NCBI RefSeq assembly: GCF_032399705.1
Contig: NZ_CP135922.1
Location: 1,240,001 to 1,304,000, forward strand
Length of the DNA stretch: 64,000 nucleotides
Origin: Paenibacillus sp. BIC5C1
GTDB lineage: Bacteria; Bacillota; Bacilli; Paenibacillales; Paenibacillaceae
Direction of reading: 5' to 3'
Part shown: positions 1 through 64,000 of the stretch, piece by piece
Layout: each line of letters starts with the position of its first letter
Numbering within the stretch: the stretch's first letter is position 1
The notes under the pieces: generated by a model
The model's input: the letters and a program-made list of their open reading frames with translations, nothing else
Database searches by the model: none
Told to the model about the DNA's origin: nothing
Program-made: the position numbers and the translations under genes

Positions 1-150
1 ACATGCAAAGAAAGCATGTGTGAGCATGCCATAATGAACTTTTGCAAGGAGATGGGAAATATTGACGCAGGCCATGAGGGTATGTTAGATTGTTATTATC
101 TAATTGTTAATAACAAATTGTTAATATCAGAATGGAGTCTTTCGAAATGA
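1..150 (+). CDS. Possible C-terminal end of an upstream gene (partial)
   Basis: Frame 1 is open from the first base to a TGA at 148-150, giving about 49 residues that I do not recognise. The TGA overlaps the preferred ATG (147-149) of the Nudix gene as ATGA, the usual form of translational coupling. Against it: 49 open codons can occur by chance, the last 50 bases are unusually AT-rich, and they contain overlapping palindromes that look like an operator. I regard the coding reading as possible but unproven. Confidence 0.25.
   Translation, partial: TCKESMCEHAIMNFCKEMGNIDAGHEGMLDCYYLIVNNKLLISEWSLSK
102..126. promoter_or_regulatory. Overlapping palindromes, candidate operator of the Nudix regulator
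   Basis: Two 13-base perfect palindromes overlap: TTGTTAATAACAA (104-116) and TAACAAATTGTTA (111-123). The 11-mer AATTGTTAATA also occurs twice (102-112 and 116-126), 14 bases apart. The element ends about 20 bases before the Nudix regulator start. NrtR-type regulators commonly repress their own operons through palindromes in this position, so autoregulation is inferred. Confidence 0.5.
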
Positions 151-1076
151 CACATAAAGGTAATTCTGATCCAAATTCATTAGATCATCAGAATCACGTG
201 AATATAAGTGAACAACAGTTTCTTGAAACCTATGACCCAGGCGATTTCGAACGTCCCTCCGTCACGGTGGATATGTTGGTATTTACCATACGAAGTGAAA
301 CGCAGGAGAACTATCGCAAACTTGCGGAACCTGAGCTCCAGTTGCTGCTGATCCGGCGTGGCGGCCATCCCTATATGGGGCAGTGGGCTCTTCCGGGCGG
401 GTTTGTCTCCATGCAGGAATCGCTGGAAGATGCGGCTAGGCGGGAACTATTTACGGAAACGGGACTGGATGATATCTATTTGGAGCAGCTGTATACCTGG
501 GGAGATGTGCATCGTGATCCGCGTACGCGTGTAATCAGCTGTTCCTACATGGCGCTGGTCGACAGCAGCGAACTGCAACTTCAGGCTGGCGATGATGCCA
601 GCGAAGCAGACTGGTTCCGAATGGAGCAGCGGCTTCTGGAGGAGAAACGCCATATTCATGAGCGTGGACGCGTGACGGAGGACAGGGTGCAGCTGATTTT
701 GACCAATGGAACAGAGGAATTGTCGGCGGTCATTGAGACGAAAGAAACGTTGGAAGGCAGAGTACGTAGCAGCCATATTACCGTGAACGAAGTTCAAGGA
801 ATTGCCTTCGATCATGCGAAGATCATTTACTACGCGCTGGAACGTCTGCGGGCAAAGGTGGAGTATACGGATATCGCTTTCAATCTGATGCCGGAGACGT
901 TCACTCTGACCGCTCTTCAGAAAGTATACGAGACCATCAGTGGCAAAAAACTGCTGGCTGCCGCCTTCCGGCGCAAAATCGCCGATTGGGTCATCGAAAC
1001 GGGGGAGTATACAGGGAATGCCGGACATCGCCCATCCCGTTTATATAGATTGAATCCGGAAAGATTGGCCCCATGA
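147..1076 (+). CDS. NrtR-like regulator: Nudix domain plus winged helix
   Basis: The protein of about 309 residues has a Nudix domain (box near residues 85-107, GFVSMQESLEDAARRE followed by LFTETG) and a C-terminal winged-helix part (about 190-300, ending HRPSRLYRLN) typical of NrtR regulators that sense ADP-ribose and control NAD metabolism. The box keeps Glu and Arg-Glu but has Thr where the first Glu of the EE pair is expected. This suggests weak or lost hydrolase activity and a ligand-sensing role. Start: ATG 147 has GGAG at 134-137 with 9-base spacing; the upstream ATG 132 lacks a site. It is followed after 18 bases by the NADAR gene, forming the first gene of an ADP-ribose operon. Confidence 0.85.
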   Translation: MTHKGNSDPNSLDHQNHVNISEQQFLETYDPGDFERPSVTVDMLVFTIRSETQENYRKLAEPELQLLLIRRGGHPYMGQWALPGGFVSMQESLEDAARRELFTETGLDDIYLEQLYTWGDVHRDPRTRVISCSYMALVDSSELQLQAGDDASEADWFRMEQRLLEEKRHIHERGRVTEDRVQLILTNGTEELSAVIETKETLEGRVRSSHITVNEVQGIAFDHAKIIYYALERLRAKVEYTDIAFNLMPETFTLTALQKVYETISGKKLLAAAFRRKIADWVIETGEYTGNAGHRPSRLYRLNPERLAP

Positions 1077-1094
1077 AGTTAGGAGGGAATATCA

Positions 1095-1592
1095 ATGGAG
1101 AAGTTTACATTTTTCTGGCGCACAGCGTCTCCGTTCTCACAGTGGCACCCGGCGGATTTTACCGTGAATGGTGTTCAATACACCAGTGCGGAGCAGTATA
1201 TGATGCACCAGAAAGCTTTGCTGTTCGGCGATCAGATTAGTGCAGATAAGATCCTGAAAGCAAGCTCCGCTTCCGTACAAAAAAAGCTGGGCAGACAGGT
1301 CGCAGGGTTCGACCAGACTGTATGGGAAGCGGAGTGCAAACGTATTGTCTATGAAGGTAACGAAGCCAAATTCACCCAAAACGAGCAACTGATGACCTCG
1401 CTGCTCGCTACCCGCGGAACGACCCTTGTGGAGGCAAGCCCGGATGATCGCATCTGGGGGGTTGGACTGGCGGAGGAAGACCCGCGCATTCGTAATAGAA
1501 GAACGTGGCGGGGAACGAACTGGCTGGGAGAGATTCTCACCCGTCTTAGAGAAAATATAGGAAGTGATGAAGATGAACAATCAACAACATAG
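1095..1592 (+). CDS. NADAR/YbiA-family N-glycosidase
   Basis: A 165-residue single-domain protein. The N-terminal FWRTASPFSQWHP, the central TSAEQYMMHQKALLF and the C-terminal RGTNWLGEIL are hallmarks of the NADAR (YbiA) family. Known members hydrolyse N-glycosidic bonds: YbiA acts on early riboflavin intermediates, and other members remove ADP-ribose from guanine in nucleic acids. Which substrate applies here is not visible from sequence, but the neighbours all handle ADP-ribose, favouring the second. A strong AGGAGGGA site lies just upstream (about 1080-1087). The 3' end overlaps the PARG gene, indicating an operon. Confidence 0.88.
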   Translation: MEKFTFFWRTASPFSQWHPADFTVNGVQYTSAEQYMMHQKALLFGDQISADKILKASSASVQKKLGRQVAGFDQTVWEAECKRIVYEGNEAKFTQNEQLMTSLLATRGTTLVEASPDDRIWGVGLAEEDPRIRNRRTWRGTNWLGEILTRLRENIGSDEDEQSTT

Positions 1593-2511
1593 GAACAATA
1601 TTCAGAACAACAATCATAGTAAAACAACTGGCATCAATAGCACGAATCAACGTTCCAAACGATCCCAGATCGCCCATCAGACACTGGCTATTCTGGAAGA
1701 AGGAGAATACGTGAACGGTTATGATCGCAGGGTTCAGATCGGTATAGATTTACAGCGAGCGATCCAAGATTCGGTCTTATATCGTCCCACGGAACTTATC
1801 GCTCTTCGAGAAAAGCGAAGTAAAGAAATGGTCCAGCTGCAACCTTCCGTCGAAACTTCAGCCGTTCGCATCGAGGTTACGGGCGAGACCACACTCGCAG
1901 CCGCTTCACGTCTTTCTGTGGATGAAGGAAGGGAAGATGTCATTTGCCTGAACTTTGCATCAGCGAAAAATCCCGGCGGCGGATTCCTGGGTGGCAGTCA
2001 GGCACAGGAGGAGAGCTTGGCCCGGGCTACGGGACTGTACCCATGTATCGCCCAAATGAGCGAAATGTATGACTACAACCGCAAGCAGCGATCTTGTATG
2101 TACTCGGATTACATGATCTATTCGCCTGCTGTTCCGGTGATTCGTGATGACGAGGATCGGCTGCTCGACCAATATGATCTGTCGGCATTTATTACAGCGC
2201 CTGCTGTAAATGCGGGAGTGGTGAGAGAGCGGGAAAATGCCGATGATCAGCAGATTGAGTCCGTCATGAAAGGGCGCATTCGCTATATTTTGGACTTGGC
2301 TTTGCTGCATGGACATCGAGCCATTGTGCTGGGCGCATATGGCTGCGGAGTATTCAGGAATGATCCGGCGAACGTAGCGAAGTATTTCCATGATGTGTTG
2401 GTGGAAGAGAACTTTAGACATTCCTTTGAACGAATCGTATTCGCCGTATTCGACCGGACAGCAGGACGGAAAACGTTCAAAGCATTTGAGAATCGTTTGG
2501 CGGGAGAGTGA
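1567..2511 (+). CDS. Bacterial-type poly(ADP-ribose) glycohydrolase (PARG)
   Basis: About 314 residues. It carries the bacterial PARG signature: NPGGGFLGGSQAQEE (near residues 135-150) combines the GGG diphosphate-binding loop with the catalytic QEE. Later FITAPAVNAG and LGAYGCGVF complete the macro-type ADP-ribose fold (TIGR02452 family). The enzyme is expected to release ADP-ribose from modified proteins or polymers in the cytosol. The first 35 residues are polar, Asn/Gln-rich and probably disordered. The start is ambiguous: GTG 1564, ATG 1567 and ATG 1573 share an AGGAA at 1559-1563, and spacing favours 1573 or 1567. The gene overlaps the end of the NADAR gene. Confidence 0.88.
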   Translation: MKMNNQQHRNNIQNNNHSKTTGINSTNQRSKRSQIAHQTLAILEEGEYVNGYDRRVQIGIDLQRAIQDSVLYRPTELIALREKRSKEMVQLQPSVETSAVRIEVTGETTLAAASRLSVDEGREDVICLNFASAKNPGGGFLGGSQAQEESLARATGLYPCIAQMSEMYDYNRKQRSCMYSDYMIYSPAVPVIRDDEDRLLDQYDLSAFITAPAVNAGVVRERENADDQQIESVMKGRIRYILDLALLHGHRAIVLGAYGCGVFRNDPANVAKYFHDVLVEENFRHSFERIVFAVFDRTAGRKTFKAFENRLAGE

Positions 2512-2557
2512 ATTGGAGAAGTTTGAAAAGTAAAACGTTGTAAGGGAGAGAACGGAT

Positions 2558-2980
2558 ATGGAGTTTCGTGAGATACAGCAGGATCTATTTGCTATGGAAG
2601 ATTATTACACGCTTGCACACTGCATTTCCGCGGATGCGCGGATGGGTGCAGGAATTGCTGTGCAGTTTCGCCAGCGATTTGGCTTGGAGGTTCTCCAGGA
2701 GCAGGCGCAGCAGGAGCCGCTTGAGATCGGACAATGTTATTCGGTAGGGCGTACCCTCAATTTGGTCACCAAGGCCAAATTTTCGAACAAACCGACTTAT
2801 CAGTCGTTTACCCGAGCCGTGGAATCCATGCGTGACATATGCATTAGAGATGGGCTCAACAAACTGGCGATGCCGCAGATTGGTTGCGGGCTGGACAGGT
2901 TGAAATGGGATAAGGTGAGGGGCATTATTCAGGATGCTTTTGCCGAAACGGATGTTGAGATCGTCGTTTGTACCTTGTGA
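2558..2980 (+). CDS. Macro-domain ADP-ribosyl hydrolase, TARG1-like
   Basis: A 140-residue stand-alone macro domain. The N-terminal HCISADARMGAGIAVQFRQR and the C-terminal LAMPQIGCGLDRLKWDKV match the TARG1/ALC1-like branch, which also includes the DarG antitoxin macro domain that removes ADP-ribose from glutamate or from DNA thymidine. No DarT-like ADP-ribosyltransferase is seen beside it. It is the last gene of the Nudix-NADAR-PARG set, 46 bases after PARG, with a GGGAGAG site before the ATG. The long hairpin at 3031-3105 follows. Confidence 0.87.
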   Translation: MEFREIQQDLFAMEDYYTLAHCISADARMGAGIAVQFRQRFGLEVLQEQAQQEPLEIGQCYSVGRTLNLVTKAKFSNKPTYQSFTRAVESMRDICIRDGLNKLAMPQIGCGLDRLKWDKVRGIIQDAFAETDVEIVVCTL

Positions 2981-3030
2981 TTAGGCCATGCCGACGGACT
3001 TTTACCTACAAGAATACCAATTTGGATTCA

Positions 3031-3105
3031 AAAAAACCTCTGCTTTGAGTGGATGAAGAGAGCATGTTAGCTGACTCTGTTCCGATCTACAAAGAGAGGT
3101 TTTTT
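3031..3105. terminator. Bidirectional terminator candidate between the ADP-ribose operon and the iron operon
   Basis: AAAAAACCTCT (3031-3041) pairs with AGAGGTTTTTT (3095-3105), and an inner CTTTG/CAAAG pair extends the stem. The loop is long (about 40 bases). A- and T-runs on both sides let it serve both converging operons. Confidence 0.6.
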
Positions 3106-3136
3106 GTGTTTTTAAATGTTGTGCGTAAGGATCATT

Positions 3137-4084
3137 TTATTTCTTGGAAAACATTTCTTTGGCTTCATCCATGGCCATTTTATTGCCGATTGAAGAGTAG
3201 TCCAGCCAAGGTTGAGCGCCGATCGGGTAGACATGACCTGCTTTGACAGCCTTCAGTCCTTGCCAGATTGGATTGTTTTGCAGTTCTTTGAACATGTTCT
3301 GAGCTTCATCATCCGAGTTCACAACAACGAAGATCGCATCTGCATCAAAGTCCGGCAATATTTCACGTGAAACAACTTGATACGGTTTGGACGAATCGAA
3401 TTCCTCAATGCCTTTAGCCGGAGTTAACCCCAGATCTTCATACAAAATCGGGCCCATAGGACGGCGTGTACTGAATACACGCAGTTCTTTGGCGGTAACA
3501 CGGATTGCCATTACGGTGCCGTCACCGATTGTATCGTGAATCAGCGATTTCACTTCTTCCGTTTCAGTTGCATAATCCTGAATGTATTGCTCTGCTTCTT
3601 TCTCGCGGTTGACCAGTTTACCAATGTCTTTCAGGTGGTCGCGCCAAGTGCCATCATCCAGATTGAAGACGTGTACAGGAGCAATTTTCTCGAATTTGGC
3701 AATATCATCACCGGAGAATTCTTCGTCCAGATAGATGACATCCGGTTTCAGGGCAAGCAAAGCTTCCATGTCCGGGTCCTTAACGGGACCGAGCGGCGTT
3801 GTATTTTGTAGACGATCAGCAACATGGGACAAGAAGGCTTTGGCTTCCCCGCCGATCACCGAACCAACCGGTGTAATGCCGAGAGAGAGCAGGTCATTGG
3901 TCAGATGGATCGACATGGATGCGATGCGTTGATCCCCGGAAGCGGAATTGGTGTCCTGCGTAGTGTTCGAAGTGTCCGTAGTAGAACCTTCCGACGCAGA
4001 AGATGATTTATTGGCATTCCCGCAGGCTGCGAGTACAAGCACCAGACAGATGCTCATGAAGAGCATAAGGTTTTTCTTTAACAT
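3137..4084 (-). CDS. Iron-siderophore ABC transporter substrate-binding lipoprotein
   Basis: A 315-residue lipoprotein. The signal segment MLKKNLMLFMSICLVLVLAAC ends in the lipobox LAAC, followed by a Ser/Thr-rich linker. The mature part has the FhuD/BtuF-like class III binding fold: RIASMSIHLTNDLLSLGITP, then EALLALKPDVIYLD and a C-terminal GHVYPIGAQPW. It captures ferric siderophore outside the membrane for the FecCD permeases encoded just upstream. Start: ATG 4084 was chosen because it begins directly at the signal peptide and an AAGGAG lies about 13 bases before it; the longer frame to 4114 adds 10 residues without a site. No ATPase gene is present in the cluster, so the system must borrow a shared FhuC-like ATPase. 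Confidence 0.9.
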   Translation of the reverse strand: MLKKNLMLFMSICLVLVLAACGNANKSSSASEGSTTDTSNTTQDTNSASGDQRIASMSIHLTNDLLSLGITPVGSVIGGEAKAFLSHVADRLQNTTPLGPVKDPDMEALLALKPDVIYLDEEFSGDDIAKFEKIAPVHVFNLDDGTWRDHLKDIGKLVNREKEAEQYIQDYATETEEVKSLIHDTIGDGTVMAIRVTAKELRVFSTRRPMGPILYEDLGLTPAKGIEEFDSSKPYQVVSREILPDFDADAIFVVVNSDDEAQNMFKELQNNPIWQGLKAVKAGHVYPIGAQPWLDYSSIGNKMAMDEAKEMFSKK

Positions 4085-4174
4085 GGGTAATCTCAATCTC
4101 CTTGAACATCTCATGGATGTCGTTTTTATGTTGGGTATAACGGTGAAATTATTCGGATTGTTCCGATAAAGTCA

Positions 4175-5191
4175 TTACTTGGTTCGTACCAGCAGGTATA
4201 AAAAGTAAGGTGCGCCTATCGCCGCGACCACAACACCTGCCGGAATGGAATTGGGCTGAAAGATCGTTCGCCCGACCGTATCGGCGGCAACTAGGATCAC
4301 CATGCCGATGAGTCCGGCGGCTGGGATCAGATGGCGATGCATCGGGCCAACCAGTCTGCGGGCCAGATGTGGTGCCGCCAGACCAATGAACCCGATTCCG
4401 CCAGCCATTGACACACTGACAGCAGATAATGCTACCGTGCACAATAGCAAAATAACACGCTGGGATCTGACGGGTGTACCAATACTGGTTGCGGCAGCAT
4501 CTCCCAGATTGAAGGCATCCAGTGTTTTGGAGCGGCTCCATATGTACGAGATGCACAGCACAATCCATGGAAGCAGCGCCTGAACATGAACCCAGTCTCT
4601 GCCCCACACGCTGCCAGCCAGCCAGCGGGCGGCGAAGGAATAGGTTTCTTCATCCAAACGCAGGGACAGATAGAGCGTCAGGGCATGGAAACCGGCTGCT
4701 ACGGCAATGCCCACCAGAATTAGTTTAATGGGGGATACTCCGTTATGTCGGTCATAGGATAGCAGCATGATAATTAGCGCCGCGGCGACACTACCTGCAA
4801 AAGCAAACAACGGAATCAGCAAGGCCACCGAACCATTCATGGAATGGGAGAAGCTTACAAATACCATCAATCCAAAAGCCGCTCCTGCATGCAAGCCGAG
4901 AATGCCCGGATCGGCCAGTGGATTGCGCGTAATACCTTGCAGTGCAGCACCAGCCACACCGAGTCCCGCTCCGGCGAGTACAGTAACCAGAATGCGTGGC
5001 AGTCGATAGTCGAACAATACAATCTGATCATCCGGAGTGCCATTGCCTAGCAGGGTGTGAAGCACGGCTATTGGTGACAGGCGAATTGTTCCCGAGTTGA
5101 GACTGATAACAATAACGGCACAGGCGATGCAGAGCAGCGTAACGCTGACCGCGATGGAACGTTTGCCTCGTGAGGGTGCATTGGTGTTCAT
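4175..5191 (-). CDS. FecCD-family iron-siderophore permease (second subunit)
   Basis: A 338-residue polytopic protein with about nine to ten hydrophobic segments. GITRNPLADPGILGLHAGA, GIGFIGLAAPHLARRLVG and a C-terminal IGAPYFLYLL are diagnostic of the FecCD/BtuC permease family. It forms a heterodimer with the product of the preceding gene, whose stop lies 2 bases upstream. It is part of the Fur-box-controlled transcript that ends with the binding lipoprotein. Confidence 0.93.
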   Translation of the reverse strand: MNTNAPSRGKRSIAVSVTLLCIACAVIVISLNSGTIRLSPIAVLHTLLGNGTPDDQIVLFDYRLPRILVTVLAGAGLGVAGAALQGITRNPLADPGILGLHAGAAFGLMVFVSFSHSMNGSVALLIPLFAFAGSVAAALIIMLLSYDRHNGVSPIKLILVGIAVAAGFHALTLYLSLRLDEETYSFAARWLAGSVWGRDWVHVQALLPWIVLCISYIWSRSKTLDAFNLGDAAATSIGTPVRSQRVILLLCTVALSAVSVSMAGGIGFIGLAAPHLARRLVGPMHRHLIPAAGLIGMVILVAADTVGRTIFQPNSIPAGVVVAAIGAPYFLYLLVRTK

Positions 5192-5193
5192 CG

Positions 5194-6240
5194 CTATAGG
5201 GCCCTCCTTTCTTTACGGGCCAGATAGAGGAAGAAGGGCACACCGACAAAGGCGACCATAATGCCTACTGCCAGTTCCTGCGGCGGGTTCACAATGCGTG
5301 ATCCCAGATCGGCGAGCACCAGCAAGACGGCTCCGAGCAGGGAGGACATCGGAATGATGAGTCGATAATCCACGCCAACCAATTTGCGAGAAATATGTGG
5401 AATGACCAGTCCAACAAAGCCGATCGAGCCTACAGCAGAAACGGATACGCCAGCCAGCACAACAACCGCCGTCAAGGCAAACAGCCTGGTCCAGCGTAGA
5501 TTGATTCCGAGATTAATGGCAACTTCTTCTCCTAGCGACATGAGAGATATCCGACGAGCCATAGGCAAAGTGAGCACGAGAGTAACGAGCAGAATAGGCA
5601 GAATCAGCTTCAGATGCCGCCATTCAATTCCCCCGAAACCACCCGCATACCAGAAGGCCAAATCCTGGCTCAAGTCAAAATATATGGCGACACCGGTGCT
5701 GAGCGAACTCAGCATGGCTGCAATAACGGCACCCGCAACGGTAAGCCTGATGGACGTCAGTCCTCCAGGGGCCGCCATACCCAGCAGGAAAATGAGCAGA
5801 GTGCCAAGCACAGCCCCTGCAAATGACAGGAACATAATCCAGCCATAAGGCAGCCCTGGCCAAAAGGCAAAGCTGAGCGCCACAACAAAGGTAGCTCCTG
5901 CATTAATCCCAAGAATGCCGGTGTCTGCCAGCGGATTACGTGTTATTCCCTGCATGAGCGCTCCGGCCACAGCAAAGGCTGCGCCAATTACAGCAGCAGC
6001 AATGACACGTGGCAGCCGTAGCTCGTGAATAATCTGATGCGGCGTCAAAGCCGGATTGTACTGGAATATGGCAGTCCATACGGTCTCCAGTGTCAGCCCC
6101 TTGGCACCAAGAGAAATGGCGACAAACATACTAAGCAGCAGTGCGGAAATGGCCGCCAAAAACATTAGGCCAACCGTCACTGCGGATTTTCTTGATTTGG
6201 ACGGACGTTGTGACAGTCCCGGATGTTGAATGCGGGTCAC
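5194..6240 (-). CDS. FecCD-family iron-siderophore permease (first subunit)
   Basis: A 348-residue multi-pass permease. Residues 1-20 are cytosolic and basic. GITRNPLADTGILGINAGA, SIGFVGLVIPHISRKLVG and VGVPFFLYL match the FecCD family. It is the first gene after the Fur box at 6274-6291, and therefore probably the start of the iron-repressed transcript permease-permease-lipoprotein. Confidence 0.93.
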   Translation of the reverse strand: MTRIQHPGLSQRPSKSRKSAVTVGLMFLAAISALLLSMFVAISLGAKGLTLETVWTAIFQYNPALTPHQIIHELRLPRVIAAAVIGAAFAVAGALMQGITRNPLADTGILGINAGATFVVALSFAFWPGLPYGWIMFLSFAGAVLGTLLIFLLGMAAPGGLTSIRLTVAGAVIAAMLSSLSTGVAIYFDLSQDLAFWYAGGFGGIEWRHLKLILPILLVTLVLTLPMARRISLMSLGEEVAINLGINLRWTRLFALTAVVVLAGVSVSAVGSIGFVGLVIPHISRKLVGVDYRLIIPMSSLLGAVLLVLADLGSRIVNPPQELAVGIMVAFVGVPFFLYLARKERRAL

Positions 6241-6273
6241 TCCTTTGGTACCAACAACGCTTTGCTGTTGTTA

Positions 6274-6291
6274 TTGATTATCATTATCAAT
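6274..6291 (-). promoter_or_regulatory. Fur box upstream of the FecCD permeases
   Basis: The minus strand reads ATTGATAATGATAATCAA, a close match to the Fur consensus of GATAAT repeats. It lies about 35 bases before the first permease start. Iron repression of the transport genes is inferred. Confidence 0.85.
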
Positions 6292-6367
6292 TAGTGAACA
6301 TTATAAAATCTTAATTCAGGCCCGTACATGGCATAAATTAAGATTCTAGAGATGGACATTTTTTAGA

Positions 6368-8086
6368 TTACAGAAATGCTGGTTTGTTCGTCAACATAGA
6401 GAGCGCTTCATCGAGCTGGATGTTGATGGAATACGGAGCGTATACCACCCATGAATTCCAGTCTATGACATGAATGCGCCCAGCTTTAACCGCGGGATAG
6501 TTTTTCCACAATGGATCAGCAGTAATCTGCTGCAACAGAGTGGTACGTTCGTGCATGGACGTAACCGCAATCAACAGCACATCTGCTTCGAGGCCATTCC
6601 ATTCTCCAGGCGTGAAAGGCATCCAGTTGAATCCCACACCAGCAGGTTTGCCTGTCAGTTCCTTCTGAATTCGATCAGGAGCGGCCAGCTGCAGGCTGCG
6701 GTAAAATACATGACCGAAGTTGCGATTGCTGTACATGCGCGGTCCTTTTGCAGTTAAGGTGCAGATCGCGACGGTGACCTGCCCCGCTGTTTCCCTGATC
6801 TTTTTGCGAGCCCGCTCTGCCTTACGCTCATGCCGATCCAGCCACTCCCTAGCCGCTTGAGTACGATCCACAATAGAGGCGATTTTCTGAAGGTGACCGA
6901 ACATGTCTGTCTGATTCCATGGGATGGTGATGATTGGAGCCACATCTCCGATATGCTCCATCGCTTTAGCCGCTGCGTTATCCTTGGTCAGAACCAAATC
7001 GGGATTCACATCCAGAAATGCCTGACGTCCCTGTTCCCATGGTTCATAGGCATGGAATGGCAGTGTCAACGATTTGGGAACATGGGGCAGATGGCCTTGG
7101 ATTTGGGCTGCACATGGTGTGATGCCAAGTGTCATCAGGTGATCGGTGTATGGATAGGAGAGTGAGACGATATTTCGATGTACCTGCTTGGCATAGGAAG
7201 TTGGCGCATAACCGGCATGGTTCCTGAACCGGCGGCTGAAATAGAATTCGTCCCGATAGCCTACGTGGCGGGCCACATCACGAATTCGCAGATCTGAAGT
7301 CATGAGCAATTCCTTGGCCCGATTCATTCGTAAATGAGTGATATATTCGATTGGATTTTTCTGCATCCGGCTCTTGAACAGCTGTGAATAATATGAAGGG
7401 TGCATACCTGCCAGTTCGGCCAACTTCTCCAGCTTGATCTCGTTCATATAGTTTTCCCGCATGTACTGCAAAGTTGATCTGAGCCAATGCTCTGGCTCGT
7501 CCTGTCCTTCCGCATCCGACTGATCATCCTGCGGCCAGAGGGTATGAAGCAGATCGGTCAGAAGCAGCTGCACTTTCAGGCTGGTCTGTGAAGCTTCGGT
7601 TGTTAATTGTGCGGCAATTCGCTGTATCCCATAGTAAGGTCCCTGAATCCATCCTGTTACAGGTGAACCAAGCTCTCGCTCATATATTCGCCGTTCTTCC
7701 GTTTTCTCAGCTACCCGAAACAGATCAAATTGAATGATATACAATTCCATCTCATGGTCCGCATCAGAGTATAGCTCCAGGGATGTTCCCGGAGTGCACA
7801 GGAAGGCAGACTTGCGGGCGACAAGGGATTCGATGCCGTTCACTACCAGCTTGCCCGTGAATTTGTGCATGTAGACAAAGGTATGGTGAGGGAGCTCAGT
7901 CTGACTCCATTGCCAATGAGTATTCACGGTAACCAGCTCTGCCTGACGCAGTTCGAGCAGCGCATCATTCAGAAAAGCATGCATTTCCGTTCGGGAGATG
8001 GATGCATCAGCTGGTTTCGGCTGATCCGGTTGGGTCAACGTGTGAGAGATAGTGCGGTTATTATTGATGCTCGGACGGGTTAACAT
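6368..8086 (-). CDS. AraC-family regulator fused to a cytosolic siderophore-binding domain (Btr-like)
   Basis: A 572-residue fusion. Residues about 1-190 form a cupin-like sensor region and about 200-300 hold two HTH motifs (LEKLAELAGMHPSYYSQLFK and RIRDVARHVGYRDEFYFSRR). Residues about 305-572 resemble a FhuD-type siderophore-binding protein without any signal peptide (SYPYTDHLMTLGITPCAAQ ... AGRIHVIDWNSW). The layout equals Bacillus subtilis Btr, which binds ferric siderophore inside the cell and activates uptake genes. The adjacent downstream permeases are the likely targets. ATG 8086 has AAAGGAGG with 7-base spacing. It lies between the Fur box and the FetAB-like genes. Confidence 0.9.
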   Translation of the reverse strand: MLTRPSINNNRTISHTLTQPDQPKPADASISRTEMHAFLNDALLELRQAELVTVNTHWQWSQTELPHHTFVYMHKFTGKLVVNGIESLVARKSAFLCTPGTSLELYSDADHEMELYIIQFDLFRVAEKTEERRIYERELGSPVTGWIQGPYYGIQRIAAQLTTEASQTSLKVQLLLTDLLHTLWPQDDQSDAEGQDEPEHWLRSTLQYMRENYMNEIKLEKLAELAGMHPSYYSQLFKSRMQKNPIEYITHLRMNRAKELLMTSDLRIRDVARHVGYRDEFYFSRRFRNHAGYAPTSYAKQVHRNIVSLSYPYTDHLMTLGITPCAAQIQGHLPHVPKSLTLPFHAYEPWEQGRQAFLDVNPDLVLTKDNAAAKAMEHIGDVAPIITIPWNQTDMFGHLQKIASIVDRTQAAREWLDRHERKAERARKKIRETAGQVTVAICTLTAKGPRMYSNRNFGHVFYRSLQLAAPDRIQKELTGKPAGVGFNWMPFTPGEWNGLEADVLLIAVTSMHERTTLLQQITADPLWKNYPAVKAGRIHVIDWNSWVVYAPYSINIQLDEALSMLTNKPAFL

Positions 8087-8119
8087 GGTGTGACCTCCTT
8101 TCCTGGCGGGGTTGATGTG

Positions 8120-8869
8120 TTATAGCGAGCGAAGCCGCATATCCGATGTGAACCACTGTCGGTACGTCATCATGCTGAGCAGGATGCTGGTAATAGCGGC
8201 TGAGCTGGTAAAAGCAAATACGATCAGAATCTGGTAACGAACGGCCTCAACCGGATCGGCACCCGCAATAATCATGCCTGTCATCATGCCAGGAAGCTGA
8301 ACGAGTCCTACTGTTTTCATGCCATCGATCGTGGGGATCATGCTGGATTTTACGGAACGTTTCAAAACATCCTGAAAAGCACGTCTGGGCGTTGCACCCA
8401 GTGCAAGCAGCGATTCAATTTCTCCTTTGGAGGATTCGACCTCGCGTTTCATCTGATTCAGGAACAGCCCGGATACTACCATGGCATTACCGATGGTCAT
8501 CCCGCTCAATGGAATAATGTATTGGGGAGTAGGGGCTACAATACCCAGTCCTAACAACAGCCCCATCATAAGCAGCTCCGTGACTGTAATTGCAGCCGCA
8601 ATATAAAAGGCAATCCAGCGAAGTCCTTTTCCGCGTTTGCCAGCATTAATGGAGGCTACGGTAATCATGAATCCGACAATGGCAATGATGAGTGCCGGGT
8701 GGTCCGAGTTAAAAATAAATTGAAGTACATAGCCGACAAGCAGCAGCTGTACAGCGGAACGAACGGTACCTATAGCAATATCCTTTTCCAGATCAAGCTT
8801 CTGCCAGACAGAGATGAGCATGGTGACCATCACAAATATAATGGTAAAACTCAGAGCGATGAGTGACAT
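8120..8869 (-). CDS. fetB: FetB-type ABC transporter permease (UPF0014/YbbM)
   Basis: A 249-residue protein with about seven hydrophobic segments. IPLSGMTIGNAMVVSGLF and ESLLALGATPRRAFQ, followed by PTIDGMKTVGLVQLPGMMTG, are the conserved core of the FetB/YbbM family. In E. coli FetAB exports iron and protects against oxidative stress. Its partner ATPase is encoded 9 bases upstream. Placement directly before siderophore-uptake genes on the same strand is notable because the two functions oppose each other. Confidence 0.88.
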   Translation of the reverse strand: MSLIALSFTIIFVMVTMLISVWQKLDLEKDIAIGTVRSAVQLLLVGYVLQFIFNSDHPALIIAIVGFMITVASINAGKRGKGLRWIAFYIAAAITVTELLMMGLLLGLGIVAPTPQYIIPLSGMTIGNAMVVSGLFLNQMKREVESSKGEIESLLALGATPRRAFQDVLKRSVKSSMIPTIDGMKTVGLVQLPGMMTGMIIAGADPVEAVRYQILIVFAFTSSAAITSILLSMMTYRQWFTSDMRLRSL

Positions 8870-8878
8870 GATTTCTCC

Positions 8879-9619
8879 TTATTCTGCCGCAGGGGCAGGG
8901 CGCATAATGAATTGTTTGGCCAGGTCAGTGGCCGGATTGTCAAAAAAATGAGCTGTAGACTGGCGCTCCAATAGTGTCTGATTGCCCATAAACCAGGTGG
9001 TTGTACTGAATGATCGTGCCTGTTCCTGATCATGGGTAACCCAGACGAGTGAAGTACCTTCCTGCTGACTCCAGCGTGTCAATTGTTCTTCTACCATTCG
9101 GGCGTTGGTCCGATCCAGGGAAGCAGTCACTTCATCCAGCAGCAGGACCTCAGGACGCAGCATCATGGAACGAATCAGGGCTATACGCTGTTTCTCCCCT
9201 CCAGAGAGGTCGATGGCCCGCTTATGAATATCAAGATTCTCCAATCCCATGCCTGCAAGCAGGCGGCGGGCGAGATCCTGATCGTATGGCTGCCTGTGAA
9301 GCAGGTGCACCGTTTTCAGGTTATCTTCCACACTGCCTGCCAGCATGACAGCCTGCTGTGCGACATATGTCATTCGCATGCGCCAGATACGAGGGTCCGA
9401 ATCCCGATAAGAAATTCCTTTCCAGATCAGGTCTCCTTCATCAGGAATATCCAGAAGGGCGAGAATGCGGAGCAAGGTGCTCTTCCCTTGGCCGGATGCA
9501 CCAAGTATGGCAATACGTTCTCCCTGATCCACTACTGCGTTCACATGTTCAAATAAAATACGCTGCTCGGTTAAACCGATACGTTTTACTAGCTTATCAA
9601 TGGTTATAAGTGTGGACAA
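8879..9619 (-). CDS. fetA: FetA-type ABC transporter ATPase (YbbL)
   Basis: A 246-residue ABC ATPase: Walker A GASGQGKST near residues 40-48, Q-loop AQQAVML, signature LSGGEKQR, and Walker B VLLLDEVTASLD. It pairs with the FetB-type permease gene immediately downstream. The start is TTG at 9619, with AAAGGA about 10 bases before it. A Fur-like inverted repeat sits 64-78 bases upstream. Confidence 0.88.
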   Translation of the reverse strand: MSTLITIDKLVKRIGLTEQRILFEHVNAVVDQGERIAILGASGQGKSTLLRILALLDIPDEGDLIWKGISYRDSDPRIWRMRMTYVAQQAVMLAGSVEDNLKTVHLLHRQPYDQDLARRLLAGMGLENLDIHKRAIDLSGGEKQRIALIRSMMLRPEVLLLDEVTASLDRTNARMVEEQLTRWSQQEGTSLVWVTHDQEQARSFSTTTWFMGNQTLLERQSTAHFFDNPATDLAKQFIMRPAPAAE

Positions 9620-9682
9620 AGTCGGGCCGTCCTTTCATCCGTGATCTGCAATCATCTTAGCAAAAATACGGAAAAATTGAAA

Positions 9683-9697
9683 TGAGAGTGAATCTCA
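9683..9697. promoter_or_regulatory. Fur/PerR-like inverted repeat upstream of fetA
   Basis: TGAGAGTGAATCTCA has perfect TGAGA/TCTCA arms and resembles a degenerate Fur-family 7-1-7 box. It lies between fetA and the divergent oxidoreductase gene, so it could serve either. Confidence 0.45.
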
Positions 9698-9847
9698 ATT
9701 AGAACATTGAAATGACAACATCGAATGTGAAAGATGAAACTGGTCTGACGCAAGCGGTTCTTTTTGGTAAAATAAAGAAGACTCCGTGTTGGCCTAATCG
9801 AGATCGTGATCTTTTTAAAATATGTTGATATCAGGGGAGGCTTTACG

Positions 9848-10849
9848 ATGACGAAAGTTGTTGGACGGGACAAAGTGAATTGGGGCATTATGGGCACGGG
9901 ATGGATTGCATCCCAATTCGCGCGAGATCTGGAGCATGCCGGGAATGCTGTAAAAGCGGCGGTGGGTTCACGAACAGCCGAAAGTGCAGAGAAGTTTGCA
10001 GCTGAATATGGTTTTGCACGCGCTTACGGTTCATATGATGAGCTGCTGCAGGACCCTGAAGTGGATATTATTTATGTGGCTACACCGCATCCGTTACATA
10101 AGGAAAATGTGCTTGCTTGTCTGGAGGCGGGCAAAGCAGTTCTCTGTGAGAAACCCTTTACGATGAATGCCCGTCAGCTGGAGCAATTGGTGGAGAAGGC
10201 GCGTGAGCGCAAACTGTTCCTTATGGAAGGCATGTGGACACGCTTTCTGCCACCGATTACCCAAGCGAGAGCATGGATTGCGGAAGGGCGAATCGGCGAG
10301 GTACGTCTGGTCAAAGCAGACTTTGGTTTCCGCGTAGGCTGGGAGCCGGAAGGCAGGTTACTTAACCCGGATCTGGGTGGAGGTGCTTTGCTTGATGCAG
10401 GGGTATATCCGATCTCCTTCGCGTCCATGATTTTTGGTGAGCAGCCTCAGCATGTGTGGAGTACGGCGAACATTGGACAGACGGGTGTGGATGAACAGTT
10501 CTCCGTACTGTTGTCTTATTCCGAAGGCCGTTCTGCCTCGCTGAATGGGGCCATTCGGCTTAACCTGAGTAACGAAGCGGTCATATATGGCACAGAAGGG
10601 TACATTCGTTTACCACTTTTCCTGGCAGGCAAAGAAGCCTATCTGCATGTGAACGGCCAGGACGAACCGGAGAAATTCACCGATGACCGGACGTGTATTG
10701 GATATGCATTTGAAGCCGAGGAAGCAGGGCGCTGCATTCTGGAAGGACGTACCGAGAGCAGAACGATCCAACTGGACGAATCCCTGGAAATCATGAAGTT
10801 GATGGACACCATTCGTGGACAGTGGGGCCTGCGTTACAAATCCGAGTAA
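9848..10849 (+). CDS. Gfo/Idh/MocA-family NAD(P)-dependent oxidoreductase
   Basis: A 333-residue protein. The N-terminal Rossmann fold begins WGIMGTGWIASQFARDL. VATPHPLHKENVLACLEAGK and CEKPFT carry the conserved EKP lysine, and the C-terminal part holds the GGGALLDAGVYP region of the substrate domain. The sugar or diol substrate cannot be predicted. Start: ATG 9848 follows AGGGGAGG with good spacing, while the longer frame from 9806 has no site. pcp follows 21 bases downstream, so the two may be cotranscribed. Confidence 0.88.
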   Translation: MTKVVGRDKVNWGIMGTGWIASQFARDLEHAGNAVKAAVGSRTAESAEKFAAEYGFARAYGSYDELLQDPEVDIIYVATPHPLHKENVLACLEAGKAVLCEKPFTMNARQLEQLVEKARERKLFLMEGMWTRFLPPITQARAWIAEGRIGEVRLVKADFGFRVGWEPEGRLLNPDLGGGALLDAGVYPISFASMIFGEQPQHVWSTANIGQTGVDEQFSVLLSYSEGRSASLNGAIRLNLSNEAVIYGTEGYIRLPLFLAGKEAYLHVNGQDEPEKFTDDRTCIGYAFEAEEAGRCILEGRTESRTIQLDESLEIMKLMDTIRGQWGLRYKSE

Positions 10850-10870
10850 ATAGACAGGAGTGGAAAAGCG

Positions 10871-11491
10871 ATGGTGAAAATTCTGATCTCTGGATTTGAA
10901 CCTTTTGGCGGGGATGCGGTGAATCCAACGGGAGAGCTGATGGAGGCATTTGCGCAGGAAGTGATGGAGGGAGCGGAGCTGAAAACAGTGCTGCTGCCTG
11001 TGCACTTCGATGAATGTGCGGATCTGCTGATCGCAGAGATGGAATCCTGGCGACCTGATGTTGTCATCGCCTGTGGTCTGGCCAAAGGCAGGACAGCCAT
11101 TACAGTTGAACGGATTGCTGTTAATGTCAAAGATACTCCTCCTAACTCCTATGCGGACAACCAGGGCCAGCAACCTGTGGACGAGCTCATCGTGGAGGGC
11201 AGCCCAGACGGTCTGTTCTCCACATTGCCAATTCGTGCGATGGTAAATAACCTGGGGGCAGCAGGCATCCCGGCTGCGGTGTCCAATACGGCAGGCACGT
11301 ATATTTGTAACAATACGATGTATCGGGTGCTGGATCATATCCGATTGAAGCAGCTTCCGATTCGTGCCGGATTTGTACATTTCCCAGCTTCAACGGAGAT
11401 GGCTGTGTTTCAACCTTCCGTGCCGTCACTGCCCATTCCCATGATGCTGGATGCTCTGCGGGTTATGATTCGCACGGTAATAGCGGAGTAA
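10871..11491 (+). CDS. pcp: Pyroglutamyl-peptidase I
   Basis: A 206-residue cysteine peptidase of family C15 that removes N-terminal pyroglutamate from peptides in the cytosol. ISGFEPFGGDAVNPT is the diagnostic N-terminus. The catalytic Cys lies in NTAGTYICNNTMY (near residue 143) and the His in GFVHFPAST. The expected glutamate lies in the GRTAITVERIAVN region. Length is normal. It is preceded by an AGGAG site and 21 bases of spacing from the oxidoreductase gene. Confidence 0.95.
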   Translation: MVKILISGFEPFGGDAVNPTGELMEAFAQEVMEGAELKTVLLPVHFDECADLLIAEMESWRPDVVIACGLAKGRTAITVERIAVNVKDTPPNSYADNQGQQPVDELIVEGSPDGLFSTLPIRAMVNNLGAAGIPAAVSNTAGTYICNNTMYRVLDHIRLKQLPIRAGFVHFPASTEMAVFQPSVPSLPIPMMLDALRVMIRTVIAE

Positions 11492-11697
11492 CGGGTAGTG
11501 ACATGATGGAAGGTAAATGAATGATGGTTGGCATCATGTGCATCTCCTAGTGTGCGGTGTAATGAGTGATACGCATCCTGATTACCAGTTTTGTATCCCG
11601 ACCTGCGTATACATATTGGACTGCTGAGAGTTTGTTAATATGTGGAGTTTGAGGGATCAACAAGGTGTGAAGATTTCGATTTTTGTTGAAGTGAATT

Positions 11698-11750
11698 AAA
11701 AAAGGCTGTCCTGTAGTCAATAAACATGACTTTACAGGACGGCCTTTTAA
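11698..11750 (+). terminator. Rho-independent terminator
   Basis: AAAAGGCTGTCCTGTA pairs, with one mismatch-type wobble, with TACAGGACGGCCTTTT. It lies about 200 bases after pcp. Confidence 0.75.
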
Positions 11751-11769
11751 TTATTGGTATTGGTGGCAG

Positions 11770-12000
11770 TGAGAGATGTGGAGCCTCGTCACGTCTAACG
11801 AACTTGAGAAACGCTGATGGGCGAAGATTCACAACTACTGGAATCTAACGAATCACAGAAGCGTTATTTGGGCGATATACCCGATTTTTCTGTCTTTTCG
11901 CCGAGTTTTACGGAAATAACGTGACTGAGATTCGTTAGTATTGGCATTCCGCTGAGTTCAGCTTAATAAGGTGTTACCGGTTCGTTAGCGGTTTTGGGGC
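11770..12000. repeat. Dispersed intergenic repeat, copy 1
   Basis: This gene-free stretch holds several TAACGAA/TTCGTTAG motifs in both orientations, plus AATAAGGTGTTACCGGTTCG. A related arrangement, AATAAGGTGTAATCGATTCG, occurs near 25312, and a short TAACGAATCACAA piece near 33528. Shared short motifs in intergenic DNA suggest a dispersed non-coding repeat family. No open frame of interest is seen. Confidence 0.5.
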
Positions 12001-12014
12001 CCGCAGGTCAATAT

Positions 12015-12079
12015 TACATCACTGAGACCGTACCCAACAGAAATAGGAAAACGAGATTGGGCACAGCCTCAGTGATGTA
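12015..12079 (-). terminator. Long hairpin downstream of mqnD
   Basis: TACATCACTGAG (12015-12026) pairs perfectly with CTCAGTGATGTA (12068-12079), and an inner CCCAA/TTGGG pair extends it. It lies 25 bases after the mqnD stop. It lacks a clean T-run, so termination is likely rather than certain. Confidence 0.5.
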
Positions 12080-12103
12080 TGTTTTGTATGAATACCTGAC
12101 GAA

Positions 12104-12946
12104 TTAGATCCGCAACAAATCCAGATCGAACTCGGGAACAAGACCTTCTTTCATCGCTCGTCCAAGCAATGCTGTAATTGCACCGTAACCGTCATCGCCC
12201 AGGTTGGCACTGAACTCGTTAACGTATAGGCCGATATGCTGCGCAGTTACATCAGGGTCCATCTCTTGAGCATGTTCCATGACGTATGCTTTGGACTCAT
12301 CCGGATGCGCCCAAGCGTATTCCACCGAGACACGTGCCCAACCTGCAAGAGCGTGAGCATCCAGGTTACGACGGGCGATGATCGCACCCAGCGGGATTGG
12401 AAGACCAGTGTCGCTTTCCCACCAGTTACCGAGATCTGTCATAAGTTTGAGATCATAATTCTGGTACGTGAAGCGTGCTTCATGGATAACCAAGCCGGCA
12501 TCGATTTTGCCATCCCGGACAGCAGGCATAATCTGGTCGAATGGCATAACGACAATCTCGCCTACACCGCCGGGAACATTTTGTGCTGCCCAGAGACGGA
12601 ATAACAGGTAGGCTGTTGAACGTTCGCTCGGCACGGCAACTCGGCGTCCCGAGAGATAGGCCGGATCGGTTGTGCCGTTAGCGGTCAGAACCAGTGGACC
12701 ACATCCTCTGCCAAGTGCGCCGCCCGCAGGCAAGAGCGCATAATCTTTCAGCACATAAGGCAGTGCTGCATAGGATATTTTCATGACTTCAGGTGTATCT
12801 GGTCCATCCGGATTAGCCGCAAGGCCGTTGGTAATATCGATGTCCGCATAACGGACATCAAGCTCAGGTGCACCAGGAATAAGTCCATGCACCCATGCGT
12901 GAAAGATAAATGTATCGTTAGGACAAGGGGAAAATGCAATTTTCAT
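12104..12946 (-). CDS. mqnD: 1,4-dihydroxy-6-naphthoate synthase, futalosine menaquinone pathway
   Basis: A 280-residue protein starting MKIAFSPCPNDTFIFHAW, the MqnD signature. It has a periplasmic-binding-like fold (ALLPAGGALGRGCGPLVL, LVIHEARFTYQ). The enzyme converts cyclic dehypoxanthine futalosine to 1,4-dihydroxy-6-naphthoate in menaquinone synthesis. Start: ATG 12946 overlaps the mqnB stop as ATGA and has GGGAGG with 9-base spacing; the longer frame to 13012 only reads through mqnB. Translational coupling with mqnB is therefore likely. A long hairpin follows the stop. Confidence 0.93.
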   Translation of the reverse strand: MKIAFSPCPNDTFIFHAWVHGLIPGAPELDVRYADIDITNGLAANPDGPDTPEVMKISYAALPYVLKDYALLPAGGALGRGCGPLVLTANGTTDPAYLSGRRVAVPSERSTAYLLFRLWAAQNVPGGVGEIVVMPFDQIMPAVRDGKIDAGLVIHEARFTYQNYDLKLMTDLGNWWESDTGLPIPLGAIIARRNLDAHALAGWARVSVEYAWAHPDESKAYVMEHAQEMDPDVTAQHIGLYVNEFSANLGDDGYGAITALLGRAMKEGLVPEFDLDLLRI

Positions 12947-13815
12947 GATGTAAGTACCTCCCGTAAAATGGAACTTGCAGCCTGGAGCGCATCCAGGGCA
13001 TCCTTGATGCACCAGGCGTCGCGGTCGCGTGGACCGACCGCGTTGGATATAGCCCGCAGTTCGAGTGCAGGCACGCCGAACTGCTGGGCAGCAGTTGCCA
13101 CGCCGAAGCCTTCCATGCCTTCGGCGGCGGCATCCGGCACGCGGCGCAGCAGCTCCGCGGCCGTCTCGGCAGTTCCGGTCGCCGTGGATACGGTGACCGC
13201 CGTGCCTCCGCTGACAGCGAGCCCTGCCCGCTGCAGCTCATGGCGCAGGCGCGCGGCAAGCACCGCGTCCGCCGCCACACGGGACGAGCCGAAGCCGAGC
13301 TCGTCCACGCTGAGGAAGCCGTCTGGCGTCTGCGAGCCCAGATCGGCGGCAACCATGGCGTCGGCCACCACGAGGGAGCCGACGTCCGCCCGGCCGGGGA
13401 ACCCGCCGCCGATGCCGGCACTGACCACCAGCGTGTACGCTGGGGTCAGTCCGGTCCCGGCAAGGGGCCCCGGCCTTGAAGATGCGGCAGATGCCTGTGC
13501 CGCATCAGTTTGGCTTGGCGCAGCGGAGCCCTGCGCCAGCGCATTTGCGCCAGCCGCTGCTGAGGCAAAGGCCAGCGCGGCAGCGGTTCCTGCAGCGGCC
13601 GAGGCAGGGCCTACACCAGCAGCAATCACATCAAAGTGCGCAGCTTGGTCACCCAGGCCGCGCAGTACAGCCTCTTTTTCCGCATCAACGGCGGTTACGA
13701 TTAATACACGTTGTGTCGAAGCTGTGGATGTCGAGTTTGTTTCAAAGCTACTTGACAAGGTTGCAGTTTCTGGGCGATTACGATCTATAGAATCATTCTG
13801 TTTCTGTTCATTCAT
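12943..13815 (-). CDS. mqnB: Futalosine hydrolase
   Basis: A 290-residue nucleosidase of the MTAN/PNP fold. VLIVTAVDAEKEAVLRGL opens the domain, VVSAGIGGGFPGRADVGSLVVAD and AEGMEGFGVATAAQQFGVP hold the nucleoside site, and AISNAVGPRDRDAW closes it. It releases hypoxanthine from futalosine. Two features are odd. An Ala/Ser-rich stretch (about residues 70-120) interrupts the fold between GVGPASAAAGTAAAL and TLVVSAGIGG. The DNA from about 13040 to 13640 is also far more GC-rich than its surroundings. A low-complexity N-terminal extension of about 35 residues precedes the domain. The gene overlaps mqnD by 4 bases. Confidence 0.9.
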   Translation of the reverse strand: MNEQKQNDSIDRNRPETATLSSSFETNSTSTASTQRVLIVTAVDAEKEAVLRGLGDQAAHFDVIAAGVGPASAAAGTAAALAFASAAAGANALAQGSAAPSQTDAAQASAASSRPGPLAGTGLTPAYTLVVSAGIGGGFPGRADVGSLVVADAMVAADLGSQTPDGFLSVDELGFGSSRVAADAVLAARLRHELQRAGLAVSGGTAVTVSTATGTAETAAELLRRVPDAAAEGMEGFGVATAAQQFGVPALELRAISNAVGPRDRDAWCIKDALDALQAASSILREVLTS

Positions 13816-14160
13816 CCCGAATTCTCCCTCTTGAGGTTTTTATAAAGCCATCTATAAAATATGTACGCATAAGCCAGACGGAGTGACAACTGTACTGACA
13901 ACGAGCGAAGCGAGCACGTGAACCAGCGAACGAGCACAACGTTCTTCTCCATCATAACGGAAGGGGAAAGATCAGAACAAGCTTTGAACGTATTTAGTCG
14001 AATAAGTGATTTAACGAACAGCAGCAATCCGCCCGAACCAGTCTGAACCCTGAAATTACGCGTTTCATATAACAGAATAATCTATTTTCACCCGGCTATA
14101 TGTCACTTTAATCATATATATAAACCTAACGCGAATCATACGAGAAGTCAAAGTAAATGG
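13816..14160. other. Gene-free stretch upstream of mqnB and the GntR cassette
   Basis: Small frames are present but none has a convincing ribosome site or recognisable product. A short run of near-repeats (CGAGCGAAGCGAG, CAGCGAACGAG) lies around 13900-13940. The mqnB promoter should lie here; I could not place it with confidence. Confidence 0.4.
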
Positions 14161-14207
14161 TTGACAATCTGTATTAACTGTACTAATAATAATAATACAG
14201 TTAATAC
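14161..14207 (+). promoter_or_regulatory. SigA promoter with overlapping palindromic operator (YtrA-type)
   Basis: TTGACA (14161-14166), a 17-base spacer and TAATAA (14184-14189) form a good promoter. The perfect 12-base inverted repeat GTATTAACTGTA (14171-14182) / TACAGTTAATAC (14196-14207) covers the spacer and -10 region. It lies about 85 bases before the GntR gene, so autorepression by that protein is the natural reading. Confidence 0.8.
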
Positions 14208-14292
14208 GCCTTAGGATTGGATATATACACTTCAAAATACAGTCATCGTTCATCAATAGGGTATTACAACTTTTATAGAGAGGAGGTGCGGG

Positions 14293-14682
14293 ATGTTCGA
14301 ATTGGATGTACGCAGCCGTAAGGCGATCTATGAGCAACTAGTGGACAAAATCAAAGAAATGATCGTGTACGGTGTTCTCCAACCCGATGAGCAGCTGCCT
14401 TCCGTTCGCACACTATCCGGGCAGCTCACGGTTAATCCGAATACGATTCAGAAGGCGTACCGGGAACTTGAACGTGAAGGTTATATCTATTCATTGCAGG
14501 GAAAAGGGAGCTTCGTATCATCGTCCGTGGAACATCCGAATGCAGCCATGAGAGATGAAATCAGAGCCGCTCTGGTGAAGCTGATTGCGGAAGCTTCATA
14601 TTCGGGTTTGAGCAAAGCCGATATGACGCTTTTATTTGAGGAAGCGATGGCCCGTATAGAGAAGGGGGAGCCGCATGATTGA
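14293..14682 (+). CDS. GntR-family regulator, YtrA subfamily
   Basis: A 129-residue regulator with an N-terminal GntR winged helix (IYEQLVDKIKEMIVYGVLQPDEQLPSVRTLSGQLTVN and NTIQKAYRELEREGYIYSLQGKGSFV). The short C-terminal tail, instead of an effector domain, marks the YtrA subfamily, which is usually paired with ABC exporters. It is the first gene of a three-gene cassette and overlaps the ATPase gene. GAGGAGG precedes ATG 14293. Its target is presumably the palindrome at 14171-14207. Confidence 0.92.
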   Translation: MFELDVRSRKAIYEQLVDKIKEMIVYGVLQPDEQLPSVRTLSGQLTVNPNTIQKAYRELEREGYIYSLQGKGSFVSSSVEHPNAAMRDEIRAALVKLIAEASYSGLSKADMTLLFEEAMARIEKGEPHD

Positions 14683-15577
14683 GCTGAATCAGGTCATTAA
14701 GGCATTTGAACAGGAAAAAGCCGTTGATGGCGTCACGATGCAAGTACATAAGGGATCGATCTACGGTTTGCTCGGTTCCAACGGGGCAGGCAAAACGTCG
14801 CTGCTCAAAATACTCGCAGGCATCTATCGTCAGGATAGCGGCACGGTTCGCATTGATGGGCAAGAGATATATGAAAATATGGACCTCAAGGGACGTACCA
14901 TTTTTATGGCGGATGCACCATACTTTTTCCCTCAATCGTCCATTCATCAGATGGCTGCCTTCTATCGTTCGGTATACCCGCGCTGGAATGAGGAACGCTT
15001 CATACAGCTTGGCAGTGTATTTAAACTGGACGTGAAACGTAAGCTGCATCGCATGTCCAAAGGCATGCGCCGTCAGGCAGCCGTCTGGCTTGGGCTAAGC
15101 TGTATGCCTGAAGTGCTGCTCATGGATGAGCCAATTGATGGACTTGATCCGGTCATGCGGCAGCAGATCAAAAATCTGCTGTTCCAGGAAGCAGCGGAGC
15201 GTCAGGTGACGATTTTGATCTCGTCTCACAACTTGCGTGAGATTGAAGACCTGTGCGACCATGTTGCCATCATGCACAAAGGCCGGATTATCGTAGAGAA
15301 AGATCTGGACGATCTGAAGGCTGATACCCATAAAATTCAGGTCGCTTTCCGTCATCCTGATCATGCCGAGGCAATGGACGAACAGGTGAATATTTTACAT
15401 GAAGAGAAGCGCGGCAGTGTATCCCTGTTTATTGTGAAAGGTAATCGCGAGGTTGTGACGGAACGATTCCGTGCATTTGATCCCTATCTGCTGGATGTGC
15501 TGCCGCTGACGCTGGAAGAAATATTTATCTATGAAATGGAGGATGCAGGATATGATATTCAACCGATTGTTCTGTAA
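14675..15577 (+). CDS. ABC transporter ATP-binding protein, YtrB-like
   Basis: A 300-residue ATPase. Walker A is GLLGSNGAGKTSLLK (near residue 35), the signature is the variant MSKGMRRQAAVWL, and Walker B is VLLMDEPIDGLD. A C-terminal extension of about 80 residues follows the nucleotide domain, as in exporters of the YtrB/CcmA type. It overlaps the GntR stop and is followed by the permease gene, whose start lies inside its 3' end. In Bacillus such cassettes respond to cell-wall-active antibiotics; the substrate here is unknown. Confidence 0.92.
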   Translation: MIELNQVIKAFEQEKAVDGVTMQVHKGSIYGLLGSNGAGKTSLLKILAGIYRQDSGTVRIDGQEIYENMDLKGRTIFMADAPYFFPQSSIHQMAAFYRSVYPRWNEERFIQLGSVFKLDVKRKLHRMSKGMRRQAAVWLGLSCMPEVLLMDEPIDGLDPVMRQQIKNLLFQEAAERQVTILISSHNLREIEDLCDHVAIMHKGRIIVEKDLDDLKADTHKIQVAFRHPDHAEAMDEQVNILHEEKRGSVSLFIVKGNREVVTERFRAFDPYLLDVLPLTLEEIFIYEMEDAGYDIQPIVL

Positions 15578-17579
15578 CCGGGGCATCCTGTTCCAAAATT
15601 TCAGGCAGCATGGATGGATTGGCATTTTGTATCTGCTCACGTTGTTGTTTTCGCTACCGCTCTATATCGGTACAGAGTACCGGGAAGTACCACAGCAGAT
15701 TACGAGCTTGTTCCAGGCGAATGGGGAAGTACAAATTCTGTTTGCCATTACGTTCCCGGTAGCAGCGGGTATTTTTCTGTTCCGATATGTGCAATCCGGT
15801 GCACCTTCGGATATGTTCCACAGTTTGCCGCTGCGCCGCAAACATCTGTTAACCGTTAATTTGTTGACAGGATTTATTATGATCCTGCTTCCGATCTGGA
15901 TAACGACTGCCATTACAGGCTGGGTGTGGGCTGTTTTGGATCAACCCGCATTTATATTCGGAGGTAGTTCAATCTGGATGTGGGGCCTCAGTATGAGCAT
16001 CTACTCGCTGTTTATGTTCATGCTGACCGTGGTGGTAGGCATGTGCATTGGACAGTCCGTGTTGCAAGGGCTCACCGTTTATGCGCTCCTACTGTTGCCT
16101 GTTGTTGTATGGTTCATTTTTTCCTTACATCTTCAACATTACCTGCTTGGATATCCCTACGATGATATTGGGCGAAATGCACAAAATATATCTTTACTGC
16201 TTCGCATGGGTTCGATTAGTGGAGCTCCTGTGATCGGTTGGGAACTTATTATTTATACCATATTGACATTGATGTTCATTCTGTTGTCTTACGTATTCTA
16301 TGCGAAGAGACAGGTGGAATCTGCTACCCAAGCGGTGACATTTACTGTTGTTAAACCCATATTCCGATTTGGTTTGATGTTTACGCTGGTTTTAATTAGC
16401 GGAGCCTACTTCACCATTATTGCTCCAAGAGGATCATCGGGGTGGGGAATTTTCGGATATATCCTCGGTGGAGTTGTCGGTTATATTGTAGCCGAGATGA
16501 TTATTCGCAAGACGTGGTTGATTTGGAGCGGCAAGCTGCTGCCCAAGATGGCTTTATATGGTATCGTGGCCGGGTTGATTTTGTACGTCCCTGTTGCCAG
16601 TTGGAATGGATATGCTGCACGAGTGCCTGAGTTGAAGAAGGTTAACAGTATCAAGCTTGGTGGAGAGAGATACACTTATACTAACGGTGTCTCATCGAAA
16701 ATGGATGACGATCCTTTCTATTCAAGTGATCCTGAATATATGAAAGCCGTTATTGCTCTTCATCAGAAGATCGTGGATTCTGATCTGTCTTTGCTGAATG
16801 ATCCCATCAATCCTGGTATGCGTAATGACGAGTATGTGTTTATTAATTACAAGCTGGATAACGGCAAGGTGATGAAACGCAAATATTACATTCCGGAAGC
16901 CGATTTCCGTGAGGACTTAATAGCCTTGAAGCAGTCTCGAGATTATAAAAAATTTACTTACGATACCTATAAGCTGGAAGAGGATGCACTGAGTATCGGA
17001 ATACGTTCCTCCATTAGTTCGTATCGTAAGGTTTACATTAGTAACCCGGAGCAAGTCCGTGAATTCAAGGAACTTCTGAGTCAGGACATCATGGATCAGA
17101 CTTACGAGGAACAACGCTCTCCGTGGCAGTCCTTTGCGAACGCGGAAATCAACCAAGATTCCTCATTCGAGAATCCATCTCAGCCCAAGGAAATGTCGTA
17201 CTTTGAGATAAAACCGAGTTACGACCGGGTTTTGGGCTGGTTGAAAGAAAATAAATATTATGAACAGCTGGACTTTCCTACGGAAGAAGTGGCTTCTGCA
17301 CAGTTTGTGAAGCAGGAGATCAACAGTCCTGGAAATCCTCAGTTTGTATATCCTCAGTCAGAATATGTGGACGGGAATGTCAACGGCAACAAGCAAGTCG
17401 CTACTAAAAATAAAAAAATCATTAGCGACCTGCTCAAGCGTCAAAGGTCCGCTTATCAGACAGAGAAAGATACCCTGTATCAGATCAAATTGAATGTCAC
17501 CCGCGGGGAGAACATCTACATGATCCTGAAAGAAGAAGACCTTACAGAAGAGATGAAAGCCATCCTGGCCGGACAGTAA
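15552..17579 (+). CDS. ABC-2-type permease with large extracytoplasmic/C-terminal domain
   Basis: About 675 residues. The first 370 hold roughly ten hydrophobic segments of an ABC-2 permease (ILYLLTLLFSLPLYIG, LFRYVQSGAPSDMFHSLPLRR). After the last membrane segment (near 345-360) comes a polar domain of about 310 residues rich in Lys, Tyr and Asp (DUF6449-like). Its function is unknown to me. Start: ATG 15552 has GGAGG at 15538-15542, and the longer frame from 15531 lacks a site. The start overlaps the ATPase gene, indicating coupling. A strong terminator follows at 17737. Confidence 0.88.
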   Translation: MIFNRLFCNRGILFQNFRQHGWIGILYLLTLLFSLPLYIGTEYREVPQQITSLFQANGEVQILFAITFPVAAGIFLFRYVQSGAPSDMFHSLPLRRKHLLTVNLLTGFIMILLPIWITTAITGWVWAVLDQPAFIFGGSSIWMWGLSMSIYSLFMFMLTVVVGMCIGQSVLQGLTVYALLLLPVVVWFIFSLHLQHYLLGYPYDDIGRNAQNISLLLRMGSISGAPVIGWELIIYTILTLMFILLSYVFYAKRQVESATQAVTFTVVKPIFRFGLMFTLVLISGAYFTIIAPRGSSGWGIFGYILGGVVGYIVAEMIIRKTWLIWSGKLLPKMALYGIVAGLILYVPVASWNGYAARVPELKKVNSIKLGGERYTYTNGVSSKMDDDPFYSSDPEYMKAVIALHQKIVDSDLSLLNDPINPGMRNDEYVFINYKLDNGKVMKRKYYIPEADFREDLIALKQSRDYKKFTYDTYKLEEDALSIGIRSSISSYRKVYISNPEQVREFKELLSQDIMDQTYEEQRSPWQSFANAEINQDSSFENPSQPKEMSYFEIKPSYDRVLGWLKENKYYEQLDFPTEEVASAQFVKQEINSPGNPQFVYPQSEYVDGNVNGNKQVATKNKKIISDLLKRQRSAYQTEKDTLYQIKLNVTRGENIYMILKEEDLTEEMKAILAGQ

Positions 17580-17736
17580 TATCATTTGCAAGCGGGAAGG
17601 GTTCTCCCGGTAAATATGCTGATTTCTCGATCTGACTTGACCAGAATACAAGTATGGAATATATTAGAAAAAGGTAATGATTCGATTCGAAATAATGATC
17701 ATTTCGGCGAATCCCATATGGACGGCTTATGAGGGA

Positions 17737-17785
17737 AGCACCCGTAAGAGCAGGCAATACGCCTGACTTGCGGGTGCTTTTTTTT
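17737..17785 (+). terminator. Rho-independent terminator of the GntR/ABC cassette
   Basis: AGCACCCG...AAG..CAGGC pairs with GCCTG..CTT.CGGGTGCT, closed by a 5-base loop and followed by nine T residues. Confidence 0.92.
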
Positions 17786-17887
17786 GTTTTAGTCAAGATT
17801 TATTCATTCAGGGATCGTAATCGAATCACCGCACAGATACTCCAGCAGGTTCTAACTATCAATTCATATTGAAGGGAGCAGAAGAGA

Positions 17888-18919
17888 ATGCAAACTGGAA
17901 TTTTGGAGGGGAAGGAAAATAATCAGGCGGGTCTTTGTTCATGTTCAGTGCAAGCCAGGCAAAGCCACTTAAATGAGGGAAATGAAGGCAAGCAACAAAT
18001 TATGAACCCATACCATATGAGGAGCATGAAGAATCATAGTTTCATGAGCAAACTGAGTAATCGATACGGGGCGCGCCCTAACCTTCGCGCTAACGTATGG
18101 ACCCGTATGAGCCTGGGACTCATCATCATATTCAGTATGAGTGTGATGTATTATTCCTCCACTGCTGAAGCAGCGGGCCCTGAGCTTGGCGTAACAGCCC
18201 AGAAGGCGTGGGAAACCGTGCTGAGCAAGGCCGATTCGCAGACCAAGTTGTCCCTGCAACGAGCGTACGAGAACGTTAGTAACTGGACGACGCAGGAACA
18301 AGCTTGGGAACAAAAGACAAAGACCATTCATGCCGCCAATACCAAGGATCTTGAACAACTACGTGTAAGTATAAGGCAAATCGATGATGCAAAGATCGGG
18401 GGTCTAAATGAAAAGGTAAAACAAACCGAGGCACGGTATGAGTCTTTGTTTGCCTTGTACAGTTCAGTGAATAAGCAGCTCGATGCCGCCAAAGCGATCA
18501 AAAACAAGGAATGGAGTGCGGCTATTCGCACCCAAGCGGATACGTTGAAACCAGTTGTTCAGCTTGCCCGACAAGACATTCGTCTCAAGAAAAAGGAGCT
18601 TGCCGAAGCCCGTAAACGAAAGAGCACAGAAGTGAAACGGTTGCGTACTTTACTGGCTGGAGCTGATCCGGTGAAGAAGCAGATTCAAACGGGCAAAAAG
18701 CAGGCGAGCCTGTCGAGAGAGCGATATTCAAACGCGTTGCAGCAGTTCAAACAGAGCACAAAACTAGGCCAGTCATCACGCGTATTAAGCTCGTTGAACT
18801 CCTTATCCGCAGCAGCAGAGAAATGGGCAGGTTCCAAACAACATATCTATACACTGGAACAGAAGGTAAGTGCTACCTACGCTAAAGTCAGACAGGAATT
18901 GACCAAGAGACCTAAATAA
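17888..18919 (+). CDS. Exported coiled-coil protein of unknown function
   Basis: A frame of 343 residues. Residues about 74-97 (MSLGLIIIFSMSVMYYSST followed by AEAAG) look like a signal peptide core with an AEA-type cleavage site. The rest is almost entirely charged alpha-helix, with heptad-like runs such as LRVSIRQIDDAKIGGLNEK and LARQDIRLKKKELAEARKRK. A signal peptide starting 73 residues in is odd. The true start may be internal, at ATG 18026, 18044 or 18107, though none has a good ribosome site. ATG 17888 has GGGAG about 10 bases upstream. The protein is probably a secreted helical protein; no enzyme motif is seen. nikR follows on the same strand. Confidence 0.7.
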   Translation: MQTGILEGKENNQAGLCSCSVQARQSHLNEGNEGKQQIMNPYHMRSMKNHSFMSKLSNRYGARPNLRANVWTRMSLGLIIIFSMSVMYYSSTAEAAGPELGVTAQKAWETVLSKADSQTKLSLQRAYENVSNWTTQEQAWEQKTKTIHAANTKDLEQLRVSIRQIDDAKIGGLNEKVKQTEARYESLFALYSSVNKQLDAAKAIKNKEWSAAIRTQADTLKPVVQLARQDIRLKKKELAEARKRKSTEVKRLRTLLAGADPVKKQIQTGKKQASLSRERYSNALQQFKQSTKLGQSSRVLSSLNSLSAAAEKWAGSKQHIYTLEQKVSATYAKVRQELTKRPK

Positions 18920-19027
18920 AAGTGGGCTACATTAACCCTTTTGCCACTACCGAGAAACAACAGTATAGTCGATGAGAAGACAGGACTGTGGTACACTCGA
19001 AGCAAACGAGGCGGCAGGAGGATATGA

Positions 19028-19504
19028 ATGGCAGACAAAGAAGATTTGACCCGGTTTGGTGTGGCATTTCCCACGCCTCTGATCGAACAGTTTGACAGCT
19101 ACATCGAAGAGCAGGGATACAAAAATCGTTCGGAAGCTTTCCGTGACTTGGTCCGTAAAACATTGCTGGAGCCCTCTGCATTGCATTCCGAGCAGGATGT
19201 AGCTGGAACCATTGTGATGGTATATGACCACCATATCAGTGATCTTCCCATTCGATTAATGGAGCTGCAGCACGAGGCACACCATGACATCATCTCCAAT
19301 ATGCATGTGCACCTGAACCATGATCAGTGTCTGGAGGTCATTGCGGTACGGGGCAACCTAGGACGATTGCGTCATCTGCATCAGCAGATCCAGGTTCAAA
19401 AAGGAGTACTGTATGCAGAGTTGTCCGTAACGTATGTGGACGAGCTCAACAAAATGGCAAGCCACCACCATCCTCACCATTCTCCTGATTCTTCAATGGA
19501 TTAA
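19028..19504 (+). CDS. nikR: Nickel-responsive regulator NikR
   Basis: A 158-residue protein. The N-terminal ribbon-helix-helix (DLTRFGVAFPTPLIEQFDSY and YKNRSEAFRDLVRK) joins an ACT-like nickel domain. Metal ligands are visible: His in VMVYDHH, the pair HVH in ISNMHVHLNH, and Cys in DQCLEV. NikR binds operators when loaded with nickel and represses uptake. The tail is His-rich (SHHHPHHSPDSS). It lies just before the nickel import operon and has its own terminator, so it is a separate transcript. Confidence 0.94.
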   Translation: MADKEDLTRFGVAFPTPLIEQFDSYIEEQGYKNRSEAFRDLVRKTLLEPSALHSEQDVAGTIVMVYDHHISDLPIRLMELQHEAHHDIISNMHVHLNHDQCLEVIAVRGNLGRLRHLHQQIQVQKGVLYAELSVTYVDELNKMASHHHPHHSPDSSMD

Positions 19505-19565
19505 ATGTCAAAATGTTAATAACCGATTCATTGGCTTTAGCCGACTCTTTCCTTAGCACGTATTT

Positions 19566-19615
19566 AGAACAACAGATGATTGGTCCAATACCGATAATCT
19601 GTTGTTCTTTTGTTT
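19566..19615 (+). terminator. Rho-independent terminator after nikR
   Basis: AGAACAACAGAT pairs with ATCTGTTGTTCT around an 18-20-base loop, followed by a T-rich tract. Confidence 0.85.
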
Positions 19616-19720
19616 TGTTATAATACCTAACTTCAAATGGTGGATCATCTATTTACAGCTCTATTAATCTCATTTAAATTCCCTGTAAATGAAAATAAAT
19701 GGATTTTGAAGTTAAGTTTG

Positions 19721-19751
19721 TTGACACAACAAATCTGATTTGTGCTACAAT
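19721..19751 (+). promoter_or_regulatory. nikA promoter with an internal palindrome
   Basis: TTGACA (19721-19726) and TACAAT (19746-19751) are separated by 19 bases. The 15-base palindrome ACAAATCTGATTTGT (19729-19743) lies between them. A longer-range inverted repeat TAACTTCAAA (19628-19637) / TTTGAAGTTA (19705-19714) lies upstream. Either could be a NikR operator; neither matches the E. coli NikR half-sites, so assignment is inference. Confidence 0.55.
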
Positions 19752-19811
19752 TTTCAAAAAAAGTAACACGGAATTGGATTGAAACGAAAAACTAGAGGGG
19801 GAACAACGTAA

Positions 19812-21455
19812 ATGCGCGGATTTTCATGGGGGAAACGATCGGTTAGAGCGGGATTAGGCATTTTACTTATGTGTACAGTTGGGTTGTCGGGATGTACACA
19901 GGGGACATCCTCAACAGAGAGCGTCCATCAGGCGGCGACTTCTCTTCCAAAAGACGAATTGGTGCTGGCCGTTGGCACGGAACCGGAAGGCGGATTTGAT
20001 CCCACTACGGGCTGGGGACAGTACGGCTCGCCGCTCTTTCAGAGCACTTTGCTGAAAAGGGATGCCAAGCTCCAACTGGTCAATGATCTGGCGACAGAGC
20101 ATTCCGTCAGTGAAGATGGGCTGACTTGGACCGTCACACTTCGGGATGATGTAAAGTTCTCCGATGGTGAGCCACTGACGGCTGAAGATGTCAGGTTTAC
20201 GTTTGAAACGGCTGCCAAGAGCGGTTCGGTCATCGATCTGACCAATATGGCTGATGTGGAAGCACCGGATACAACTACTGTCGTCTTTACATTGAAGTCG
20301 CCGCAGTCCACGTTTATCAGTCTTCTGACGACACTCGGTATTGTGCCTGAGCACGCCTATGGTCCTGATTATGCCGAGCATCCGGTTGGGTCTGGTCCAT
20401 ACAAGCTGGTGCAGTGGGATAAGGGGCAGCAGGCGATCGTCGAGGCTAACGAACAATATTACGGGAAAAAATCCACATTCCATAAACTTACATTTCTCTA
20501 TCTGGATGAGGATGCAGCATTTGCGGCGGCGCAGGCCGGTACTGTCGATATCGCAGCTATCCCGGCGGCATTCAGCAAGCAGCAGGTAAGTGGCATGAAG
20601 CTTGAATCAGTGAAAACAGTGGATAACCGGGGCATCATGTTCCCGATGCAACCCGCAGGTGCGAAGTCTGGTGACGGCCTGCCGGCAGGCAATGATGTTA
20701 CATCCGACATCTCCATTCGTAAAGCGGTAAATGTCGCGATTAATCGCACTGCATTGGTGGAGGGGGTACTGGAGGGGCGTGGTCGTCCGGCCTACTCGGT
20801 CAGCGACGATCTGCCGTGGAGTAATCCGGATTCTGTATTTGCAGATGCGAATCCGGATGAAGCGAAGCAGATTCTGGCTGATGGCGGCTGGGTGGACACA
20901 GATGGTGATGGAATTGTGGAAAAGAACGGCACGAAGGCTGAGTTCAATCTGCTTTATTTTGCAGGGGATCTAACTAGACAATCTCTGGCACTGGCTGCTG
21001 CGGATATGGTGGCCCAGGCAGGGATCAAGGTCAATGTAGAGGGGAAGAGCCGGGAAGAGACGAAAAAGCTGGCCTATACTAATGCCGTATTATTCGGGTG
21101 GGGCAGTCATGATCCGCTTGAGACATACAACCTCTACAGTAGTACCCATAAAGGGGAAGGTTACTACAACACTGGATTGTACAGCAATCCAGCTGTGGAC
21201 CACTGGATGCAACAAGCTCTCCAAGCGACAACGGAAGAAGAGGCACTGCCCTTCTGGCAGAAAGCGGAGTGGGACGGATCGACAGGATTCAGCTACCAGG
21301 GCGATGCGCCATGGGCATGGCTGGTGAACATTGATCATCTGTATCTGGTGAAGAATGGTCTAAATATCGGTGAACAGCAGATCCATCCACATGGTCATGG
21401 GTGGCCGGTGACATCCAATCTGGAAGAATGGTCATGGGATGCAGAATCGAAATAG
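19812..21455 (+). CDS. nikA: Nickel ABC transporter substrate-binding lipoprotein (NikA-like)
   Basis: A 547-residue family-5 (peptide/nickel) binding protein. The signal peptide ends in the lipobox LSGC (near residue 28). LVLAVGTEPEGGFDPTTGWG and DLATEHSVSEDGLTWTVTL are typical of NikA-like proteins, as is HPVGSGPYKLVQW. A C-terminal HPHGHGW could contribute metal ligands. It heads a five-gene operon with two permeases and two ATPases directly after nikR, which supports nickel over peptides. Metal could be delivered as a chelate. Confidence 0.88.
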   Translation: MRGFSWGKRSVRAGLGILLMCTVGLSGCTQGTSSTESVHQAATSLPKDELVLAVGTEPEGGFDPTTGWGQYGSPLFQSTLLKRDAKLQLVNDLATEHSVSEDGLTWTVTLRDDVKFSDGEPLTAEDVRFTFETAAKSGSVIDLTNMADVEAPDTTTVVFTLKSPQSTFISLLTTLGIVPEHAYGPDYAEHPVGSGPYKLVQWDKGQQAIVEANEQYYGKKSTFHKLTFLYLDEDAAFAAAQAGTVDIAAIPAAFSKQQVSGMKLESVKTVDNRGIMFPMQPAGAKSGDGLPAGNDVTSDISIRKAVNVAINRTALVEGVLEGRGRPAYSVSDDLPWSNPDSVFADANPDEAKQILADGGWVDTDGDGIVEKNGTKAEFNLLYFAGDLTRQSLALAAADMVAQAGIKVNVEGKSREETKKLAYTNAVLFGWGSHDPLETYNLYSSTHKGEGYYNTGLYSNPAVDHWMQQALQATTEEEALPFWQKAEWDGSTGFSYQGDAPWAWLVNIDHLYLVKNGLNIGEQQIHPHGHGWPVTSNLEEWSWDAESK

Positions 21456-21496
21456 AAACGCTGCGGTAGCTTTAGCCTGAATTGGGGAGAGATTGG

Positions 21497-22492
21497 ATGG
21501 AGGACAGGATGGGATGGGTCAGATTTGTCGGATTTAAAATGCTGCGGCTGTTATCTTTGCTGGCAGGAGTCAGCGTGGTGTCGTTTATATTAATGCAGTT
21601 CTCTCCGGTGGACCCGGTGGAGGCCTACATTGGTGGAGATATGATCAGGGTGAGCGCAGAACAGCGCAGTCTTATTGAGGATCGCTGGGGACTCAATGAT
21701 TCACCCGTAGAACGGCTGCTTACTTGGGGGCAGGCACTAGTCCAAGGCGATCTGGGAACATCGATGATCTATAGGCAGCCGGTTGCGGACATCATCCAGG
21801 AACGATTCATGAATTCTGTCGCTCTTATGGCGGTGGCTTGGGCGTTATCCGGTCTGATTGGATTCGGTCTGGGTGTTGTTGCTGGCATGAAACGGGACTC
21901 GCGACTGGATCGTCTGATCTGTTGGTACTGTTACACACTGGCTTCCACTCCGGTATTCTGGATCGCGCTGTTACTGCTTATGGTATTCGGTGTATGGCTT
22001 GGCTGGCTGCCAATCGGACTTGGTGTACCTGCGGGTATGGCAGCAGATCAAGTGACATGGGGAGATCGGGCCATGCACATGATTCTGCCTGCGTTGACGT
22101 TGAGTCTGACGGGCGTAGCCGCTATTGCCTTACATACCCGGCAGAAGCTCGTGGATGTGCTGGACTCGGATTATATTCTTTTTGCGAGGGCACGAGGTGA
22201 GCGAGGTGTTCAACTGTTTCGTCGCCATGGGTTCAGGCATGTGGTACTGCCAGCTTTGACGCTGCAATTTGCTTCATTTAGTGAATTGTTCGGTGGAGCT
22301 GTGCTCGCGGAGCAAGTGTTTTCCTATCCCGGATTGGGTCAAGCAACGGTCCAGGCGGGATTGCGCGGTGATGTGCCGCTGCTGCTGGGACTTGTGCTGT
22401 GCAGTGCGATATTTGTGTTTACAGGCAATATGTTGGCCGATATTCTATACCGTATCATTGATCCGCGCATGAAGGAGGAGGCTATAGGATGA
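21497..22492 (+). CDS. nikB: Nickel ABC transporter permease NikB-like
   Basis: A 331-residue permease with six hydrophobic segments. LMQFSPVDPVEAYIGGDMI follows the first segment, and the EAA-type loop ARARGERGVQLFRRHGFRHV identifies the OppB/NikB family. Start: ATG 21497 follows GGGGAGA with 7-base spacing; the longer frame begins at a TTG inside the ribosome site. The stop overlaps the nikC start as ATGA. Confidence 0.92.
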   Translation: MEDRMGWVRFVGFKMLRLLSLLAGVSVVSFILMQFSPVDPVEAYIGGDMIRVSAEQRSLIEDRWGLNDSPVERLLTWGQALVQGDLGTSMIYRQPVADIIQERFMNSVALMAVAWALSGLIGFGLGVVAGMKRDSRLDRLICWYCYTLASTPVFWIALLLLMVFGVWLGWLPIGLGVPAGMAADQVTWGDRAMHMILPALTLSLTGVAAIALHTRQKLVDVLDSDYILFARARGERGVQLFRRHGFRHVVLPALTLQFASFSELFGGAVLAEQVFSYPGLGQATVQAGLRGDVPLLLGLVLCSAIFVFTGNMLADILYRIIDPRMKEEAIG

Positions 22493-23472
22493 AACAGACA
22501 TTGGAACGTCCCTCCCGGCCTGCAGTTCAGACTGCACAGCATCCGAAAGTTAACTCTCCCAAAAGTGAAGCGGGGAACAAGAGAAATTGGAGGCGAGTAC
22601 ATCCACGTACTCATGGTGGGAAAGGTTATTCAGGTGGCAGTAATCCTCGTTTCCGTAATCCGCGCAAATGGGCGATGATCTGGGGTGGCCTGGCTGTGAT
22701 GTGGATTGCCATCGTGTGGCTGACAGGCAGACTGCTTCCGGCAGAATCGACGCTGACCTCCTTAATGGATCGGAATCTGGCTCCAGCCTGGGCACATCCT
22801 TTTGGTACGGATTGGCTGGGAAGAGATATGTTCATGCGCACATTAAAAGGTTTAGCAACGAGCATTCAAGTGGGGTTAATGGCGGCTTGTGGCGGCGGAC
22901 TTATCGCGCTATTGCTGGGGCTCGCTGCTGCTTCAGGGAAGGCTGCGGACCGGGTCATTTCATGGATTATTGACCTCTTCCTGAGTGTTCCTCACTTGGT
23001 GTCGCTGGTAATGTTGGCTTTTGTGTTCGGTGGAGGTTTGCCTGGGGTGGCATTAGCGATTGCTCTGACCCATTGGCCGAATCTGGCCCGCATTGTACGG
23101 GCAGAGATGATTCAGCTGAGATCAGCAGAGTATATTCACATCTCACGCAGATTGGGTCATTCACGAATGCGTATTGCGGTGCGACACATGCTCCCCCATC
23201 TGATCCCGCAGCTGTTCGTGGGAGTGCTGCTGATCTTCCCTCATGCCATTCTGCATGAGGCAGCGATTACGTTTCTGGGGCTGGGGCTGTCGCCGCAGCA
23301 GCCAGCGATCGGTATTATTTTATCAGAGTCGATGAGATATTTATCTGCAGGAATGTGGTGGTTGGCTTTTTTCCCAGGTTTCGCATTGTTGTTGGTCGTT
23401 CGTGCATTTGATGTGTTGGGCAGTAGTCTGAAGACATTAACGGGAACTGGCAGTTCAAGGGAGGTGGTGTAG
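22489..23472 (+). CDS. nikC: Nickel ABC transporter permease NikC-like
   Basis: A 327-residue permease. An unusual polar, basic N-terminal extension of about 60 residues (rich in Pro, Arg, Lys and Gly) precedes the first membrane segment. GTDWLGRDMFMRTLKG is the classic NikC/DppC sequence after that segment, and SRRLGHSRMRIAVRHMLPHL is the EAA loop. AITFLGLGLSPQQPAIG completes the family pattern. It overlaps nikB by 4 bases and pairs with it as the membrane channel. Confidence 0.92.
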   Translation: MKQTLERPSRPAVQTAQHPKVNSPKSEAGNKRNWRRVHPRTHGGKGYSGGSNPRFRNPRKWAMIWGGLAVMWIAIVWLTGRLLPAESTLTSLMDRNLAPAWAHPFGTDWLGRDMFMRTLKGLATSIQVGLMAACGGGLIALLLGLAAASGKAADRVISWIIDLFLSVPHLVSLVMLAFVFGGGLPGVALAIALTHWPNLARIVRAEMIQLRSAEYIHISRRLGHSRMRIAVRHMLPHLIPQLFVGVLLIFPHAILHEAAITFLGLGLSPQQPAIGIILSESMRYLSAGMWWLAFFPGFALLLVVRAFDVLGSSLKTLTGTGSSREVV

Positions 23473-23475
23473 ACA

Positions 23476-24432
23476 ATGGCTCTTCTTGAAGTAGAGGGAG
23501 TGTCGGTTTCGTTCCGGCGTGCTCGAGGATGGTTTGGGCACGAGGAGACCCATGTTATTCAGGATCTGAATCTGACTGTGAATGAAGGGGAGATTGTCGC
23601 CGTCGTAGGGGCAAGTGGATCAGGCAAAAGTGTGCTGGCGCAGGCGATCATGGGCATTCTTCCTGCCAATGCGACGATAGAAGGTCGAATTAGCTATGCA
23701 GGCGAACCCTTGACCATGGACCGGCAGCTTCATCTGCGCGGCAATGAACTGGTGTACATTCCGCAATCGGTCAATTATTTGGACCCGTTGTTGAAGGTGG
23801 GCAGGCAGGTTCAACCTGTAAGCCAAAAGACAGGGCGCAAGCACGGATCGACGCTCCGATCCACGATGCACAAGGCAGAGCAGGAACTGACGGGACGTTA
23901 TGGATTGCCACATGGCACGACGGGTAAATATCCGTTTGAACTGTCAGGTGGTATGGCTCGGCGGGTGTTGATGGCAACGGCCACCTCGGGCGATCCGAAA
24001 CTCATTATTGCAGATGAGCCCACACCTGGCATCCATCCCGAAGTGCTGGCTGAAACGATGAAGCAATTTAGACAACTGGCCAATGAAGGCGTCGGCATCC
24101 TTTGGATTACCCATGATATTACGACTGCTTTGACGGCAGCAGACCGCATATCCGTATTTTACGCAGGCTCCAATGTGGAGACGGCACAGGCATGTGATTT
24201 TACAGGTAAGGGCGAAAAATTAAGACATCCATACACGAAGGCACTTTGGAATGCGTTGCCGCAAAATGAATTTCAACCTCTGTCTGGTACCCAGCCTGAA
24301 ACAGGTCGGCAGCAGGTAGGCGGATGCTCATTTGCACCACGCTGCATTGGAGCAACCATGGTTTGCACGAGTGAACGTCCTGAGCTGCGCAAGTTCCGCG
24401 ACGGGGAAGTGAGGTGCATTCATGCCACTTGA
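23476..24432 (+). CDS. nikD: Nickel ABC transporter ATPase NikD-like
   Basis: A 318-residue ATPase. Walker A is GASGSGKSVL (near residue 45), the signature is the variant LSGGMARRVLM, and Walker B is LIIADEPTPGIHPE. The C-terminal segment CSFAPRCIGATMVCTSERPELRK carries the Cys cluster typical of Opp/Nik ATPases. The signature Met-Ala in place of the usual Gln matches several NikD proteins. It lies 3 bases after nikC and overlaps nikE. Confidence 0.9.
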   Translation: MALLEVEGVSVSFRRARGWFGHEETHVIQDLNLTVNEGEIVAVVGASGSGKSVLAQAIMGILPANATIEGRISYAGEPLTMDRQLHLRGNELVYIPQSVNYLDPLLKVGRQVQPVSQKTGRKHGSTLRSTMHKAEQELTGRYGLPHGTTGKYPFELSGGMARRVLMATATSGDPKLIIADEPTPGIHPEVLAETMKQFRQLANEGVGILWITHDITTALTAADRISVFYAGSNVETAQACDFTGKGEKLRHPYTKALWNALPQNEFQPLSGTQPETGRQQVGGCSFAPRCIGATMVCTSERPELRKFRDGEVRCIHAT

Positions 24433-25024
24433 AGCTAGAAAGACAGGGTATCGCTATGGTAAGGACGCTTGGGTATTTCAGGATATAAGTATGGAAGTAC
24501 AGCAGGGGGAAGTTGTTGGCTTGTGGGGGCCCAGTGGATGTGGAAAAACAAGTCTTGGGCGTATCCTTGCAGGGTATGTGGAACCGTTGGCAGGTCAAGT
24601 GCTGCTGGATGGGAAGCCGCTTCCCAAAGCCGGAGTCTGTCCGGTTCAGCTTGTATTCCAGCATCCGGAGAAAGCGGTGAATCCGCGGTGGCGGATGCGC
24701 CGTGTCTTGAAGGAAGCGGCAATCGAGGACCAGGAGCTGCTCAATGACTTGGGTATCCGGATGAATTGGCTGGATCGCAGGCCCGGTGAGTTGTCAGGCG
24801 GAGAATTGCAACGATTCTGCGTTGCACGTGCACTCGGCACAGCAACTCGCTACGTGATCGCTGATGAGATGACCACCATGCTGGATGCGATCACACAAGC
24901 CCAGATCTGGCATACGGTGATGAATATCGCGCGTCAGCGCAGCCTGGGATTGCTGATCATCAGCCATGATCGGGAGTTGCTGCACAGGTTATGCGATCGG
25001 ATTGTGCAGATGCCAACTTCATAG
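24422..25024 (+). CDS. nikE: Nickel ABC transporter ATPase NikE-like (short)
   Basis: A 200-residue ATPase with intact Walker A (GPSGCGKTSLGR), signature LSGGELQRFCVARAL and a Walker B-like YVIADEMTTMLD in which the usual Pro is Met. It ends right after the H-loop (IISHDRELLHRL). The protein is therefore about 50 residues shorter than typical NikE, lacking the C-terminal extension, while all nucleotide-binding parts are present. It completes the nikABCDE set and is followed by a terminator. Confidence 0.88.
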   Translation: MPLEARKTGYRYGKDAWVFQDISMEVQQGEVVGLWGPSGCGKTSLGRILAGYVEPLAGQVLLDGKPLPKAGVCPVQLVFQHPEKAVNPRWRMRRVLKEAAIEDQELLNDLGIRMNWLDRRPGELSGGELQRFCVARALGTATRYVIADEMTTMLDAITQAQIWHTVMNIARQRSLGLLIISHDRELLHRLCDRIVQMPTS

Positions 25025-25053
25025 TTTACGGCGTATAAACCGTTTTACAATTT

Positions 25054-25120
25054 AAAAGGGGCGTCCGAGTAGTTGATCATGAACATTAATCATGGATTTG
25101 ACTACGGGGACACCCCTTTG
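25054..25120 (+). terminator. Terminator of the nik operon
   Basis: AAAGGGGCGTCC and GTAG pair with CTAC and GGACACCCCTTT. The stem has one mismatch and a loop of about 30 bases. Confidence 0.8.
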
Positions 25121-25360
25121 CAATTATAACGAACTCAGTGCTTTAACGAGAAGCGTGCGCTATTAGATGGAATTCTACAGTTTTGATGTTGGAATGAATT
25201 GTAGACACCTTATATGCCCGTATTGTCTGTATTTTCACAGAATTTTGCTATGCATACGATAATAAAGGGGTTGAAGTTCGTTAGCCTTCCCGATTCACGC
25301 TAAACTTCCGAATAAGGTGTAATCGATTCGTAAGCGTCTTTAGTTTACTTTACCTACCGT
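25121..25360. repeat. Dispersed intergenic repeat, copy 2
   Basis: The gap between nikE and patB holds AACGAACTCAG, GAAGTTCGTTAGCC and AATAAGGTGTAATCGATTCG, in an arrangement related to 11770-12000. No open frame with a ribosome site was seen. Confidence 0.45.
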
Positions 25361-25368
25361 GATTCACC

Positions 25369-26565
25369 TTATTGGTTCGACAGCCTGCCCACCAGCACAG
25401 ACAATCTGCGCATGGCTTCTTCCACTGTTGAACGTGGGCAAGCCACATTCATGCGCATGAATCCTGTGCCTTCTGCTCCGAAGATACTTCCATCATTGAA
25501 GGCGAGTCCCGCTTCCTTGAGCAGCATCGTACACAGCTGCGCATGTGGAATATTCAACTTTCGGAAATCCATCCACAGCAGGTAAGTCGCTTCTGGAAAT
25601 CGGATTCCGATTTGCGGCATATGATCTGCGACATACTCCTGCACGTATTCCATATTTCCGCGGATATAGGCAAGGCAGTCATCCAGCCATTCTTCAGCAC
25701 CGTTGTAGGCCGCTTCGGCTGCAACTGCTCCCAACGTGCTGATGTTGGCAAGTCCCATCGTTTTCACGCCCTGCATGAATGATTCCCGCAGCTTGGCATT
25801 TGGTATGATGATATTGGAGGTGCAAAGACCTGGTATGTTGAACGTTTTGCTTGGTGCTGTACAGATAATGCTGAGATCAGCGACAGCTTCAGAAATCAGG
25901 GCCAACGGAGTATGCGCACCGCGTTGGTGGACCAGATCGGCATGAATCTCATCCGAAACGATAATTACATTATATTGCACGCAGAGTGCAGCAAGGCTTT
26001 GAAGTTCTTCACGAGTCCATACCCGCCCAACTGGGTTGTGAGGGCTGCACAGAATTAACATTTTGACCCGACCCGTCTTCAGGCAGGATTCCAGATGCTC
26101 CAGATCCATAGAATAATGTCCATCGTTCTCCACTAATGGATTGGTCATCAGTTCTCTGCCCTGACCACGTACCACATCATAGAAGGGTGCATACACTGGA
26201 GTCTGAATTACTACTGCATCTCCCGGTTCGGTGAACCGTTGTACAGCAATGCTGAGTGCAGGCACAATACCTGGGGTGAATACAACCCATTCATCGTGAA
26301 TGCTCCAGTTGTGACGGCGCTCCATCCATCCCGATAGCGCGGCGTGATACGCATCTGTTCGCACCGTATAGCCAAAAACACCATGTTCCATTCGAGTTTT
26401 CAGCGCTTGAATGACCGACGGCGGAGCAGCGAAATCCATATCAGCAACCCACATGGGGAGCGCATCTGCGACGCCAAAAATCTCTTCAAGCGCATCCCAT
26501 TTCTCTGATCCTGTAGAGAGCCGATTAATCGGCTCATCAAATGTATGATTCTTGTTCTTGCTCAT
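25369..26565 (-). CDS. patB: PatB/MalY-family PLP-dependent cystathionine beta-lyase/aminotransferase
   Basis: A 398-residue fold-type I PLP enzyme. ALPMWVADMDFAAPPSV is the MalY/PatB N-terminal signature. ILCSPHNPVGRVWTREEL holds the conserved Asn-Pro, and VSDEIHADL the PLP-pyridine Asp. The Schiff-base Lys is in CTAPSKTFNIPGL (near residue 237). Members cleave cystathionine to homocysteine and can act as aminotransferases. A GGAGG site precedes the ATG. No S-box or T-box could be recognised upstream. Confidence 0.92.
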   Translation of the reverse strand: MSKNKNHTFDEPINRLSTGSEKWDALEEIFGVADALPMWVADMDFAAPPSVIQALKTRMEHGVFGYTVRTDAYHAALSGWMERRHNWSIHDEWVVFTPGIVPALSIAVQRFTEPGDAVVIQTPVYAPFYDVVRGQGRELMTNPLVENDGHYSMDLEHLESCLKTGRVKMLILCSPHNPVGRVWTREELQSLAALCVQYNVIIVSDEIHADLVHQRGAHTPLALISEAVADLSIICTAPSKTFNIPGLCTSNIIIPNAKLRESFMQGVKTMGLANISTLGAVAAEAAYNGAEEWLDDCLAYIRGNMEYVQEYVADHMPQIGIRFPEATYLLWMDFRKLNIPHAQLCTMLLKEAGLAFNDGSIFGAEGTGFMRMNVACPRSTVEEAMRRLSVLVGRLSNQ

Positions 26566-26773
26566 TGCTTAAATCCTCCTTGATATCCGTTCCTTCGACT
26601 ACAATCGACAGATTATTATCTAATAAATTCGGTGAATTCGCAACTTGTAACAGCGGATGGATTCCATTTGGTATGGGGCTGCATCCAGAAATTTATTCAC
26701 GTAATAACAATGATTTGAGTGTGCGTATGGACAGTGAGGCAGTATCTACCCTATTTCCAAACTTCCAAACAGT

Positions 26774-26825
26774 AAAAGCCACCAGAGAAGGTCAGGATAT
26801 GACCGATTCTACTGGTGGTTTTTTT
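26774..26825. terminator. Terminator between the S9 peptidase gene and patB
   Basis: GCCACCAG pairs with CTGGTGGT across about 25 bases, with A- and T-runs on both flanks. On the minus strand it follows the S9 peptidase stop. Confidence 0.7.
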
Positions 26826-26917
26826 GCTGATCCTGAATTCTTCTCGCACAGGCAGACATAGGTAGCAGGAGGAGGGATATTTATCCTTTATTTCATAAAT
26901 GTGATCTTATGATGGCG

Positions 26918-28918
26918 TTACAGGTGCTCATTGAACCATCCAGCAATATGCTCCAGACGACGTACCCTTAAGTGCGGGTGACCTCCGCGAGACAACTCAT
27001 GATTGGCCCCCGGGAAACGAACGAACCGAGTGGTCTGTCTGCGCCGCTTCAAAGCAACATACAATTGTTCAGCCTGTTCAATCGGACATCGTAGATCCTG
27101 CTCACCATGCAAAATCAGCAGCGGCGTGTTGATTTTACCCACGTATGCAAGCGGGGAGTGTTTCCATAACTTCTCGGTGTCATCCCATGCATTACCGCCA
27201 ATCTGGTCTTCCGTGAAAAAGAATCCAATATCACTGACTCCGTAGAACGAGAGCCAGTTAGAGATGGAACGTTGAGTGACGGCTGCCTTGAAACGGTCGG
27301 TATGTCCAACAATCCAGTTGGTCATGAAGCCACCATAGCTGCCGCCAGTGACGCCCAGACGGGACTCGTCGATAAACGGATAACGGGACAACGCATAATC
27401 CATGGCTTCCATCAGATCACGATAATCCCCGCCGCCATAATCACCACGGCAGGCATTCACGAATTGCTGTCCATATCCGAGCCCGCCTCTTGGATTAATA
27501 TATACAACAGCGTATCCCTGTGCTGCGAGGATCTGGAACTCATGCATAAACGTAAAGCCATACATCATATGTGGCCCGCCATGAATCTCAAGGATGGTTG
27601 GGACTTTAACTCCTTCCACCATGCCAGCCGGTTTCAGCATCCAGCCTTGCAGTCGCAGGCCATCAGAGGAATCGAACCAGAAGGTCTCGGGTGTGCTAAG
27701 TTGGATTTCTTCATCCAGCTGAGGATTGCTATGGGTCAATTGTATAGGCTCGGCCCCAACTTCATCAGGTTGAGTATATAGAAAGAGATCACCAGGACGA
27801 AGTACGTCTGCTACGCCTGCCACAATCTGTCCATTTTCCAGCTCAGCAAACTGATAGAACTCTTTTTCGTCCGGCAAGATGTATTCGGCATGACTGCCAT
27901 CTCGTGCAAATCGGGCAATCCGAACGCTGCCTTCAATAGTAGCAAGACAGAGAATGGACGAACCATCACGACTGAATACCGGGCCCGTATTAGTCAGGTG
28001 TGAACGCATATCACCAACGAGGCTGTGATTGATCTGTACATCCCAATCCTTGCTCAGACATACGGGTTGACCGCCTGAGATCGGAAGGGTATAGAGCTTG
28101 ACCAACGTTGCATTTCCATAGGAGCGGTCGCTGGCAAGCAGTGCAAGGGATTGTCCATCAGGTGCGTACGTGAGCCTTCCGAAAGAGTATCCTTCAGGGG
28201 TCAACTGCTGCACGTCAGATCCATCAGCCTTGGCACGATACACATGGTTCGTCAGGGTGTAATCGTTATGCTCCTCGCCCTCTTCCGGAAACTGAGCGAT
28301 CCAGGCAATGGACTTTCCATCCGGCGACCAGTCATAGTCCCCAATATCATAATGGCCTGTAGTTACAGGGACCGTCTCTCCGCCTTCGACTGGAACACGG
28401 AAGAGATGGGTTCGTCGACCGTTCCACAGTCCACCGCTGTCAGATTTCATTCGAATTCGATCCACGACAAGTTCTTGCAGCAGTTTTTTATCTATGTCTT
28501 CAGTTTCATCTTCGTCTTTTTCGCTCATGTCCACAGAGGACTTAACAAGTAAGGTGAGCCCATCTGGTGACCAGAGCAGGGAACTGACACCATGCTTCAA
28601 ATGACTGATTTGCTGTGCTTCACCACCGTCTGAGGCGATCAGCCACACTTGTGTTTTGCCTTCATGCTCTCGTAAAAAAGCAAGCTGTGAACCATCCGGC
28701 GACCAAGCAGGAGCGTGATCCTTATCTCCGGATGTGAAAGCTCTGTCCTTCTGGTTCTCCAGGTTAAGGAGCCTCAGGTGAGAAGAATAACCGTCTCGTG
28801 CTTCATTTGTTTTCCGGCTTACATATACCAATTGTCCGCCTTGAGGAGACGGGGTTGGATCATTAACCCATGTAATCTGAAAAAGATCTTCCGATGTTAT
28901 GCCGCGCAGACTCTTCAT
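26918..28918 (-). CDS. S9-family acylaminoacyl-peptidase/prolyl oligopeptidase
   Basis: A 666-residue protein. The first 400 residues form a WD-like beta-propeller with repeated PDG motifs (PAWSPDGSQLAFL, YDWSPDGKSIAWI, LTYAPDGQSLALL). The C-terminal alpha/beta hydrolase has the nucleophile in GVTGGSYGGFMTNW, the Asp in ILHGEQDLRCP and the His in FPGANHELSRGG. It is similar in layout to Bacillus YuxL. Start: ATG 28918 follows GGGAGG with 7-base spacing, while the longer frame adds six residues upstream of the site. It probably digests short or N-acylated peptides in the cytosol. Confidence 0.92.
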   Translation of the reverse strand: MKSLRGITSEDLFQITWVNDPTPSPQGGQLVYVSRKTNEARDGYSSHLRLLNLENQKDRAFTSGDKDHAPAWSPDGSQLAFLREHEGKTQVWLIASDGGEAQQISHLKHGVSSLLWSPDGLTLLVKSSVDMSEKDEDETEDIDKKLLQELVVDRIRMKSDSGGLWNGRRTHLFRVPVEGGETVPVTTGHYDIGDYDWSPDGKSIAWIAQFPEEGEEHNDYTLTNHVYRAKADGSDVQQLTPEGYSFGRLTYAPDGQSLALLASDRSYGNATLVKLYTLPISGGQPVCLSKDWDVQINHSLVGDMRSHLTNTGPVFSRDGSSILCLATIEGSVRIARFARDGSHAEYILPDEKEFYQFAELENGQIVAGVADVLRPGDLFLYTQPDEVGAEPIQLTHSNPQLDEEIQLSTPETFWFDSSDGLRLQGWMLKPAGMVEGVKVPTILEIHGGPHMMYGFTFMHEFQILAAQGYAVVYINPRGGLGYGQQFVNACRGDYGGGDYRDLMEAMDYALSRYPFIDESRLGVTGGSYGGFMTNWIVGHTDRFKAAVTQRSISNWLSFYGVSDIGFFFTEDQIGGNAWDDTEKLWKHSPLAYVGKINTPLLILHGEQDLRCPIEQAEQLYVALKRRRQTTRFVRFPGANHELSRGGHPHLRVRRLEHIAGWFNEHL

Positions 28919-29186
28919 TGTTTGTCCTCCCACCACGATTCAGATTGTTTTAATTTCCTAACCTTTCCATTTATATTAACGGAAAGCATGAGGCAGGACA
29001 ACACGATTCTAACGAACGTATTCCTATTTCTTAACAATATCGCTTATGCCCGAAAGGAATTATTGGAAGCATGACGAATCCTAATGTTGAATAGTCATGA
29101 AATAGACGAAAAGCTGTCTGAAAATGATGTTTAATGTCAGTTGGATCTGTTTAATGAACAATGCTCTTTAGGTATATTTGGTAATC

Positions 29187-29205
29187 CAGCTCATTCAATG
29201 AGCTG
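29187..29205. promoter_or_regulatory. Perfect 19-base palindrome upstream of a membrane-protein gene
   Basis: CAGCTCATTCAATGAGCTG is a perfect 9-1-9 palindrome, 57 bases before the TTG start at 29262. It is too short a loop for a stable terminator and has no T-run; an operator is more likely. Confidence 0.45.
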
Positions 29206-29261
29206 TACCCCGTTTATATATATCATTTTTGTCTCAGTCACCATGAAGGAGGATCATCACT

Positions 29262-29831
29262 TTGTCCACATCCTATGATCAACAGCACGTGGAATACCCG
29301 AGCCGGAAACGCATGGCATGGCTTACAGTGGGGGCTGCACTTTTTGTAGCAGCCGGATTTTTTTTGATGTTTGATGATTCTTCAGCCAAGGGATCTGCCA
29401 TTTCTTCCGTTATAGGCTTGTTCTCCATTTTATTTTTTGGGCTTTGTCTCTGCTACAGCCTGGTGAAGATGATTAAGAAGGAACCTTCCTTTGTTGTCGA
29501 TGAGCATGGATTTGTGGATTCATCTTCTTACACATCAGGAGGGCTAATTGCCTGGAAAGATGTTGAGAATATTTTTATGTATGAATTCATGGGACAGAAG
29601 ATGATTGGAGTTAAATTGTGGGACGAGAAAGCCTTTCTGGATCGTCAAAATGGGATGAAGCGCAAATTAATGACGGTAAACAGCAGCATGGTCGATGCTA
29701 CGGTAAGCATTGCCCAGAACAGCCTAACGTTACCACTGGATCAGTTGTATATCATGATGGTGGAGCGTTGGAAGCGATCGAATGAAGGGGCGAGTGAAGG
29801 CAGTAACTTTGATCTGTTTAATAATGAATAG
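29262..29831 (+). CDS. Small membrane protein, STM3941-like
   Basis: A 189-residue protein with two hydrophobic segments near residues 22-40 and 48-68, then a soluble domain (FVVDEHGFVDSSSYTSGGLIAWKDVENIF and further) resembling the STM3941 family of unknown function. The start is TTG at 29262, supported by AAGGAGG with 9-base spacing. An aldo-keto reductase gene follows after 37 bases. A palindrome upstream may control it. Confidence 0.75.
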   Translation: MSTSYDQQHVEYPSRKRMAWLTVGAALFVAAGFFLMFDDSSAKGSAISSVIGLFSILFFGLCLCYSLVKMIKKEPSFVVDEHGFVDSSSYTSGGLIAWKDVENIFMYEFMGQKMIGVKLWDEKAFLDRQNGMKRKLMTVNSSMVDATVSIAQNSLTLPLDQLYIMMVERWKRSNEGASEGSNFDLFNNE

Positions 29832-29868
29832 ATAGGCAGAAGAGTATTCTCAGATTGGAGGAGTACAA

Positions 29869-30735
29869 ATGCAACAAGGAAATCAGACGCGTACGATCCA
29901 GCTGCCCGATGGGACAACACTGCCTGCAATCGGACAGGGAACATGGTACATGGGTGAGAAACAATCCAGTCGAAGAGAAGAAGTTCAGGCACTGCGTTAT
30001 GGCATTGAACGTGGAATGACAGTGATAGATACTGCTGAGATGTATGCTGAAGGCGGGGCAGAAGAAGTCACTGGTGAAGCGATAAAGGGCTGTCGCGATG
30101 ATGTATTTCTGGTATCCAAGGTTTATCCTCATCATGCGGATCGTAAGCAGATGATTACCGCTTGTGAGCGCAGCCTTTCGCGTCTGGGGACAGATCGCTT
30201 GGATCTGTACTTGCTGCACTGGCGTGGAGATGTGCCGTTGGAAGAGACGGTTGAAGCTCTGGAACAGTTGAAACAATCAGGCAAAATTCTGCGCTGGGGT
30301 GTCTCGAATCTGGATACAGAGGACATGCAGGAGTTATGGAACATTCCAAGTGCCCAGCATTGTGCAGTGAATCAGGTGCTGTATCATGCTGCCTCTCGTG
30401 GTATAGAATACGAGCTTCTTCCCTGGTTGAGGGAACGCCGTATTCCTGTGATGGCATATTGTCCACTGGCCCAGGGAGGCAGGCTTCGTAAAGAATTGCT
30501 GGAGCATTCAGTCATCCGTGAGATTGCCAAAGATCACGGAGTCAGTCCTTCGCAAATTGCGTTATCCTGGGTTATCAGGGATGGAGACATACTGGCGATC
30601 CCGAAAGCCGTACAGCTGAATCATGTTGCAGAAAATGCTGCGGCGATGGACGTTATTTTGACCGAAGATGAAATTGTTCGTATGAATGAGGCATTCCCTG
30701 CGCCTAAGGGTAAAGTGCCTTTGGATATCGTATAG
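29869..30735 (+). CDS. Aldo/keto reductase
   Basis: A 288-residue TIM-barrel reductase. VIDTAEMYAEGGAEEVTGEA holds the catalytic Asp and Tyr, VSKVYPHHADRK the Lys, and LYLLHWRGDVPLEETVEALE the His of the tetrad. The C-terminal IPKAVQLNHVAENA is the NADPH phosphate-binding segment. It reduces small aldehydes or ketones; the substrate cannot be predicted. GGAGG precedes the ATG. Confidence 0.93.
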   Translation: MQQGNQTRTIQLPDGTTLPAIGQGTWYMGEKQSSRREEVQALRYGIERGMTVIDTAEMYAEGGAEEVTGEAIKGCRDDVFLVSKVYPHHADRKQMITACERSLSRLGTDRLDLYLLHWRGDVPLEETVEALEQLKQSGKILRWGVSNLDTEDMQELWNIPSAQHCAVNQVLYHAASRGIEYELLPWLRERRIPVMAYCPLAQGGRLRKELLEHSVIREIAKDHGVSPSQIALSWVIRDGDILAIPKAVQLNHVAENAAAMDVILTEDEIVRMNEAFPAPKGKVPLDIV

Positions 30736-30858
30736 AAAACTTCTTGTCAGACCGATTACATCATACAATGAACGTAGTTGGGAGAATCAAAAGTAATAAG
30801 AGCAGATCTGCGGATCTGTTCTTTTTTTTGCATTTGAAGCTATTTTATACAAATGGGC

Positions 30859-30894
30859 TTTACAACAACAAATCACTAGTGTACTATGTAACTA
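30859..30894 (+). promoter_or_regulatory. Promoter and imperfect operator of the second GntR/ABC cassette
   Basis: TTTACA (30859-30864), a 17-base spacer and TACTAT (30882-30887) form a SigA-type promoter. TAGTGTAC and GTAACTA (30877-30894) make an imperfect inverted repeat across the -10, matching where the first GntR cassette has its operator. Confidence 0.55.
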
Positions 30895-30925
30895 ACACAC
30901 AGATACAGAGAGGAGCGAGGACATT

Positions 30926-31336
30926 GTGAGCATCGAATTTGACAACAACTTGCCAATCTACCTGCAGATTATGCAGTACATCAAAAGACAGATTGTGACC
31001 GGAACACTTAAGGCAGGCGATAAAATTCCTTCGGTTCGTGAGCTCGCGGCCGAATTACAGATCAATCCCAATACAGTACAGCGAACATTTCAGGAGTTGG
31101 AGCGGGAAGAAGTGGTTGAAACCAAGCGAGGTCTGGGCCGATACGTGACAAGTGAGGAGTCGAAAATTATGACGATCAAAAAAGAGATGGCTGGTGAATT
31201 GCTGGAGCGTTTTCTTACAGGAATGCAGGAGCTGGGCATCGAAGAACAGGATATTGTAAATATCGTGGCGGATGCCGTTGCAGAAGGAAAGCAATCATCG
31301 CATCGCGATGGAAGAGGAGGAACAGTGAATGAGTAA
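30926..31336 (+). CDS. GntR-family regulator, YtrA/YhcF subfamily
   Basis: A 136-residue GntR winged helix (LPIYLQIMQYIKRQIVTGTL, KIPSVRELAAELQINPNTVQ, FQELEREEVVETKRGLGRYV) with a short helical tail and no ligand domain. The GTG start at 30926 has AGAGGAGCGAGG before it. Its 3' end overlaps the ATPase start. It heads a three-gene cassette parallel to that at 14.3 kb and probably represses its own promoter. Confidence 0.92.
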   Translation: MSIEFDNNLPIYLQIMQYIKRQIVTGTLKAGDKIPSVRELAAELQINPNTVQRTFQELEREEVVETKRGLGRYVTSEESKIMTIKKEMAGELLERFLTGMQELGIEEQDIVNIVADAVAEGKQSSHRDGRGGTVNE

Positions 31337-32027
31337 TATTCTTGAGCTGAACCATGTAAGTAAAAAGTATGGCGGTAAAAAAGCTCTTCATGACATCACG
31401 CTGGATGTCGCACCAGGCCGAATTGTAGGTCTGCTGGGCAGTAACGGCAGCGGTAAAAGCACACTAATGAAGCTGGTTGCAGGACTGCTGCACCCCAGCA
31501 GTGGAGATGTTCTTGTCACAGGAAAAGCGGTTGGCTTGGAAACGAAGTCGCTGGTATCCTTTATGCCGGACCGCCCGTTGACTGAGAATTGGATGAAGGT
31601 ACGGGACGCGATTGCGTATTACCGCGATTTCTACGCTGATTTTGATCAAGAAAAAGCGAGAGAGATGCTTGATTTCATGAAGCTTGGAGAGGGAGATAAG
31701 GTAAGACATCTGTCGAAAGGCATGAATGAACGACTGCAATTAACACTGGCTCTTTCCCGTAAAGCTCGTCTTTATCTGCTCGATGAACCGATTGGCGGGG
31801 TAGACCCGGTTGCACGTGGCAAAATTCTGGATGCGATTGTGAAGTTCTATGACGAAGACAGCAGTCTGATCATTTCTACGCATCTTGTAACAGACATTGA
31901 ACGGATCTTTGACGAAGTCATCTTCATCCGTGAAGGTGAGATGGTGATGCGGGAAGAGGTCGAGACTCTGCGTCTCAAGTACGGTAAAAGTGTGGATGAG
32001 ATGTTCAAGGAGGTTTATGCGGAATGA
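31329..32027 (+). CDS. ABC transporter ATP-binding protein
   Basis: A 232-residue ATPase with Walker A GLLGSNGSGKSTLMK, the exporter-type signature LSKGMNERLQLTL and Walker B LYLLDEPIGGVDPV, followed by the H-loop IISTHLVTDIERIF. It is overlapped at both ends by the GntR and permease genes. The substrate is unknown; an exporter of toxic or cell-wall-active compounds would fit the family. Confidence 0.93.
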   Translation: MSNILELNHVSKKYGGKKALHDITLDVAPGRIVGLLGSNGSGKSTLMKLVAGLLHPSSGDVLVTGKAVGLETKSLVSFMPDRPLTENWMKVRDAIAYYRDFYADFDQEKAREMLDFMKLGEGDKVRHLSKGMNERLQLTLALSRKARLYLLDEPIGGVDPVARGKILDAIVKFYDEDSSLIISTHLVTDIERIFDEVIFIREGEMVMREEVETLRLKYGKSVDEMFKEVYAE

Positions 32028-32764
32028 TGACATTGCTGAAATATGACTTTAGAAGAAATTGGAATACGTTGCTGGCTGGATTGGCCGTATTGATTATTGT
32101 GCAAATTGGGCTGGCATTGTTCATGTCCGATATATCAGGCAGTGTTATCGGTATTATGGCATATGTCGGAGTAGGCGTATCTATATATGTGAAAATGATT
32201 AAAACATACTGGTCCAATATCCGCTCGTACAATCGCCGACTTTTGCCAGTAACAGGACTGTCTCATGTCTTATCCCCGATCATATTCGGAACGCTCTGCG
32301 GGCTGGGTTTACTGGTTGTTGCCACCATTCACTATTTTATTTTCAGTGCAACGCATACAGGGATTAACTTTGCCGACTACATTAACGATTCGGGTATTCA
32401 TGTTTCGGAGATTGTTTCCTTGCTGCTGTTTTCCTGGTGGGTGGCTTTGTTCATGACCATTATCATCTTCCTCTCCATCTCCATTGGAGGCAGCTTCCGC
32501 TTTAAAACAGGACCGTGGATTAGTATCGTCGCTTTTTTCGTGTTAACCAACCTTATTAGCTGGCTGGAGAATATCATTTTCTCGGGCCGCTTTAACCCGA
32601 ATGAGTTGTTTCAAATCACAGAAGGAAATACAGGGATCTCCGTTACGTCCAATCGAATCATGTGGTCAGATGGAACGTGGGCAAGTATCATCTTTGAAAT
32701 CATCGTTGCTGTGATTTTGGTTGGTGTTGCAGTGTATCTGAATAATAAAAAAGTTGAAGTCTAA
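32024..32764 (+). CDS. ABC-2-type permease subunit
   Basis: A 246-residue protein with six hydrophobic segments (LLAGLAVLIIVQIGLALF, LCGLGLLVVATIHYFIF, ISIVAFFVLTNLISW and others). It starts 4 bases before the ATPase stop (ATGA overlap) and is the membrane partner of that ATPase. A terminator follows within 10 bases. Confidence 0.9.
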   Translation: MMTLLKYDFRRNWNTLLAGLAVLIIVQIGLALFMSDISGSVIGIMAYVGVGVSIYVKMIKTYWSNIRSYNRRLLPVTGLSHVLSPIIFGTLCGLGLLVVATIHYFIFSATHTGINFADYINDSGIHVSEIVSLLLFSWWVALFMTIIIFLSISIGGSFRFKTGPWISIVAFFVLTNLISWLENIIFSGRFNPNELFQITEGNTGISVTSNRIMWSDGTWASIIFEIIVAVILVGVAVYLNNKKVEV

Positions 32765-32771
32765 GATCAGA

Positions 32772-32807
32772 TTCTGTCAGCTGCAGTTTAGCTGGCAGAT
32801 TTTTTTA
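32772..32807 (+). terminator. Rho-independent terminator
   Basis: TTCTGTCAGCT pairs with AGCTGGCAGAT, followed by seven T residues. Confidence 0.85.
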
Positions 32808-32898
32808 TTTGAAGCAATTCCCAGTTCTTATACGTAAATAGGGATATATGTCGTTTTACAATAAGGTAGAAGGTTTATTTCTTGTGAGGAGGGATTCC

Positions 32899-33396
32899 AT
32901 GGAACTCTATTTCAGAGATAATTTCTTTAATGCAGGGTACACCGAGATTATGAACCATCAACAGGAACAGGCAGGTCATCTCGATTTAAAAAGTGCCTTT
33001 GGTTCATCGCTTGATGTATTCGATAACTCGGGGCTCATCTGCAGTGGTAAATTCCGCATGTTAAGTAACCGTTGGGATGTAACCTCGGCCGATGGAAGGG
33101 AATGGGGTGTCTTAAGGGCGAGGATCAGTTTCTTCAGTAAAAAGTATGAGTATGATGCAGGACCGCGTGGTGTGTATGATGTCTCCGTTCCGGCGTTTTC
33201 ACAGGAATATGATATCACCGGGATGGGCGGCAAAATCGTGGCAAGCTTCAGGCGTACAAGTGGCTGGTTTGGTTCAGGTGCGTTTGTGTTAGACAACAAA
33301 TCAGAACAGCTGGATACGTATGAATTGATTGCGGTTGTGATGGGCGTACATGCGATTAATAAAAGAAGGAATTCGGCTGCCGGCAGTGGCGCGTAG
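32899..33396 (+). CDS. LURP-one/tubby-like fold protein of unknown function
   Basis: A 165-residue protein starting MELYFRDNFFNAGYTEI. The alternating short beta-strands (GKFRMLSNRWDVTSADGREWG, GKIVASFRRTSGWFGSGAFVL) ending in a hydrophobic helix resemble LURP-one-related proteins with the tubby/scramblase-like barrel. The assignment is by pattern only. Start: ATG 32899 follows GAGGAGGG with 6-7-base spacing; the upstream frame adds 17 residues without a site. It is a single-gene unit closed by a terminator. Confidence 0.72.
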   Translation: MELYFRDNFFNAGYTEIMNHQQEQAGHLDLKSAFGSSLDVFDNSGLICSGKFRMLSNRWDVTSADGREWGVLRARISFFSKKYEYDAGPRGVYDVSVPAFSQEYDITGMGGKIVASFRRTSGWFGSGAFVLDNKSEQLDTYELIAVVMGVHAINKRRNSAAGSGA

Positions 33397-33414
33397 ACAG
33401 AACATATGAACAAA

Positions 33415-33471
33415 GAGGCTGTCCCTTGGGTCGTTAGCATTAACGGGGACAGCTCTTGTTGTCTTATTTTA
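33415..33471 (+). terminator. Rho-independent terminator
   Basis: GAGGCTGTCCC pairs with GGGGACAGCTC and is followed by a T-rich tract. The loop contains the TCGTTAGCATTAACG motif of the dispersed repeats. Confidence 0.82.
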
Positions 33472-33547
33472 TTCTAATGAAACGAACACACGCTATTTGT
33501 CCCCATTTGCATAAGTTGGACGTTTAACGAATCACAACTAACATGAG

Positions 33548-34441
33548 CTATGCAGAATCACTGCCATCTGCATTGGCGAAAGGCTTTTCAATGGGGTGGC
33601 TGCGCACTCCTCCAGAAGTCCGTTCAGGCAGTGTTTCAAGCTCGGTTTCCGCATAGCGTGCCAATACTTTGGCGGCTGTCTCGGACATTCGCTCTCGAAG
33701 CGCAGCATTGTCCGCAATCCGTACCCGTTTGCCCAGAAAACGCATTTTGGAAAGTACGTAATCCATCTCATTCCGCGGAATGGTCAGTTCAATGCGGTAC
33801 GTCTGTTGGGCTTCCACAAATTCCACCTGCTTCTCGAAGCAAGAAAAGGCATACAGAATTCGCGACAACTCCTGATTGAACTCCGGCAGCACTTCGATCG
33901 TTACGGTCGTCTTCCGGTTTTCCGTTAAAATCGCGATTTTGGCAGCATATTGCGAAGCAGTTTCCGGTTGAAGTGGCTGGGCTTCCGTTGTAATGATGCT
34001 GTGCAGCTTGGTGGACATCAGTTTGTTGTGGAGTGGAGCATACCAGAGCACGTACCATTCTTTTTTGACCATGGAATATTCGAGCTTGTAGGGGTATCCA
34101 AACTGATCCTGGCTGATTCGTCCATTGCGGACACGCCCTGTCAAACGAAACCCTTGATGATGCAAAATCATCTGCCGTAATGGCTTGAGCAGCGGATGAA
34201 AGACACTGTTTTCTTCACTTTTGGCTTTTTCGGTCAGGTAATCCTGAAGGTCCAGATCCTGCTCTGCATCCAGCATGTCATGCATTTTGTGCAACGTATT
34301 AGGGTGCAGCGCTTCTGGTGCAGCAGGGTGATTCAGCATCATGCGCAGCCAGGCTCGTTCCTGGGAAGTCCAGGTGAACAGTCCGGTTTCATTCAATCTC
34401 GTCATCATCTGGTAGTTGAACATCTTCTCGAACAGATTCAT
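33548..34441 (-). CDS. WYL-domain regulator (second of a pair)
   Basis: About 297 residues. A helical N-terminal region is followed by a WYL domain (near 95-190: GRISQDQFGYPYKLEYSMVKKEWYVLWYAPLHNKL, where YVLWY replaces the WYL core) and a WCX-like C-terminal part. WYL domains sense nucleic-acid or nucleotide ligands and often control stress or defence genes. The upstream WYL gene overlaps its start, so both are made together. Start: ATG 34441 has AGGAG about 13 bases before it; the longer TTG frame lacks proper spacing. It diverges from the Y RNA/Rsr genes, its most likely targets. Confidence 0.85.
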   Translation of the reverse strand: MNLFEKMFNYQMMTRLNETGLFTWTSQERAWLRMMLNHPAAPEALHPNTLHKMHDMLDAEQDLDLQDYLTEKAKSEENSVFHPLLKPLRQMILHHQGFRLTGRVRNGRISQDQFGYPYKLEYSMVKKEWYVLWYAPLHNKLMSTKLHSIITTEAQPLQPETASQYAAKIAILTENRKTTVTIEVLPEFNQELSRILYAFSCFEKQVEFVEAQQTYRIELTIPRNEMDYVLSKMRFLGKRVRIADNAALRERMSETAAKVLARYAETELETLPERTSGGVRSHPIEKPFANADGSDSA

Positions 34442-35744
34442 AATATTGCGCAATCTCCTTCCATTCCTTAATCATCTCCTGACGCAGCCTCTGTGGAGCA
34501 ATCACCTCACAGCTTGAGCCAAAACTTCGAAGCCATGGCTTAATCTCGGTGATACCGTTGACCTGGATTTCATACAGAAAGGTATGATCTGTTTCGGGCG
34601 TAATCGTTCCCCACTGGCCTTGCAAACGAACCCGATCCAGAATGAAGTTACGCTGGCCATCCTGAGGATGGAAGAATCGTGCTTGAACCGTTACAGTGTT
34701 CCCCGTATCCACGAGCCAGCTGTAGCGGCTGATCTCAGCCCACTGTTGCTTTAATTTGAGCATATATTCTTCTTCAATTGAATCCTGTTCCTCTAGCTGT
34801 GTAATGCCTTCCATTCGGAACTTCACAAATCCTCGGCGTCCCTGAAATCCAATGACATACCAGCGGCCATACTGATGGTCATAGACAACTTCAAGTGGTA
34901 CGATCCGGTTGGATCGTCCGCCTGCTTCCCGTTCAAAGCGTGGGTTTGTATTCTGCGAACTGTAGCTGGACGGTTTTTTGGGTGAATAATACAAAAACTG
35001 CACATGTTTTCGCTGGCGAATCGCACTAAGCAGAGTGTACAGATGTGCTTCATCCAGAATGCGTGAATAATAGTGGTACTTGTATATAAATGGCTCAGTA
35101 GCTTCTTCCTGTGGATAGCTTGTAGCAATGGCTTTTTTGAGACTGTCACGCAATAAATATCCCTGCACGGACGGAACCTGGGTGTTGGCCATAATATCCA
35201 CAAAATCATACAACTCCAGCTGTTCTTCCACGGATAGCCCCGTAAGTACGTCCTGCTGCAACAGGTAACGATAAGGCCTGCCGCCAGGTTCCTTGCGGAT
35301 CACCCCGACTTCTTCCAGATACTTCAGATCTGAGCGAATGGTCTTTTCGTCTGGTAATGCCAGATCTTCCGGAAGATCAGCACAGCAGGCATCCAGTAAT
35401 TCCATAGCGGTTAAAGCCTGATCTTGAAGGGTGTGCAAAAGAACGGAAAGTCGCTGCACTTCAGTCTCTTTCATCGACTTGGCGCGAAAGAGGAAGAGCA
35501 GCATGGGCTCAGCAGATTCCCCATACTGGAAACGAACTAGATCCGCCATTTCTTTGTTTTGTTCCGAGCCTGAGCGTTGGTCCGCGACGGTCTGCATGAT
35601 TTCTTTTAATCTACGCTGGGTTTTATCAAATGTATGTACGGAGATGCCGAGCCGTTCGGCGTACTGTTTACGGTTATACGCACCACTTGTCAGGGACAAC
35701 ATGCGCAGAAATTGAATTTCTTTGTCAAAGCTCTCTTTAGCCAT
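34389..35744 (-). CDS. HTH-WYL transcriptional regulator (first of a pair)
   Basis: A 451-residue regulator. An N-terminal HTH (KQYAERLGISVHTFDKTQRRLKE) is followed by helical and winged segments and a WYL domain near residues 240-330 (HVQFLYYSPKKPSS ... VIPLEVVYDHQYGRWYVIGF; the signature is RWYVIGF). A WCX domain follows. ATG 35744 has AAGGAG with 10-base spacing. It overlaps the second WYL gene by 53 bases. Between it and the divergent Y RNA lies a perfect 15-base inverted repeat, a candidate operator. Confidence 0.9.
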   Translation of the reverse strand: MAKESFDKEIQFLRMLSLTSGAYNRKQYAERLGISVHTFDKTQRRLKEIMQTVADQRSGSEQNKEMADLVRFQYGESAEPMLLFLFRAKSMKETEVQRLSVLLHTLQDQALTAMELLDACCADLPEDLALPDEKTIRSDLKYLEEVGVIRKEPGGRPYRYLLQQDVLTGLSVEEQLELYDFVDIMANTQVPSVQGYLLRDSLKKAIATSYPQEEATEPFIYKYHYYSRILDEAHLYTLLSAIRQRKHVQFLYYSPKKPSSYSSQNTNPRFEREAGGRSNRIVPLEVVYDHQYGRWYVIGFQGRRGFVKFRMEGITQLEEQDSIEEEYMLKLKQQWAEISRYSWLVDTGNTVTVQARFFHPQDGQRNFILDRVRLQGQWGTITPETDHTFLYEIQVNGITEIKPWLRSFGSSCEVIAPQRLRQEMIKEWKEIAQYYESVREDVQLPDDDEIE

Positions 35745-35907
35745 GAATATTCACTCCTTGGTGGCCTGGAGTCAGGCGGATATAGTGGATGACTATGTTG
35801 GCAGAACAATTCTTCGTTATATAGAAACATTGGTGATCTTCCCATTTACTATATCCCTACATTGTATCAGGATGAGTGGCTGGTTTCATTTTAAACTTAC
35901 GGCGGTT

Positions 35908-35981
35908 GAATCAATTTCATAATACCTTTAGCTGCTTCAATCGTTACAAAATGATATTTTTATGAGTTATGAAATTGATTC
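35908..35981. promoter_or_regulatory. Perfect 15-base inverted repeat between the WYL genes and the Y RNA
   Basis: GAATCAATTTCATAA (35908-35922) is the exact reverse complement of TTATGAAATTGATTC (35967-35981), with a 44-base spacer. It sits in the divergent control region and is the best candidate binding site for the WYL regulators. Confidence 0.65.
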
Positions 35982-36069
35982 GTCGCCATACTTTCGCCAT
36001 GTTCGCGTGCAAATGGGTGAGGCATAATAAGGGTGTGAAGCGGGGCAGCAACAAACTCTGCGGATCAAG

Positions 36070-36205
36070 GTTCCGAGGCGCCAGGGAGGGTTACTTCGAT
36101 TGTTAATCGACCAGGTCGTTGGTTCAAATCCAATCGCCGCCGTTCATGGCGGTGTAGCTCAGCGGTAGAGCGGGTATTATACCTTCCCACCTTTTTCCTC
36201 GGAAC
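36070..36205 (+). ncRNA. yrlA: YrlA-type Y RNA with circularly permuted tRNA mimic
   Basis: The ends pair: GTTCCGAGG (36070-36078) with CCTCGGAAC (36197-36205), then, past an asymmetric internal loop, GGGAGGG (36084-36090) with CCTTCCC (36182-36188); this is the expected Ro60-binding stem. Inside lie a hairpin (36096-36110) and a tRNA-like part in permuted order. It has a T-arm with 7-base loop TTCAAAT (36118-36134), the 3' acceptor strand CGCCGCC (36135-36141), a 6-base loop, the 5' acceptor strand GGCGGTG (36148-36154), and a D-arm GCTC-AGCGGTA-GAGC (36157-36171). All seven acceptor pairs form (one G-U). It lies 52 bases before the Rsr gene. A possible -10, CATAAT, is at 36023-36028. Exact 5' and 3' ends are unknown. 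Confidence 0.9.
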
Positions 36206-36256
36206 ATTTTATTATGGAGTATCAGTAAATAGACTCACACCGGGAGGTCATGAGTG

Positions 36257-37750
36257 ATGAGCAGAGCAAAACAATTATTTAATCAACCTCAGCCAACGAT
36301 ACGTAATCATGGGGGCTACGGAGCCTATGAACGGTTGATAGAGGAACAATATATACAGATGTTGATGACCAATACTTTGAACAATACATTTTATGCAGAT
36401 ACCCAGCAGCTGATGGACGATGCGATGGTCAGTCATCAGGAGATGGCTGAGGTCGATGCAGGGTTTATGGCGCGGGCGCTGGTCTATGCTCGTAATGAAG
36501 GCTTGATGCGGTTACAGCCTCTATACGGGCTGGCACTCTTGTCCAAGGTGGACCCGGATCAGTTTGCGAAGGTATTCTCCAAGGTGGTACAGACACCGGC
36601 TGACTTGGCCGATTTTCTGACGATTCTTAGAGGAACGGGGCGAGGACAGGGCGGACGAGCGGTGAAGCGACAGGTGAGTCAATTTTTGAATGGTATTACT
36701 GAATATTGGGCGATCAAATATAACGGGCGCGGACGTGGATACAGTCTGGGCGATATGATCGCTACAGCACACCCCAAGCCGTCAGATATGAAGAAACAAG
36801 CTTTGTTTCGTTATTTGCGAGGACATGAGGTGGATCTTACGGACCTGCCGCAGTTGCAGGCGCTGGAAAAGTTGAAGGCAACCCCAAACCCTGCAAGTCG
36901 GATGCATCTGATCGAAAAAGGCAAACTGCCGTATTCGGTGATCACATCGATCATGCAGCCGACACGTACGGTATGGGAGGCGTTGATGTCCCAGATGCCC
37001 ACCTTTGCATTGTTACGTCATCTGAATGCGATGGATCGGGCGGGAGTGTTTGAAAAATCGAAAAATATCGATTACGTAACGGGCCGTCTAACGGATGCAG
37101 AATCCCTGCGTAAGTCGCGCATTTTACCTTTCCGCTTCGCCAGTGTGTATGAAATGATCGCCAGAGAAGAGCTGCGCTCTGCTTTGCGGGAAGCGGTGGA
37201 GCTATCGATTGGCAACCTGCCATCGCTGCCGGGAAGAACCGCCATATTCCTGGATCGCTCCGGTTCCATGCAAGGGGATTATTTACGGATTGGATCGGTG
37301 CTGGCACTGGCACTTTATAAACAAACACGAGGCAACTCGCTGTTCTGGTTATTCGACCACATAGTTGAGGATGCTCGTCCCAAGATGGATGAAAGCATCC
37401 TTTCCCAAGCTCATCGGATTCGCGCACAAGGTGGAACTGACACGGGACGGCCTGTCCGAGAGCTGCGGGATATTGGAGAGAAAGTGGATCAGATCATTAT
37501 GATCACCGATGAACAGCAGAATGAAGGCAGTCCGTTATATGCTGAGCTTGAACGTTATCGCCGGATGATGAATCCGGACCTGAAAGCATTTATCGTGGAT
37601 ATTGCACCTTATCAGCAGGCAATGGTGCCGCCACGGGATGGCAAAACCTTTTATATCTATGGGTGGAGTGAAACGGTACTGACGTATATTGCTGAGACTG
37701 TAGCGGGATATGATACACTTGCGAGCCGGGTGAGAGAGATAGAGATTTAA
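36257..37750 (+). CDS. rsr: TROVE-domain RNA-binding protein, Ro60 ortholog
   Basis: A 497-residue protein. The N-terminal TROVE HEAT-repeat ring (about 1-330) includes FLTILRGTGRGQGGRAVKRQ. The C-terminal VWA domain (about 335-490) has the MIDAS motif AIFLDRSGSMQGD, with GGTDTG and MITDEQQNEG completing it. Ro60/Rsr binds Y RNA on its outer surface and misfolded RNA ends in its cavity; in Deinococcus it works with PNPase in stress-time RNA decay. The Y RNA is encoded directly upstream, probably on the same transcript. Start: ATG 36257 has GGGAGG with 9-base spacing; GTG 36254 is possible. An RlaP-like gene follows after 25 bases. Confidence 0.95.
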   Translation: MSRAKQLFNQPQPTIRNHGGYGAYERLIEEQYIQMLMTNTLNNTFYADTQQLMDDAMVSHQEMAEVDAGFMARALVYARNEGLMRLQPLYGLALLSKVDPDQFAKVFSKVVQTPADLADFLTILRGTGRGQGGRAVKRQVSQFLNGITEYWAIKYNGRGRGYSLGDMIATAHPKPSDMKKQALFRYLRGHEVDLTDLPQLQALEKLKATPNPASRMHLIEKGKLPYSVITSIMQPTRTVWEALMSQMPTFALLRHLNAMDRAGVFEKSKNIDYVTGRLTDAESLRKSRILPFRFASVYEMIAREELRSALREAVELSIGNLPSLPGRTAIFLDRSGSMQGDYLRIGSVLALALYKQTRGNSLFWLFDHIVEDARPKMDESILSQAHRIRAQGGTDTGRPVRELRDIGEKVDQIIMITDEQQNEGSPLYAELERYRRMMNPDLKAFIVDIAPYQQAMVPPRDGKTFYIYGWSETVLTYIAETVAGYDTLASRVREIEI

Positions 37751-37775
37751 ATTGGAAAATGTGGAGGGCACAGAG

Positions 37776-38582
37776 ATGACTCATGTTCATGAAGAAATGA
37801 GAGATACGATTAGACAGCAGCTGAAGCAGATTGAACAGGAGGAGCAGGTGCGGATCATCTATGCCTGTGAATCGGGCAGCCGGGCATGGGGATTTCCTTC
37901 ACAGGACAGCGATTATGATGTTCGTTTTCTGTATGTGAGACCGCTGGAATGGTACTTGTCCATTGAGGATAAAAGGGATGTTATCGAACGCCCGATCAGT
38001 GATCAGCTTGATATAAATGGTTGGGATTTACGCAAAGCCTTGAAGCTGTTTCGCAAGTCGAATCCGCCGCTGCTGGAGTGGCTGCAATCCCCGATTCAGT
38101 ATGACGAACCGTACAGCGTGGCAGAGCATATTCGTACACTATCGCCTTTGACCTTCTCGCCAAAGTCCTGTATGTACCATTATCTGAATATGGCGAAGGG
38201 AAACTTCAGGGATTATCTGCAGGGTGAACAGGTGAAGATCAAAAAGTATTTCTATGTGCTGCGCCCACTGCTCGCCTGTGGATGGATCGAACGTTATGAT
38301 GCGATGCCACCGATGGCATTTGAAGAGCTGGTGCAAGAGCTTGTTCCTCAGAGCGCGCCGCTCTATACGGAAATCCATGAACTGCTGCGCCGGAAAAAGG
38401 CCGGCGAGGAACTCGACCTGGAACCGCAGCTACCCGCCATACAGGCTTTTTTGGCGGAGAAGATTGCGTATTTTGAACAATTGGCCGCCCAGCTGGAGAA
38501 TGAACAGATTATTCAATATGAAGAACTGGACCGTATCTTCCGTTTTGCACTGCAAGAGGTGTGGGCGGCAACCTTCGATTAA
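37776..38582 (+). CDS. Pol-beta-superfamily nucleotidyltransferase (RlaP/YcgL-like)
   Basis: A 268-residue protein. IYACESGSRAWGFPSQDSDYDVRFLYV contains the nucleotidyltransferase GS motif and the metal-binding D-x-D (DYDVRF). SPIQYDE, SPKSCMYHYLNMAKGNFRDYL and KKYFYVLRPLLACGWI match the YcgL/RlaP family. That family has been predicted by comparative genomics to act in RNA repair beside RNA ligases and TROVE proteins. Start: ATG 37776 has GGAGGG with 7-base spacing. Its position 25 bases after rsr supports an RNA-processing role, for example 3'-end nucleotide addition; this is inference. Confidence 0.88.
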   Translation: MTHVHEEMRDTIRQQLKQIEQEEQVRIIYACESGSRAWGFPSQDSDYDVRFLYVRPLEWYLSIEDKRDVIERPISDQLDINGWDLRKALKLFRKSNPPLLEWLQSPIQYDEPYSVAEHIRTLSPLTFSPKSCMYHYLNMAKGNFRDYLQGEQVKIKKYFYVLRPLLACGWIERYDAMPPMAFEELVQELVPQSAPLYTEIHELLRRKKAGEELDLEPQLPAIQAFLAEKIAYFEQLAAQLENEQIIQYEELDRIFRFALQEVWAATFD

Positions 38583-38644
38583 AGTATAAGGTCCTGCGTA
38601 TTTGCACATCAAAAGTCTGAACCGGTGGGCCCACGTTTGTAACA

Positions 38645-38673
38645 GGATCGGAGAAGTGTGCGACTTCTGATCC
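38645..38673 (+). other. Stable hairpin downstream of the nucleotidyltransferase gene
   Basis: GGATC-GG-AGAAGT-GTGCG-ACTTCT-GATCC forms 11 pairs with a 2-base bulge and 5-base loop. It lacks a T-run and precedes a separate terminator by 20 bases, so it may be part of a processed 3' region or a small RNA. Confidence 0.4.
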
Positions 38674-38694
38674 CTTTGGAGTCAAGGTAATAGT

Positions 38695-38726
38695 ACAGGT
38701 TTGGTATATCCAAGCCTGTTTTTGTT
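38695..38726 (+). terminator. Rho-independent terminator of the rsr locus
   Basis: ACAGGTTTGG pairs with CCAAGCCTGT (one G-T), 5-base loop, followed by TTTTT. Confidence 0.85.
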
Positions 38727-38889
38727 TATTTTTCGTCAAAATATTTCATTCAAGATAATTAAAATTAGGAGTTTTAACGTTAATATAAATAACTAAAGCC
38801 CTATATGTTTCCAATCCATTCTGGGTAATAATTAATAGTAAGCAAGTGGTCATTGGAATCTCACAACGTAACGATAGGGGGTAACCTGT

Positions 38890-39141
38890 ATGGCGTCAAT
38901 GATTCTGCTGGTGAAACAGACGGAAGATGATGAAAAGGTTATTTATCGATTCGGACCGAATGAGCGGAAGATGGGACTCATTGAAATGAATAAGGTCAAG
39001 GAAAGTGTGAAGGAACTGGAGCCTGTTCAGGTGGAGGGTGTCAGTCCGAGTTTTTATTTTAATCGGGCCGCGCAGCGACTGGTTCGATGTTTGTTCAGAG
39101 AAGGTGGTAAGTTCCCTGAACGGACGACATGTGAATCTTAG
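38890..39141 (+). CDS. Small hypothetical protein, 83 residues
   Basis: I do not recognise the family. The protein has a beta-rich start (SMILLVKQTEDDEKVIYRFGPNERKMG) and then a helix with a Lys/Glu pattern, ending in a basic, Cys-containing tail. The ribosome site AGGGGG (about 38876-38882) with 8-base spacing and 60 bases of AT-rich leader support expression. It stands alone between the rsr terminator and the AEC transporter gene. Confidence 0.6.
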   Translation: MASMILLVKQTEDDEKVIYRFGPNERKMGLIEMNKVKESVKELEPVQVEGVSPSFYFNRAAQRLVRCLFREGGKFPERTTCES

Positions 39142-39337
39142 TTTTCTTAGGGCTGGTCAATCATATAATGGACTCGATCAGATCGAATATGCAGGTAACA
39201 AAAGAAGTTCAAGCTCATCCGGAGACGGCTGTGTTTGGACTTTTTTAGTTGTGCAGGCTTTGTGCTGACTTCTCCTCAGACCAAATAAAGCCCACAGCTC
39301 CGTTGAGGAGAGTGGACTAGTTATTTTTGCCTATAGG

Positions 39338-40258
39338 TCAGAACGTCTTCGCAAACGAAATCAGTGCGGTAATTGTAATGATGTTAAGCAACGTCGAGAT
39401 TAGTACCGTCTGGGCGGCAAAGTCTGGCTCGTTATCGTATTCCTCGGCTAGAATGGACGCATTGACTCCGGTAGGCATGCCGGATGCGATAATAAGGGCC
39501 TGAGCGGCAATACCTTGCAAACCGAGCAGCAGCACAATGGAAATCCCGATGGCCGGGCCAATCAGCAAACGCAGAAATGTGCTAATATACACATCAAGAC
39601 GATACAGGCGAATTGGATATTTTACAATTTGGGCGCCGAGTGTCAGGAGTGCTACAGCGACCATACTTTGTTGCGCGTAAGTCAGCGGCATGGACAGGAA
39701 AGTGGGCAGTGGAATATTTCCCATATGAAACAAAATGCCGAGTAACAGCGCATAAGGAACGGGCATTTTTAGAAATCCAATGATCACCGCACGGTAATTG
39801 CCTTTGAGCTTCGCGCCCTGAATGGACAGCACACCATAGGTAAACGTCAGCAATGCCTGTAAAGACATGACCAGTGCCTGAATGGAAGAGGCCAGCGGAT
39901 CACCACGAAATACCAGGGAGTTGATGGGCAGACCATAATTGCCTGCGTTGTCCAGCATGATGCTGTTGTTGAAGGCAGCCTTCATGCCTTTGTTCATGCG
40001 AAGCGAGCGTGCGAACACAGACCCCACAATATAGAGAATAAGTACATATAAGGCGTAAAAAAGCGTGACGGTACCAAGTAATTCCCCCGACATATCGGAG
40101 TGATACATGCTCATAAAGACGGCTGCGGGGGTAATACAATAGAAATTGATTTTGGCGAGGGTGTACAAGTCCAACTTGAACACCTTTTGCATCCAGGACC
40201 CGACGGCAATCAGGAGAAAGACGGGCAGGACGACTTCAAGCATGATGTCTGCAATCAT
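39338..40258 (-). CDS. AEC-family (auxin efflux carrier-like) transporter
   Basis: About 306 residues with ten hydrophobic segments in two sets of five. MLEVVLPVFLLIAVGSWMQK, NSIMLDNAGNYGLPIN and ASGMPTGVNASILAEEYD are the AEC family landmarks: the last two are the broken-helix sites of each half. It probably exports or imports carboxylates such as malate. Start: ATG 40258 follows GGAAGC and begins just before the first membrane segment. The longer frame to 40312 adds 18 charged residues without a clear site. Confidence 0.9.
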   Translation of the reverse strand: MIADIMLEVVLPVFLLIAVGSWMQKVFKLDLYTLAKINFYCITPAAVFMSMYHSDMSGELLGTVTLFYALYVLILYIVGSVFARSLRMNKGMKAAFNNSIMLDNAGNYGLPINSLVFRGDPLASSIQALVMSLQALLTFTYGVLSIQGAKLKGNYRAVIIGFLKMPVPYALLLGILFHMGNIPLPTFLSMPLTYAQQSMVAVALLTLGAQIVKYPIRLYRLDVYISTFLRLLIGPAIGISIVLLLGLQGIAAQALIIASGMPTGVNASILAEEYDNEPDFAAQTVLISTLLNIITITALISFAKTF

Positions 40259-40379
40259 CAGTTCAGCTTCCTTTTTCATGAAAATTTCAGTCCGATTTCG
40301 AAAATACTTCAACCATTATATCATTTTATACACAGATGAAAGATGTAAATGACTAAAAAAGATAAGGGGGCTTTTCATT

Positions 40380-40895
40380 ATGATTCCAGATCATCTGGAT
40401 TATGGTTTATCGATATTATTTATTGGATTCAATCCCAGCATCACGTCTGGAGAGACGGGTCATCATTATGCTTATAAAGGAAACCGTTTCTGGCGCATTC
40501 TTGAGCGTTCCGGATTGACTCCTCGTTTATATGATGCACAAGAGGATGGAGAGTTGCTGAAGCTGGGGTACGGATTTACGAATATTGTTGCCCGGCCAAC
40601 AAGAGGTATGGATGATATTACAAAGGAAGAATATGCAGAGGGACGGCAGATTTTACGGCAAAAGCTGGAGGAATACCGACCAGACATCGCCTGTTTTGTG
40701 GGGAAAGGGGTATACACTCAGTATAGTCAGCGTACCAAAGCGGAATGGGGATTTCAGGACGACCCGGTCGTCAAGGAAATTCATGAATTTGTAGCCCCGT
40801 CATCCAGTGGGTTAGTGCGTATGTCGATGGACGAGATCGTAGCGATCTATTCCCAGCTTAGTGATTTTGTCTCAGAGAAAAGCAGAGAGGACTGA
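40380..40895 (+). CDS. mug: Mismatch-specific uracil/thymine DNA glycosylase (Mug)
   Basis: A 171-residue glycosylase of uracil-DNA glycosylase family 2. The motif GFNPSITSGETGHHYAYKGNRFW contains the catalytic Asn of GxNPS. The second motif is SSSGLVRMSMDE, where the usual NPSGLN is replaced by SSSGLV. It removes uracil or ethenocytosine from mispaired DNA. It is slightly longer than E. coli Mug at the C-terminus. It is a single gene with AAGGGGGC before the ATG and a strong terminator downstream. Confidence 0.92.
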   Translation: MIPDHLDYGLSILFIGFNPSITSGETGHHYAYKGNRFWRILERSGLTPRLYDAQEDGELLKLGYGFTNIVARPTRGMDDITKEEYAEGRQILRQKLEEYRPDIACFVGKGVYTQYSQRTKAEWGFQDDPVVKEIHEFVAPSSSGLVRMSMDEIVAIYSQLSDFVSEKSRED

Positions 40896-40965
40896 AAAAC
40901 GAAGCAAAAATGAAACTCCACATGGCAGCAAGTGGAGCAGTAACAAAGAACCTTCATTGGTTGCA

Positions 40966-41012
40966 GAGTTCGGCTATCCGGTTTACACCGGGTGGCGCGA
41001 ATTCTTTTTTTT
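40966..41012 (+). terminator. Rho-independent terminator after mug
   Basis: GAGTTCG pairs with CGAATTC, an inner CCGG/CCGG pair closes the hairpin, and eight T residues follow. A smaller hairpin CTCCAC/GTGGAG lies upstream at about 40917-40936. Confidence 0.85.
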
Positions 41013-41095
41013 GGATAAAGTGAGAGGTTTCAGGAAGTGATTCCGTCTATTATAGTACAGAACCATGCATGGAAGCTGTAGAGAAGGGGGATTAC

Positions 41096-41668
41096 ATGAC
41101 TCAACAGATACCAGAGGAGGAGCTCATTCAGCGTATTATCGCAGGGGACAAACAGCTATTTGCTGTGCTCGTGGATCGATATAAAAATAAAGTCTTCGGC
41201 ATTTTACGCGGGATGGGTGCGAGTCATCAGGATGCACAGGATCTCGCTCAGGATACGTTTCTTCGGATGTACCGCTATCTTCCGACACGAAAGGAAGGAA
41301 GCAGTTTCTCATCTTGGGTATACACCATCGCTGTGAATCGGATGCGGGATTTTATGCGGCAACAGAAACCGGTCATGACCGCTGTTCATACAGGCTTGGA
41401 ACAAACCAATGGTGAAACGCCAGAAAAACATGTGCTGCATAAGGAGATGCAGCGTGAAATATATCGCCAGATGGACCAACTGCCAGAGTCGTATCGGCTT
41501 GTGCTGCTGCTTAAATATACGAATGAGCTGAGCTACGAAGAGATTGCAGATATCACGGACATGAGCCCCGCACAAGTGCGTAATGCACTTTATCGAGGGA
41601 AGAAAACGTTAAAGAAGCAAATGGAGCGCAAAGGAGGTTTATCGACGTATGAAGCCTATTCCAAATGA
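41096..41668 (+). CDS. ECF-type RNA polymerase sigma factor
   Basis: A 190-residue sigma-70 factor. Region 2 is present (ILRGMGASHQDAQDLAQDTFLRMYRYLPT), as are SFSSWVYTIAVNRMRDFMR and region 4 (QLPESYRLVLLLKYTNELSY, EEIADITDMSPAQVRNALYR). Start: ATG 41096 follows AAGGGGGA. The downstream gene, which overlaps by 20 bases, encodes a membrane protein with the layout of an anti-sigma factor, so activity is likely held at the membrane until a signal arrives. The cognate promoter was not identified. Confidence 0.93.
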   Translation: MTQQIPEEELIQRIIAGDKQLFAVLVDRYKNKVFGILRGMGASHQDAQDLAQDTFLRMYRYLPTRKEGSSFSSWVYTIAVNRMRDFMRQQKPVMTAVHTGLEQTNGETPEKHVLHKEMQREIYRQMDQLPESYRLVLLLKYTNELSYEEIADITDMSPAQVRNALYRGKKTLKKQMERKGGLSTYEAYSK

Positions 41669-43256
41669 TGAGGATCGATTGTGGGAGCAGCATTTATTCC
41701 GCGAGGAACCGGATGCGGACTTTACGCTTGAGGTGATGCGAAAACTGGAAGGCGTGTCCATGGAAAGCGCAGAGCACGGGGATCCATTTACGAAAAAGGC
41801 TTCCAAATCCCATTGGATGCGCCGTACTGGGATTGCAGCGGCGGCAGTTGTGATCCTTGCGGGAGGGGCATGGTTTGCTTTTGATCACACAGCAAAATCG
41901 ACTCAATCCACGGTAAATGCCGTAAATCAACGGCTTCCCGACATACCTGTACCAGAAGAACTCAAGTACTCCTATTTTGCCGATGATTACAAACGTTTGA
42001 AGCCGCTCGGTCTAGTGGTTAATCCGAATATCAACATTGAGGATCAGGGCTACACGCTTAAGATTGAAAATGTGCTTGTGGATCGTTCTCAGATTGTAAT
42101 GACCGTGCAACAAACAATGCCTGATGGGTCAGAATTATCACGGTTAGTGTCTGTAATGGGTAGAATTCATGTTACGGATAAAGAGGGACGAGAAGTTGCC
42201 ACTCTTGCAAGAGATACCAGAACAAAGGGCTATGTTACCGAACGACTGGTATTCCAGTTGCATGATGAAATTCCGGATCAAGTGGTCGTGCGTGGTGAAC
42301 TGAGCCACTTAAATATGGGTTATTATAATTTCGAGACAAAATCGTACGAAGATAAAGAGGTTACGGTAGATTGGAGCTTTCAATTCAACATCGATATGAC
42401 CAAAGCTAAATCACTGGCTGTTGAGGCTCCCATGAACAACACCTACACCACTCCTGAGGGTTTGAAACTGGATCTGACACAGCTTGTACGCACGCCAAAC
42501 GGGACTCGCCTTGACATGAACATCAGTCTGAATGATCAGCTTCAAGCCAAAGTTGATGAGAATTGGGCGAACTATATGAGCATCATCTACCATCTTGAGA
42601 TCCCTGAAACCAATGAATATCGAATTTTCAATGGATTTAGACCAGATGCCCGTGAAGCCAAGTTTCGGCTTCATGATGAGAGTGGCATAAGGGATGGTGG
42701 TCCATTGAAGTTATCGGAGACATGGGATCCTGCATTTGTAACGGTAGATGCAAAGAGCATTCGCTTTGTTCTGGATGGTTACACGATTCCTGTGAAGGAA
42801 GAGAAATCAGTGGAAGTTGATCTGGACAAGAGGCGTAAGGATACCAAGTTCTATACATTTGTAGAATTTGAACAGCTTGGGGATAAGATACTATTTGATG
42901 ATTTTGATTATAAGCCTGTTCCGGAATCATCTAATCTTCAGATGAGTAATGTGAATAAAGGATATTCACTTGTTCTGAATGGAACAGGGACGTACCGAAA
43001 TGCTTTCGTGGGTGATCGCTGGGTGGCAGTAGATTCGGAAGGAACAGAATATCCTGTTGAAGTGGTTGGTTATCCAGACCAGCCCAATAGTAACGGTGAA
43101 TACGTTGCCGATAAACTGAAAATGGTCATCCGTGGTTTTTACAAAGAAGATGGAACGAAATTCACCTTAAAAAGAACCGTGGTTAATCGAGAGTACCGTG
43201 ACGTGAATTGGGAAGTAGATCTTCCGTCGTACACCAGTCTGCCTTGGCAGAAATAA
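41649..43256 (+). CDS. Membrane anti-sigma factor, DUF4179-type
   Basis: A 535-residue protein. The first 55 residues are cytosolic and acidic (EDRLWEQHLFREEPDADFTL), followed by one membrane segment near 60-78 (TGIAAAAVVILAGGAWFAF) and a large external domain of about 450 residues. The external part starts with the DUF4179-like segment (YTLKIENVLVDRSQIVMTVQ). The layout and overlap with the sigma gene identify it as the cognate regulator. A zinc-binding HxxxCxxC motif is not present, so it is not a ZAS-type anti-sigma. The signal is unknown. Confidence 0.85.
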   Translation: MKPIPNDEDRLWEQHLFREEPDADFTLEVMRKLEGVSMESAEHGDPFTKKASKSHWMRRTGIAAAAVVILAGGAWFAFDHTAKSTQSTVNAVNQRLPDIPVPEELKYSYFADDYKRLKPLGLVVNPNINIEDQGYTLKIENVLVDRSQIVMTVQQTMPDGSELSRLVSVMGRIHVTDKEGREVATLARDTRTKGYVTERLVFQLHDEIPDQVVVRGELSHLNMGYYNFETKSYEDKEVTVDWSFQFNIDMTKAKSLAVEAPMNNTYTTPEGLKLDLTQLVRTPNGTRLDMNISLNDQLQAKVDENWANYMSIIYHLEIPETNEYRIFNGFRPDAREAKFRLHDESGIRDGGPLKLSETWDPAFVTVDAKSIRFVLDGYTIPVKEEKSVEVDLDKRRKDTKFYTFVEFEQLGDKILFDDFDYKPVPESSNLQMSNVNKGYSLVLNGTGTYRNAFVGDRWVAVDSEGTEYPVEVVGYPDQPNSNGEYVADKLKMVIRGFYKEDGTKFTLKRTVVNREYRDVNWEVDLPSYTSLPWQK

Positions 43257-43314
43257 CAGTCATGAATGACGAGGAGGGAATTGAAAAGCTTGGATGATTA
43301 ACTAGATAGGGATG

Positions 43315-43348
43315 AAAGGCCCCGCATAATAACATGCGAGGCCTTTTT
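43315..43348 (+). terminator. Rho-independent terminator
   Basis: AAAGGCCCCGCAT pairs with ATGCGAGGCCTTT across a 6-base loop. It serves the sigma/anti-sigma operon. Confidence 0.88.
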
Positions 43349-43401
43349 GATATTCAATTAAGTTAAGTTGTGCTGAAGCTAAAGAAGTTGTGCGCATTGA
43401 T

Positions 43402-44460
43402 TTACGCCGATTCCCTTGGAATAAGGGACGTGGATAACATCACCGTTTCCTTTGGTGTTCCCGGGCGTTCAATTCTGCGCTGCAAAGCTTCGATTGCACG
43501 CTGCCCGAGTTCCTCTTTGCACAGGTTGACCGTGGTCAGAGGCGGGGATGATGTAGCGGCGGCATGCACATTGTCGATACCGATGACAAGACAATCCTCA
43601 GGTGTGGAGAATCCCATTTCCTGCAACTTATTCATCCACTGCAAGGCGATATCGTCATTGACGCCAATCCACGCATCAGGCCGTTCGTTGGCGGGCATGT
43701 TTTTGATTGTGGCAGCCAATTGGTCGATCCATTCGCCGTTCTCATAAGGAATATTCCATTCTCTGAACGTGGTCAACCGACTGCTGTCTGCGTGAAAATG
43801 GTTCAAAGCCAGTTCGATGCCGATCTTCCGCTGCGCAAAGCTGGCAGCTCGGCCATCATCCGTAATCAGACCGATGCGGCGGCACTGCATCGACATTAAA
43901 TATCTAGCCACAGTAATGCCTGCTTCCAGGTTATCATGGCTAATGGTATCACAGTTCAATAGTGGCTCCTGATGATCCACGAGCACAATGGGGCGGCCTG
44001 TCTGGGTCAGTCGTTGCAGGACTGCATGGGGGAAAGCGCCCATGGCGATGACTCCTGCACAACGTTCCCAATCCAAGTGAGGAGCGATTGCCCGTTCTGG
44101 CGGCGTGTGTTCATCAGCGACTCCCAGAGAGGGAGATACAATGGCATGATGCCATCCTCTCTCATTACAGGCAGAGATCATGCCTGAGAGGACGCGCTGC
44201 CAGTAGTGGGGCTCACCCCGGTTGAGCTGATTCATGCAGATGAGAGCAAATGGAGGCTCGGATTGTTCTGTATGGGTTGCAGTTGGAACAGTGCTGCTTC
44301 CTGGGGTGCTTTGGCGATATCCCAAGGCACGAGCTAATTCCAGCACACGGGCGCGTGTCGCTTCGCTGACACCTGTCTTGCCACTGAGTGCACGGGAGAC
44401 GGCATATTTGGATAATCCAAGCTGGTCAGCCAGCGACTGGATGGATACTTTACGTGACAT
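43402..44460 (-). CDS. LacI-family transcriptional regulator
   Basis: A 352-residue repressor. The N-terminal HTH and hinge (VSIQSLADQLGLSKYAVSRALSGKTGVSEATRARVLELARALGY) precede a periplasmic-binding-like effector domain (FALICMNQLNRGEPHYWQRVL; later WIGVNDDIALQWMNKLQEMGF and LVIGIDNVHAAA). AGGAG precedes ATG 44460. It diverges from the GH125 mannosidase gene and likely controls it in response to a sugar. TGTAAAC and GTTTACA-like half-sites lie just upstream (about 44477-44545). Confidence 0.92.
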   Translation of the reverse strand: MSRKVSIQSLADQLGLSKYAVSRALSGKTGVSEATRARVLELARALGYRQSTPGSSTVPTATHTEQSEPPFALICMNQLNRGEPHYWQRVLSGMISACNERGWHHAIVSPSLGVADEHTPPERAIAPHLDWERCAGVIAMGAFPHAVLQRLTQTGRPIVLVDHQEPLLNCDTISHDNLEAGITVARYLMSMQCRRIGLITDDGRAASFAQRKIGIELALNHFHADSSRLTTFREWNIPYENGEWIDQLAATIKNMPANERPDAWIGVNDDIALQWMNKLQEMGFSTPEDCLVIGIDNVHAAATSSPPLTTVNLCKEELGQRAIEALQRRIERPGTPKETVMLSTSLIPRESA

Positions 44461-44572
44461 TTCATTACTCCTTCATATGTAAACAATTTGCATAAATCCA
44501 ACAAGCCATTTCAATCTATATAAATTGAACAAAACATTTACACGATAACGGAGAGGACAGAGATAACCTGAA

Positions 44573-44666
44573 GAAGCGGAGCGTTCGCCTTTATCCCCGG
44601 ATTTTCCCCTTCGAAAAAGGGAATCCAAAAAAATCTGGGGATAACAGCGATCGGAAGGTTGTTCTG
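44573..44666 (+). repeat. Structured intergenic repeat, copy A
   Basis: The stretch contains GTTCGCCT, TTATCCCCGGATTTT, GAAAAAGG and GGGGATAACAGCGATCGG; the second and last parts pair as a long imperfect hairpin. A diverged copy lies in the opposite direction at 46272-46415, on the other side of the mannosidase gene. Confidence 0.65.
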
Positions 44667-44903
44667 TCATCGGAGTGGCAGGTGTAAATATTCTTTAGTT
44701 CAATTTATATATACAAGATATGATCCAATTTATTTTTTTAATGAACCATCCGTTATGAATTGACGATCATCTTCTGGCACAGTACACTTACAAATAATAA
44801 TGTTATTATAATTTATCATAACAAAAATAACAATGTGACACAAATCATTGAATGAAACGATGCAAACAAATATGGAAACTTCAATTCAAAGGAGACGACA
44901 TCC

Positions 44904-46223
44904 ATGGAACAGTTCAGATTACCGAAAATCCCCATGCCGCATCTGGAATTACCGCAAGCTGTGCAGAACATTCTTACCGAGGCTGAGGAAAGACTGCAAC
45001 ATAGACCCAGATTGCTGGCACAGTTCCGTAACTGTTTTCCCAACACGTTGGAAACGACGACAAAGCTATTGGATGATGGGACAACCTTTGTAATTACAGG
45101 GGATATCCCGGCAATGTGGCTGCGTGATTCAGTGGAGCAGGTGATGCACTACGTTCCGCTGGCAAAGGAAGACGAACAGCTGCAGCGGATCATTGGCGGG
45201 CTGATCAAACGGCATACATTCTATGCGGACATCGATATCTATGCCAATGCGTTCAACGAAACGGCTAATGGATGGCATTGGGATGCGAATGATGAGACAG
45301 AGATGTCGCCTTGGGTGTGGGAACGCAAGTTTGAGCTGGATTCACTTTGTTTCTCTATGCGGCTCGCCTATGCGTATTGGCGTGAGACGGAATTGACGGA
45401 TATATTTGACGAGCGTTTCAAGAGGGTGATGGAGAGCATATTAAGTCTGTGGAAAACGGAGCAGCGCCATGGTGAGCAGTCTTCATATCGATTCATGCGC
45501 CGGAATTGCCCAGCTCATGATACGCTCCGTAATGAAGGATTCGGGATGCCGGTAAACTATACCGGGATGATCTGGTCCGGTTTCCGCCCCAGTGATGATG
45601 CATGTGATTTTCATTATAATATCCCGGCAAATATGTTTGCGGCGGTAACTTTGCGTCAAATGGGAGAGATTGCAAGGTGGGTATTCAGGGATGAGAAGCT
45701 TGTCAGTGAGATGGCTCATCTGGAAGAAGAAATACGACATGGTATTTCCTTATACGGTACTTACCGTCACCCCGAGTATGGGCAGATCTATGCCTATGAG
45801 ACGGATGGTTACGGCAACTTTTGCCTAATGGATGATGCAGGTACCCCGGGACTAATGTCTATTCCGTATTTGGAGTATGCTTCCACGGAGGACATCGTGT
45901 ACCAGAATACACGGCGCTTTATTTTGAGCAAGGAAAATCCGTTTTATTATGAAGGACAAGCAGCCAAAGGCATCGGCAGCCCTCATACTCCGCCTGGATA
46001 CATCTGGCATATGGCGCTGTCCATGCAGGGTCTGACCGCAGACAATGATAAGGAAATGCTGGAGATGATAGAGCTGCTGGAGAACACGGATGCAGGTACC
46101 GGGTACATGCATGAAGGTTTTCATTCGGATGATCCAAACACGTTCACAAGGCCTTGGTTTGCCTGGTCCAACAGCCTATTCTCGCAGCTTGTGTACAAGG
46201 CAATGAAAAAAGGGATTCTATAA
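44904..46223 (+). CDS. GH125 exo-alpha-1,6-mannosidase
   Basis: A 439-residue glycoside hydrolase of family 125. VITGDIPAMWLRDSVEQVMHYV near residue 65 is the family hallmark and holds a putative catalytic Asp. YANAFNETANGWHW and LDSLCFSMRLAYAYW follow, as does ATVLR-like AAVTLRQMGEI. No signal peptide is seen, so it should act in the cytosol on imported mannosides or mannoproteins' glycans. AAAGGAGA precedes the ATG. It is divergent from a LacI regulator and followed by a repeat and terminator. Confidence 0.9.
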   Translation: MEQFRLPKIPMPHLELPQAVQNILTEAEERLQHRPRLLAQFRNCFPNTLETTTKLLDDGTTFVITGDIPAMWLRDSVEQVMHYVPLAKEDEQLQRIIGGLIKRHTFYADIDIYANAFNETANGWHWDANDETEMSPWVWERKFELDSLCFSMRLAYAYWRETELTDIFDERFKRVMESILSLWKTEQRHGEQSSYRFMRRNCPAHDTLRNEGFGMPVNYTGMIWSGFRPSDDACDFHYNIPANMFAAVTLRQMGEIARWVFRDEKLVSEMAHLEEEIRHGISLYGTYRHPEYGQIYAYETDGYGNFCLMDDAGTPGLMSIPYLEYASTEDIVYQNTRRFILSKENPFYYEGQAAKGIGSPHTPPGYIWHMALSMQGLTADNDKEMLEMIELLENTDAGTGYMHEGFHSDDPNTFTRPWFAWSNSLFSQLVYKAMKKGIL

Positions 46224-46271
46224 AATGATGTAAGTTCAAAAAATGACTGTCTGCAAAGCAGCCGTTCCGGT

Positions 46272-46415
46272 TACGAATCGTTCTTTCGATCGCTGTTATC
46301 CCCGGATTTCCTGATCACCTTTTTCAAAGTCGAAATCCGGTGATAGCGTATGCTTCCGATGCAGCTTTCTTGCAGAAAGCTTTCAGGCGAACACTTCGTT
46401 TCTCCAGGATCGATT
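46272..46415 (-). repeat. Structured intergenic repeat, copy B (inverted)
   Basis: The minus strand reads AAGTGTTCGCCTG, then ATCACCGGATTTCG, TTGAAAAAGG and CCGGGGATAACAGCGATCG, matching copy A in order but oriented the other way. It also folds on itself (ATCACCGGATTT with AAATCCGGGGAT). Confidence 0.65.
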
Positions 46416-46492
46416 TCGTTCCCTGCACTACTTCGCGTTTTATCAGAAACTTTTTTTGTACCTTGTATAGGAAAAGGAAGTAGGTAAAAAAC

Positions 46493-46536
46493 AATAAAGC
46501 CCAAACTGCTAAACTTTTGCAGATTGGGCTTTATTT
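46493..46536. terminator. Bidirectional terminator
   Basis: AATAAAGCCCAA pairs with TTGGGCTTTATT, with an inner CTGC/GCAG. It lies between the converging mannosidase and oxidoreductase genes. Confidence 0.87.
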
Positions 46537-46559
46537 AATTCAAGTACACAGGCGCTTCG

Positions 46560-47615
46560 CTATGTGGTTTTCAGCAGATCGGCGATGAACACCTTTTGAC
46601 CAGTGCGGGCACTTTCGAGGGACGCAAGCACCATGGCCATACTGAACTGGTTGTCACTGCAATCGGTCTCAGGCAGATGCCCGGATTCCAGCGCTGCGAA
46701 CATGTCTTCGAGGCAGCCGTGATGTCCTGTTTTCTCCATGACAGGCTGCTCTCCTTCAATCCGCTCACACGGTTGGAAAAAGGACGGTTTGCCTTCCGCA
46801 TCCAGCTGCTGCGCCGAGACAACTTCAGCATAAATGTCATCATGTCCATCCCAGATCGCGGTTCCTTTTTCTCCGGTTACACGCCAGGATGCTTCCCATG
46901 AAGTAGGCACACCCTCTGTACACCAGGACCCGCGATAGTTAAACACGGAGCCATCGGACATTTCGAAGATACATAACGCCATCGCATTGCCTTGATACCA
47001 TGACCCCGGAGGATTGAATTCGTGGCAGTACACAGAGACCGGGTTGGCACCAAGAATGTATCGTGCCTGGTCGAAGGTATGAATCGCCATATCCAGCAGC
47101 AGTGGACTGTCCATCAGGTCACGGAATCCACCAAAATGAGGTCCCAGGAAGAAATCTGCCCCAGCAAAACCGACCTGGCCGATCGTTCCGTCGGAAATCA
47201 ACTGCCGATAGGCGCGAATACGTGGATCGAAACGACGATTTTGCATCACAGCCTGAATATTACCTGTACGGCGTGCAGTCTGAACAATATCTTCACAGTC
47301 AGAGAAGGATTCCGCCAGAGGTTTTTCACCAAATACATGACATCCTTGTTGTAACGCCGTCATGGCAATGGTGTGATGGCTTGCTGGAATGGTGACATCA
47401 AATACGATATTGGCATCTGTTGCCCGAATGGCCTCACTGATATCCGTAAACGTGGGGCAGGAGAGGCCGTGCCGTGCAGCGAGTGCAACGGCGGTCTGTT
47501 CATACAGATCGACAAGCCCTACAATTTCCGTGTCCGGCCTTTGCATGGCATAATCTACCCAGGTATTGGACATGGCCCCACAGCCTGCCACAACTACCCG
47601 ATAAGGATGACTCAT
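46560..47615 (-). CDS. Gfo/Idh/MocA-family oxidoreductase
   Basis: A 351-residue NAD(P)-dependent dehydrogenase. The Rossmann start is VVVAGCGAMSNTWVDYAM, and FGEKPLAES contains the conserved EKP Lys. The substrate domain includes GGFRDLMDSPLLLDMAIHTFDQARYI with the D-x-x-x-H pair (DMAIH). It acts on a sugar or inositol derivative. AAGGAGAT precedes the ATG. The neighbouring TIM-barrel isomerase gene, 75 bases upstream on the same strand, suggests one sugar-catabolic unit. Confidence 0.9.
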   Translation of the reverse strand: MSHPYRVVVAGCGAMSNTWVDYAMQRPDTEIVGLVDLYEQTAVALAARHGLSCPTFTDISEAIRATDANIVFDVTIPASHHTIAMTALQQGCHVFGEKPLAESFSDCEDIVQTARRTGNIQAVMQNRRFDPRIRAYRQLISDGTIGQVGFAGADFFLGPHFGGFRDLMDSPLLLDMAIHTFDQARYILGANPVSVYCHEFNPPGSWYQGNAMALCIFEMSDGSVFNYRGSWCTEGVPTSWEASWRVTGEKGTAIWDGHDDIYAEVVSAQQLDAEGKPSFFQPCERIEGEQPVMEKTGHHGCLEDMFAALESGHLPETDCSDNQFSMAMVLASLESARTGQKVFIADLLKTT

Positions 47616-47690
47616 CCAATCATCTCCTTATGCTTTTCATTTTCTATGTTCGTATAATGGACATCATGCCACTTCATGTTAATCCCGTTT

Positions 47691-48578
47691 CTATACCGGA
47701 TTGGGAACAAAGTTTCCACCGCGACATTGTTTCAAATAGTTTAGTGCGTGCACCTGTCCGGTCATTTCGAGTTCATCTTTGTAGACAGGATCATGCCAGC
47801 CTTCAATATCAATCGTTCCCTGATACCCGTTTTGGCGCAGAATTGTAATAATGTCGGACCAGTTGGTATCCCCGAAGCCGGGTGTACGGTGCCAGACGAA
47901 TTCACGTGGGCCGTGCACGCCATATTCTTTGACGATGTCCCAGGCAATGGTGGCATCTTTGCCGTGCACATGGAACACTTTAGGCGCCCACTTGCGCAGT
48001 TGAGGAATCGGGTCGATCAGGCTGGACATTTGATGGCATGGCTCCCATTCCAATCCAATGTTTTCATCAGGAACCGCATCGAACATCATCTCCCAGGCCG
48101 TTGGATTATGCGCAATGTTCCAATCGCCAGTCTGCCATGTACCGCCCATATCACAGTTTTCAAAAGCAATGCGTACACCCCGGTCTGCGGCCCGGCGTGC
48201 CAGTTCTCCAAACACTTCCTTGAACCGCGGAATCGACTGGTCAATCGGTTGGTCGGTCAGTCGTCCGGTGAACCCGGAGACGATATCCGCTCCGAAGAGC
48301 TGGGCATGGTCAATCACCCGTTCCCAACTGGCGAGTGTATCGGCATTATCCCCGGCTCCGGTGAGCGGATTGCCGAACACACTTACTGCAGAGATGACAA
48401 TTCCTTGTTCGTCCACAATTTCACGGACACCTTTGGCAGTTTCGGCGAGGTCCAGATCACCCGTCGTTTGCCAGAAGGTCAGATTAAATGATTCGAAGCC
48501 ATGTTTCATGATCTGTGGAATGACGCGGACTGCGTCGTGTCCACCTACAAGGGTACCTATGCGTAACGGATTATTCAT
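47691..48578 (-). CDS. Sugar phosphate isomerase/epimerase (TIM barrel)
   Basis: A 295-residue TIM-barrel protein of the AP-endonuclease-2 superfamily. IAFENCDMGGTWQTGDWN, NIGLEWEPCHQ, KVFHVHGKDATI and GTIDIEGWHDP supply the Glu, Asp and His metal ligands seen in IolE/IolI-like enzymes. The sugar substrate is not predictable. It precedes the oxidoreductase gene and diverges from an AraC regulator, which probably controls both. Confidence 0.9.
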   Translation of the reverse strand: MNNPLRIGTLVGGHDAVRVIPQIMKHGFESFNLTFWQTTGDLDLAETAKGVREIVDEQGIVISAVSVFGNPLTGAGDNADTLASWERVIDHAQLFGADIVSGFTGRLTDQPIDQSIPRFKEVFGELARRAADRGVRIAFENCDMGGTWQTGDWNIAHNPTAWEMMFDAVPDENIGLEWEPCHQMSSLIDPIPQLRKWAPKVFHVHGKDATIAWDIVKEYGVHGPREFVWHRTPGFGDTNWSDIITILRQNGYQGTIDIEGWHDPVYKDELEMTGQVHALNYLKQCRGGNFVPNPV

Positions 48579-48708
48579 GGTTGTATTTCACTCCAATATT
48601 GGCTTATAGTACTTCGTGACACACTCATTATAGCCGGGCATCTACCGGATGGCTCTATACAATCTTGTGCAATATTAGTCTGATCTTGTGGGGAAAGGAG
48701 GAGACAGC

Positions 48709-49596
48709 GTGCTGGACCTGAAAGCGCTTCACGAAAATACCCGCATTGACCATAAATCTCATCCATTTCAGCTGTTCCAGAATCGTTGCTGGGGGATGAA
48801 AACGGAAGAATGCATTCTGTACCTGCACTGGCATGAACACTTTGAACTGATTTTTATGCGGCAGGGCAGTGCCTTGTTTCATATCGACAGCAGACCCTAC
48901 GTAGCTCAAGCAGGTGAGGTCATTATCATTCCCGGAGGGGCGCTGCATGTCGGGTATGCTTTGGAGGAAGGGGATATCCACTATGATTCGGTTGTGCTCA
49001 ACAGTGCATTATTTCATGATTTTACCCTTGATCCCGTTCACTTGAAATATGTTGCTCCCTATCTGGAGGGGAAGGTAAGGTTCCCGGTGAAACCGGCGGA
49101 GCACGACGCAGCTTGCCAAGGCTATTACTCCCTGTTGGATGAAGCCATCGAGGAGATGGCCTCACAACCGCTGGCCTACCAACTGGTTGTGAAGTCCAAG
49201 CTGCATGCCTTGTTCACTCTGCTTGCCCGTACATTTATGCCACATCAACTTCCTGATAAAACAACGGGATCGTATTTTCCAAATCGGGAACGATTCAAGC
49301 ATCTGATTGAGCAGATTGAAGCGGAGCCAACAGGGAAAATGTCCGTTACCGAGGCAGCCGGGAAGATAGGGCTGAATACGTATCATTTTTGTAAAATGTT
49401 CAAAAAACTGACCGGACGCACCTTTGTGGAATATGTGAACGGGTGCCGAATGACCAAAGCCGAACAGCTGCTGCAGGAGAGCAGCCTGACCATTACAGAA
49501 ATTGCCGCCCAGGTTGGCTGTGATAACGCCAACTATTTTACGAAGCTGTATAAACAATACAAAGGGATGACACCCTCGCAGGGGCGGTTAAAATAG
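48709..49596 (+). CDS. AraC-family regulator with cupin sensor
   Basis: About 295 residues. The N-terminal cupin (LHWHEHFELIFMRQGSALFHIDSRPYVAQAGEVIIIPGGALHVG) binds a small ligand. The C-terminal HTH pair is VTEAAGKIGLNTYHFCKMFKKL and ITEIAAQVGCDNANYFTKLYKQ. Start: GTG 48709 follows AAAGGAGG with good spacing, whereas GTG 48688 lies before the site. It diverges from the isomerase/oxidoreductase genes. Confidence 0.92.
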   Translation: MLDLKALHENTRIDHKSHPFQLFQNRCWGMKTEECILYLHWHEHFELIFMRQGSALFHIDSRPYVAQAGEVIIIPGGALHVGYALEEGDIHYDSVVLNSALFHDFTLDPVHLKYVAPYLEGKVRFPVKPAEHDAACQGYYSLLDEAIEEMASQPLAYQLVVKSKLHALFTLLARTFMPHQLPDKTTGSYFPNRERFKHLIEQIEAEPTGKMSVTEAAGKIGLNTYHFCKMFKKLTGRTFVEYVNGCRMTKAEQLLQESSLTITEIAAQVGCDNANYFTKLYKQYKGMTPSQGRLK

Positions 49597-49626
49597 GAAA
49601 ACCTTGTGTCAACAGGTACAAACAAA

Positions 49627-49671
49627 AATCCGGATCACCGCCAGAGATGCGCGAGTAATCCGGATTATTTT
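49627..49671 (+). terminator. Rho-independent terminator
   Basis: AATCCGGAT pairs with ATCCGGATT and is followed by ATTTT. It can serve the AraC gene and, reversed, the kinase-like gene. Confidence 0.75.
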
Positions 49672-49719
49672 ATGAATATCAGATATCAGAACAAACATTT
49701 GATCTGTTTATAAACATGC

Positions 49720-50403
49720 TTATTTCATGAATTTAGAGAATAACCGATTAGCTTTCTTGGAGAGGTCGTCCAACTTGATATTGGCCTGATCCAGTTGATT
49801 GTATCCCCACTTGATCGTTTGCAGCATGCGAGGGGAGATGGGCGTACCTTTGATCCGTGGATAAATGTTGTGATAGGCCCAGACGAGATGCTCCCAGCGA
49901 TTATCGTTACCGTCCTGAATATACTCCGATACGTCGATGACTTTCCCGCGTCCATTCTGGAGAATTACATTTTTCAGGTGAATGTCCCGTGGATTCAGGC
50001 CGCGGCTGCGTACTGCCTCACGCGCTTCGTCCACATCGAGCATGACCTGCTCAGGGACCGGGATACCTTTTTCCAGACATTCGAGTAAGGTATCTCCCGC
50101 TTCAAAACTGATCACAAGAATATTCCGGCCGCTGCCGTAATAGGTAGGGAAATAGGGCAGACCTTTGAGCTGCTCATATACCTGTTTTTCATTTTCAAGT
50201 TTGTCCAGGGCATGATCTGAGTACATCTTGAAGGCATACTGCGGCAATCCGTCATACGTAAATACCGCCGCATCCGTTCCTGTGCCAATACAATTCAGTC
50301 CTTCTACATGGCCAATGATGTTCACGAGCTCATTCCGGTCGCTTCCGATGACTTGGATTTGTTGTAATGCTTCTTCCGCCTGGAACCAATCCGGTCGATT
50401 CAT
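49720..50403 (-). CDS. Protein-kinase-fold protein (YrzF-like)
   Basis: A 227-residue protein. The kinase-fold pattern includes CIGTGTDAAVFTYDGLPQYAFKMYS (glycine loop and Lys), NEKQVYEQL (Glu helix), GLNPRDIHLKNVIL (catalytic loop RD-x-x-x-x-N) and KVIDVSEYIQDG in place of DFG with the Asp kept. It resembles Bacillus YrzF. The target is unknown and activity likely but unproven, since the protein is shorter than a full kinase C-lobe. AGGAGG precedes the ATG. Confidence 0.82.
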   Translation of the reverse strand: MNRPDWFQAEEALQQIQVIGSDRNELVNIIGHVEGLNCIGTGTDAAVFTYDGLPQYAFKMYSDHALDKLENEKQVYEQLKGLPYFPTYYGSGRNILVISFEAGDTLLECLEKGIPVPEQVMLDVDEAREAVRSRGLNPRDIHLKNVILQNGRGKVIDVSEYIQDGNDNRWEHLVWAYHNIYPRIKGTPISPRMLQTIKWGYNQLDQANIKLDDLSKKANRLFSKFMK

Positions 50404-50667
50404 GGGTGGTGCCTCCTTTTAGGATATGCCTGTACAATTATCTGTCTAACTGCAAAATCCTGTACTCTTTTAGTATAGTATGCGTTCTGCGCTGTAATTT
50501 CATATTCTGGTGATGTTACTATATAAACGTTACGCATTGAATCGGAAACGGTTGCGGATAGAAGAAAATTACGGAAGGGGTGCTTGCGACGTTTTTGCTC
50601 TTTCCTATATACTGTGAGCATTAAGGGATCTCATGCAGATCCGGCATACAGAAAGGCAGAATATCTT

Positions 50668-51585
50668 ATGGCACAATACCCGCAGTGGTCTTATTCGCAG
50701 TCGCGGGCGAGTATGTTCGATGAGTGCCTGCGCAAATATTATTATCATTATTATGGAGCCCATAACGGCTGGAAGGCAGAGTCGGCTGATGAGATGCAGG
50801 TACGTCTGTATCGGTTGAAGCAGCTCAGCAATCTATACCTCGTATTCGGCGACCTCGCGCACCGGATGTGTGAATCGGCGGTTCGCAGCAGGGAAGAAGG
50901 CAAGGATAAACCGCGTGAACACTTTCTGGAACAAACTATGCGCAAGCTGCTCAATCAGGCGTATGTGGAATCGATGGATCAGGATCAGTGGCGGCTCGAC
51001 CCCAAGAACCGGGTAATGTTGTCTGAGATGTATTACGGGGATGACACGTTGAGTGACCGGATTGCCACGATCAAAGAACGAGCCTCGGCCTGTGTCGGCA
51101 ATCTGTACCAGACGCTCACGTGGGAGGACCTGTCCCGTGCAAGTACGGATATTTTGGAGATTGAGAAATGGGATACGATGATGCTGCACGATACGCGTGT
51201 GTATGTGAAGATGGACTTGTTATATCGTCGCAGCAACGGCAACATCGTCATTGTGGATTGGAAAACGGGCAAGGAGGATGACTTCTCGGATCAATTGATG
51301 CTGTACGCATCCTATGTGAGGGAGCATTACCGGGTTCCACTGGAGCAGATCGAGCTGCGGGTGGAGTACCTGTTAACCGGGACACACCGAGAGTTTACGG
51401 CAACGGAAGAGGATATCCTGAAGGTGGAGGAGAACGTGGGGCGGTATATTGCGGAGATGCGCTCCTGTGTGGATGATGAGTATTACAACCGTCCCAAGGA
51501 CGTTTCGTATTTCACGCCAATGCCTTCACGCCGTGCTTGCCGGGACTGTAATTTCCGTGAGGTATGCAGCGAACGTGTAGTATAG
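50668..51585 (+). CDS. Stand-alone PD-(D/E)XK nuclease with probable Fe-S cluster
   Basis: About 305 residues. SRASMFDECLRKYYYHYYG holds an N-terminal Cys (near 20). KMDLLYRR and NIVIVDWKTGK (near 205-220) are the D and D-x-K parts of the PD-(D/E)XK active site, and QLMLYASYVREHY the motif IV Gln/Tyr. CRDCNFREVC at the extreme C-terminus adds three Cys. Four Cys in this spacing is the AddB/Cas4-type 4Fe-4S arrangement. No helicase or cas genes are near. Start: ATG 50668 follows AAAGGCAG; the longer frame has an unusual N-terminal extension. Its cellular role is unknown; DNA end processing is likely. Confidence 0.85.
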   Translation: MAQYPQWSYSQSRASMFDECLRKYYYHYYGAHNGWKAESADEMQVRLYRLKQLSNLYLVFGDLAHRMCESAVRSREEGKDKPREHFLEQTMRKLLNQAYVESMDQDQWRLDPKNRVMLSEMYYGDDTLSDRIATIKERASACVGNLYQTLTWEDLSRASTDILEIEKWDTMMLHDTRVYVKMDLLYRRSNGNIVIVDWKTGKEDDFSDQLMLYASYVREHYRVPLEQIELRVEYLLTGTHREFTATEEDILKVEENVGRYIAEMRSCVDDEYYNRPKDVSYFTPMPSRRACRDCNFREVCSERVV

Positions 51586-51636
51586 AGCACTAGAAGCATC
51601 TTCAGATCTCATTCCTATTCATGTGAAAATAAAACA

Positions 51637-51684
51637 AGAAGCGCCAGCCTGGACAGGATCTGCCCGGACTGGCGCTTCTATTAC
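51637..51684. terminator. Bidirectional terminator between nuclease and ald genes
   Basis: AGAAGCGCCAG pairs with CTGGCGCTTCT, with an inner partial GACAGG/CCTGTC-like region. A second hairpin GTTCCAC/GTGGAAC follows at about 51685-51720. Confidence 0.82.
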
Positions 51685-51732
51685 GTTCCACAGGCCGGCG
51701 ACAAGGCGCCAGGTGGAACGGTCATGTCAAGA

Positions 51733-52866
51733 TTACTGGACCGTGGCGGTATTCTCCAGCGCCTGTCCTGCGGGAACATAGGCATGCCCGAGATCCCGGG
51801 CAACCGCCTCATACGTGATATGTCCATTCAGCACGTTTACCGCGCTGCGAATGGACGAACTGCCGCGAATCGCGGCAGCTGCACCGTGGTTCGCCAGCTG
51901 CAGCGCATAAGGCATGGTGGCGTTGGTCAGCGCCACCGTAGACGTGCGCGGCACCGCGCCAGGCATGTTCGCTACCGCGTAATGCACCACACCATGCTTC
52001 ACATAGGTCGGTTCATCGTGGGTCGTGATATGATCAATGGTCTCCACAATTCCGCCCTGATCAATTGCGACATCCACAATGACCGAGCCGGGTGCCATGG
52101 TGGTGACCATTTGCTCGCTGACTAGGGTCGGCGCTTTGGCGCCTGGAATCAGCACCGCACAGATCAGCAGGTCGGCAGCCGCAACAGCCGACGCAATATT
52201 GGATGGACTCGATACCAGCGTATGAATCTGATTGCCAAAAATATCATCCAGCTGGCGCAGACGATTCAGATTCAAATCAAGGATGGTCACATCCGCACCC
52301 AGACCAATCGCGATTTTGGCGGCATTCGTACCTACTGTGCCACCTCCAATAATGACGACCTTGCCACGGCTTACGCCGGGTACGCCTGATAACAGAATGC
52401 CTTTGCCACCTTCCGTTTTCTCCAGCAGCTGCGCTCCAATCTGAGCAGACATCCGTCCGGCAACTTCACTCATCGGGGTGAGCAGAGGCAGTGTACCATT
52501 AACTTCCAATGTCTCGTACGCAATGGCAGTCACCCGGCTTTCAATCAGTGCCTTTGCCAGTGCAGGTTCCGCTGCGAGGTGCAGGTAGGTGAAAAGAATC
52601 AAGCCAGGACGAAAATAGGGGTATTCGCTGGCAAGGGGTTCTTTGACCTTGATGATCATATCTGCCTCTGCCCACACAGTTGAAGCTGTATCCCGAAGCT
52701 CCGCTCCGGCCGATTGATATTCGTTGTCTGTGAATCCACTGCCCAATCCTGCGCCACGTTCGATCATGACTTGATGTCCGGCTCTGATAAAATCAGCAGC
52801 TCCAGCAGGGGTCATTGCTACACGATTTTCATTGTTTTTGATTTCTTTCGGAATTCCGATTCTCAT
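51733..52866 (-). CDS. ald: Alanine dehydrogenase
   Basis: A 377-residue NAD-dependent enzyme that converts L-alanine to pyruvate and ammonia. [22 protein letters not shown] is the family N-terminus with the pyruvate-binding Arg/Lys. [27 protein letters not shown] holds the NAD-binding glycines, and [13 protein letters not shown] and [21 protein letters not shown] complete the signature. Start: ATG 52866 has GAGGT with 8-base spacing; ATG 52872 sits too close to it. It diverges from a PucR-type regulator resembling AdeR. Confidence 0.95.
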
Positions 52867-53056
52867 CGCCATGCACCTCGTCCATTTAATGGTTGTTAGC
52901 TTATACTACAAGTTTATGACCTGGATCATCGTTTTGCACCTTACCTCATGTCTATGTTTTGAAGAATTGATTCAACATAATGTCGAGAAAAGACTATTCA
53001 GGACATTTGTCCATCGCTTATAATGTAAGAAAAAATGACACTATGAGGGATCGATA

Positions 53057-54727
53057 TTGAGAAATGACCGCGTGTTTACGATAAAGGATATTCTGGCTCG
53101 CCCTGTCTTTGCCAAAGCCCGGCTTGCTGCGGGGAAAGAAGGAACATCACGTCAAGTTGGATGGGTTCATGTGCTGGAGATTACCAATGTTTCTCCCTTT
53201 GTAAGCCCCCATGATCTTATTTTATCCACTGGACTATGGCTTCAATCGGAAGAAGGGCGCGAAGAATATCTGCTCCAGTTAATCCGGAGCGAAGCGGCGG
53301 GGCTCTGCGTGGAGTTTGGTACGAGCATTCATGGCATACCCGAAGAATTGATAGAACTCGCTGACAGGCATCAATTCCCGCTTATCGTGTTTGAGCAACC
53401 GGTCCGTTTTGTTGAGATCACGCAAGATATTCACGCTTTGCTTATTAATCATCAACACCAACTGCTGAAAAGTCTGGAAACCTATTCCCGTCAGCTTCAG
53501 CAGCGAACATTACAGAGTACAGACATGTCGGCTGTGCTCAATCTTCTGCATGAATATGCAGCCAAGCCGGTTGTGTATATCTCGTCCATGGAACCGGGCA
53601 GTTTTGTGCCGGAGCTGCCCTCCGAGACACAACAAGCGATCTACACATGGTACGAACAGGAGGTTGAGCATCTGGATCTCAATGATTCAGACACGGAGTT
53701 ATGGTTCCATCTGGATGAGGAACAGGTGTTGCTATGTCACCCGGTCGTATGTTTTGGGCAGGTTTTTTCCGCAGTAGGCATGGTTGTACATCCTTCGGCA
53801 CCCGTCGAATATCTCAAGCTGTTGCTCGATTATACAGCGAAGGCTGCGGCCGCATTGACGCTGCGCTCTCAGTTTCTGGAGGAGAAAATGGTACGCAACC
53901 AAAATGAGCTGATCCAGGATCTGATGAACGGTAACATTCTTCAAGAGGAGCAGGCACAGACCCGAATGGGGCTCCGTCTGTTGGTGAAGGGACAGTACTG
54001 GTTTGCCGGCGGCGTTATTGAGATGGAGCACCGTCTGAAAGGCATAGGCCGTGAGCGAATGGAAACCAATCATCAGGATATTCTGGTGCTGCTGCGTTCC
54101 TTGCTCAAAAAGAACAACCTGGCCAGCCTCATCATGCTGAAAAATAATCAGGTATATGTATGCTGCGCCAAGGAAGAGAGCAAGACATCCACACGAAATC
54201 AACTGGTAAAATCACTTGAAGGCATTATTAGTGATGTGAAGAGATTTGCGAGTCGCAACCTGAAGCAGGTTACGATCCATGCCGGATTTGGCAAGGTGCG
54301 TAACCGGTTAACAGGATTGCCGGACAGTCTGCGGGAAGCATATCAGGTCATCGAAGTTTCACGATCCGTGGATCGGCTGGAACATATTCATTTTTACGAA
54401 CGTATGGGTATATATCAAATGCTCAAAGCATTGCCCCAATCGTTTCTGCAGCCTTTTGTCAATGACCATCTGGGCGTTCTGATTGACTATGATCGGGCAC
54501 ATCATCTAAGGCTGGTGGAGACATTGGATGCCTTTCTGCAAAATTTTGGTTCCAAACGGGATGCGGCTGCTCAATTGTTCATACATCGGCAAACCTTGTA
54601 CAATAGATTGGAGAAGTTAGAAGAATTAATGGGACCAGATTTTATGGATCAGGAAAGAAGAATCTGCCTGGAGATGGCGCTGCTTGCTCATGCCATGATC
54701 GAGGAGGAACAGGATTTTCCATCTTGA
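53057..54727 (+). CDS. PucR-family regulator, AdeR-like
   Basis: A 556-residue regulator. The N-terminal PucR domain (FTIKDILARPVFAKARLAAG ... LILSTGLWL) is followed by a GGDEF-like central domain and a C-terminal HTH_30 (LVETLDAFLQNFGSKRDAAAQLFIHRQTLYNRLEKLEEL). In Bacillus, AdeR of this layout activates the neighbouring ald gene. The divergent arrangement here, with 190 bases between, supports the same job. The start is TTG 53057, with GAGGGA upstream and 7-base spacing. Confidence 0.9.
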   Translation: MRNDRVFTIKDILARPVFAKARLAAGKEGTSRQVGWVHVLEITNVSPFVSPHDLILSTGLWLQSEEGREEYLLQLIRSEAAGLCVEFGTSIHGIPEELIELADRHQFPLIVFEQPVRFVEITQDIHALLINHQHQLLKSLETYSRQLQQRTLQSTDMSAVLNLLHEYAAKPVVYISSMEPGSFVPELPSETQQAIYTWYEQEVEHLDLNDSDTELWFHLDEEQVLLCHPVVCFGQVFSAVGMVVHPSAPVEYLKLLLDYTAKAAAALTLRSQFLEEKMVRNQNELIQDLMNGNILQEEQAQTRMGLRLLVKGQYWFAGGVIEMEHRLKGIGRERMETNHQDILVLLRSLLKKNNLASLIMLKNNQVYVCCAKEESKTSTRNQLVKSLEGIISDVKRFASRNLKQVTIHAGFGKVRNRLTGLPDSLREAYQVIEVSRSVDRLEHIHFYERMGIYQMLKALPQSFLQPFVNDHLGVLIDYDRAHHLRLVETLDAFLQNFGSKRDAAAQLFIHRQTLYNRLEKLEELMGPDFMDQERRICLEMALLAHAMIEEEQDFPS

Positions 54728-54750
54728 TGAATCAGGCTGGAAGACAGTCC

Positions 54751-54792
54751 AGACTGTGCATTATTGAAAGCATGCACAGTCTAGCAATTTTT
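54751..54792 (+). terminator. Rho-independent terminator after the PucR gene
   Basis: AGACTGTGCAT pairs perfectly with ATGCACAGTCT across a 10-base loop, followed by AGCAATTTTT. Confidence 0.88.
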
Positions 54793-55065
54793 ACTGATGC
54801 GACGAGCGTTTCGTAATGCTCTTGGTAATACAGAGTTGCCAGAAGCCGGACGGCGGCCACGGAACAGTTTGGGTTGGCCGGAGGAAGGTGCAAGGGATAA
54901 CGAGGTGGGAGCAGCCAAGCGATATGGCGAAGAGCTGCGCTCCGGAAGAGTTTCCGTCTCCATTCTTTTGGATGAAACACCGGTTTGACGCAACCATTCA
55001 TCAAGTCGCTCGCGGTTGATTCCCAGTTGTCCGCTCAGATTACAGATATCGAGGTTTTTTCTCAC
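54781..55065 (-). CDS. Possible small protein with helix-turn-helix-like N-terminus
   Basis: A frame of 94 residues from GTG 55065. NLSGQLGINRERLDEWLRQTG has the spacing of a helix-turn-helix, and the remainder is Ser/Pro/Arg-rich and low in complexity. AAGGCGG with 6-base spacing precedes the GTG. The stop falls inside the terminator stem of the converging PucR gene. No family is recognised, and the second half has unusual composition, so it may not be a real gene. Confidence 0.35.
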   Translation of the reverse strand: MRKNLDICNLSGQLGINRERLDEWLRQTGVSSKRMETETLPERSSSPYRLAAPTSLSLAPSSGQPKLFRGRRPASGNSVLPRALRNARRISKNC

Positions 55066-55374
55066 ACAAATCCGCCTTTCCTGGAATATCGGGCTGTATT
55101 GGTTCTGAAAGGGAAGCATGAAGTTCGAAATGGGTGGATGCCCACTTGATTGGTGTGCTCGATTAGCGGAATGGCGAATATGTTAAACATCCTCATGAAA
55201 GATGTATGTACCCTGTGTTAAACGTTTGCAAACAGCTGCTTTGTATATTTTAGAATAATTTGGCTTTTATCTAGATTTTATCACTCCACATGTAACTGTG
55301 CGTCTCAATATAGTCTCAACTTGTGAGAAAATAAGGTGTATGGAAAGTACCAGTATCTAGTACGGAGGACACAG
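55066..55374. other. Non-coding stretch before the STAND regulator
   Basis: An AT-rich control region with no recognisable gene. The promoter of the STAND gene should lie in the last 150 bases; no clear -35/-10 pair was chosen. Confidence 0.4.
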
Positions 55375-57444
55375 ATGGAAAACAGTAGTGAGGTTCAATA
55401 CGACAGCCACTATGGTCATGGAAAACGTTTTGTGGGTCGAGCCAAGGAACTGATGATGTTGGACCGATGGCTTAGTAATCCGGAAGCACCTTTAACCATT
55501 TTTTCAGTTACGGGCATGGGGGGGATCGGTAAATCATCCTTACTGTCCGAGATGTTGTCTGTTGCTCGAAATCAGGGAGCAACCGCCATATGGATGGATG
55601 GCAGATCCTGCGGCTCTACACCGTCGGTCTTTTTGGAGTATCTCTCCTCTACATTGGGACTAGAGACGATGGGGAGTGATGGTAGCACGCGGCCATTGAG
55701 CCTGCTAAGTGAGACTTCAGTAAAGAGGCGGCTGGTCCTTGCTGTGGATAATTATGAAGAGTTGGCTCTTCTGGAGAGCTGGTTTATGGAAGTCTTCGTA
55801 TCCAAGCTCCCGTTATATGGAGTACTTATTATTCTGGCCTCACGACCGGAGCCTGCTTCAGCGTGGCGGACACATCCAAGGTTGCGGCAGCGCCTCGTGC
55901 AGATGCCTCTTCAACATTTTACGGGTGAAGAAGTGTCCGAATATATTGCGGTGGCAGGATCATTGAACAGGAGCATGGCGGGGACAATTGCGCGTATGAC
56001 AGATGGACATCCGCTGGGGCTGGCGCTTGCTGTGGAGGCTGCGGATCAGCGCAGGAATGTACCCATTTCCGATTGGAATGAATTGTCACAAATGATTAGT
56101 GCCAGACTGCTGCTTGAATTGACGCTGCCCCGCCTGCACCCGATGGTCGAGGTATTAACGCTGCTAGAAACAGCGAATCAGGAATTGCTATCATCCGTGC
56201 TGCAAACAGAGGTGACGCTTGAGGAATATAACGTCCTGAGACGTATGTCGTTTATCCGTTCCGGTCCTAATGGTCTGGCGCTGCATGATATGGCCAGATT
56301 ACATCTGCTTCGCGATTTCCGCCAACGTGAGCCCCAGCGTGTGCTAGCCATGCGGGTGCGAATTGCAAGGCTGCTGAAGCCGCTCCATGAACAAGCTGGT
56401 CCACATGAGAGGCGCCAGATTACGAGGAAAATGCTACTGTTGTGCCAGGAATCCATGCTCCAGCACCGGAAGTATGCTGATGTATCGGCGGATTCACTAT
56501 TTTCTCCCATGGAAGTGATGCGAGCAGAAGACTTGCCGGCGTTGCACAGATTGCTCCAACAGTGGTGTGAATATAGTGTAGAACCCTGGCAGGCGCCGTC
56601 TTATCCTGCTTTTTTAGACGAACTTGCACAGCGTTATCCTGAGGGGATTGTATTGATGCGTGACAAGGAAGGTGATCCAATCGCAATGTTCATTACGGTG
56701 CTCGTGCATCGGGAGAGCAGCGGGATGTTGTGCAGCTATTTTCCGGCCGAGATGCAAGAATGTTTCACACCGGACGAGCTGGATTGCGATCCGGACCAGA
56801 CGGATACTCACTTTGCGGTACTCGCTGCAGCACGAGATGATGTGCCAGGTTACAAACGTGAAGAGCTTGTGGGTTATATGTCGCTGGATCGCCTGTCACT
56901 ACTTGGAGAAGGGGCCAGGGTCATACTGATCGCAACCAATCCGCATCTGAAGCTGTTTTTGCAGAGTATTGGGTTTCGGAGTAAAAGAACACGCACTCGT
57001 TTGTGCGACTTGTATGAAGATCAAGCAGAAGTGCTGGATCTGGATCTACGCAGTGGACAATTTGGTGATTGGATGATGTCCCTCTTGGTTCCGGATACAA
57101 AGAGCAGTGGGTTACAACAGGGGACGTCTGGTGTGAGTCTGGTATCCTGGTCCGAACAGGATGTGCGCAAAATGCTGACTCATCTGCACTCTCCCGGAGA
57201 ATTGCATGAGTATGCAGGGCGAGTGAATGGCATAACGGATGGCATTCATCTACAGTCGCATATTCTGGATTTGCTGGAGGGCCGGGTTCATGGTATCTCC
57301 CAACAGGATCAGCTGCTGTTATATACCGCCTATTGGACACATGCTGGCAATCCAACTGCCGCAGCACAGGCTTGTTCAATGAGCCGGGCGACATTCTATC
57401 GGCATCTGCGATCCGCTTTGATCCGATTGGCAAGAGTACTGTAG
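55375..57444 (+). CDS. STAND-type ATPase regulator with acetyltransferase-like region and C-terminal HTH
   Basis: A 689-residue protein. An N-terminal P-loop NTPase has Walker A VTGMGGIGKSSLL (near 45-57) and Walker B LVLAVDNYEEL, as in STAND/AfsR-like ATPases. A helical arm region follows. Residues about 460-580 resemble a GNAT acyltransferase (FITVLVHRESSGMLCSYF, HFAVLAAARDD, VILIATNPHLKLFLQSIGFRS). The last 40 residues hold an HTH (GNPTAAAQACSMSRATFYRHL). Start: ATG 55375 has GGAGG with 6-base spacing. The combination of STAND ATPase, GNAT-like part and HTH is unusual. It is a single gene, and its targets are unknown. Confidence 0.75.
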   Translation: MENSSEVQYDSHYGHGKRFVGRAKELMMLDRWLSNPEAPLTIFSVTGMGGIGKSSLLSEMLSVARNQGATAIWMDGRSCGSTPSVFLEYLSSTLGLETMGSDGSTRPLSLLSETSVKRRLVLAVDNYEELALLESWFMEVFVSKLPLYGVLIILASRPEPASAWRTHPRLRQRLVQMPLQHFTGEEVSEYIAVAGSLNRSMAGTIARMTDGHPLGLALAVEAADQRRNVPISDWNELSQMISARLLLELTLPRLHPMVEVLTLLETANQELLSSVLQTEVTLEEYNVLRRMSFIRSGPNGLALHDMARLHLLRDFRQREPQRVLAMRVRIARLLKPLHEQAGPHERRQITRKMLLLCQESMLQHRKYADVSADSLFSPMEVMRAEDLPALHRLLQQWCEYSVEPWQAPSYPAFLDELAQRYPEGIVLMRDKEGDPIAMFITVLVHRESSGMLCSYFPAEMQECFTPDELDCDPDQTDTHFAVLAAARDDVPGYKREELVGYMSLDRLSLLGEGARVILIATNPHLKLFLQSIGFRSKRTRTRLCDLYEDQAEVLDLDLRSGQFGDWMMSLLVPDTKSSGLQQGTSGVSLVSWSEQDVRKMLTHLHSPGELHEYAGRVNGITDGIHLQSHILDLLEGRVHGISQQDQLLLYTAYWTHAGNPTAAAQACSMSRATFYRHLRSALIRLARVL

Positions 57445-57451
57445 CGTGACA

Positions 57452-57501
57452 GAAAAAACACACAGTAACCGGCCTATCGAGCCAGTCCTGCGTGTTTTTT
57501 T
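57452..57501 (+). terminator. Rho-independent terminator after the STAND gene
   Basis: AAAAAACACACAG pairs with CTGCGTGTTTTTT, with an inner CCGGC/GAGCC-type pair. Confidence 0.85.
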
Positions 57502-57573
57502 AATGAAATAAATCTCAAGCAGATGACCATGAGATACAGGGTCAGTGAGGCTTTGGTTATTGAAATTGAAGCG

Positions 57574-58581
57574 TTAATGCGTTGTTCCTACTAACCAAGC
57601 GGCGAGTTCTTCCGTTTGGGTGAGAATGGCAATGGGGTCCCAATACCAGGAGCGATCGGCACCCCAGATATATACATGATCATTTTTGACGGCGTCCAAT
57701 CGTCCCCAGATGGGGTCAGCCTTTAAATCTTCTATCGTCTGGTTATCTGTCGTTAGAACGATATAATCCCCAGCATATTTAGGCAAAACTTCCGTGGAGA
57801 GACTTGCCCAGCCTGGATCGGCTAACTCAGCGATTACCTCAGCTGGAGGTTTGAAACCAAGCACATTGTATATTACGGGTCCGCCCTTGCCATAGTTGGC
57901 GCCAACGGTTGAAATATCTTTCCCCATATATTCCAGAATGGAGAATGTGCTATCGGCAGGGATAACCTGGAGCACTCGTTCTTTCGCTGCGGCTGTGCGG
58001 CGGTCATAATCGGCAAGCCATGCCTTTGCTTCCTCTTGCTTACCTAGTAGCTCACCGAAATAACTGACTTCTTCATGCACGGTTTTGAATGAGGCATAGG
58101 GTACGATTACAGTCGGAGCAATTTTAGTTAACTGCTCATTCATTTCAGCGTACATATCATCCATAATAATCAGATCCGGCTCCATGGCAGCAATCTTCTC
58201 CAGGTTGCCGTTGCCATCTCCCAGATCCTCCACGTCTTTCAGCGCATCATGCAGGTAGGGGTTCGCAATGTGGTGACTTGATGTTCCGACAGGAGTTACA
58301 CCCAGAGCGATCAGACTGCCCAAGTATTCACCCGCTACAATTCGTTTGGGTTGCAATGGGACTTCAATATCTCCTGTAACCGTGGACACGGTTTTGGTCT
58401 GTGGTTGCTCGGCAGTTGTAGTTCCAGCAGTTTGTCCTTGTTTGGTATTGGTCGGAGTTGTCGCATTCTCTGTTGCTCCCGAGGAGCTATTACCTGTAGC
58501 CTCCGTCCCGCAAGCGCTGACCAACAGCATAAAGCTAAGCAATAATACCGCCGTAATTGGTGGTCTTGATCCTCTATACAT
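57574..58581 (-). CDS. Siderophore-binding lipoprotein within a longer AraC reading frame
   Basis: A 335-residue lipoprotein if started at ATG 58581. The signal segment MYRGSRPPITAVLLLSFMLLVSAC ends in the lipobox VSAC and is followed by a Thr/Ser/Gly-rich linker typical of surface lipoproteins. The mature part is FhuD-like (QPKRIVAGEYLGSLIALGVTPVGT, IAAMEPDLIIMDD, VKNDHVYIWGADRSW). GAGAGG lies 11 bases before the ATG, and a perfect Fur box sits 32-46 bases upstream. The same frame, however, continues upstream without a stop into an AraC regulator (59541). Internal initiation is my preferred reading. No permease genes are adjacent. Confidence 0.8.
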   Translation of the reverse strand: MYRGSRPPITAVLLLSFMLLVSACGTEATGNSSSGATENATTPTNTKQGQTAGTTTAEQPQTKTVSTVTGDIEVPLQPKRIVAGEYLGSLIALGVTPVGTSSHHIANPYLHDALKDVEDLGDGNGNLEKIAAMEPDLIIMDDMYAEMNEQLTKIAPTVIVPYASFKTVHEEVSYFGELLGKQEEAKAWLADYDRRTAAAKERVLQVIPADSTFSILEYMGKDISTVGANYGKGGPVIYNVLGFKPPAEVIAELADPGWASLSTEVLPKYAGDYIVLTTDNQTIEDLKADPIWGRLDAVKNDHVYIWGADRSWYWDPIAILTQTEELAAWLVGTTH

Positions 58582-59541
58582 GTTCAATTCGTCCTCTCTA
58601 TCCCTAGCTCGTTGATAATCATTATCATCTACAACAGTATAGCTGAGGGGTTTTGGAGGGCCAATGGATAATCTCATGGTTGTAGAAGGACTATCTTCTC
58701 GTTGGGTGGCTCTATGGTCCGCTCTGAAATGTGAGGGAGAGACACCTTTATACTTTTTGAATAACCTGCCCAGATAGTAGGGGTCCTGATAACCAACGCT
58801 GGATGCAATCTCTTTTAAGGTGGCATCCGTCTCCAGCAGCAATGCTGCCGTCTTTTCGATCCGTACTTTAATGAGATAATCAATCGGGCTGAGTCCGGTC
58901 CGGCTTTTAAAATAGGAGGAGAGATGCGGAACGCTATAATTCAGGTTCTCTGATAGTAATTCCAGCGTAATGGCTTCGGCGTATCGAGACTGAATAATCG
59001 TGATGATTTGCGCAGCCAGATCGCGTTTCTGAGAACGTACACCTTGAGTCTGCATCTGATTCATCAATTCAGTGATGAATTGAAAAAGCAGGCTCTTGGC
59101 ACGCAAATGTCCAAGCGCTTCGGCTTTGCCCCATTCCTTATGCATGTCCGTCAAACAGCGATAGAGTATAACAGGTTCCGCAGGGATTAGGCTGTAGGTA
59201 ACGTGGAAAGGACGCAGACGATCAGCTAGTGCTGCAAGTTCGCTATGGGCTGGCAGTGAAAGTTTTGCTTTATAATAAACGCAATAATATTCGAACTCTT
59301 CTTGTCCGGCTTCTACGTTCAGAATGCTTCCTTTACCCGCATGGAATATCTGAAAACGTCGTGTATTGTGTGATGTCTCATCGAGTATAATCTGAGCGCT
59401 TCCGCGGACAGACATGATAAAGACACTGGCAGGTAAGACATAGGGACGCGAAGTCTGACCTGCTCGGACTACCACACGGCGGATATCAAATATGTTGAAG
59501 GAAGCGTGATTCCACAACATCATGTGATTCTGTATCTCCAT
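58582..59541 (-). CDS. AraC-family regulator, open in frame into the lipoprotein gene
   Basis: The first 320 residues of a 655-residue frame. A cupin-like sensor domain (about 1-170; VLPASVFIMSVRGSAQIILDE) is followed by two HTHs (about 185-285; LELLSENLNYSVPHLSSYFK and LKEIASSVGYQDPYYLGRLF). After the last HTH come about 35 linker residues, then the lipoprotein signal segment, without a stop codon. The regulator therefore cannot be made as a free protein from this frame unless translation ends otherwise. The product would be an AraC domain on the cytosolic side of a membrane segment with a siderophore-binding domain outside. Sequencing error, recent stop loss or a true fusion are all possible. 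Confidence 0.8.
58613..58627. promoter_or_regulatory. Perfect Fur box inside the AraC-lipoprotein frame
   Basis: TGATAATCATTATCA is an exact 7-1-7 Fur box. On the minus strand it lies 32-46 bases upstream of ATG 58581 and encodes the linker residues DDNDY of the long frame. A Fur-controlled promoter for the lipoprotein is inferred. Confidence 0.88.
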
Positions 59542-59616
59542 GTGCTATAACCAACCTTCTTCATCGAGGCTTAACCATTCTATGTATCATTCATTATAAC
59601 GACATGAAGAGGCTGG

Positions 59617-61311
59617 TCATAGACCGAGCCTCTTCATGCGGTTATAGAGCGTTGCTCTTGAGATGCCGAGCTGCCGGGCGAGCGTTCTTTTGTTGCCTCC
59701 GGCGGCTTGCAGATATTGGAGCAGAAGTTTCGACTCATAGGCGTCCAAATGTTCCTGATACGATAGGGTCGACATATCCGTCGACTCCTCTCTTTTTCCT
59801 TCGTGTATTGGAACAGGTGGGTCCGTGCTACCTGGGAAAGGAGACGATCCCGATTCAAGACGAGGCTGAGTATGAAGCTGCACCGTCTCGTGCCAAATGG
59901 ATGCTGCCTGATCCACGGATGAAATGAAGGTGTCAGGGAGATATTCAGGCTTAACCTCGCCATCCGTGGTGAGAATGGTGATTCGTTCAATCACATTTCT
60001 TAATTCCCGTACATTACCCGGCCAGTCATACTGGAATAACAGCTTGAACACCTCAGGAGGAACCAGTTCAATATGACGATTATAGAGCAAGGAAAACTCT
60101 TGCAGGAAGGTCTGTGTCAACTCGTAAATATCTTCCTTGCGCATACGCAGGGGAGGAATGACGAGATTAATGACATTCAGTCGATAGTAAAGATCTTCTC
60201 GGAACTGATTGCGGGCAATCATGCCCAGCAGATTCTGATTGGTTGCAGCGATAATCCGGCAGCTTGCCTGTTTCATGCGTGTTCCACCAACAGGGAAGTA
60301 ACTTTTCTCCTGCAATACACGTAATAGCTTCACCTGAAGCTCCAACGGCATTTCTCCTATCTCATCCAAAAAGAGCGTGCCGCCTTCAGCGAGTTCAATT
60401 TTCCCTTTTTTTCCTTTGGGATCAGCCCCTGAAAATGCACCCTTTTCGTACCCGAATAATTCACTCTCAAATAATGAACCAGGAATAGCTCCGCAGTTAA
60501 TGGCGATAAATGGCGCTGTTTGCGGTTCTCGCAGGTCATGAATGGCTTTGGCGAATAGCTCCTTGCCCGTTCCGCTTTCTCCAAGAATGAGTACAGTAGC
60601 TGAGGTGGTACTAATCTTGCGAATAGTCTCCAGACACTGGTTAATTACAGGACTGCTGCCCTTGATTCGGGCAAATGGATCGGAATCCGGGCGCAGACGG
60701 GCAACGGCTTTCTCCAGATGCTGGACTTTGGATGTCATATGTAATAACTCTTGATGTAGACGGATTTCGGTTGTTATATCCACTTCGGCGGCAACCGCGC
60801 CTACAATACGTCCATCGAGATGTACCGGACGTGCATTAATGAGTGCGAACAAATCGGGTCTTGGCTGGTGCTGCTTTCGATATACAGTTTCTCCTGTATA
60901 CAACGTTTTGAGTGATTGAAGGCGATCCGGGGGGAAGAAATCCGCTGCCGGTTTTCCAATGATATCTTTTTTGTGAATGGAAAAAACATGCTCCGCACCC
61001 GATGTCCAGTAGGTCACCTTTGCTTCTTCATTAATCAATGTCAGAGCTGAGCCTGCCGTCTCCAGTGTGGTCTCAAAATAAGCTTCCATAAGCCGATGAG
61101 CATGCATCATTTCTTGTAAAACATCGGATACAGCGATATAGCCCAATAGAGGTCCATCATCCTGAATTAACAGATAAGGACTTGTGTTGAATAGCGGTAA
61201 TGCTTCTGCCAACGTTGTAGAGGAAGAGATGACAGTCATGGAGAGGCCTGCATCCAGGGTTCTCATATCTGTACGTAATAAGGTCATCAAGTCTGGAAGT
61301 AAATGTTTCAT
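59617..61311 (-). CDS. Sigma-54-dependent activator, RocR-like
   Basis: A 564-residue activator. The N-terminal part (about 25-75) resembles a CBS half-domain (SSSTTLAEALPLFNTSPYLLIQDDGPLLGYI). A PAS domain follows (about 85-200). The AAA+ domain has Walker A GESGTGKE, the sigma-54 contact loop as GYEKGAFSGA (Thr of GAFTGA replaced by Ser) and Walker B GGTLFLDEIGEMP, with LNVINLVIPPLRMRKEDI. The C-terminal Fis-type HTH is AAGGNKRTLARQLGISRATLYNRMK. The nearby proline catabolic genes have -24/-12 promoters, so they are the likely targets. ATG 61311 follows GAGGT. Confidence 0.92.
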   Translation of the reverse strand: MKHLLPDLMTLLRTDMRTLDAGLSMTVISSSTTLAEALPLFNTSPYLLIQDDGPLLGYIAVSDVLQEMMHAHRLMEAYFETTLETAGSALTLINEEAKVTYWTSGAEHVFSIHKKDIIGKPAADFFPPDRLQSLKTLYTGETVYRKQHQPRPDLFALINARPVHLDGRIVGAVAAEVDITTEIRLHQELLHMTSKVQHLEKAVARLRPDSDPFARIKGSSPVINQCLETIRKISTTSATVLILGESGTGKELFAKAIHDLREPQTAPFIAINCGAIPGSLFESELFGYEKGAFSGADPKGKKGKIELAEGGTLFLDEIGEMPLELQVKLLRVLQEKSYFPVGGTRMKQASCRIIAATNQNLLGMIARNQFREDLYYRLNVINLVIPPLRMRKEDIYELTQTFLQEFSLLYNRHIELVPPEVFKLLFQYDWPGNVRELRNVIERITILTTDGEVKPEYLPDTFISSVDQAASIWHETVQLHTQPRLESGSSPFPGSTDPPVPIHEGKREESTDMSTLSYQEHLDAYESKLLLQYLQAAGGNKRTLARQLGISRATLYNRMKRLGL

Positions 61312-61730
61312 CGGTATATCACCTCAGCTAGAGCATAACTTTCGGAAACTACACCTGTTCCAGGAAATGCTAACAAGTGGTCTGCATATGAAATGATTGG
61401 GAGAATGATGGTTACCCATATTATAGCCTTCCAAATGCAGTGTGTATATATTTTTTGACATGAAGCATACATGTTGTCGATGTAGAAGAGAAGATTATGG
61501 ATTTATTATTATTGTTATGCGCTTTCATTTTTGCAGTTTAGGAATAATTGTTAATTTACATGAAGTGATTCGCTTTTAGAGTGAGTTTTGAGTGATTATA
61601 ACTGACATTGAAGACGGTTTTTTTCTGGCAGGTTTCAAACAATATGACTCGGAATGAGCGAAGTTTACGCAAGAACACAAAAGGGTTGTGTCCAGAAAAG
61701 TAGACATTTTAAATTGGGGATGCTCATTTT
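61312..61730. other. Gene-free AT-rich stretch
   Basis: About 420 bases upstream of the activator gene. No frame with a ribosome site or recognisable product was seen. The activator's promoter should lie near its 5' end. Confidence 0.4.
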
Positions 61731-61793
61731 TTAGACATTAAGAGATGGGTCGAAGAGAAGAAAAGTGGGATGCTCTGGGATGTTATACACGAC

Positions 61794-61838
61794 AGAAAAA
61801 AACCATGTGCTGAAAGAAAGTGGCAGCATGGTTTTTGT
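61794..61838. terminator. Terminator of the proline dehydrogenase gene
   Basis: AAAAACCATG..GCTG pairs with CAGCATGGTTTTT around a 10-base loop, with A/T runs on both flanks. It lies 44 bases after the stop on the minus strand. Confidence 0.82.
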
Positions 61839-61881
61839 GTTCTCATTATTGTGTTTTGGATCAATGGATTCAGCAATGGGA

Positions 61882-62805
61882 TTATCTGAACATGTTTTTG
61901 ACCACCATCCAGAGATTTGCTGGTTTCTCGGCCAGACGGCGGGTGTAGTACGGGTACCACATGGTTCCATAGGGTACGTAACAACGAATGCGATATCCTT
62001 CTCTGGCCAGGCGTTCCTGTTCGCCCATACGCAAGCCGTACAACATTTGAAATTCAAATGCATCCGGGGAGATTCCACGATCTTTCGCATATTGCTTGGT
62101 CCAGGCAATAATATGGTCATCATGTGAGGCAACCGCAGTATATACACCCTGATCGAGATGATTGCGAATCATCGTTTTGAATTGATCAATCACTTCTGAA
62201 GTGTTCTGATAAGCTACGGATGCAGGTTCCTTGTAAGCACCTTTGACCAGACGCAGCCGGATTCCTTCCCGAATCATATCACGTGTATCTTCCACGGTAC
62301 GATGCAAGTAAGCCTGCAATACCGTACCTGTATTATCCAGTCCTTCCGAGTGTAGACGGCGCACAATATCCAAAGTCGCTTGGGTAAACGGGCTGTCCTC
62401 CATATCGATCCTTACAAACAGATGATGCAGCTTCGCTTGGGTGGCAACGGCACGTATATTTCGATAACCTTCCTCAGGGTCCAGCGCGAGTCCCATTTGG
62501 GTTGGTTTTAGCGAGACATTGGAGTCCGCACCCTGACGGGCAATGCCTTCCACCAGACGTATATACTCATCACGATACAGCCCAGCTTCTCTTAAATGGG
62601 TAATGCCCTCGCCCAGATGATCCAGTGTAGCCATAATGCCTTTGTTGTTGAGTACCCGAATCTCTTCGAGAGCTTCTTCCAGTGTGTTGCCTGCGATAAA
62701 CTTGCCAGCCAGCTTTTTGCCGTATTTGATGGAGAGATTCTCCACAGCTTTATTGCCTGCGACGGTCAGCAGCGTTTTACGGTACATTTCCGTTCCGATA
62801 CTCAT
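61882..62805 (-). CDS. putB: Proline dehydrogenase
   Basis: A 307-residue FAD-dependent TIM-barrel enzyme that oxidises proline to pyrroline-5-carboxylate. ATLDHLGEGI, NVSLKPTQMGLALDPEEG, FVRIDMEDSPFT, RLVKGAYKEPASVAY and ASHDDHII are conserved PutA/PutB segments. QMLYGLRMGEQERLAREGYRIRCYVPYGTMW ends with the substrate-binding Arg/Tyr pattern. AAGGAGG precedes the ATG. It diverges from the next pathway enzyme, from a -24/-12 promoter. Confidence 0.94.
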   Translation of the reverse strand: MSIGTEMYRKTLLTVAGNKAVENLSIKYGKKLAGKFIAGNTLEEALEEIRVLNNKGIMATLDHLGEGITHLREAGLYRDEYIRLVEGIARQGADSNVSLKPTQMGLALDPEEGYRNIRAVATQAKLHHLFVRIDMEDSPFTQATLDIVRRLHSEGLDNTGTVLQAYLHRTVEDTRDMIREGIRLRLVKGAYKEPASVAYQNTSEVIDQFKTMIRNHLDQGVYTAVASHDDHIIAWTKQYAKDRGISPDAFEFQMLYGLRMGEQERLAREGYRIRCYVPYGTMWYPYYTRRLAEKPANLWMVVKNMFR

Positions 62806-62851
62806 CGGGGTTCCTCCTTATGGATCATGTTTCTTTATAACAAAGTTATCA

Positions 62852-62868
62852 AGCAATAATCATGCCAA
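62852..62868 (-). promoter_or_regulatory. Sigma-54 promoter of the proline dehydrogenase gene
   Basis: The minus strand reads TTGGCATGATTATTGCTT, matching TGGCAC-N5-TTGCA with GG and GC 10 bases apart. It lies about 50 bases before the start. An ATAAC/GTTAT palindrome (62837-62849) lies between them. Confidence 0.85.
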
Positions 62869-62906
62869 GGTTATTCTGCATAAAAAATATTCCTCTTCAA
62901 CCGGAG

Positions 62907-62923
62907 TTGGCATGGATCTTGCT
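62907..62923 (+). promoter_or_regulatory. Sigma-54 promoter of the pyrroline-5-carboxylate dehydrogenase gene
   Basis: TTGGCATGGATCTTGCT matches TGGCAC-N5-TTGCA with GG (62909-62910) and GC (62921-62922) exactly 10 bases apart. It lies about 85 bases before ATG 63007 and faces away from the divergent sigma-54 promoter. Confidence 0.88.
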
Positions 62924-63006
62924 ACATATATTTGGTGATGAGTAAAATGCATGGCAGCTCAGGCAAACAGTCAGCGAACCCCCACATCTGAAGGAGGAAA
63001 TCATTC

Positions 63007-64000
63007 ATGAATATCCCTTTTGTTAACGAACCATTCACATCCTTTGCAGTCCCGGCCAACCGGGAAGCTTTTGAGAACGCACTTCGTAAGGTGGAGGCTG
63101 AACTTGGGCAAGAATACTCCATTATTATTGGTGGACAAAAAATAACAAGCGCCCGCACGTTATCCTCCGTGAATCCTGCGTACAAAAATCAGATTGTCGG
63201 AAAGATCTATCAGGCTGATCAAGAGCTTGCCGAGCAGGCCATCCAAACGGCTGCGGAAACATTCCGCACCTGGAAACATACGGACCCGAATGAACGTGCC
63301 CGTTATTTGTACAAAGCAGCGGCGCTCATGCGGCGTCGTAAGCATGAATTCTCCGCTTGGATGGTGTACGAAGCAGGCAAAACATGGCCAGAAGCGGATG
63401 CGGATACAGCGGAAGCTATTGATTTTATGGAGTTTTACGCCCGTGAGATGCAGCGTATGAGTGAACCGCAGCCGCTCACAAGAATTGCAGGCGAAGATAA
63501 TGAATTGAGTTATATTCCGCTTGGTGTGGGGATTGTAATTCCGCCATGGAACTTCCCGCTCGCGATTATGGCGGGCATGACTTCTGCTGCTTTGGTATCG
63601 GGCAACACGGTTGTATTGAAGCCAGCCAGTACAACACCGGTAATTGCCGCCAAATTCATGGAGCTACTTGCCGAAGTGGGTGTGCCGGACGGCGTAGTGA
63701 ACTATTTGCCAGGACCTGGAAGCGAAGTTGGCGATTATCTGGTGGACCATGCACTCACCCGCTTCATCAGCTTCACAGGCTCCCGGGATGTCGGTCTGCG
63801 GATCAATGAACGTGCAGCACGCACCGCGCCGGGACAAAAATGGATTAAACGGGTGATTGCTGAAATGGGCGGCAAGGACTCAATTGTTGTAGATAGCGAC
63901 AGTGATCTGGAATTGGCCGCAGAATCCATCACAGCTTCCGCGTTTGGCTTCTCGGGACAGAAGTGCTCTGCGTGTTCCCGTGCCATTATTCATAAAGATG
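63007..64000 (+). CDS. rocA: 1-pyrroline-5-carboxylate dehydrogenase (3' end outside window)
   Basis: The frame runs from ATG 63007 to the window end, giving 331 residues of a protein that is normally about 515 long. [22 protein letters not shown] is the aldehyde dehydrogenase cofactor site, [10 protein letters not shown] and [13 protein letters not shown] follow, and the catalytic Cys is in [14 protein letters not shown]. It oxidises glutamate semialdehyde to glutamate, the step after proline dehydrogenase. AAGGAGGAAAT precedes the ATG, downstream of a sigma-54 promoter. The divergent arrangement with the dehydrogenase and the RocR-like activator marks a proline/arginine catabolic locus. Confidence 0.95.

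Follow-up and report, generated by a model that had tools for sequence, protein, structure and literature searches.

How a bacterial Ro60 protein and its Y RNA serve the cell is still largely open, and the locus described here, in which two WYL regulator genes face a Y RNA, a Ro60 orthologue (Rsr) and a nucleotidyltransferase, gives a handle on the problem. The locus lies in the window, the whole analysed stretch of 64,000 nucleotides from Paenibacillus sp. BIC5C1 (NZ_CP135922.1, positions 1,240,001 to 1,304,000). The reading preferred here, with a probability of about 0.68, is that the Paenibacillaceae and their neighbours have an inducible regulon for RNA repair and quality control, aimed at tRNAs cut in the anticodon, and that this locus is its Rsr branch.

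Gene content and the deleted ligase genes

Using an open reading frame list together with profile and Rfam searches, it was possible to locate all of the parts named in the initial annotation, namely the WYL pair, the Y RNA, Rsr and an RlaP-like transferase, with the overlapping WYL1/WYL2 genes facing Y RNA-rsr-rlaP (Table 1). The listed reading frames here code for the two WYL proteins, Rsr and RlaP, with no rtcA or rtcB among them, and no intrinsic terminator was found between the Y RNA and rsr in a scan of 35700-36300.

Table 1. Features of the Rsr locus, given as positions of the window.
Feature	Position	Strand	Comment
WYL2	33548..34453	-	second WYL-WCX regulator; PADLOC profile and model fold
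WYL1	34389..35744	-	WYL and WCX domains (Pfam), winged-helix-like region in model
Putative WYL operator	35982..36005	+	core ATACTTTCGCCATGTTC at 35988-36004; spans -35 region
-10-like element CATAAT	36023..36028	+	18 nt past operator core
Y RNA, YrlA type	36068..36209	+	Ro-binding stem and circularly permuted tRNA domain
Y RNA anticodon arm	36097..36109	+	7-nt loop UUGUUAA at 36100-36106; within insert relative to Rfam YrlA consensus
Y RNA T-arm	36118..36134	+	
Y RNA 7-bp acceptor-like stem, loop-closed	36135..36154	+	
Y RNA D-arm	36157..36171	+	
Rsr (Ro60 orthologue; TROVE and vWA with MIDAS)	36254..37750	+	
RlaP nucleotidyltransferase (PF10127)	37752..38582	+	last codons derive from the deletion junction, judged by eye
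pnkp remnant, inner piece	38569..38611	+	scar of hen1-pnkp deletion
pnkp remnant, last codons and stop	38614..38642	+	scar of hen1-pnkp deletion
Likely terminator hairpin, then T-run	38694..38726	+	by eye from sequence

Rsr matched the TROVE family (PF05731) at 4e-16 with 59.7 bits against a cut-off of 23, and the profile of its family matched the D. radiodurans Rsr (2nvo) at 3.1e-32. The vWA_Ro60 profile scored 24.8, under its cut-off of 27.7; the MIDAS residues D334, S336, S338, T395 and D419 are invariant across 22 Rsr sequences, and these residues and the TROVE match bear out the earlier call of a Ro60 orthologue with an intact MIDAS. RlaP matched PF10127 at 1.6e-101 (339.7 bits, profile positions 1-248 of 249), and comparison with solved structures gave no credible relative (one chance-like match, 0.023).

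It had also been stated that no RNA ligase lies nearby. This holds for intact genes but overlooks two pnkp remnants behind rlaP, a deletion scar common to the window and four relatives. In three others (L035, L039 and L043) hen1-pnkp follows rlaP directly at the same site, as in a Pnkp/Hen1 RNA repair system, from which the window differs by the scarred loss of these two genes. Hen1 is absent at the window's locus and Pnkp matches numbered 0 in its genome (G000), which carries two RtcB-type genes elsewhere. By its sequence, the locus is a deletion derivative that lost hen1-pnkp and kept the remainder.

The initial annotation had proposed surveying the neighbourhoods of RlaP and TROVE genes, and these proved to be conserved. 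Among 80 Rsr loci the fetched stretches held the WYL pair in 65, RlaP in 53 and Pnkp or RtcB in 54 (the Fisher tests ignore phylogeny), with Pnkp or RtcB present in 42 of the 53 loci having RlaP. RlaP was also present in 15 of 20 Rsr-less WYL1 loci, hand-picked from 78 such genomes, and is thus not a specific partner of Rsr. Both RlaP and TROVE are counted as RNA-repair parts of the modules of Burroughs and Aravind (2016), as cited in the accessible text of PMC7824862.

A locus that has lost its ligase genes could be a decaying relic, with the genes left behind by the deletion heading to loss. The shared pnkp remnants fit such decay, as does rsr of the ligase-less relative L036, where an in-frame stop at residue 65 indicates that decay may be under way in some members of the clade. 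Decay is nevertheless very unlikely for the window, as all four genes are under purifying selection in three ligase-less genomes (the window's, L129 and L132). Pairwise dN/dS among these was 0.064-0.074 for Rsr, 0.049-0.118 for RlaP, 0.019-0.032 for WYL1 and 0.146-0.188 for WYL2, pairs involving the L036 rsr being set aside for its in-frame stop. The operator of the window also has an exact core, with the -10 at 18 nt.

Since RlaP is under selection in three genomes that lack a linked ligase, it may act without one here, in keeping with the earlier proposal that the transferase may be the catalytic arm of the locus. That proposal is now only one option, given the scarred deletion, the ligases in 54 of the 80 loci and the RtcB-type genes elsewhere in the genome. 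As hen1-pnkp was deleted in the clade and the rest kept, sealing would have to come from RtcB encoded elsewhere, or else the module would now sort or tail RNA and leave it unsealed.

A YrlA-type RNA with an anticodon arm

The Rfam YrlA model (RF02553) matched 36072-36206 of the plus strand with 37.3 bits (E 4.5e-5) and did not reach its gathering score of 69, so the RNA is called YrlA-type and is not filed as RF02553; it was the sole Rfam match at E up to 1 within 25-45 kb of the window. A purpose-built covariance model, which has the window RNA in its training set, scored it at 129.3 bits. This model was built from the window and 34 of 35 non-redundant matches, L057 being omitted as aberrant. 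Like YrlA, the RNA has a Ro stem and permuted T, acceptor and D arms, comprising 40 pairs in which 97.2% of 1399 cells are paired across 35 sequences, and 158 cells are changed on both sides compared with 41.8 in shuffles.

The difference from YrlA, besides the low score, is a 16-nt stretch inserted relative to the Rfam consensus, which includes an anticodon hairpin; the YrlA description that was consulted makes no mention of an anticodon arm. Among the seven-base anticodon loops, U33 was found in 76 of 77 and a purine at position 37 in all 77. RNAalifold did not recover the two-pair helix closing the anticodon stem, and one of its two columns is a non-standard pair in the window. At the level of predicted structure, the Y RNA is best described as a permuted tRNA that bears an anticodon arm and imitates a whole tRNA. 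Viewed from the tRNA side, and supported by covariation, its Ro-binding arm interrupts the anticodon stem of this permuted tRNA, in which the acceptor, D, T and anticodon arms are all retained.

The Y RNA model found a match in 48 of the 197 genomes, every one of them among the 54 where Rsr was matched, and in none of the 7 syntenic loci with WYL-RlaP-Hen1-Pnkp and no Rsr. In the window's own genome the model gave 39 further matches at E up to 1, many of them partial (model 30-106) and tightly clustered, which are read as tRNA arrays; a few weak full-length matches, at most 22 bits each and including those at C1:1554820 and C1:4999863, may represent short RNAs of the Y type.

The anticodon arm also bears on whether the locus degrades RNA instead of repairing it. 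Rsr and the Y RNA would then tether PNPase, as in the RYPER of Deinococcus described in the available part of PMC8394870, and RlaP would tail RNA for decay, with repair dispensable, as the Hen1-Pnkp loss would show. The selection on RlaP and Rsr after that loss in the three genomes agrees with such a role. An anticodon arm is not obviously needed for a PNPase tether, however, and ligases accompany most of the related loci, while the operator described below precedes rtcB at 2 of 20 remote sites, hand-picked among the sites listed. On balance degradation is an unlikely main function.

The WYL pair and its putative operator

WYL1 has Pfam WYL and WCX matches above cut-off. WYL2 has no Pfam match, including none to a DNA-binding domain or HTH, and matches the PADLOC WYL profile at 9.5e-11; the two reading frames as listed share 65 nt. 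Structures were modelled from alignments of the window with 40 of 49 WYL2 rows and with 40 of 56 WYL1 rows, and the pLDDT of the two models (74.6 and 65.3) gives modest confidence in their folds. That of WYL2 resembles PafBC and DriD, and the nearest solved fold to WYL1 is DriD.

Upstream of Y RNA-rsr, the motif ATACTTNYGCCMTGTTC was found 18 nt ahead of a -10 element in 77 of 80 loci, and this core-to--10 spacing is kept in 81 of 87 sites. It was present in 130 of 131 genomes with a WYL1 gene and in 5 of 66 without (Fisher test, phylogeny ignored), and also in 13 of 14 Rsr loci whose fetched stretch held no WYL genes. A perfect 15-nt inverted repeat at 35908-35981 was considered as the operator; both of its arms occur only in L035, imperfectly, among the 18 relatives listed, and owing to this poor conservation the motif at 35982-36005 is preferred. 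An operator over the -35 region is typical of PafBC/DriD-type activators, which the present pair resembles in this respect, in its modelled WYL and WCX folds and, in the case of PafBC, in the pairing of two WYL proteins. It differs in having its own operator and regulon and in the lack of a Pfam-detected HTH in WYL2. Gene order and the conserved operator thus support the proposed linkage of the WYL pair to Rsr and to loci for RNA repair, with its control of the locus still putative.

The operator also lies upstream of rtcB, SPFH and two further families of unknown function, and in Cohnella-type loci it precedes diverged tRNA arrays. The predicted WYL/operator wiring is accordingly that of a regulon extending beyond the single Rsr locus.

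The nearest folds make it a serious possibility, short of an even chance, that the same enzymes answer to another signal. DriD and PafBC both bind ssDNA, and as PafBC is reported to respond to ssDNA and not to ssRNA (PMC11804915, in the portion accessible), the signal would be DNA damage, with induction by this alone and RNA repair as a downstream benefit. In Salmonella, according to the accessible part of PMC7790460, mitomycin C induces the rsr operon in a manner that requires RecA and LexA cleavage, and it leads to cleavage of tRNA. Against this, a recognisable DNA-repair gene followed the operator at 0 of the 20 hand-picked remote sites, where two of the four families recovered have no assigned function.

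That Salmonella operon, rsr-yrlBA-rtcBA, likewise brings Rsr and a YrlA-type RNA together with RNA repair genes under joint induction, and is controlled by RtcR (PMC7790460, same part). In the window a WYL pair and a sigma-70-like -10 take the place of RtcR and sigma-54, in line with the distinct WYL wiring first suggested; RlaP is present as well, and the Y RNA bears an anticodon arm. Taken as a whole, the initial interpretation stands in part, and is corrected here as to the ligase absence, the wiring as a regulon and the form of the Y RNA.

A proposed regulon directed at damaged tRNA

In the preferred reading of an RNA repair branch, the overlapping genes give two proteins, WYL1 and WYL2, that probably pair as a PafBC-like heterodimer, which would sense a nucleic acid arising from damage and activate promoters bearing the 17-bp operator, whose presence, spacing and linkage are observed. 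The induced transcript would comprise the Y RNA, processed from the rsr leader, then Rsr and RlaP. Bound to Rsr, the Y RNA may show its tRNA shape to tRNA-acting enzymes, and RlaP, by its family prediction, would refill nucleotides at broken tRNA ends ahead of ligation. In relatives, Hen1-Pnkp or RtcB of the same locus would then seal the ends.

A wider and more tentative proposal, rather doubtful at present, is that damage induces, through one WYL pair, a tRNA-rescue regulon of three parts. These would be RNAs that mimic tRNA as far as the anticodon loop and act as baits or docks (the Y RNA with Rsr, and a second tRNA-like RNA with SPFH that has an anticodon-like hairpin), enzymes restoring and sealing ends (RlaP, Hen1-Pnkp, RtcB, KptA), and, in loci of the Cohnella type, inducible spare tRNA arrays standing in for cleaved tRNAs. 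With its anticodon arm, the Y RNA would serve to divert anticodon nucleases or to report them. SPFH with a tRNA-like RNA is reportedly among the RNA-repair modules of Burroughs and Aravind from 2016.

The kinds of components are known; the regulator, the operator, the anticodon-armed Y RNA and the spare tRNA arrays look new within the searchable literature. Because the Y RNA mimics the part of tRNA targeted by anticodon nucleases, and natural strains lack, at a single syntenic position, either the ligases or Rsr together with its Y RNA, the connection of tRNA damage with Ro60 and its Y RNA can be tested directly in Paenibacillus strains. The operator, in outlining a whole regulon, offers a route to unknown RNA-repair genes. 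Three regulon proteins, of 534, ~700 and ~310 aa, have no Pfam family above cut-off; the first has a sub-cut-off HEAT-like match (0.0017), and the second is related, under the family cut-off, to NCBIfam NF041916.

Searches for tRNAs covered 59 loci (including 56 of the 80 Rsr loci), then 27, then 20. Single ARAGORN calls of tRNA-Trp in L057 and L061 overlap Y-type RNAs and were not counted as arrays. The diverged arrays of the Cohnella type comprise tRNAs for His, Gln, Glu, Asn, Asp, Pro, Trp and Ile.

A conserved core in a variable site

The initial annotation named two WYL regulators, the Ro60 ortholog Rsr and an RlaP-type transferase, and these parts were borne out by Pfam and other profile libraries. 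WYL1 matches the WYL and WCX domains of Pfam, WYL2 was recognised by the PADLOC WYL profile only, Rsr has a TROVE match with vWA_Ro60 at 2.3e-5 (slightly under its cut-off), and the RlaP profile matches at 1.6e-101. The window spans C1:1240001-1304000 in a genome made up of a single 7.08-Mb contig, which holds one TROVE gene and one RlaP over cut-off. A YrlA-type RNA was the sole Rfam match at E ≤1 in the surrounding 20 kb, scoring under the gathering score. A second, weak RlaP-like stretch elsewhere in the genome lies about 250 nt from an operator-like site of a class found at background level.

Within the genus, the site has the same flanking genes wherever the fetched stretch extends to them. 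Its full state, with the WYL pair, Y RNA, Rsr, RlaP and the repair enzymes Hen1 and Pnkp, was found in L035 (repeated as L130), L039 and L043. Seven loci (L122-L128) keep the WYL pair, RlaP, Hen1 and Pnkp and are devoid of Rsr, and Hen1-Pnkp is missing from the window, L034 (Paenibacillus taichungensis NC1, the window's closest named relative in the fetched set), L036, L129, L132, L037, L038 and L131. The genome G107 (L150) lacks Rsr, Hen1 and Pnkp and retains the WYL pair and RlaP, which form the constant part of the site. As the Y RNA covariance model found nothing at E ≤1 in the seven Rsr-less loci, Y RNA and Rsr are gained and lost jointly here.

Two pieces of 43 and 29 nt lying 3' of the window rlaP match the pnkp of L035, the second including the pnkp stop codon. 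Since nearly identical pieces occur in L034, L036, L129 and L132, a single deletion would be the simplest account of all five loci. L038 has one weak, differing pnkp match (73% over 52 nt, E 0.001), and no pnkp remnant was matched after rlaP in L037 and L131. No Pnkp match was obtained in the window genome, and neither of its two RtcB-type genes has an operator with ≤2 mismatches nearby among the sites listed for that genome. Pairs drawn from the window, L129 and L132 gave dN/dS values after the loss of 0.064-0.074 for Rsr, 0.049-0.118 for RlaP, 0.019-0.032 for WYL1 and 0.146-0.188 for WYL2, the values in two comparison pairs (one with and one without Hen1-Pnkp) being 0.054-0.076, 0.045-0.084, 0.044-0.095 and 0.108-0.129, respectively. 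The rsr of L036 carries an in-frame stop, which counts against upkeep after the loss.

Positions of features (window, the 64,000-nt stretch; C1, contig of the same genome; L, fetched loci)
Feature	Position	Remark
Operator core	window 35988-36004	sole exact core in the genome
Inverted repeat	window 35908-35981	15 nt, perfect, 44 nt between arms; adjoins operator
RlaP-like stretch (L003)	C1:5393610-5393777	21.2 bits, under cut-off
Operator-like site near L003 stretch	C1:5394031	two mismatches
Other operator with -10 (one mismatch)	C1:6973228-6973268	upstream of 750-aa gene
750-aa gene, near C1:6.97 Mb	L182:3926-6178	NF041916-related
RtcB-type gene	C1:1816873-1818090	away from locus
RtcB-type gene	C1:5511509-5512354	diverged; away from locus
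pnkp match, 43 nt	L035 pnkp 2428-2470
pnkp match, 29 nt	L035 pnkp 2651-2679
HEAT-like gene, 534 aa	L064:10533-12137	weak similarity; often between RlaP and RtcB
tRNA arrays	L052, L053, L054, L055, L058, L063, L071, L089, L096	between WYL-locus promoter region and Y RNA-rsr

Gene neighbourhoods and the shared operator

One genome per species was scanned for Rsr relatives, and the best 80 of the 105 found were retained, including a maximum of 8 kb of sequence at either flank. These come from Paenibacillus, Cohnella, Brevibacillus, Saccharibacillus and Gorillibacterium, with one Thermoanaerobacterium (L104). WYL1 was found in 66/80 of these loci, WYL2 and the complete pair each in 65/80, and RlaP in 53/80. 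Repair enzymes are also represented (Hen1 in 26, Pnkp in 25, RtcB in 37 and KptA in 14), with Pnkp or RtcB in 54 of the 80. Burroughs and Aravind 2016 is said to be the key paper for such RNA-repair neighbourhoods. The HEAT-like protein occurs in 16/80 loci (L064 and 15 more). Seven loci have none of the surveyed families beside Rsr; absences among the 80 may reflect short contigs (L095, L098) or distance, WYL1 lying about 240 kb from Rsr in G182 (matched to L056).

Upstream of WYL1, the motif ATACTTTCGCCATGTTC was found with ≤3 mismatches in 87/96 loci, compared to 0/96 in shuffled sequences and 4/96 on the reverse strand. A -10-like NANNAT follows ATACTTNYGCCMTGTTC at exactly 18 nt in 81/87 sites (≤2 mismatches), the next commonest offset being 8 nt (31/87). 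This fixed spacing would place the operator over the -35 region and favours activation over occlusion. In 77 of the 80 loci, a plus-strand site (≤2 mismatches) occurs no more than 3.5 kb upstream of Rsr; L049, L102 and L104 have none in that interval. An upstream site is still present in 13/14 Rsr loci without WYL1 in the stretch, from which we infer that the WYL regulator can work in trans. Six Saccharibacillus loci (L102, L103, L105, L107, L110, L112) have an extra opposite-facing site with one or two mismatches. The inverted repeat adjoining the window operator is intact in none of 18 relatives inspected.

When 197 family genomes were scanned, WYL1 was found in 131 and Rsr in 54. The operator with its -10 element (one mismatch allowed) was present in 130 of the 131 genomes with WYL1 and in 5 of the 66 without, and a reversed control pattern gave three matches over all 197. 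At two mismatches, the window genome has 19 sites against 17 in the control, which is equal. Its only other operator with a -10 precedes the 750-aa gene, relatives of which sit after operators in six more fetched sites. Twenty operator sites remote from WYL1 and Rsr, chosen by hand among those listed, all stand before one of four families: an NF041916-like protein of ~700 aa (7), a ~310-aa protein of no recognised kind (8), SPFH (3) and RtcB (2).

Among 20 Rsr-less WYL1 loci, likewise chosen by hand and counted over the fetched stretch, WYL2 was found in 20, RlaP in 15, SPFH in 12, RtcB in 7, Pnkp in 5 (one a fragment), the HEAT-like protein in 3 and KptA in 2. SPFH is absent from all 80 Rsr stretches (≤8 kb each side) and thus looks like an alternative to Rsr. 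By eye, 9/10 inspected SPFH loci show a T-arm-like stretch no more than 700 nt upstream of SPFH, followed in seven (L152, L153, L154, L158, L165, L168, L169) by an anticodon-like hairpin such as CTCGACTTTTAATCGAG. Together with an acceptor-like stem, these elements make up a candidate second tRNA-like RNA in the seven loci.

In structure models of modest confidence, the nearest solved folds to WYL1 and WYL2 are DriD and PafBC; by sequence comparison alone, scores against solved WYL proteins were not significant. PafBC is described as combining two WYL proteins in a heterodimer that responds to ssDNA by activation (PMC11804915). In the portions of the literature available, no description was found of a WYL pair controlling Rsr, the operator, an anticodon-armed Y RNA or the locus tRNA arrays, parts of which may stand in Burroughs and Aravind 2016, the Chen 2014 Y RNA survey and the 2020 bacterial Ro60 review.

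Y RNA structure and associated tRNA genes

An alignment of 35 Y RNAs (the window and 34 others) supports a two-part Ro stem and a tRNA with its complete set of arms. In this structure the Ro stem enters the tRNA through an opening in the 5' strand of the anticodon stem, and a loop closes the acceptor. Pairing holds in 97.2% of 1399 cells, and both-side changes were counted in 23 of 40 pairs (158 cells), compared to 14.2 pairs and 41.8 cells in shuffles (0/500 reaching either) and at most 13 pairs and 40 cells in slid versions, a test biased in favour of the structure, which was drawn on the same alignment. RNAalifold alone recovers the Ro stems (7/9 upper pairs), the T, acceptor and D stems, and the anticodon hairpin with one pair added; on this alignment it did not recover the two-pair helix closing the anticodon stem. 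Our own count for that helix in the 35 sequences gave G-C 19 and A-U 13 at one pair and C-G 31, U-A 2 and A-U 1 at the other; an additional base in the window row turns one of its columns into a non-pair.

In the best 80 matches of the model (71 distinct; the model being built from 35 RNAs of this kind), the loop at the anticodon position has seven bases in 77. These 77 loops have U33 (76), a purine at 37 (77), U36 (71) and UAA at 36-38 (70), with anticodons GUU (25), UUU (22), UCU (10), CUU (9) and others (11). U36-A37-A38 is the t6A signature of tRNAs. The arm sits inside a 16-nt insert relative to the Rfam consensus. YrlA, as covered in the part of a review available, is likened to the D, T and acceptor arms (PMC8394870), whereas the Y RNA described here also has an anticodon arm.

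The model (E ≤1e-12) matches 48/197 family genomes, all of them among the 54 genomes in which Rsr was matched; the other six are G021, G098, G130 and G193, whose Rsr is partial or weak, and G155 and G179. Many loci have one or two additional shorter Y-type RNAs, the window having one. The search also took in six genomes from other Bacillota families that have a TROVE match. Four of them (L142, L146, L147, L149) gave Y RNA matches of 82-103 bits beside TROVE, and the other two (L141, L144) gave only weaker ones. By eye, the anticodon arm is clean in L149, has one stem mismatch in L142 and has longer loops in L146 and L147.

Of the 59 loci scanned, nine (seven from Cohnella, two from Paenibacillus) have between two and eight tRNA genes ahead of Y RNA-rsr and co-oriented with it. 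These genes encode His(GUG), Gln(UUG), Pro(UGG), Glu(UUC), Asn(GUU), Asp(GUC), Trp(CCA), Ile(GAU) and one Val. All eight array loci checked (L055 not among them) have one operator before the array and another between the array and Y RNA-rsr. In G041, full-length copies elsewhere were found for the Pro gene only (two at 82%, one at 71%), with none at E ≤0.01 for the His, Glu and Ile genes. Anticodon nucleases are known to attack several of these isoacceptors, and the arrays would therefore serve to replace cut tRNAs. Three Glu and one His tRNA genes occur in the Rsr-less WYL locus L160, and Met and Asn tRNA genes in L144, outside the family. In the window genome, clustered partial matches of the Y RNA model look like junctions between adjoining tRNA genes, hinting at a possible origin of the permuted tRNA domain.
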